The notes under the pieces: generated by a model | What the model saw: the letters and a program-made list of their open reading frames with translations, nothing else | Database searches by the model: none | Told to the model about the DNA's origin: nothing | Position numbers and translations under genes: made by a program | Part shown: positions 1-22,648 of the stretch, piece by piece | How positions within the stretch are numbered: the first letter of the stretch is position 1 | How the letters are laid out: each line of letters opens with the position of its first letter | IMG/VR virus record: IMGVR_UViG_3300028844_000265 | Span: 1-22,648 of that record | Reading direction: 5' to 3' (one strand) | Length of the DNA: 22,648 nt | Source of the DNA: a virus

Positions 1-165
1 AATCATAACATGAAAGATGGTTTTGATATGTGGACGGAAGATGGAGCAGACGGAAGACAGCGTATAGGTGATGCTTCTCTTATGCCTATTATGGTCAAGG
101 CACTACAAGAACTATCAGAAAAGAACGATGCTCTTGAGGCTCGTATCACAGCATTGGAGGCATAG
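1..165 (+). CDS. Tail-fibre-type protein, C-terminal end (partial, 5' end outside window)
   Basis: The reading frame is open from base 1 and ends at TAG 163-165, giving 54 residues. The visible part reads DGFDMWTEDGADGRQRIGDA, followed by a helical heptad-like tail (about residues 30-54, KALQELSEKNDALEARI) that looks like a short coiled coil. This ending is typical of phage tail fibres or spikes whose C-terminus is an intramolecular chaperone of the peptidase S74 type, where the last helix trimerises. Only the end is seen, so the S74 assignment is inference. The next gene starts 3 bases after the stop (ATG at 169) and encodes another fibre-like protein, which fits a host-recognition cluster at the end of the tail module. 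Confidence 0.6.
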   Translation, partial: NHNMKDGFDMWTEDGADGRQRIGDASLMPIMVKALQELSEKNDALEARITALEA

Positions 166-168
166 AGT

Positions 169-1275
169 ATGAGTAAAGCAGCAGAGTTAGCCAAGGCAGG
201 TGAGACACTAACGAACCAACCGTCAGGCAGGAAGAACCTTGTGACCAATGGGGCAATGCAGGTGGCACAGAGATCAACCTCAGAGACAGGTAAAGGTGCA
301 GATCAAGGATATTTTACTGTAGACAGGATGCTTTATTTTGAGAATGGTACAACTGATGTGCGGTTCACACAATCACAAGCAACAGATGTTCCTACTGGTG
401 AAGGTTTTGCTACATCTTTAAAGTTTGATTGTACAACAGCAGATGCAAGTTTAGCTTCAGATAATCAATTAGTCATAAAACACAGAATAGAAGGTCAAGA
501 TATTCAACAATTAAAGTGGGGTACTTCTAATGCTGAAAAAGTTACTCTTTGTTTTTGGATAAAATCTACAAAAACAGGAACTTTTATTATAGAACTTTCA
601 AGAGAATCAAGAAAAATATCACAGGCTTATACAGTTTCTTCTTCTGATACTTGGGAAAAGAAAACTTTAACTTTTGATGGTGATACAGGTGGTTCTGTAG
701 TTACAAACGATTCTGCCAATAGATTAGAAATAAATATTTATATGGGTGTTGGCACAAATTATTCTTCAGGAACACTAGACACTGCTTGGACAGGGGGTAC
801 TAATGCTAATAGAGCAGTTGGTCAAGTAAATGCTTTTGACAGTACTTCAAATAATATTTTATTTACAGGAATACAGTTAGAAATTGGCTCACAAGCTACA
901 AACTTTGAGCATCGTTCCTTTGGGGAAGAGTTGGCTTTGTGTCAGAGGTATTTTTATCAAGACGTAAAAGGCGTTACTCAAGAAATAAGTGTTGGTTGGT
1001 ACTATACCAGTTCGGCAATTTCTTGGATAGTTAATTTTCCAGTTCCTATGAGAGCATCCCCAACAATGGCTTATAGTGGACCGACTGATGGATTTACTAT
1101 ATATAGAGATAGTGCTGCTGATAATTTTACAGCTCTGACTATAGAAAATGTTAATTATCAATATACTAGGGCATCATGCTTCAACAATAACCAAGTAAGT
1201 GGTACTGCTGGTCAAGCTGGGATTGTAAGAGCTACAAATGCTGCCTGCCTTGTATCATTTAGTGCTGATTTATAG
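169..1275 (+). CDS. Probable tail fibre / receptor-binding protein
   Basis: This is a 368-residue protein. Residues 20-36 (GRKNLVTNGAMQVAQRS) match a motif common near the N-terminus of phage fibre and appendage proteins. Residues about 48-240 are rich in Thr, Ser and beta-type segments and resemble a carbohydrate-binding jelly-roll. Residues 232-263 (FTGIQLEIG... FEHRSFGEELALCQRYF) form a second motif that often closes this domain in phage fibre proteins. The last 105 residues are a separate, Ser/Thr-rich and probably variable tip. No signal peptide is present. It lies between a fibre C-terminus and small appendage-associated genes. The likely role is adsorption to a cell-surface glycan; the ligand cannot be inferred. 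The start has no strong Shine-Dalgarno site, so translation may be coupled to the upstream gene, whose stop is 3 bases away. Confidence 0.7.
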   Translation: MSKAAELAKAGETLTNQPSGRKNLVTNGAMQVAQRSTSETGKGADQGYFTVDRMLYFENGTTDVRFTQSQATDVPTGEGFATSLKFDCTTADASLASDNQLVIKHRIEGQDIQQLKWGTSNAEKVTLCFWIKSTKTGTFIIELSRESRKISQAYTVSSSDTWEKKTLTFDGDTGGSVVTNDSANRLEINIYMGVGTNYSSGTLDTAWTGGTNANRAVGQVNAFDSTSNNILFTGIQLEIGSQATNFEHRSFGEELALCQRYFYQDVKGVTQEISVGWYYTSSAISWIVNFPVPMRASPTMAYSGPTDGFTIYRDSAADNFTALTIENVNYQYTRASCFNNNQVSGTAGQAGIVRATNAACLVSFSADL

Positions 1276-1284
1276 GAGTAAATA

Positions 1285-1458
1285 ATGGTTATAGAAAATG
1301 CAAAATACAATAAAAATAAAGTAGATGAAATTTGTTCTGTTCAAGCAACAATAGATGGAATAACTATGTCAGTACCGTTAGACACAGCCAATAGTGACTA
1401 CGCAGAGATACTACGCCAAGTAGAAGCTGGTGATATAACCATAGCTGCAGCAGATTAG
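1285..1458 (+). CDS. Small conserved phage protein, unknown function
   Basis: This is a 57-residue protein with a clear ribosome binding site (AGGAG, 7 bases before the ATG). It contains INGI-type beta segments (QATIDGITMSVPLD) and ends in a DITIAAAD-like tail. Short proteins of this build are common directly downstream of tail-fibre genes in marine phages, but I know of no assigned role. The stop overlaps the region just before the next start (TAGTATG), so the two genes are probably co-translated. It is acidic with no membrane segment, so an appendage-associated or chaperone role is possible but not shown. Confidence 0.75.
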   Translation: MVIENAKYNKNKVDEICSVQATIDGITMSVPLDTANSDYAEILRQVEAGDITIAAAD

Positions 1459-1459
1459 T

Positions 1460-1723
1460 ATGGAAAAGAACAGTTGGCATCTCAGTAAGTCCGTACCCGT
1501 ATCACTCATAGTAGCACTCGTACTACAAGCAGCCGCCATAGTGTGGACTGTATCACAGATGCAATCTAGTATAGAAGCTAACGCTATGAGTATAGTAAAA
1601 ATAGAAACACGAACAGAGAAGCTAGAGCTTGCAGTCCAAGGACAAGCAGTAGCTCTTGCACGAATAGATGAGAACATCAAAGCAATACGTATGTCAGTAG
1701 AACGTATAGCGTCAAAGGATTAA
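1460..1723 (+). CDS. Small membrane-anchored coiled-coil protein (holin-like candidate)
   Basis: This is an 87-residue protein. Residues 12-32 (SVPVSLIVALVLQAAAIVW and on) form one hydrophobic transmembrane segment after a short positively charged, polar N-terminus. The remainder (about residues 38-80) is a charged helix with heptad spacing (IVKIETRTEKLELAVQGQ), so a soluble coiled coil is expected. This one-membrane-segment plus coiled-coil layout occurs in a small phage protein found next to tail-fibre genes. Some single-span holins and spanin-like proteins look similar. There is no lipobox and no endolysin next to it, so the lysis role is only a guess. The start lies 1 base after the previous stop. 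Confidence 0.65.
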   Translation: MEKNSWHLSKSVPVSLIVALVLQAAAIVWTVSQMQSSIEANAMSIVKIETRTEKLELAVQGQAVALARIDENIKAIRMSVERIASKD

Positions 1724-1726
1724 TTA

Positions 1727-3889
1727 ATGTTACAATTTCAAGGATTTAAACCTGCAGCAATGCAACGTATGGCAAAGACTATGGGCTACTCAGGAGACAT
1801 GAAAGAGTTTGATAAGTTTCTTAGTGACAATCCTGATAAACAAGACCAGATGAATGTATACTCTGACAAAGCTAAAGAGATGATGATGGGTGGCTATGTA
1901 AAGGGATATGCTGAAGGTGGTGTTGTACAACCTAACATAGCTTACTATAGAATGCCAGATGGTAGTGTGGCTACAGATGACCCAACGAGAGTGTCTCAAG
2001 TAATAGGTCCAAAAGATACAGGAACACCAATATCCTTTTCTGAATATCAACAGGGTACGCCAGTTTCTACATTATCATCACCACTTGGACAAATACAACC
2101 CACAGTTCTACCCAGAGACTATGTACCTAATCCTAATGCAGAGAAATTTGGACAACCAGCCAACCCACAAGCAACAGCACCCGTATCACCAGTAGACTAC
2201 ACACAAGGGCCAGTGCCTCAGTCAACTGGATTCCAAGGTCAGACTATTGCAGATCAAATGGCTAACAGGGCCTATACACCCGGTTTACCTTATGGTGCAA
2301 CTGTACAACCAGTTGGTACTGCATTTAATGCTAACCAAGTAATAGATCCAACAACAGGACAGTTATCAGCAGCTCCAGATATTAATGTGGCACAGGCTAC
2401 ATCTATGGGTGCTGTAGCACCAACAGTAACAGATCCACGTACTATGGCTGCAGCTACTACTCAGGCAGGTGTACAAGCAGTAACAGACTCAGTAGCTCCT
2501 GCACAAGGTACTGTAGATCCACGCGCACAAGTTACAGGACAACAAACAACAGGAACAAGTGTAGAAGCCTTAACTGAAGCACAGGGTACAGCAACTACAA
2601 TGTCTAACCCCGTCACACGTACTATTCAAGCAGGTGAAGTTGTAAGTGGTGCAGCAAATGCACAGACAGCAGCAACCTTTATGGAGCAGGTACAGGCTGC
2701 AGAGGCAACACCAACTAACAAAGCTACAGTACAAGGACAGTTAGAAGGATTGATGGCAGCCTTTGAGGGTGGTAATACACCTGCATGGGCAGCAGGAGCA
2801 ATGCGTAACGTCACTGCACAGATGGCTACCAGAGGTTTAGGTGCATCAAGTATGGCAGCACAGGCTCTTATCCAAGGGGCTATGGAATCTGCATTACCTT
2901 TAGCACAGGCAGATGCATCAATATTTGCACAATTTGAAACACAGAACTTGTCAAACCGTCAACAACGTGCTATGCTTGCAGCACAACAACGTGCTACATT
3001 TATGGGCATGGAGTTTGACCAAGAGTTTCAATCACGAGTACAGAACTCTGCACGTATAGGTGACATAGCTAATATGAACTTTACTGCAGATCAACAGGTT
3101 GCATTAGAGAATAGCAGAGTAGCTAGTACTGTTAATCTATCTAATCTAAGTAATAGCCAAGCAATGGTAATGGCAGAGGCTGCGGCACTATCTCAACTAG
3201 ATATGGCTAACTTATCTAATAGACAACAGGCTGCAGTACAGAATGCACAGAACTTTATGCAAATGGATATGACTAACCTATCTAACGAGCAACAGACTGG
3301 TATGTTTAAGGCACAGCAAAGAATACAATCTTTGTTTACTGATCAGGCAGCTACTAATGCTGCAAGACAATTTAATGCAAGCAGTCAGGCACAGACAGAT
3401 CAATTCTTTGCCAGTCTGGCAAGTACAACTTCTCAGTTTAATGCATCACAATCTAATGCACAATCTCAATTTAATGCAGGTGAAACAAACGCCATACAAA
3501 AATTTAATGCAGAGTTAGATAACCAACGTGATCAATTTAATGCACAAAACTCTATAGTAATTTCACAGAACAATGCACAGTGGCGTAGAGAGATTGCAAC
3601 TGCCGATACTGTGGCTGTTAACAGAGCTAATGAAATAAATGCACGATCAATACTAGATATGTCAGAACAATCCTATGCTAATCTGTGGCAGTATTATGCA
3701 GACAGTATGGAGTGGGCTTGGACATCTGCAGAATCACAGCTACAACGTACAAATGATTTAGCTGTTGTAGAAATAAATGCTAAAACACGTAAGGATATAG
3801 CAGAAGAACAAGCTGCGTCTGCAGCAGGTGAAGCAGTAGGTGGACTAATTGGTACTCTAGGCAGTGCGTACATATCAAAAATGTTTTAA
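1727..3889 (+). CDS. Ala/Gln/Asn-rich virion protein with long hendecad repeat (probable internal or tail-tube protein)
   Basis: This is a 720-residue protein. The N-terminus (residues 1-65) contains FDKFLSDNPDKQDQMNVYSD and a GGYVKGYAEGG motif, seen in many marine phage structural proteins. Residues about 90-400 are Pro/Thr/Gln/Ala-rich and low in complexity, without recognisable catalytic motifs. From residue 407 (NLSNRQQ) to about 659 the chain falls into 23 consecutive 11-residue units, many starting with Asn followed by Leu or Ala, which predicts a very long right-handed coiled coil. The C-terminus (about 696-714) is Gly/Ala-rich and hydrophobic (GEAVGGLIGTLGSA) and could touch a membrane. 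It sits with the ejection-type genes, so an internal virion or injection role is likely by context. Specific function is unknown. Confidence 0.7.
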   Translation: MLQFQGFKPAAMQRMAKTMGYSGDMKEFDKFLSDNPDKQDQMNVYSDKAKEMMMGGYVKGYAEGGVVQPNIAYYRMPDGSVATDDPTRVSQVIGPKDTGTPISFSEYQQGTPVSTLSSPLGQIQPTVLPRDYVPNPNAEKFGQPANPQATAPVSPVDYTQGPVPQSTGFQGQTIADQMANRAYTPGLPYGATVQPVGTAFNANQVIDPTTGQLSAAPDINVAQATSMGAVAPTVTDPRTMAAATTQAGVQAVTDSVAPAQGTVDPRAQVTGQQTTGTSVEALTEAQGTATTMSNPVTRTIQAGEVVSGAANAQTAATFMEQVQAAEATPTNKATVQGQLEGLMAAFEGGNTPAWAAGAMRNVTAQMATRGLGASSMAAQALIQGAMESALPLAQADASIFAQFETQNLSNRQQRAMLAAQQRATFMGMEFDQEFQSRVQNSARIGDIANMNFTADQQVALENSRVASTVNLSNLSNSQAMVMAEAAALSQLDMANLSNRQQAAVQNAQNFMQMDMTNLSNEQQTGMFKAQQRIQSLFTDQAATNAARQFNASSQAQTDQFFASLASTTSQFNASQSNAQSQFNAGETNAIQKFNAELDNQRDQFNAQNSIVISQNNAQWRREIATADTVAVNRANEINARSILDMSEQSYANLWQYYADSMEWAWTSAESQLQRTNDLAVVEINAKTRKDIAEEQAASAAGEAVGGLIGTLGSAYISKMF
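2945..3703 (+). repeat. Protein-level tandem hendecad repeat, 23 units of 33 bp, within the 720-aa virion protein
   Basis: Translated in frame, this segment splits without gaps into 23 units of 11 residues. Examples are NLSNRQQAAVQ, NASQSNAQSQF, NAGETNAIQKF and NAELDNQRDQF. Asn is the first residue in 15 of 23 units, and the second residue is hydrophobic or Ala in 19 of 23. In the first half a 22-residue super-repeat beginning NLSN is evident. The DNA units are diverged, so this is an old or selected periodicity rather than a recent tandem duplication. Confidence 0.8.
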
Positions 3890-3904
3890 GAGGAAACTTT
3901 ATAA

Positions 3905-4123
3905 ATGACTAGACAATTAAATCCGGGTATTATAGCATACAATAATATAAATTCTATTACGCTAGAAGAAGAAAAAGTAGGCCCTACTTCAAAAGGTTTA
4001 CTATCTCCTAACTTCCCTAATAAAAAGAAAAAAGTTAAGGTGCTGGATGAAAATGAAAGAATTGCAACTTATGTTTCTGCAATACGAAAAGAGAGAGAGG
4101 AACTAAAAAATGGCTCTTCCTAA
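3905..4123 (+). CDS. Small hypothetical protein in virion operon
   Basis: This is a 72-residue basic, hydrophilic protein, preceded by AGAGGAAAC 7-8 bases before the ATG. It has a Lys-rich middle (NKKKKVKVLDENERIATY) and a charged helical C-terminus (IRKEREELKNGSS). It has no membrane segment, signal or catalytic motif. Its end overlaps the start of the next gene by 14 bases, which suggests translational coupling. I do not recognise the family. Its position between two virion proteins suggests a minor structural or assembly role. Confidence 0.6.
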   Translation: MTRQLNPGIIAYNNINSITLEEEKVGPTSKGLLSPNFPNKKKKVKVLDENERIATYVSAIRKEREELKNGSS

Positions 4124-4631
4124 TACACAACCATCTTTTGATGCACCTATACCGGGGCAATCTATGGTGTCTGAACTTGGTGCAAGACCTTGGCAACAAC
4201 CTTCACAGTATACAACTATTGAAGAGGCTGTTGACTTTTATATATCAAAAATGTCCTCTGATGAAGTAGCTATGCAAGTAGAAGATATTCTTGAAATGGG
4301 GGTATCTGTAGCTGACTTAGCTCACGTTATACAACTGTCTAATGTTATGGAAGGTGTTCACAGTATTGATGTTGGTGTGATGGCTACACCTGTACTTATA
4401 GAATTTATTATGTTAATAGGGGATAGTGCAGATATAAAATATAAAACGGGTTTAGAGGATGAAAACAAAGCCATAGAAAAAACATTAGTTAATAGGGCCA
4501 TGAAAAAATTTAAAGCAGAAGAAGATAAGAGATCTGAAGAACCAGAACAGGTTGTAGAAGAAGTTGATGATAATAGTACTAAAGAAGAAAAAGTTAATCA
4601 ACTAACTGGCCTTATGGCAAGGAGAATATAA
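4110..4631 (+). CDS. Conserved virion-associated protein, unknown function
   Basis: This is a 173-residue acidic protein. It begins with a Pro-rich leader containing PIPGQSM (residues 14-20), followed by an acidic helix (about 37-68), then GVHSIDVGVMATPVLIEFI (residues 82-100) as a conserved-looking core and a Glu/Lys-rich tail (130-165). The PIPGQS leader and the HSIDV core recur in proteins of this length in other marine phages, next to the ejection-protein genes, as far as I recall. No enzymatic motif is visible. The stop overlaps the next start (TAATG at 4629-4633), and an AAGGAG site serving the next gene lies inside this gene's end. Confidence 0.65.
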   Translation: MALPNTQPSFDAPIPGQSMVSELGARPWQQPSQYTTIEEAVDFYISKMSSDEVAMQVEDILEMGVSVADLAHVIQLSNVMEGVHSIDVGVMATPVLIEFIMLIGDSADIKYKTGLEDENKAIEKTLVNRAMKKFKAEEDKRSEEPEQVVEEVDDNSTKEEKVNQLTGLMARRI

Positions 4632-6010
4632 TGAGTTTTTTTAGAGGCGTAGTAAAAGGTGCAGCCAAAAGTTTAGATAGAAATATTACAGAGCAACTAG
4701 CCTTCTTAAAAAGTGAAGCCTCTAGTGTTGCAAAGATTAGAGCTAATCGCAGGATACGTGAACAAGAAAAATATTTAGATCAAGAAGCGGAAATGTCTAA
4801 CATAATAAAAGATCTGTCTAAAAAAGCAGGTGGTTATAGAGAGGTTCAGTTTGTACTTGATAAGTATGGTGTAGAAGAAGGAACAGCAGTAATAAATCAA
4901 CTTTATGATAACCAAAAAAATTATGGTATAAGTGTAAAAGATGAATTACGTGTAGAACAAGGCGACCCTTCTATAAAAATATCTGCATTAGATATTGCTA
5001 AAAAATACACACCAAAAATGAAACCTATTCCAAAAATTGGAGATTTTAGTAATCTTGGTTCTGGTATAACTAGAATGTTAGGGTTTGATGCTAATGAAGA
5101 AGTAACTAGACAGACTAGTACGCTACTAGAGGCTGCAGGAGTAGATGACTTTGAAACAGTTGATTTACCCATTGCTTTACAGGGGGCTAATCTACCAGAA
5201 TGGCAAATATATAGAAACTCAGATCCAAAAAAAGAACGGGTAAGACTTGTTAGGATTGCACATAATAAAGGTAAAGAGTTTGAGAGAACAGGTGATCCAG
5301 AAGCTAAACGACAACAAGAATTAGCTTTAAGTATGGCTGAAGTAGAAGAAGCCTTTAATGTAAAAGAAAATAAACCTTTAACATTTAATGAAACTAACAA
5401 AGTTAGGGGATGGGCAGGAAACTTTCAAAGACAAATATTTAATGCTAAAAATGTAGGTCAATTTACAGTAACTGCTAATGGAGATATGGTACTACAACCA
5501 TTCTCAAAAGATAGTAAACAAATGGCAACTATAATTGGTATTAATTCCAGAGTTGCAGAATTTACAAATGAGGCAAGTAGAGCAGGAATAGATCCCTCAA
5601 AAATACGTCAGGCAGTCGTAAAAGGTTTAATGTCCTATCCACCTGTTCTTCCTGTTATTACAGCAGCAGATGGTAGTTTTAATTTTTCTAATCCTGATGA
5701 ACTTATATCTTTAAAAAAATTTGATGAAATATTTCCACAAAGTACACATAAAGTTATAAATGTATCTCCTCCGCCAAAGGACGACACAGGATTGACAAAA
5801 GGTATTTCTGGCAAAGCTATTCTATTTGAAAGCCTTCAAAACGATTGGATTAATTCCTATAATATTAACAAATCAGAAGATAGACAGTCAAAACGAGATG
5901 AGGTAGTGCGTAAGGTTCTAAATCTGGGAACACTAAATCCAGAGACTGATAGTGAGTTTTCGAATGAAAATGAAGTAATAAGCTATTTAGACCGTATTGC
6001 TAATAGGTAA
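4631..6010 (+). CDS. Hypothetical virion protein, 459 aa
   Basis: This is a 459-residue hydrophilic protein with an AAGGAG ribosome binding site and a TAATG junction with the previous gene. The N-terminal 60 residues are basic and helical (FFRGVVKGAAKSLDRN, then RANRRIREQEKYLDQEAE), likely a coiled coil. The remaining part is mixed alpha/beta and without recognised motifs. It has no membrane segment and no lysozyme or transglycosylase signature. It sits between the HSIDV-type protein and the 1117-residue probable ejection protein, the usual place for internal core proteins in T7-like podoviruses. An internal virion or core role is therefore possible. I cannot assign it to a family. Confidence 0.6.
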   Translation: MSFFRGVVKGAAKSLDRNITEQLAFLKSEASSVAKIRANRRIREQEKYLDQEAEMSNIIKDLSKKAGGYREVQFVLDKYGVEEGTAVINQLYDNQKNYGISVKDELRVEQGDPSIKISALDIAKKYTPKMKPIPKIGDFSNLGSGITRMLGFDANEEVTRQTSTLLEAAGVDDFETVDLPIALQGANLPEWQIYRNSDPKKERVRLVRIAHNKGKEFERTGDPEAKRQQELALSMAEVEEAFNVKENKPLTFNETNKVRGWAGNFQRQIFNAKNVGQFTVTANGDMVLQPFSKDSKQMATIIGINSRVAEFTNEASRAGIDPSKIRQAVVKGLMSYPPVLPVITAADGSFNFSNPDELISLKKFDEIFPQSTHKVINVSPPPKDDTGLTKGISGKAILFESLQNDWINSYNINKSEDRQSKRDEVVRKVLNLGTLNPETDSEFSNENEVISYLDRIANR

Positions 6011-6018
6011 AGTTTTTA

Positions 6019-9000
6019 ATGACAAAAGTATATAACAAGTACAAAGAACTGAATAAAGATGTGTTATTAAAAGAAGATGATTTTATAGAAGATGCATCAG
6101 AATTTTTAATGAAACGTGAGGGTTATAGACCTGATCAATTAAAAAGCCGTGAGTCCGTCTATGATGCTTTTATGGAGCATTTTCGTGTACAAAATGTAAA
6201 TGAAATTACAGCGTTACGTGACTTAGACTATGTAAAAAATAGAACAAATGATGAGCAAAAAGCTCAACTAGGTAGGCTTATGGACACCTATGATTCTATG
6301 GATTCTGATTTTGGATTTAAAGCTGCCCAAGATTATGTGGGTGGTGTTTTAAGTGCGCCCTCTACTATTGGAGGTTTGTTTAGTGGTGGGGTAACTAAAC
6401 TTGGTGCTGTTGCTGCTAATCAAGGAACTAAACTTGGCATTAAAGGAGTTATTAATCAGTCACTAAAAAACAAAGCTCTTCTGGCCACTGTGGCAGCAGA
6501 TGCTGCTGTAGCAGGTGGTACAGTTGCTGCACAAGAGGAAACAAGAGTAGAAACAGGTATTAAAGAAGAAATAAGTCTTAAAAATATTGGTCTAGCAACC
6601 GGTCTTGGGGTAGTAGCTAGTGGTGGATTAACAGGTTTCTCTGCTTATAAAAAGGGTGTCAGAGAACTGGAAGCAGATGAGATACTAGAACAAACTAATA
6701 AAGTGCTTAAAGAAAAAACTGAAACGGCTCATAAAAATGCTACTAAAAAAGTTTATGATAATACAAGCACAAAAAAATTAGCAGAACAGTTTGAAGATTT
6801 ATTAATAACTAGTAAAGAGTCTAAACTACCTTTAAAAAAGACTATACCAGATGAATTAGACTTAGGTAAAAGATTAAGAAAAGAACTTAAAGAAGAAGGA
6901 AAAGCATATTCTTTAGATGCCAAAGAAGTACAGAACATATCTGCTGCTGCATCTAAAATATACTCAACTATTGGAGATAAAATAAAAGTAGATCCTACTA
7001 TTGCTCCTTTAGAAAGATTTTCTTCAAAATTGACAAGAGCGTTAATGTATTCTACAGAAACAGAAGGAGCGTTACCTTTAAATCAATTAAAGAATATTTT
7101 AGAAGAACATAGTATTACTATGGAACAACTTGGACCACTCTATGCTGCAGAAATAAGTGAAGCCGCTGCCAAACTAGGTGCAGTAGGAAGAATGTCTCAG
7201 GTTATAAATAAAGTTGGTGGTGGAAAGACTACAAAGTATCTTCAGTTCAAAGCTACTCTTGAGGCTCTTGATGAAAAGACTGCAGACATTGGGTCTGTAA
7301 CAGGAGAAGCAAGAAGAACAATAGATGAAAAAATCTCAGAAGATGGAGTATCTGCAAGATTAAGAAATGCTGCTTACAATTTAAGTAGAGCTAGTGTTGG
7401 CTTAATGACCATACAGCTTGCAACAACAATAAGAAACACAACTAATGGTTATCTTAGAAATCAGTTTTACGCATTTGATAATTTAGGTGCAGGTTTAATC
7501 TATGGTGCAAAGGGAAACTTAGAGAAGTTAAAGAACCCAACTTCAAAAATGTTAAAAGATGAGGCTAATGAATCTGTTAGAAAGTCAATAGCATACTTAA
7601 AAACATCTAAAGATTCTTTTTTAAATAAAGACTTAATATTCAATATAACTAGTGCAGAAACTTTAGCATTATTTAAAGCACTTCAAGACCCTGCCTTTGG
7701 TCAGAGTGAAAAGATATCTAAACTTATACGTGGTATGGGAGATATAGCTGATATAACTGGTCAGGAAAAAGGTTTATTAGGGGCTACTAGGTTTTTAAAT
7801 AAGTTAAATACGTACTCAGATAATATGTTTAAAAGAGCTTACTTTGCTAGAGAACTTAATAAAAGTTTAGGGTCTAATCCTATAAAAGTAGGTGATGTAA
7901 CAGTAGATAGTATTGACGCTGCATTTAAAACAGGAAACTTAAAAAGTATACCAGATCAATACTATGCAGATGCTATGGAAGAAGCGTTTGAAGGTACGTA
8001 TCAAACAGGTTCATTTCATGCAGGAAGAAAGGGCATATTTAATACCTTTGCTAGAGGATTTATTGAATTAGGCCAAACTCCTTTAGGCGCAACTTTTGTT
8101 CCGTTTCCAAAGTATTTAGTTAATCAATTTCGTTTTATATATGAACATACACCTGTACTTGGGTTGGTAAATGCAGGGGGTATTTTAAATAAACCGGGAA
8201 CAGAATTTGGTCTTACGAAATTAGACCCAGAACAATTTGCTAAAACTATGACAGGTTTAGTTGGACTTACTACGTTTATGGCACTAAGAGCAAACTATGG
8301 AGATGAAAATACAAAATGGTATGAATATAAGAATCCATTAAATCCATCTGAAACTTTTGACGCACGTGCTGCATTAGGACCATTTTCTATGTACGCTTGG
8401 ACTGCAGATGTTTTATACAAATTAAATCCGTTTGACTGGCATAATAATGATAAAGTTGCTAAAGGTATAGGTGGAAGTGTAGATCTTGAAGAAGCTGTAA
8501 AGGCATTGGGTGGTGGTACAATAAGGGCTGGTTCAGGATTAGATTTAATTGAAGGAATTTTTGATGTTATTTCTGGTGATACTGGATATGCACCCGGAGA
8601 AGCAAAACTAAACGTACAGGAAACTTTAGCTAGATATGTTGGTAATACATTAAGCCGTCCGTTAGTTGGTGCTGGTATGTTCAAGGATGTTCTAGTACAT
8701 GTTAATCCAGAGTACGCACAGCTACCAGATAATTCAGATGTTAATGTTTGGGAAGCTATGTTTAAACAAGCTGGACGATCACTTCCATTTGTTGGAAAAG
8801 TTGAAGAGGGTGGAAGAGTTGCTTTAGGCTCACCTACTAGAAGAGGTGGAAGATCAAGAGTATTTCCAATACTTAAACAGGTAACAGGATTTACCCCTAT
8901 GGAACGAAGAACCGTTATTGAAGATGAGTTAAGTAGACTTAATTTAGATTTTAGAGATCTTAGCCCTAGAAGAATAAAACTTGATAAACCAGCAACAAAT

Positions 9001-9372
9001 GCAGCTAGGGATATTATGGGAAATTTAGTTGAAGATGAACTATTTGCACTTATAAATAGTCCTAGATACAGAAAGTTAGATTCTGATGCTGAAAAATTAA
9101 ACATGATAAAAGGATCAACATCAGATGATGAATATGCTGGTATAACTGCATTAAAAACAAAAGCAAGACAACAAGTTATGAACCCAGAGAACTACAAAAC
9201 TGATGCTGAAAAACAACTAGTACTAAGAAGAATGTATTTAAATCTTTCAACAGCTAGAAAAAATTTACTAGAACAAAGATGGAAAAAATCATCTAGATAT
9301 AATGGACGTTCTATTACAGAGTCACAAAGCTGGTCAGAAGGTTTAGCTCTTGATCAAGGAAATGTTAATTAA
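6019..9372 (+). CDS. Large internal virion / DNA-ejection protein (probable)
   Basis: This is an 1117-residue protein, comparable in size and position to T7 gp16. The N-terminus (about residues 20-75) is a helical domain with FLMKREGYRPDQL and a RDLDYVKN segment, of a type seen at the start of large phage internal proteins. Residues 107-135, 153-171 and 189-209 are Gly/Ala-rich hydrophobic stretches that could insert into membrane during DNA entry. The rest is mainly helical and charged. I see no Glu-Ser transglycosylase motif such as T7 gp16 has near its N-terminus, so any cell-wall activity would lie elsewhere. It is the last gene of the + strand operon, followed by a terminator. The start has only a weak ribosome binding site, 8 bases after the previous stop. 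Confidence 0.6.
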   Translation: MTKVYNKYKELNKDVLLKEDDFIEDASEFLMKREGYRPDQLKSRESVYDAFMEHFRVQNVNEITALRDLDYVKNRTNDEQKAQLGRLMDTYDSMDSDFGFKAAQDYVGGVLSAPSTIGGLFSGGVTKLGAVAANQGTKLGIKGVINQSLKNKALLATVAADAAVAGGTVAAQEETRVETGIKEEISLKNIGLATGLGVVASGGLTGFSAYKKGVRELEADEILEQTNKVLKEKTETAHKNATKKVYDNTSTKKLAEQFEDLLITSKESKLPLKKTIPDELDLGKRLRKELKEEGKAYSLDAKEVQNISAAASKIYSTIGDKIKVDPTIAPLERFSSKLTRALMYSTETEGALPLNQLKNILEEHSITMEQLGPLYAAEISEAAAKLGAVGRMSQVINKVGGGKTTKYLQFKATLEALDEKTADIGSVTGEARRTIDEKISEDGVSARLRNAAYNLSRASVGLMTIQLATTIRNTTNGYLRNQFYAFDNLGAGLIYGAKGNLEKLKNPTSKMLKDEANESVRKSIAYLKTSKDSFLNKDLIFNITSAETLALFKALQDPAFGQSEKISKLIRGMGDIADITGQEKGLLGATRFLNKLNTYSDNMFKRAYFARELNKSLGSNPIKVGDVTVDSIDAAFKTGNLKSIPDQYYADAMEEAFEGTYQTGSFHAGRKGIFNTFARGFIELGQTPLGATFVPFPKYLVNQFRFIYEHTPVLGLVNAGGILNKPGTEFGLTKLDPEQFAKTMTGLVGLTTFMALRANYGDENTKWYEYKNPLNPSETFDARAALGPFSMYAWTADVLYKLNPFDWHNNDKVAKGIGGSVDLEEAVKALGGGTIRAGSGLDLIEGIFDVISGDTGYAPGEAKLNVQETLARYVGNTLSRPLVGAGMFKDVLVHVNPEYAQLPDNSDVNVWEAMFKQAGRSLPFVGKVEEGGRVALGSPTRRGGRSRVFPILKQVTGFTPMERRTVIEDELSRLNLDFRDLSPRRIKLDKPATNAARDIMGNLVEDELFALINSPRYRKLDSDAEKLNMIKGSTSDDEYAGITALKTKARQQVMNPENYKTDAEKQLVLRRMYLNLSTARKNLLEQRWKKSSRYNGRSITESQSWSEGLALDQGNVN

Positions 9373-9406
9373 TTATTACTATACTTATGACCGTAGTGTA
9401 ACAAAT

Positions 9407-9437
9407 AAAAAGGGGGCAACTAAGCCCCCAATTTTTT
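9407..9437. terminator. Bidirectional intrinsic terminator between convergent arms
   Basis: A perfect 6-bp GC stem lies at 9412-9417 (GGGGGC) and 9424-9429 (GCCCCC), with a 6-base loop AACTAA. On the + strand it is followed by AATTTTTT. On the - strand the hairpin is followed by TTTTTATTT. Both strands therefore have the stem plus U-tract of a rho-independent terminator, which fits its place between the convergent virion and replication operons. The - strand mazG stop (9436-9438) touches the hairpin's T-tract. Confidence 0.9.
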
Positions 9438-9765
9438 ACCTATCATCTCCACTTCCCCCTATTTTATTCTCACTCATCCTCTTATGTAGCTTGGCTTGAT
9501 TGAGACCTGCTATTGTACCAAGAGATAAATTAAGATCTGTTGCCAATGCAGCACAGTACCATAGTACATCTCCTATCTCACTAGCAATATCATCTCTCCA
9601 ATTATCCGGCATATTATTTACACCATCCCTCATTAACTTCTTTACTTTATTGGCTACTTCTCCTGCCTCTCCTGCAAGCCCAAGTGCAGGGTAGGATATC
9701 TTATACTTATCATCGTAGATAGCTGTCTTTGCTGATGACCTTTGATACGAATTAAAGTCTGACAT
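9436..9765 (-). CDS. mazG: MazG-type nucleotide pyrophosphohydrolase
   Basis: This enzyme hydrolyses NTPs or dNTPs to the monophosphate and pyrophosphate. In phages it may trim the nucleotide pool or (p)ppGpp, though the true substrate is often unknown. With the start at 9765 the protein has 109 residues. The metal-binding motif is plain: LAGEAGEV gives E33 and E36, and EIGDVLWY gives E63 and D66 (ExxE...ExxD). A longer frame opens at an ATG at 9816, but the ATG at 9765 has AAGGAG 9 bases upstream and overlaps the previous gene by only 14 bases, so it is the better start. It is the last gene of the - strand operon and sits in a nucleotide-metabolism group with the ribonucleotide reductase and the dATP/dGTP diphosphohydrolase-like protein. 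Confidence 0.9.
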   Translation of the reverse strand: MSDFNSYQRSSAKTAIYDDKYKISYPALGLAGEAGEVANKVKKLMRDGVNNMPDNWRDDIASEIGDVLWYCAALATDLNLSLGTIAGLNQAKLHKRMSENKIGGSGDDR

Positions 9766-10015
9766 TTTGTACTTCTCCTTTAGCCAATTCTGGGCTTCTG
9801 TTTCTAGTTTGTTCATGCTTAGTAACTCTCTTTAAGTTCTCACTGAAGGCTTTGTTAAAGCCTCTATCCCACTCTCTAAACTGCATAGTATCCATATGAA
9901 AGGGGTTGTTTATTCTACCCCTCTTGAAATCATCATAGCCTCTCTGAAATTGAACCTTCAGTGGGGCATCATATTTTCCAAGACCTCTTTCTTTACGTGT
10001 TAACATTCTCTGCAT
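9752..10015 (-). CDS. Ribosome modulation factor-like small protein
   Basis: This is an 87-residue basic protein with a strong AAGGAG site 6 bases before the ATG. Residues 24-56 carry a pattern resembling ribosome modulation factor (RMF) and the related CrpP family: QRGYDDFKRG (RGY at 25-27, G33), then NPF (37-39), then W49, G52 and A56. E. coli RMF, which dimerises 70S ribosomes in stationary phase, has RGY..G..G, a Pro-Tyr region and W..GW..A in the same order. Here the core is followed by a 30-residue charged tail not found in E. coli RMF. Similar short proteins occur in phages, but no role has been proven as far as I know. Ribosome or nucleic-acid binding is inference from the motif alone. 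The similarity is to be treated as a candidate. Confidence 0.6.
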   Translation of the reverse strand: MQRMLTRKERGLGKYDAPLKVQFQRGYDDFKRGRINNPFHMDTMQFREWDRGFNKAFSENLKRVTKHEQTRNRSPELAKGEVQNVRL

Positions 10016-10018
10016 GTA

Positions 10019-10207
10019 CTACTCCTTTGGATTGAGTTTAAGTTTTAATTCATCTGTCTTAGTATTTTGTATAGCCTGTACACATTGTGACATGTGATTG
10101 AGTATCTTTAACGAATTATTACCAGTAGAGAGTGTTCTTACTACACCCATAATGTCTTCATTCTTTTCGTCTATTTCATACTCTTTATCTTCTACAGTAA
10201 TCTTCAT
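10019..10207 (-). CDS. Small hypothetical protein
   Basis: This is a 62-residue acidic protein with an AAGGAG site 5 bases before its ATG. The N-terminal beta-like stretch MKITVEDKEYEIDE followed by an amphipathic helix resembles small phage proteins with a hairpin-then-helix layout (DUF6447-like), but the match is weak. Its ATG overlaps the stop of the upstream gene (ATGA, 10204-10207), so translation is coupled. No function can be assigned. Confidence 0.6.
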   Translation of the reverse strand: MKITVEDKEYEIDEKNEDIMGVVRTLSTGNNSLKILNHMSQCVQAIQNTKTDELKLKLNPKE

Positions 10208-10479
10208 GTTATCTCCTTCTCTAATTGTTTTTCTAGGTTAGCCATAGCTCTCCAAGCTACCTGCGCCCAGTCTTCTTCTAGTAAGTGACGCATCATTGCG
10301 TCTAGTTCATCCTTAGACTTTGTCCTATCCCAGAATAAAGTCTCCGGTGTCTGCCCATGTTGTAAACCACCAACATAAGATATCTTTGCTACTTCTGCAA
10401 TAGCTCTAGGAAAGTATTTAATAAATCCTGTGTATACAGGTATTGCTTTTCTTTCCTTACTGTCCGTTGGTAATACCAT
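10204..10479 (-). CDS. dATP/dGTP diphosphohydrolase-like protein (DUF5664 type)
   Basis: This is a 91-residue protein. Residues 8-70 carry the family's features in order: KERKAIPVYTGFIKYFPRAI, VAKISYVGGLQHG, FWDRTKSKDELDAMMRHLLE. These match the N-terminal domain described for phage dATP/dGTP diphosphohydrolases, a MazG-fold-related group (assignment from memory of the motif). Such enzymes remove purine dNTPs as monophosphates and are known from phages that change their DNA bases, but no purZ-type gene is present in this window. The start has GGAG about 7 bases upstream, in the short gap after the ribonucleotide reductase stop. It lies between the reductase and mazG, pointing to pool control. 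Confidence 0.65.
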   Translation of the reverse strand: MVLPTDSKERKAIPVYTGFIKYFPRAIAEVAKISYVGGLQHGQTPETLFWDRTKSKDELDAMMRHLLEEDWAQVAWRAMANLEKQLEKEIT

Positions 10480-10489
10480 GATGATCTCC

Positions 10490-12397
10490 TTATGTCAAGT
10501 CTACTATTTCACACACATCTCCTGAACAGGCTAACGTCTGCATTGCTACTGTATTATCTTCTTCCTCATAACTGGACAGTAATGACCAGTCAATGTTCTT
10601 TGGAAGTTTCTTTGATAATGCATCATATTCTTTCTTAGTGCAATCCTGATATGGTGCTTGTTGATAACTATGATCAGAGTGTGGTAAAAATGACACACCT
10701 GACATCTCATCAAAATGTTTATATACAAACGCACCAACTTCCATCCACTCTGCATCACGCACTGTGATAGTAACAGATGGTTTATGTTCACACCAATGTC
10801 TTTGATACATCAGCCACATCTCTAGCTGTTGAATGGCAGTCATATCATTCCTAGTTACAGCACCTTTGGGTGAGGCAATAGGAAAACTAAACACAGTTGT
10901 AGTGTCAGGTTTCATTACACATAGTTCTGCAGGTACACCCTGATCAATCATAAACTGTGTAAGTGGATCTTTGTTGTCACCTCTTACAGTTCTGACGTAG
11001 TGATGACTATGCCTTGCATGTATTCCACTAGCACTATCTACTAATTGTGATACAGTACCAGATGGTTTTACACAAGTGACAGCAGTAGATTGTTGTATAT
11101 CTAATCTTTCAGCCCATTCTTTATTTGTCTTGACTGCAACCAACCTGAGATGATTGAGTGTCTGCTCAAGACCTTTGTTCTTACTAGTCATCATAGCATT
11201 ATCCATGATACCTGTAAGTGACACACCAAGTAGACGTTCTTCTTCTGTGTTATTCTGCCACACCTTACGTAAGTATGGAAACTTTGTAAACTTAGATTGT
11301 ATAGTACCCAAGATGGTGGCAAGTTCTACTTTCTTAGATAGACTCTTAATATCATCTGTTGCTCGTACAACTATCTCTGTAAGATTACAGAATTGGTATG
11401 GTCGTAAGATTATCTCAGAACAAGGGTTGCAAGCAAACTCCCAGTCAGCATCTCGTCTACCATTCCTAGCTGCTTGTTTCTGTGCAGCCTGTCTGTTAAA
11501 GATACCACGCTCACCTGACTTAGATTCTACAAGTGCTGTCCACTCACGTAAGAATGTCTCCATGTCGGGCTTCTCTGTATAGCACACACTGTTATTTGAC
11601 AACGCTCTATGAGGGGCAGCTTCCCACCAGTTACCTGACTTAGCATGTCTCATACGATCATCAGATAGATTAGATAGACTGATCATAGCTGACCTACGTA
11701 CACCACCAACAACAACTATCTCACCTATCTTACACATAATGTCGTGACACTCTATGCTTGATAGCTTACGAGTCTGTGCTGTCTTAAATGTACCAACCAC
11801 AAACATAAACAAATCTATCAATGGTGCAGGGCCAGATGCTCTACCACCAAATGTTTTTAGTTTAGCTCCTGCAGGTCTAACTAATGACACATCCCACTTG
11901 GGTATCTCACCTGCCCATAGTAATGCAAGCAGTTGACGTAGTGCTTTAGCCCAACCTTCTTTACTATCCTTGACCACTATAGTTGTATCACTATTATACA
12001 GTGGTGGTATCTCTGGTAGCTTAGATATGTATTGTCGTTCAACACTAAACCCAACACCTGTACCACAAAGGAGTATAAACATAGCTTCATCAAAGCTCTT
12101 GGGGTCATCTACAGGTAGGTAGCTACAATTGTACCCTGCTGTATTATCTCTGTCTAGTGCAGGGCCAGCAGTCATCATAGCTCTCATAGACGGCATCACA
12201 GCTAGACTAGCAATAGCATCGTATAGATCATTACGTATTTTAGTGTCTAGGTTATACCCTATTTTATCAGCCATGTAATCTACATACCTGCTTACAGTCT
12301 CTCCCCAGTTCTCTCTTCTTTTGTCTTTGTCCAACCATCTTGCGTAACGAGATGTATGTATAAACGCTTGATAATCTGTTGGTAAATAATTACTCAT
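10490..12397 (-). CDS. rtpR: Adenosylcobalamin-dependent ribonucleoside-triphosphate reductase (class II, monomeric)
   Basis: This enzyme reduces ribonucleoside triphosphates to dNTPs with a B12-derived radical. The 635-residue protein shows all five expected cysteines in the Lactobacillus leichmannii RTPR arrangement. C326 in CNPCSEI (N324, C326, E328) is the thiyl-radical site. C91 (NCSYLP) and C337 (FCNLTE, 11 residues after C326) are the reducible pair. C624 and C629 at the C-terminus (ACSGDVC) form the swinging pair. The spacing of 5 between the last two and of 11 between C326 and C337 equals that of the Lactobacillus enzyme. It is about 100 residues shorter than that enzyme. Such B12-dependent reductases are common in phages of B12-using marine bacteria. 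The start has CGGAG upstream and lies 4 bases past the stop of a 52-codon gene. It should supply dNTPs for replication, with the neighbouring mazG-type genes. Confidence 0.95.
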   Translation of the reverse strand: MSNYLPTDYQAFIHTSRYARWLDKDKRRENWGETVSRYVDYMADKIGYNLDTKIRNDLYDAIASLAVMPSMRAMMTAGPALDRDNTAGYNCSYLPVDDPKSFDEAMFILLCGTGVGFSVERQYISKLPEIPPLYNSDTTIVVKDSKEGWAKALRQLLALLWAGEIPKWDVSLVRPAGAKLKTFGGRASGPAPLIDLFMFVVGTFKTAQTRKLSSIECHDIMCKIGEIVVVGGVRRSAMISLSNLSDDRMRHAKSGNWWEAAPHRALSNNSVCYTEKPDMETFLREWTALVESKSGERGIFNRQAAQKQAARNGRRDADWEFACNPCSEIILRPYQFCNLTEIVVRATDDIKSLSKKVELATILGTIQSKFTKFPYLRKVWQNNTEEERLLGVSLTGIMDNAMMTSKNKGLEQTLNHLRLVAVKTNKEWAERLDIQQSTAVTCVKPSGTVSQLVDSASGIHARHSHHYVRTVRGDNKDPLTQFMIDQGVPAELCVMKPDTTTVFSFPIASPKGAVTRNDMTAIQQLEMWLMYQRHWCEHKPSVTITVRDAEWMEVGAFVYKHFDEMSGVSFLPHSDHSYQQAPYQDCTKKEYDALSKKLPKNIDWSLLSSYEEEDNTVAMQTLACSGDVCEIVDLT

Positions 12398-12401
12398 GTG
12401 T

Positions 12402-12560
12402 CTACTCCGTTGTTATTCTAATTGTATCTATAGTCATACCATCAATATCATATATAAATTCATGTATTGCCTCATTTATTTCTTCATCAACAAACCCGTC
12501 AACAGGTATTGGATAATCGTCTTCATCTAGATTCAAATTAAGATATACTTTTACTTTCAT
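12402..12560 (-). CDS. Small acidic hypothetical protein (52 aa)
   Basis: This is a 52-codon gene between the reductase and the next upstream gene. It has an AGGGG site before the ATG at 12560. The product begins MKVKVYLNLNLDEDDYPIP and continues with a helix-like acidic segment (VDEEINEAIHEFIYDIDG) and a TIDTIRITTE end, with a beta-alpha-beta look. Similar short proteins with a DGxxxxEIxxxI middle are frequent in marine phages, without known function. It fills the gap and its stop lies just before the reductase start, so it is very probably translated. Confidence 0.75.
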   Translation of the reverse strand: MKVKVYLNLNLDEDDYPIPVDGFVDEEINEAIHEFIYDIDGMTIDTIRITTE

Positions 12561-12568
12561 AGTGACCC

Positions 12569-12889
12569 CTAATGAAATTTTAACTTTACAACATTATCTT
12601 TAATAGATTCTATTGTAGGTTTAGTCTTAACTGGCTCTAATGTTTCCTGAGTATACTTGTCTAGCATACTTCTAAATTTATCATCCTGTTCCATGAAAGG
12701 TACAGAAGCACATAACATAGTAGATAAATACATTAAGTGAGAATAGTCTTCATCATCTAGTGTGTTATCATCTGTAGTTATAGTTCCAACTCTTAACTCT
12801 CCTACCCACTTATTATTCCCATCTAGTACAGGAGTAATTCTTATAATAAAATCGTTAGGTTCAAAGTCTATGTATATTTTTTCTTCCAT
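12569..12889 (-). CDS. Hypothetical protein, 106 aa
   Basis: This is a 106-residue acidic protein preceded by AAGGAG 8 bases before the ATG. Residues 10-40 look like beta strands with a WVGELRVG segment. The middle has LDDEDYSHLMYLSTMLCASVPF, which resembles a conserved region in unknown proteins of marine podoviruses. It contains no zinc or catalytic motif and no membrane segment. It sits directly downstream of endonuclease I in the same operon. I cannot assign a function. Confidence 0.65.
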   Translation of the reverse strand: MEEKIYIDFEPNDFIIRITPVLDGNNKWVGELRVGTITTDDNTLDDEDYSHLMYLSTMLCASVPFMEQDDKFRSMLDKYTQETLEPVKTKPTIESIKDNVVKLKFH

Positions 12890-12890
12890 A

Positions 12891-13367
12891 CTATGTTCTC
12901 CTTGTTTTCTTTAATGGGAAAGGTATAACACTTTTATCACTTAATTGCCATAGTGTTTTTGTTTTTTTATTATTTTCTTTTAACCATTCTTGTGGAATAA
13001 TTCTGTCATAATATAAAAAATTGTACTTTTCACACCAGCTTGCATATGTACCCTTAGAACCCTTATTTAATTTTCTTTTACTGCTCTCAAACACAAACCT
13101 AATGTCAAGGTTTGGATGTTGCTTTTGTATAGCCAGATGTTTACGCCTATCTGCAGTCACAAAACGACCTTTTACTTCTATTATAATGCCATTAGGTAGT
13201 AGGAAGTCTGGTGTATATGTTCTATACATTAAGTCTTCCCACTCTATTTTAAAACATTCATATCTAAAGTCTTGTTGTAATTCCTTTAAGTAATCAGATA
13301 CCTTTATTTCAAGACCACTACGATACCCATATTTTAATGCAGCCTTAAACTGTTTGACATTACGCAT
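12891..13367 (-). CDS. T7 gp3-like endonuclease I (Holliday junction resolvase)
   Basis: This enzyme cuts branched DNA such as four-way junctions, and in T7 also helps break down host DNA. The 158-residue protein matches T7 gp3 in order and length: YRSGLEIKVS (E20), TYTPDFLLPNGI (D54), EVKG (E64, K66), DIRFVFESSKRKLNKGS, and WCEKYNFLYYDRIIPQEWLKE. The catalytic set E20, D54, E64 and K66 equals T7 E20, D55, E65 and K67. The start overlaps the exonuclease gene by 8 bases and has no strong ribosome binding site, so it is probably translated by coupling. It lies beside the exonuclease, as expected for a DNA degradation and recombination module. Confidence 0.92.
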   Translation of the reverse strand: MRNVKQFKAALKYGYRSGLEIKVSDYLKELQQDFRYECFKIEWEDLMYRTYTPDFLLPNGIIIEVKGRFVTADRRKHLAIQKQHPNLDIRFVFESSKRKLNKGSKGTYASWCEKYNFLYYDRIIPQEWLKENNKKTKTLWQLSDKSVIPFPLKKTRRT

Positions 13368-14121
13368 CAGATGGGTCGTAGTTCTTTAACAACTTCCAGT
13401 ATGTCAATAGGCTAGTGAACATAGTTATATGTTTAGCGTGTGACTCTTTACTCCATCTCCAAGGTATTATTAGTTCTGTATCTTTTCTATCTACAAAAAT
13501 TGATATCCTCTCAGGATCTTTGACGTTACACCCTTCAGCATAAGCAGATAGTTGCATACCATGTTCCGGAAATACTAAACTAGAAGGTGTCTTTTGTTTA
13601 CTCTCCAAGTTATCCTTAGTCTTAAAGTCAACAAATATTCCTGTCTCAGAGTGTAAATCAATCTTACCACCATAACCTAAGTCAGCACAGAACGAGTCTT
13701 CTGCAATCCACTTTTCGTTAGGGAATGTCTCGTCTAAGTACTTCTTGATTGCTAGGTAGGGCTTAGTCTCTGCCCCACCTGCAAACCCTTGCTCTATCAT
13801 TGCATGGATGGTTGTACCCATCTCTGCTGCCTCTTTACCTATACTCTTTGAGTGTTCTTTACATCTATAAAAGAATTGGTTTACGCTTTCGTCATCTTCT
13901 TTCTTTAACGTAAGTGCTGAGTTCAGAGCCTGATTGATCTTCCAGTTCTCTAAAGATGGCTTGGCTGCAACACCAAGGATAGTAGTAACAGATGGTACGT
14001 AACCATGTTTCCTAGCATCCCGTAAATTGGTGTTGCGTTCTTTGCCATTTGAACCTACTATAGTATATGCAGATTCTCCTGTTTTACTATACCAATGTTC
14101 CGACTCTGACTCTTTTTTCAT
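13360..14121 (-). CDS. PD-(D/E)XK (RecB/Cas4-like) exonuclease
   Basis: This is a 253-residue probable DNA exonuclease, the likely functional counterpart of T7 gp6 in host DNA breakdown and recombination. The motifs are: SVTTILG near residue 44, G102 and H106 (GTTIHAMIE), GGKID with D155, VDFKTK with D165 and K167, and MQLSAY with Q190 and Y194. These are the active-site features of the RecB-like branch of the PD-(D/E)XK superfamily. There are no Cys clusters for an iron-sulfur site such as Cas4 has. The start is in a TAATG junction with the upstream gene, with AGAGGAA before it. It sits between the possible ssDNA-binding protein and endonuclease I. Confidence 0.85.
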   Translation of the reverse strand: MKKESESEHWYSKTGESAYTIVGSNGKERNTNLRDARKHGYVPSVTTILGVAAKPSLENWKINQALNSALTLKKEDDESVNQFFYRCKEHSKSIGKEAAEMGTTIHAMIEQGFAGGAETKPYLAIKKYLDETFPNEKWIAEDSFCADLGYGGKIDLHSETGIFVDFKTKDNLESKQKTPSSLVFPEHGMQLSAYAEGCNVKDPERISIFVDRKDTELIIPWRWSKESHAKHITMFTSLLTYWKLLKNYDPSDA

Positions 14122-15017
14122 TAAGCAAATTCCTCTGCAGTTATGTCAATAAAATCATCAACAGTACTCTTATCAACCTCTTCATGTTTATGCATACTTT
14201 CATTCCATGCATTTGTTATGTAACCATTATAGTTAGCTACCCATGCTAAGAAGTTAGCAAATATCTCCTGTGCTTCATCATCCATATCAAGGGTGTTAGA
14301 CAGGTCAAGAGTAACAGATGGAAGATAAAAACAACTACCATTGGGTAGCTTACGTTCCTCTGTAGCTAACTTCACATAGTGCTGTATCGGAAGACGTTTC
14401 ATCTTATTAAGTTTATTAAACACATTTGTACCAAAGGTTTTGAAAGCATCTCTGTTCTCAACTTCCCATATGAATGGCGTAGCACCTATCGTAACTGATG
14501 CACCTGTCTCATCCACAGGATTGTCTAACTCTATAGTACCAAACAGTACACGTACACGCTTGATCTGCTTCAGAAGGTCTTGCATCTTCTCAGGTAAAGA
14601 TTTAAAATCTTGTATATAACCTGCAGGTTTACCACAATTAAAACCACCATCATTATCTTTTAGATCAACATTCAAGTTGTCAGCCATAATAGTTTTAATA
14701 TACCGATTAGGTGTAGTATCTGTCTTCATTACAAAACGCTTATGCATAAACCTTTGCATGTAAGGACGTATGGTAGCTGTATCAGAATAGTATGTTGGTC
14801 CATCTGGTATGTCCAGTTTGTATGTACCACCACTCACAACTTCTACATTAACCATCTTACCTTTAACTTCTGATCTACCCATGATGGGTGAGTGGTTAAT
14901 ACGTACACGTGCTAGTGCATCAGCTTTTTCTTTATTAGCTCCTGTATCCATTACCATGCCCATAGCTTTAGCCATTGCTGCATAGTCATTTGTATTTATG
15001 TTTGCTATCTCGTTCAT
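14121..15017 (-). CDS. Possible ssDNA-binding protein (conserved, unproven)
   Basis: This is a 298-residue protein. Its N-terminal half contains beta-rich stretches (VNVEVVSGGTYKLDI, about 56-70) and later VRVLFGTIELDNPVD (about 155-170), which could be an OB-type fold. The C-terminus is strongly acidic and ends EEVDKSTVDDFIDI...EEFA, similar in character to the acidic, phenylalanine-ended tails of ssDNA-binding proteins such as T7 gp2.5. The position between DNA polymerase and the exonuclease fits that role. The sequence match itself is not strong enough to be sure, and it could be another DNA-replication accessory protein. It has its own promoter in the polymerase 3' end, with AGGAG before the ATG. 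Confidence 0.45.
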   Translation of the reverse strand: MNEIANINTNDYAAMAKAMGMVMDTGANKEKADALARVRINHSPIMGRSEVKGKMVNVEVVSGGTYKLDIPDGPTYYSDTATIRPYMQRFMHKRFVMKTDTTPNRYIKTIMADNLNVDLKDNDGGFNCGKPAGYIQDFKSLPEKMQDLLKQIKRVRVLFGTIELDNPVDETGASVTIGATPFIWEVENRDAFKTFGTNVFNKLNKMKRLPIQHYVKLATEERKLPNGSCFYLPSVTLDLSNTLDMDDEAQEIFANFLAWVANYNGYITNAWNESMHKHEEVDKSTVDDFIDITAEEFA

Positions 15018-15050
15018 TTATTTCTCCTGTTATATCTCATAAGGTTCTTA

Positions 15051-15079
15051 GTTATATCATGCCACATCTTTTGTGTCAA
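15051..15079 (-). promoter_or_regulatory. Near-consensus sigma70 promoter inside the DNA polymerase 3' end
   Basis: On the - strand, TTGACA (15079-15074) is followed by 17 bases and TATAAC (15056-15051), preceded by TG for an extended -10 (TGATATAAC). This is a full -35, ideal spacing and a 5/6 -10. The -35 lies in the last codons of the polymerase gene, and the expected start of transcription is about 15044, some 25 bases before the next ATG (15017). It should give separate expression of the ssDNA-binding-like, exonuclease and endonuclease genes. Confidence 0.85.
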
Positions 15080-17105
15080 GCCAATTATCTCCAATCTTTG
15101 CCTCTAATAATAAAGGTACATTAAAGTCTATATTCCATTTAGTATTTACTATGTTAATTAGATTATTATTCGTTGCTTTTACTATTCGTATTACCTTATC
15201 TACTTCATTGGGATGTACATCAATAACTATACTGTCGTGTACTGTATTTACTATACAACTTTCCATCTTATTTGCTTCTAGTAACTTATCTATGTATATC
15301 AGAGATATGGGTACAATGTCAGCAGTTGCAAAGGATTGAACAGGATAATTCTTTATCTGTGTGAAATATGTCACACTTCCATTCCGTCTACGCTGTACAT
15401 CGGGCCATGTAAACTCTCTACCAGATGGTGTTTTTATTTTACCAGTAGTAAGTATCTCATTAGCTAATCTCTTATGCCACTCTGATATACCTTTGTACTT
15501 AGTAGTAAACTGTTGATAATAGGACGCTTCTGCTTCTGTCCTACCAAATCCACTTGCACCATACAAGGGAGCAAATGTATGTGCCTTTGCATCTTGTCGT
15601 GATATCTTCTGCCCTGCATCACTGATAACTTTAGCTGTGTAACTGTGTACATCAAATCCTGTTGACACTTCTTGTATAGCTATCTTATCCTGACTAAGGA
15701 ATGCAGCAACTCTAAACTCTAACTGTGCAAAATCTGCCTCAAGTATTTTACCACCTTCCCATCGTGACACAAACACTTTCTTTACAGGAAACGTCTGACC
15801 ACGTGGCATGTTCTGCATGTTAGGGTTAGCTCCAGACAACCTGCCTGTACCTGTCCTGTGCTGTAGTAACTGAACGTGTAGCATACCATCTGATTTAATG
15901 TGTGTAGATATACCATCAACAAAGCTAGATAAATATGTGTCTAGTGCTGATAATCTTCTAACCCGTTGCAAAAATACAACAGCAGTCTTAAAATCTCTTT
16001 CTCTAGCATTGGTCTCTAGCTTTATAAGGTTGTCTTTACTGGTACTAAATCCGTGTGCGCTTACCCAATCGGGGTTAGGTGCAGCAAACTTTAGACCTGC
16101 TATAGTATCTGTATTAGTAAAGAGATACCCTTCTGACTTACATTCTAAGCACTTACTTGTTTTAACAAATGGTGTACCATTCTTCTTAGTTCTACGTACC
16201 TTACCTGTACCCCTACATGTAGTACACTGTCGTGCCTTTTGTTTGTATAATACAACAGAGTTCTGCTTAGTAATAGATCTAAACTCAGATGGTGTTAGCC
16301 TTGAACTAAATGAGTTAGCCCACATAGGTTTGTCATTAGGTTTTCTACTGTAGATAATCCAAGACAACTGCTCTGGACTATTAAGATTAATAGGTCTGTC
16401 ACCCATTAGCTCATGCACCTGCAACTGTAACTTAGCTAACAACTCTTGCTTCTCAGCTTCAAACTCTTTACGTACTTCTTCAAGTGCTTCTTGATTAACA
16501 TTAAAACCCTTCTGATAGATACGTGCAAGATGTATGCATATTTGATTGGTTAGTTTTACGGTATCCACTAAGCCTGTATCGTGTGTGTTAAGCTGATCAT
16601 TTATCTTATCATACAACTCCATAGTAGCATGTAAGTCAGCAGATAAGTATTGTGACAACTCCTCATGTGGTATCTCTCTGGTCGTATATCCTCTGTTGAA
16701 GTAATCCTTTAGTGTACCCATCTTCTGTGTATCACAGTTGTATCTTTCTGCTAAGTACTCCAGACTCAATGGTTCTTTCTGTCCTCGTTGGATTATATAA
16801 GCACCAAGCATAGTATCAAAGATCTCTCCAGTATAGGTAAAGCCAGATTCCCATAACCATGTTAAATCGTGTATGGCATTTTGCATCACCAAGAGGTGGG
16901 TATCATCCAGAATGTTCTGGACAATACTTCCACCCTCAGTAGTAGGTTGTTGCTCACTATGATCAAATGTAACTATCTTTTCTCCAGAGTGATTTAACAT
17001 TCCTACCATTGTCAATGAATTTTCAGATTCAAAAGGATCAAGCATAAGTTTATTGTTACGTTTAATAGTAGTATTCTCTACATCTAAAACTGTTACAACA
17101 TTCAT
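15057..17105 (-). CDS. polA: Family A DNA polymerase with central DnaJ-like zinc finger
   Basis: This is the replicative phage DNA polymerase, 682 residues. The 3'-5' exonuclease domain has D8/E10 (LDVEN), D80 (NAIHDLTW) and Y153/D157 (YLSADLHA). The polymerase domain has HRTGTGRLSGANPNMQN (416-432), motif A ADFAQLEFRV (D458, E463), motif B R503-K507-F511-Y515 and motif C VHDSI (H623, D624). Between the two domains lies a zinc-finger insertion at residues 294-327 (CTTCRGTG and KCLECKSEGY; C294, C297, C319, C322), similar to the DnaJ central domain. Such an insertion was reported for phage HMO-2011. The residue at the position of E. coli Pol I 762 is Phe (F511). The start is coupled to a 51-codon gene by ATGA. 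Confidence 0.95.
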   Translation of the reverse strand: MNVVTVLDVENTTIKRNNKLMLDPFESENSLTMVGMLNHSGEKIVTFDHSEQQPTTEGGSIVQNILDDTHLLVMQNAIHDLTWLWESGFTYTGEIFDTMLGAYIIQRGQKEPLSLEYLAERYNCDTQKMGTLKDYFNRGYTTREIPHEELSQYLSADLHATMELYDKINDQLNTHDTGLVDTVKLTNQICIHLARIYQKGFNVNQEALEEVRKEFEAEKQELLAKLQLQVHELMGDRPINLNSPEQLSWIIYSRKPNDKPMWANSFSSRLTPSEFRSITKQNSVVLYKQKARQCTTCRGTGKVRRTKKNGTPFVKTSKCLECKSEGYLFTNTDTIAGLKFAAPNPDWVSAHGFSTSKDNLIKLETNARERDFKTAVVFLQRVRRLSALDTYLSSFVDGISTHIKSDGMLHVQLLQHRTGTGRLSGANPNMQNMPRGQTFPVKKVFVSRWEGGKILEADFAQLEFRVAAFLSQDKIAIQEVSTGFDVHSYTAKVISDAGQKISRQDAKAHTFAPLYGASGFGRTEAEASYYQQFTTKYKGISEWHKRLANEILTTGKIKTPSGREFTWPDVQRRRNGSVTYFTQIKNYPVQSFATADIVPISLIYIDKLLEANKMESCIVNTVHDSIVIDVHPNEVDKVIRIVKATNNNLINIVNTKWNIDFNVPLLLEAKIGDNWLDTKDVA

Positions 17106-17257
17106 TCAATTTCCTCTATCTTAGCTACAATATAACTATCAAGTATATCTCGTACCATTTGTGGCCCATGAGCAAACATAGTTATACTCTCTGTATCATG
17201 TTCTGCATTGATCTCATACTCTACGTAGTACTTAATCCTTGGTGGTTTGTGCATCAT
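17102..17257 (-). CDS. Small hypothetical protein (51 aa) between endonuclease VII-like gene and DNA polymerase
   Basis: This short frame reads MMHKPPRIKYYVEYEINAE and ends IVAKIEEIE. AAGGAG lies 7 bases before the first of two ATGs. The frame overlaps the end of the HNH gene by 26 bases and the polymerase start by 4 (ATGA). The full gap between these two genes is used, which supports a real coupled gene. It is mixed in charge, with beta then helix character. Small proteins of this kind precede phage replication genes, but I know no function. Confidence 0.65.
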   Translation of the reverse strand: MMHKPPRIKYYVEYEINAEHDTESITMFAHGPQMVRDILDSYIVAKIEEIE

Positions 17258-17702
17258 CTAAACTCTCCTTATGCCTCTTTAAATATTTAACAGCTTTTTT
17301 AATTATTGTCAAGTCATCTTTAAAACCACCTAATCCAGTGTTGCAATGTGAACACACCCAACCACGAAAGGTATTGGTATCATGGCAGTGATCTAAAACC
17401 CATGTACTCAGTTTACTTTTTCCGTGACGACTAAGTTCTAATACATCCCTACTACATATAGGGCAACAATAATTTTTATATGGGTAAGCGTTTTCCTCTT
17501 TAAGTTTTCTAATAATCTTACTATGTCCACTATGACAAGATTTACAAGTTCTTTTTATTTCTCCAGTAGAATTACCCATAGTAGGTCTAGGACTCTGAAA
17601 GTTATAGAGAGGTTGACGTACATCACACTTTATGCATATAATTCCTTCTTCTATATACTCTTCTGGTAGTTCTTCTATTATAAATAGTTCCTGTTGTGTC
17701 AT
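17232..17702 (-). CDS. Endonuclease VII-like HNH nuclease with extra zinc ribbon
   Basis: This is a 156-residue protein. The C-terminal half is a recombination endonuclease VII-type HNH domain: YCCPICSRD (C80, C83), VLDHCHDT (D104, H105, H107), RGWVCSHCNTGLGGF (C117, C120, N121), then a KAVKYL helix. Proteins of this family resolve branched DNA (T4 gp49) or act as free-standing homing nucleases. The N-terminal half carries a second cysteine set, C23/C26 and C53/C56, likely another zinc ribbon for DNA binding. Its ATG overlaps the helicase stop (ATGA). It is inserted between helicase and polymerase genes, which would suit either replication or a mobile HNH gene. Choice between those is open. 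Confidence 0.85.
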   Translation of the reverse strand: MTQQELFIIEELPEEYIEEGIICIKCDVRQPLYNFQSPRPTMGNSTGEIKRTCKSCHSGHSKIIRKLKEENAYPYKNYCCPICSRDVLELSRHGKSKLSTWVLDHCHDTNTFRGWVCSHCNTGLGGFKDDLTIIKKAVKYLKRHKESLDDAQTTKD

Positions 17703-18922
17703 ACTTCATACCTTGCAGTTCTGTAGTTTAGTTCACAGTGTACAATACCATGCCACCCCGACAGTTTATTTTTAACTACATTCAAATGTCTTTGTGTATC
17801 TTCTTCTTCCTGTCCTTCAACAGGTGGGTTCTTAGCTATCAGGATCATTAGGTCAGCTTCAGCAGCTTTACCTGTACGTGATCCTTCCATCATAGCCTGA
17901 TTTAATACAACCTTGTTCTCTGCATCAGCAGATAGCTGTGACATATAAAATATAGCACAACCATGTTGTTTAGCTATCTGTCGTGCATGTATGGCATTAG
18001 CCTTGAGTGCTTCATCTGGTCTAGCATAACCACCTGCCTTAGAAAACTTATCTCCCATGTCTAGTATAACTATGTCGGGTTTGTATGATTTACACATACT
18101 CTCTACCCAAGACATGTCTCTACCTGTAGAATCTTTAACTTTAATATTATCACTTATGGGTAAGTATATATCCCTTGCCTTACTGGGGTTAGCCTTTACT
18201 TCATGCATGGTCATGCCTGTAGCTGCTGTTAAGTATCTAGCACCTACACGATGTGGACCTTCTTCATTACATAGTATGATACACTTAGCACCCTGCTGTG
18301 CAAAACCATTTGGCCCTGCAACTAAACTGGCATGGAAGGATGTCTTACCTGTGTTAGGTCTAGCACCTACCTCAATCAGGTGTCCTTCATTCACACCTTC
18401 TATCTTACGTGTAAGTGTAGGTATATTAAACGTCCATCTGGCTTCAAGATCATTCTTAGCAAGCAATGTCTCAACATCCATGTTATCCCATTCAATGTTT
18501 AAATCAGGGGTGAAGTCATCCCCATACTGTTCTAGTATATTACGTATAGGCTCTAGGTTAGACATAGTACCATTGACCATTTCAAATCCTAGATTAGCTA
18601 CGTCTTCACCTACTACCTGTTGAAATAACTTAGACAGAACTTCCTGTGCTATGTCATTACCCATTAAGGGTTCTTTCTTAATCTGGTTAAACAGAGATGT
18701 GTATGCCTGTTTCTGTGCTGTTGTAAGTTGAGCATTGTTAGACATAAACAGAGCTTCAATCTCAGCAGGTGTAACAGTACGCTCGTATCTTTTCATAGCT
18801 AAATCTACAGCATTTTTAATCTTACGTACATCCTTACTAAATAATCTGTCAGGACACTTTGCACCCTTGTGATCATCATAGAAGTCTCTATCCATTAGAC
18901 TACGTATTAATGTTAATTCCAT
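17699..18922 (-). CDS. DnaB-like replicative helicase
   Basis: This is a 407-residue RecA-fold, DnaB-type helicase, probably hexameric at the fork. Walker A is GARPNTGKT (186-194, K193). The catalytic glutamate lies in LCNEEG (E220/E221), Walker B in IVILDMGD (D288), the H3 glutamine in YMSQLS (Q329) and an arginine-finger-type stretch in EGSRTGKAAEAD (R349). The N-terminal 150 residues form a helical domain that may contact primase. In T7 the primase and helicase are one protein (gp4); here they are two overlapping genes. The start has AGGAG upstream and lies within the end of the primase gene (23-base overlap). It should work with the primase and polymerase. Confidence 0.92.
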   Translation of the reverse strand: MELTLIRSLMDRDFYDDHKGAKCPDRLFSKDVRKIKNAVDLAMKRYERTVTPAEIEALFMSNNAQLTTAQKQAYTSLFNQIKKEPLMGNDIAQEVLSKLFQQVVGEDVANLGFEMVNGTMSNLEPIRNILEQYGDDFTPDLNIEWDNMDVETLLAKNDLEARWTFNIPTLTRKIEGVNEGHLIEVGARPNTGKTSFHASLVAGPNGFAQQGAKCIILCNEEGPHRVGARYLTAATGMTMHEVKANPSKARDIYLPISDNIKVKDSTGRDMSWVESMCKSYKPDIVILDMGDKFSKAGGYARPDEALKANAIHARQIAKQHGCAIFYMSQLSADAENKVVLNQAMMEGSRTGKAAEADLMILIAKNPPVEGQEEEDTQRHLNVVKNKLSGWHGIVHCELNYRTARYEV

Positions 18923-19682
18923 ATTTTACTCCTAGTGTTGTTAGTTTTTCAATGTCGTTAGGGTGTCTATATTTTAAATCATTAGTTAGTTTGAAGGCAA
19001 CTACAGTGTCAACGTAGCCCCTTAGTTCTTTAGTAAATTGTATTGTCTTGGGTAGTGCATCGGGGTCTAGAGCTACAATGGCTGTTGAGAACTGTGATAA
19101 GAACCTCTTGTGTTCTTCTGATAGGGATGTACCCAACACAGCAACCCCGACATATACATCACTACCTACAATTGCAGCACTTATACAGTCCTCAACAACT
19201 ACAGCTACACTACCATTACCATAGCTATAAGGCAAGCTACTTTTACCATATCGTTTCCACTTTGGTATTCGGTGTGTGATACTTCTGCCACTAGCATCTA
19301 CCATTACACCTGACTCTAACACTGGGAATACAACACGGCTTTCCTTTACATCATACAACAGACCTAGTTCATCAGGGTCTATATCCCATTTCTTACAGAA
19401 TATAGATATTGCTTTGTTATCTTTTACTAGACAATCCGGTTTTATAAAAGGTATACTATTCTCTGTAGTTGTAGGACTAATAGACTTACGTATATCCTCA
19501 CTACTTAGCTTCACATTCTTCTTACCAGACAAACTACAATTATTACTATAACAGTTATACAATATAGTTCCCATATTATTGGTCACTGTAAATGTATTAG
19601 TTCTATTACATGATGGACAATCTAATCTCTTTGACTCACCATTTACAAGTGATAAATCATTTATAATATTATTTACATTCAT
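18900..19682 (-). CDS. DNA primase (zinc finger plus TOPRIM)
   Basis: This is a 260-residue primase making RNA primers for replication. A zinc-binding domain lies at residues 22-49 (C22, C25, C44, C49; DCPSCNRTN and YNCYSNNCS). The TOPRIM domain contains VVVEDCISA (E164) and VALDPDAL (D206, D208), the metal-binding acidic residues. The middle (116-150) resembles the RNA-polymerase basic region of phage primases. It lacks the helicase half of T7 gp4, which is supplied by the next gene. The ribosome binding site is weak (AAAGAAAG), but a strong promoter lies just upstream inside the integrase gene. Confidence 0.9.
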   Translation of the reverse strand: MNVNNIINDLSLVNGESKRLDCPSCNRTNTFTVTNNMGTILYNCYSNNCSLSGKKNVKLSSEDIRKSISPTTTENSIPFIKPDCLVKDNKAISIFCKKWDIDPDELGLLYDVKESRVVFPVLESGVMVDASGRSITHRIPKWKRYGKSSLPYSYGNGSVAVVVEDCISAAIVGSDVYVGVAVLGTSLSEEHKRFLSQFSTAIVALDPDALPKTIQFTKELRGYVDTVVAFKLTNDLKYRHPNDIEKLTTLGVKYGININT

Positions 19683-19703
19683 AATGTATCACTTTCTTTG
19701 TTA

Positions 19704-20789
19704 CTACTTCGTAGATTCTAAACTATCTGTTCTCTGTGTCAATGCTGAATTTGCACTTGTGTAGGTATGTTTCATGTATGGTTGCACAGAAGACACATGT
19801 GTATGCCCTGTTACTGCCATAATTTGCCCCAGTGGTACACCTGCATCAACCATTTGTGTAACACCTGTCCTTCTCAAGTCCATTAGACGTAGTGTCTCAG
19901 GTAGCTTGGCCTTACGCATGATAGCCCTTCCATTCTTAGATAGTTTCTGTAAGGTGTAGGGTTCGTACACACCCTGTATGGGCTTTACATGGGGTGCTAC
20001 ATACCTCTGAAAGCCAAAGTCTTTATGCTGATCCTTTAACATACCAATTAAGTTGTCTGAAATAGGTAAAAACACCTCGGCTCTACGTTTACTTTGCTCT
20101 AGACATAGTCTACTTGTATCCCACTGTATATTATCCCATTCTAGTGTTCTCATGTCTCCTAGTCTCTGACACCATTCATATGCCATCTGTACAATAAGAC
20201 CTATATTTCTACTGGAAAAGTCAGAGTAGGCTGTGTCCAGAAATTCTTTTACATTAGTTTCTGTCCACACTACCTTTCTTCTTTTAGTTGACTTACGTTT
20301 TATATTAGAGAATGGATTTAGAATAGCCTGTTCCATTTCAATAGCATAGTTAAAGATACGGGAAGTGCATGTAGCAATATGATTTGCAAAGCTAACACCT
20401 TGTGTAACCCAGTCTTCGTAAGCTGACTTTGCCAACTTAGTAGTTATCTTTTTATATTTGACTGTTGCAAATTTATCACACGCTACACCTAAAAAATATT
20501 TGTAGTCTACTTTAGTTTTATCCCGTAACACATTGAAATCATTAGATAAATAAAAGTATTCTACTAACTCTTTGAAGTTACTATTTTTTGTAATTACTAA
20601 TACCTGTGACTGTATGTCACGCCAGTTATCAATGGCTTCATTGTCCTTACGTACCAACCTACGTACTTTCTGTAGGTCAGTACCATAAGATTTTCTGGTG
20701 ACTACACCCTCATCTATAAGATTTTTAGGTGGGTTAAATCTATAGTCACCATTGTCTTGTTTAACTACATACCTTGGTAGTTTATTCAT
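19704..20789 (-). CDS. int: Tyrosine recombinase / integrase
   Basis: This is a 361-residue phage integrase with the start at 20789. An N-terminal AT-rich-DNA-binding-type region is followed by a core SAM-like segment and a catalytic domain. In the longer numbering from 20825 the expected residues are R221 (CQRLGDMRTL), K247 (QSKRR), R318 (MDLRRT), H341 (VTGHTH) and Y350 (QPYMKHT). The first His of the HxxR box is replaced by Met (M315), while the other catalytic positions are present. The longer frame uses GTG at 20825; the ATG at 20789 forms a TAATG junction with the DUF932 gene and is preferred. No attachment site or tRNA fragment is visible nearby. It lies in the replication operon rather than next to a repressor. 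Confidence 0.88.
   Translation of the reverse strand: MNKLPRYVVKQDNGDYRFNPPKNLIDEGVVTRKSYGTDLQKVRRLVRKDNEAIDNWRDIQSQVLVITKNSNFKELVEYFYLSNDFNVLRDKTKVDYKYFLGVACDKFATVKYKKITTKLAKSAYEDWVTQGVSFANHIATCTSRIFNYAIEMEQAILNPFSNIKRKSTKRRKVVWTETNVKEFLDTAYSDFSSRNIGLIVQMAYEWCQRLGDMRTLEWDNIQWDTSRLCLEQSKRRAEVFLPISDNLIGMLKDQHKDFGFQRYVAPHVKPIQGVYEPYTLQKLSKNGRAIMRKAKLPETLRLMDLRRTGVTQMVDAGVPLGQIMAVTGHTHVSSVQPYMKHTYTSANSALTQRTDSLESTK
19715..19742 (-). promoter_or_regulatory. Near-consensus sigma70 promoter inside the integrase 3' end
   Basis: On the - strand, TTGACA (19742-19737), then 16 bases, then TAGAAT (19720-19715). It has the full -35 and a 5/6 -10 with good spacing. The predicted start of transcription, about 19708, is some 26 bases ahead of the primase ATG (19682). 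It would uncouple expression of primase and helicase from that of the integrase. Confidence 0.8.
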
Positions 20790-21649
20790 TATGCGTACTC
20801 TCTTAGGTTCTCTACGTTGTGCCACAAAGGTGTACTAATCCACTTGGATACCTCTTGCTCACGAGAGAACATACTCACAGCCTGTGTGTCATTACCTGTA
20901 TTACGTAGGCTGAATCCGTTACGCTCATCAGCATAGGAAGCATAGTTAGTAAACGCACTATACAATGCAAACTTATTGTGACCACGTACACTTGCCTCTT
21001 GCATGTACAACTCATACATCTTCTTAGCTTTACGCTCTGACTTCATGATGTCCTCAAGCAATTTGTGTACACTTACATAAGTAAAGTCTGTCTCTGCCCA
21101 TGTCTGTAGTCTCTTACCCTGTAGGTTAAAGTCTGTCTTAGCTTTAGACAACTCATGCTGAAAGCCTGACAGTGTGAAGCCTGATGTATTCTTCTTACGC
21201 ACCTTGTCGTAATCACCAGTGATCATACCATTAGTACAGAAGGAATCTATTGCACCAAACCATGTAGCAGGTGAGGCAGTACCATCAATACCATGCACAG
21301 CTATCAATCTCTGTGATATTTTTGTAATATGTTTCTTAGTTTCAATGGTAGTCCTGATCTTAGGTAGTTTGACATCAAGCATAGTCCACCCACCATTACG
21401 TGCTGACTTAAAGTCTACTGTTGCATCCTCTAGGTCAGATGCAGGTAGGTCATTGGACATTACATCCCAGACACTACGAAAGAAATCACCATGACTTCTA
21501 GCTGTAGCACCCTCACCTATGATAGCAATAGGTTGGCCTGTCTGCATGTTAATGACATACTTCTTATCCTTCACTCTGGTTGGCTCAAAGCCTACCTCAA
21601 AGTCTAGGTTGTATGGTACGTCTAGTTCGTTTGTTAAATCAAATGGCAT
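20789..21649 (-). CDS. DUF932 family protein
   Basis: This is a 286-residue protein. The N-terminal stretch (DVPYNLDFEV..., then YVINMQTGQPIAIIGEG) and the later WFGAIDSFCTNGMITGD (residues 123-139) are the marks of DUF932, a family common in phages and plasmids. The latter segment and the C-terminal NKFALYSAFTNYASY and ADERN stretch support this. No enzymatic residues are known for the family, though it is often near replication or recombination genes, as here beside the integrase. There is AAGGAG about 8 bases before the ATG. Its stop forms a TAATG junction with the integrase start. It may assist replication or early host takeover; this is inference. Confidence 0.8.
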   Translation of the reverse strand: MPFDLTNELDVPYNLDFEVGFEPTRVKDKKYVINMQTGQPIAIIGEGATARSHGDFFRSVWDVMSNDLPASDLEDATVDFKSARNGGWTMLDVKLPKIRTTIETKKHITKISQRLIAVHGIDGTASPATWFGAIDSFCTNGMITGDYDKVRKKNTSGFTLSGFQHELSKAKTDFNLQGKRLQTWAETDFTYVSVHKLLEDIMKSERKAKKMYELYMQEASVRGHNKFALYSAFTNYASYADERNGFSLRNTGNDTQAVSMFSREQEVSKWISTPLWHNVENLREYA

Positions 21650-21652
21650 TGT

Positions 21653-21880
21653 TTAGTACTCCTTTTCTATAGTGAACGATACTTCTACGTTATGTCCTAC
21701 GTCACTTACGTAATCCATCATCTTGTACAACGTACCTAAGTCATAGGTATCAGCATCTAAAATGTGGTTAGTATATGTAACAATAGGTTTCTTTAGCTCA
21801 GTAGACTTACTTGTCTTATGATTATACTTGTATCGTTGTACGTGTTTAGTACGCATCGTTATGTTGGTGTATGATAGCAT
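21653..21880 (-). CDS. Small hypothetical protein, 75 aa
   Basis: This is a 75-residue protein with a clear AAGGAG site 7-8 bases before the ATG. The first 30 residues are basic (MLSYTNITMRTKHVQRYKYN), and the rest is acidic-helical (DADTYDLGTLYKMMDYVSD) with a beta-like end (NVEVSFTIEKEY). No family is recognised. It opens the DUF932-integrase group, and the leader upstream of it carries two copies of the GATATAAC octamer. Confidence 0.6.
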   Translation of the reverse strand: MLSYTNITMRTKHVQRYKYNHKTSKSTELKKPIVTYTNHILDADTYDLGTLYKMMDYVSDVGHNVEVSFTIEKEY

Positions 21881-21914
21881 ATTATTTCTCCTTGGTTATG
21901 GCAACTGTGCCTTT

Positions 21915-21967
21915 GTTATATCACTACTTTATGATCCAAGATAGCAATAAATTTCTTTTGTTATATC
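21915..21967 (-). promoter_or_regulatory. Leader with two GATATAAC elements (possible early promoter)
   Basis: The 97-base gap between 21881 and 21977 holds two copies of GATATAAC (- strand; 21922-21915 and 21967-21960, 45 bases apart), each followed by AAA or AAAG. The copy at 21922 reads TGATATAAC, an extended -10 with one mismatch to TGnTATAAT, but no good TTGACA is found at 16-18 bases. Promoter activity is thus possible but weaker than at 15051-15079. No other gene fits the gap. Confidence 0.5.
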
Positions 21968-21977
21968 TGTGTGGCTA

Positions 21978-22478
21978 CTATGCAACAGCTTGCAACCACT
22001 CAGGCATAGCTCTGTTCTTGTTCCACCTAGCAAAGCCCATCTTGTCACGCTTGTAGAATGCACGATAGGCTTCAACAGGATAGTTCTCCTCTGTCTTACA
22101 ATCATCATGACCACTGAAACACTGAGGGTGTGGTGTCATACCACCTTCAGGTATATACTTTGTACCTTTGAACAAAGCAAGGGCGTGTTTACCTGCACCA
22201 TGATTTTTTCCATACCTGTGGGTATATTCATTCAACATACTTTGATAGGTCAGCCAAGCAAAAGCATAGTTAGATCGTGTCTCCATTGCCCATAGTGTAC
22301 AGGGGTGCTTTTGATGCACAGGTTTGTACAACTCATTCTCCTCTGCATACTCTGGTGCATGATGCCATAGAGCAGTGCATAACATCTGTGCTTCTTCTAA
22401 GGGCATCTTCACTACGTGTTGGTCACATAAAGCTTTAGCTATATCAGCAGGGTAGTGGTCTATTATAAATCTATTCAT
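21978..22478 (-). CDS. Conserved phage protein of unknown function (CDxHVVKM motif)
   Basis: This is a 166-residue protein. Early residues read DIAKALCDQHVVKMPLEEAQ (about 12-31), followed by HPCTLWAMETRSNYAFAWL (about 58-76), then Tyr/Arg-rich EYTHRYGKNHG and a MTPHPQCF...AYRAFYKRDK end. This His/Cys-rich pattern is frequent in phages of many hosts. Some databases label such proteins as pyrimidine-dimer glycosylase-like, but I cannot see the family's active-site N-terminus, so I leave the function open. Two ATGs are in frame; the second (22478) has AAGGAG 7 bases away, the first only about 1, so the second is preferred. It overlaps the upstream small gene by 8 bases. Confidence 0.7.
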   Translation of the reverse strand: MNRFIIDHYPADIAKALCDQHVVKMPLEEAQMLCTALWHHAPEYAEENELYKPVHQKHPCTLWAMETRSNYAFAWLTYQSMLNEYTHRYGKNHGAGKHALALFKGTKYIPEGGMTPHPQCFSGHDDCKTEENYPVEAYRAFYKRDKMGFARWNKNRAMPEWLQAVA

Positions 22479-22644
22479 CTTCATTCTCCTTTTTCCATTT
22501 TACGTCTAGTGTATTATCAAACACTTTTAAAAATCTGTGTTTGCGTGAACGTGGTCTCCATTCACCTTCAAGATGTTTGGTTGCACCACGATTATGTTTT
22601 ATGTATGTGCCATCATTTTGTTTTATCCAAAAGTCAGACTTCAT
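22471..22644 (-). CDS. Small basic hypothetical protein (57 aa, may begin outside window)
   Basis: Read from an ATG at 22644, this gives 57 residues, MKSDFWIKQNDGTYIKHNR and on, ending WKKENEDE before TAG. It is Lys/Arg-rich (residues 18-40 with RPRSRKHRF), so it might bind nucleic acid. The stop lies 8 bases inside the next gene. Only 4 bases upstream are visible, so no ribosome binding site can be judged and the true start may be further upstream. No family recognised. Confidence 0.55.
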   Translation of the reverse strand: MKSDFWIKQNDGTYIKHNRGATKHLEGEWRPRSRKHRFLKVFDNTLDVKWKKENEDE

Positions 22645-22648
22645 ATCA

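Follow-up and report, generated by a model that had tools for sequence, protein, structure and literature searches.

A small basic protein with a predicted Rmf/CrpP-type fold in the ribonucleotide reductase operon of HMO-2011-type marine phages

Does a short minus-strand open reading frame in the ribonucleotide reductase (RNR) operon of a marine phage encode a ribosome modulation factor (RMF), the bacterial protein by which ribosomes are sent into hibernation, and what could such a protein do during infection? The window analysed here, meaning the whole stretch of DNA, is a virus record of 22,648 bases. A preliminary description of it had taken the ORF product to be RMF-like or, failing that, CrpP-like, with an extra basic tail and possible effects on the translation of the host.

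The gene, its phage and its operon

The following features are needed for the argument:
9412–9429, no strand assigned: bidirectional terminator-like hairpin, closing the operon, with a convergent operon beyond it
9436–9816, minus strand: mazG pyrophosphohydrolase gene (long start), overlapping the tail of the RMF-fold gene by 65 bases
9752–10015, minus strand: RMF-fold protein gene, 87 aa (ORF, conservation, fold model and pN/pS)
9755–9817, minus strand: C-terminal tail, residues 67–87, overlapping mazG and under selection in the mazG frame, not its own
9775–9779, minus strand: AGGAG within the tail, separated by 9 nt from the internal mazG ATG at 9765 (MSDF start); it reads K-G-E in the tail frame
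9845–9961, minus strand: Rmf/CrpP-like core, residues 19–57 (helix 19–32, NPF loop, beginning of helix 44–71)
9962–10015, minus strand: basic N-terminal segment, residues 1–18 (RKERGLGKYDAP), conserved in the GLGK lineage, pN/pS 0.29
10019–10207, minus strand: 62-aa ORF with no family match, upstream of the RMF-fold gene
10022–10026, minus strand: Shine-Dalgarno sequence AGGAG of the RMF-fold gene, within the 3' end of the preceding ORF
10204–10479, minus strand: 91-aa ORF (phrog_27780) with a sub-threshold dATP/dGTP diphosphohydrolase N-terminal domain
10490–12397, minus strand: class II (B12-dependent) ribonucleotide reductase, upstream of the RMF-fold gene

The ORF had been placed exactly by the preliminary description: it occupies 9752–10015 on the minus strand (stop codon included), encodes 87 residues and starts with the ATG at 10015, which is preceded by AAAGGAG, the AGGAG lying 6 nt before the startcodon. 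The motif chain RGY / NPF / W..GF..A on which that description rested is also present and goes beyond chance, as in 50 diverse relatives G26, F30, E48, W49, R51 and G52 are invariant and L19, G33 and A56 nearly so. Comparison of all pairs of 73 distinct GLGK-lineage sequences, pairs which are not independent, gave own-frame pN/pS values of 0.29 for residues 2–18, 0.24 for residues 19–57 and 0.35 for residues 58–66, and the core (residues 19–57) is thus under purifying selection. The ORF is a genuine gene, and the marine phage that carries it is of the HMO-2011 type; the assignment to this phage type follows from the family A DNA polymerase encoded at 15057–17105 (PF00476 and PF00684), which carries the DnaJ-type insert described as the hallmark of HMO-2011-type phages (PMC9038755), and which is 64–71% identical to the polymerases of HMO-2011, CRP-1 and CRP-345.

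Using tblastn, relatives of the protein were found in the Roseobacter phages CRP-1 (66%) and CRP-345 (62%) and in Puniceispirillum phage HMO-2011 (44%), where they are listed as hypothetical proteins, and more weakly in CRP-212, CRP-3, CRP-235 and ctYwJ313, where the gene is partly or wholly unannotated. Profile A2, made from 50 relatives, detected the gene in 6 of 11 distinct cultured phages with a full-length polymerase (12 records) and did not find it in CRP-603, CRP-2, CRP-207, HTVC033P and CRP-738, in agreement with profile A5 of the short (CRP-3-type) lineage; CRP-603 nevertheless has an annotated RNR. A profile scan of IMG/VR gave at least 565 relatives among the 599 pattern matches listed, and the gene was also present on five MAG contigs, which are probably phage contigs, while a search of the plasmid collection with the CRP-3-type protein gave no match. 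In HMO-2011, as in most close relatives (the RRNGL lineage, e.g. L042 4001–4240), the interhelix loop carries an insertion of variable sequence of about 10 residues and there is no NPF turn.

Along the minus strand, endonuclease I is followed by two small ORFs, the class II RNR, the 91-aa ORF, the 62-aa ORF, the RMF-fold gene, mazG and the hairpin, and with RNR upstream and MazG downstream the earlier wording of a nucleotide-metabolism operon was apt. Across relatives, in 175/175 loci, covering all three lineages, the RNR is upstream and no more than 2.5 kb away, and MazG is directly downstream in 125/127 loci of the two lineages GLGK and RRNGL and in 0/28 of the short lineage, counts taken from 188 loci in total, with loci having too little flank excluded for each count, and overstating independence since many of the loci are near-duplicates. 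In 22 of the 28 short-lineage loci a conserved protein of about 140 aa and of unknown function replaces MazG (e.g. L045 3134–3562), often beginning inside the RMF-fold ORF. The 91-aa ORF matched PF18909 at 5.7e-5, below threshold, and may be a second nucleotide-pool gene near mazG. The hairpin at 9412–9429 has a perfect 6-bp G/C stem with T runs on both sides and lies between the two convergent operons, and a promoter scan of 9300–10600 gave one weak match, fewer than in shuffled sequences.

With regard to the tail, residues 67–87 overlap mazG by 65 bases (stop codon counted), and for residues 67–79 pN/pS is 2.07 in the own frame versus 0.39 in the mazG frame; the 73 sequences were picked for a GEV-like tail end, which biases residues 80–82, so that we rely on 67–79 only. 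The tail consensus K-G-E-V-Q-[HNY]-V is mostly encoded by the codons GGA, GAA, GTA and xAT-GTC, and relatives with Val as second mazG codon have xAT-GGT instead, changing V to G in the tail. This consensus agrees with an AGGAG located nine bases ahead of an ATG of the other frame, so mazG, through its coding and its start signal, shapes the tail, and what had been described as an extra basic tail is largely dictated by the overlapping gene; its role as a functional RNA-binding extension was considered and rejected on the same pN/pS values. The bases 9752–9816 are used at once by the tail, by the MazG N-terminus and by an internal Shine-Dalgarno sequence, and there are two candidate mazG starts: the long form, from 9816, is favoured by the selection seen in the mazG frame, and the short form, from 9765, by the AGGAG 9 nt upstream. 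In the short lineage, which lacks mazG at this position, the tails have mostly different ends among the sequences listed.

Resemblance to RMF in sequence profiles and fold models

The window protein on its own has no RMF match in Pfam, PHROGs or NCBIfam, and the similarity to RMF emerges from the family as a whole. PF04957 (RMF) was the commonest Pfam family, matched by 25/50 members at E≤1, followed by P63C with 10, and the best member examined singly (L198) reached 2.6e-5 and 24.7 bits, against a cut-off of 27.9; all member scores viewed singly were below the Pfam RMF cut-off, none of the 12 phage records searched gave a match above it, and none of 10 shuffled members matched RMF. In NCBIfam, the top three families by member count were Rmf_CrpP_fam (NF041886; 14 of the 50 members, best E 0.00093, below the curated cut-off), Rmf_like_phage (NF041887; 3) and the RMF equivalog (2). 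CrpP_fam (NF033696) and the CrpP-related family NF041856 were not among the eight families matched by the 50 members at E≤1, a search in which the HMMER filters drop weak hits. Hence neither the window protein nor its best relative reaches the curated cut-offs for RMF (PF04957, NF011162), and those of NF041886 and NF041887 are likewise not reached, the window protein being without a match, although the signature of the latter two families (G...G...P-aromatic...W..G-aromatic) is present.

Profile A1 (15 relatives) placed two RMF sequences first among 177,635 PDB sequences (E 0.0055 and 0.0078), whereas profile A2 ranked the mTOR FRB domain (0.023) above RMF (0.11), and profile A5 found no RMF in either the PDB sequences or four gammaproteobacterial records. 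In the E. coli and Klebsiella records rmf was the sole match of profile A2, while it was missed in those of Proteus and Aeromonas (2/4 records). Profile-profile comparison of A1 and A2 with four RMFs gave P-values of 0.0007 and 0.0024 and probabilities of 26% and 12%, with a shallow RMF alignment. BLAST of E. coli RMF against the phages gave no match, and direct BLAST thus misses the link between RMF and the phage proteins, but profile A2 does match the phage Rmf-like proteins of Ep020 (5e-10), a Yersinia phage (3e-6) and KaOmega (4e-5).

The AlphaFold2 model of the window protein, made with 50 sequences, has helices at 19–32 and 44–71, with pLDDT values of 92–95 over residues 21–60 (in 10-residue blocks) and low values at both ends (20 residues at the N-terminus, 17 at the C-terminus). 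In a Foldseek search of the PDB, E. coli RMF (9iot) and Vibrio RMF (2jrm) ranked first and second with probabilities of 0.85 and 0.69, all others being at 0.12 or lower, albeit with poor E-values of 2.4 and 3.1 (0.55–3.1 across both models), and VIA-align gave Z-scores of 6.1, 5.9 and 5.4 for three RMF entries and 2.3 for the next unrelated row. A second model, built for the short lineage from 14 sequences with L183 as the lead, again had RMF at ranks 1 and 2 (probabilities 0.93 and 0.80), with Z-scores of 6.8 and 6.4 followed by human C5a (5.2) and a spliceosome segment (4.8). Taken by itself, a Z-score of 6–7 is not a strong one for a two-helix protein. Both models have the two-helix RMF fold, and going by them the protein very probably has the Rmf/CrpP fold.

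The resemblance to RMF proposed in the preliminary description therefore holds at the level of family profiles and predicted fold, but not for the single window sequence. Of the checks it had suggested, the profile search was empty for the window protein and below cut-off throughout for the family, and the structure comparison with E. coli RMF returned RMF as the top two PDB matches for both models; a lack of profile similarity combined with an unlike fold, which was to count against the idea, was found in neither part for the family.

Scaffold and contact surface

Mutagenesis of E. coli RMF is reported to show that ribosome binding requires G16, C29, W40 and W44, and dimer formation R3, K5, R11, G23, P30, G43 and R45 (PMC8126665); according to the same paper, citing Beckert 2018, R3 and K5 contact h28 and R45 contacts C1536 of the anti-Shine-Dalgarno sequence. 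Residues were mapped from RMF to the phage proteins by profile and profile-profile alignments. The scaffold positions are conserved, or aromatic for aromatic: equivalents of G16, W40 and G43 are present in 50/50, G23 in 48/50 and P30 in 40/50, and the W44 equivalent is F, Y or W in 50/50. This does not extend to the contact positions, as the R45 equivalent is basic in 0/123 distinct proteins (N in 96, D in 25, S in 2), the C29 equivalent is N or S in 43/50, and the basic residues R3, K5 and R11 are not at the equivalent N-terminal positions. Conversely, an Arg or Lys directly precedes the EW pair in 122/123 and R51 is present in 50/50, so the basic face differs from that of RMF. Judged from these alignments, the scaffold is that of RMF and the contact surface is not, which makes the product a protein of the Rmf/CrpP fold but no genuine RMF.

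The net charge is positive in 118 of the 123 distinct members, the pI is above 8 in 118 (mean 9.9), and the lowest charge among the five non-positive members is that of L178 of the short lineage (−2). E. coli RMF has a charge of +7 and a pI of 10.9. Among the other phage proteins of the Rmf fold that were compared, charges are negative or close to zero (Ep020 −6, Saruman −14, RHph −4, KaOmega −1, Yen8 −1, Milano +1), which sets the strongly basic window protein apart from them.

Known relatives and candidate functions

Compared with RMF (PF04957; NF011162; E. coli rmf), the phage protein shares the two-helix fold, the order and spacing of G-Y...G...P-[FY]...W..G-[FW]..A, the high basicity and the core size. 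Besides the contact residues, it differs in the conserved RGLGKYDAP leader, the longer second helix, one extra residue between P and W, and its location in a phage RNR operon. The families NF041886 and NF041887 (Milano gp60, Caulobacter phage CcrBL9) also comprise small phage-borne proteins with the same signature, and the P-to-W spacing of 11 in Ep020 equals that of the window protein, which has long N- and C-terminal parts in addition to its scores below both cut-offs. Pseudomonas aeruginosa BatR (PA3049) shares the RMF fold and has more C-terminal helix than E. coli RMF, but is reported to retain a clear sequence relation with RMF (about 49% similarity, PMC13411936), whereas the phage protein keeps only fold and signature. 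CrpP of pUM505 and ICEs belongs to the fold family by NCBIfam naming, but CrpP_fam had no match among the 50 members, and drug modification is unsupported for the phage protein. Of the earlier interpretation, the RMF/CrpP-type fold and signature thus stand, the CrpP side being the weaker of the two, and the tail as an extra does not.

Phage proteins with an RMF fold are already known as annotations, namely NF041887 (Rmf_like_phage), Milano gp60 ('ribosome modulation factor domain superfamily protein') and CcrBL9 ('Ribosome modulation factor' in BFVD). What appears to be new is a basic, RNR-linked RMF-fold family in HMO-2011-type phages, hypothetical or unannotated in the records compared; 'ribosom' and 'RMF' are absent from the main texts of two papers on these phages (PMC9038755, PMC6918029), and our literature search found no paper joining ribosome modulation factor with HMO-2011, with phage and CrpP, or with CrpP alone.

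Our favoured explanation, which we hold tentatively, is that a small basic protein, with its two helices predicted to pack via G26, G33, W49, G52 and F53, would be produced from the RNR operon of HMO-2011-type phages and would most likely attach to the ribosomes of the host, either at the 16S 3' end or platform or close by, via its basic N-terminal segment and R47/R51, where it may tune or damp initiation or shield ribosomes during infection. The analysis itself shows that the ORF is coding and gives its predicted fold, conservation, charge and operon setting; that the protein binds ribosomes, and with what effect, is inferred. Ribosome or rRNA binding is plausible since 118/123 members are basic, but by our estimate slightly less likely than not; by fold and charge, the modelled protein could occupy the ribosomal region of RMF. 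For E. coli RMF, the described binding site lies upstream of the anti-Shine-Dalgarno sequence, close to the 3' end of the 16S rRNA, and a block of Shine-Dalgarno pairing is the proposed mode of inhibition (PMC6177447). The phage's own genes at this locus have clear Shine-Dalgarno sequences, and as a full block would hurt these, partial, timed or protective action is favoured. Because the R45 equivalent is never basic, no R45 contact is expected and classical 100S dimers would most likely not be driven, their formation being very unlikely. Against the favoured explanation stand the scores below cut-off, the loss of R45, C29, R3, K5 and R11, and the absence of the gene from 5/11 phages.

The less likely but serious competitor is reuse of the RMF scaffold for a non-ribosomal host protein or RNA, e.g. 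as an inhibitor or anti-defence factor. This would account for the retention of scaffold but not ribosome-contact residues and for the highly conserved, lineage-specific N-terminal segment RGLGKYDAPLK, which is absent from RMF, and other phage Rmf-fold proteins show by their charges that the fold serves different surfaces. It has a precedent in BatR, which is much closer to RMF and is described as not serving hibernation (PMC13411936), by analogy with which an RMF relative may not do so either; the consistent basicity of the RNR-linked family, on the other hand, is unlike those other phage proteins and fits rRNA. The constant company of RNR, and of MazG in two lineages, could point to a partner or regulator of these enzymes, but we consider this improbable, as MazG is missing from the short lineage, five HMO-2011-type phages lack the gene (CRP-603 despite its RNR), the locus counts are redundant and the fold points elsewhere.

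Two further explanations differ in how literally the RMF resemblance is taken. Chance convergence, in which an ordinary two-helix hairpin carrying W and G would have no relation to RMF, would explain the sub-threshold scores and the rank of the mTOR FRB domain with profile A2, as small helical hairpins match readily, yet it is quite unlikely given that RMF came first in both model searches, clear of unrelated rows in the first, that shuffled members did not match RMF, and that profile A2 reaches the Rmf-like proteins of other phages. At the other extreme, a true RMF forming 90S/100S dimers together with the host hibernation-promoting factor would agree with the fold and scaffold, but is the least probable of all: R45 and C29, both needed in E. 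coli (PMC8126665), are not kept. The known hosts of the relatives, marine Rhodobacteraceae and Puniceispirillum, both alphaproteobacterial, also speak against it. In the account given in PMC6177447, bacteria outside the gammaproteobacteria lack RMF and use long HPF.

The analysis provides a name and a fold for a gene that the records of cultured phages carry as hypothetical, and an RMF-fold phage protein without the key ribosome-pairing contact residue may act on host ribosomes in a different way. More speculatively, and with a rather low likelihood, marine phages may supply their own RMF-scaffold ribosome-platform factor to alphaproteobacterial hosts lacking a gamma-type RMF, seizing or preserving ribosomes independently of host ppGpp control via contacts other than R45 with the anti-Shine-Dalgarno sequence, the gene sharing an operon with those for the phage's nucleotide enzymes. 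HMO-2011-type phages are reported to be dominant and broadly distributed in the ocean (PMC9038755), and should a factor acting on ribosomes be common among them, this would offer a concrete and testable handle on how phages control the translation of slow-growing marine hosts.
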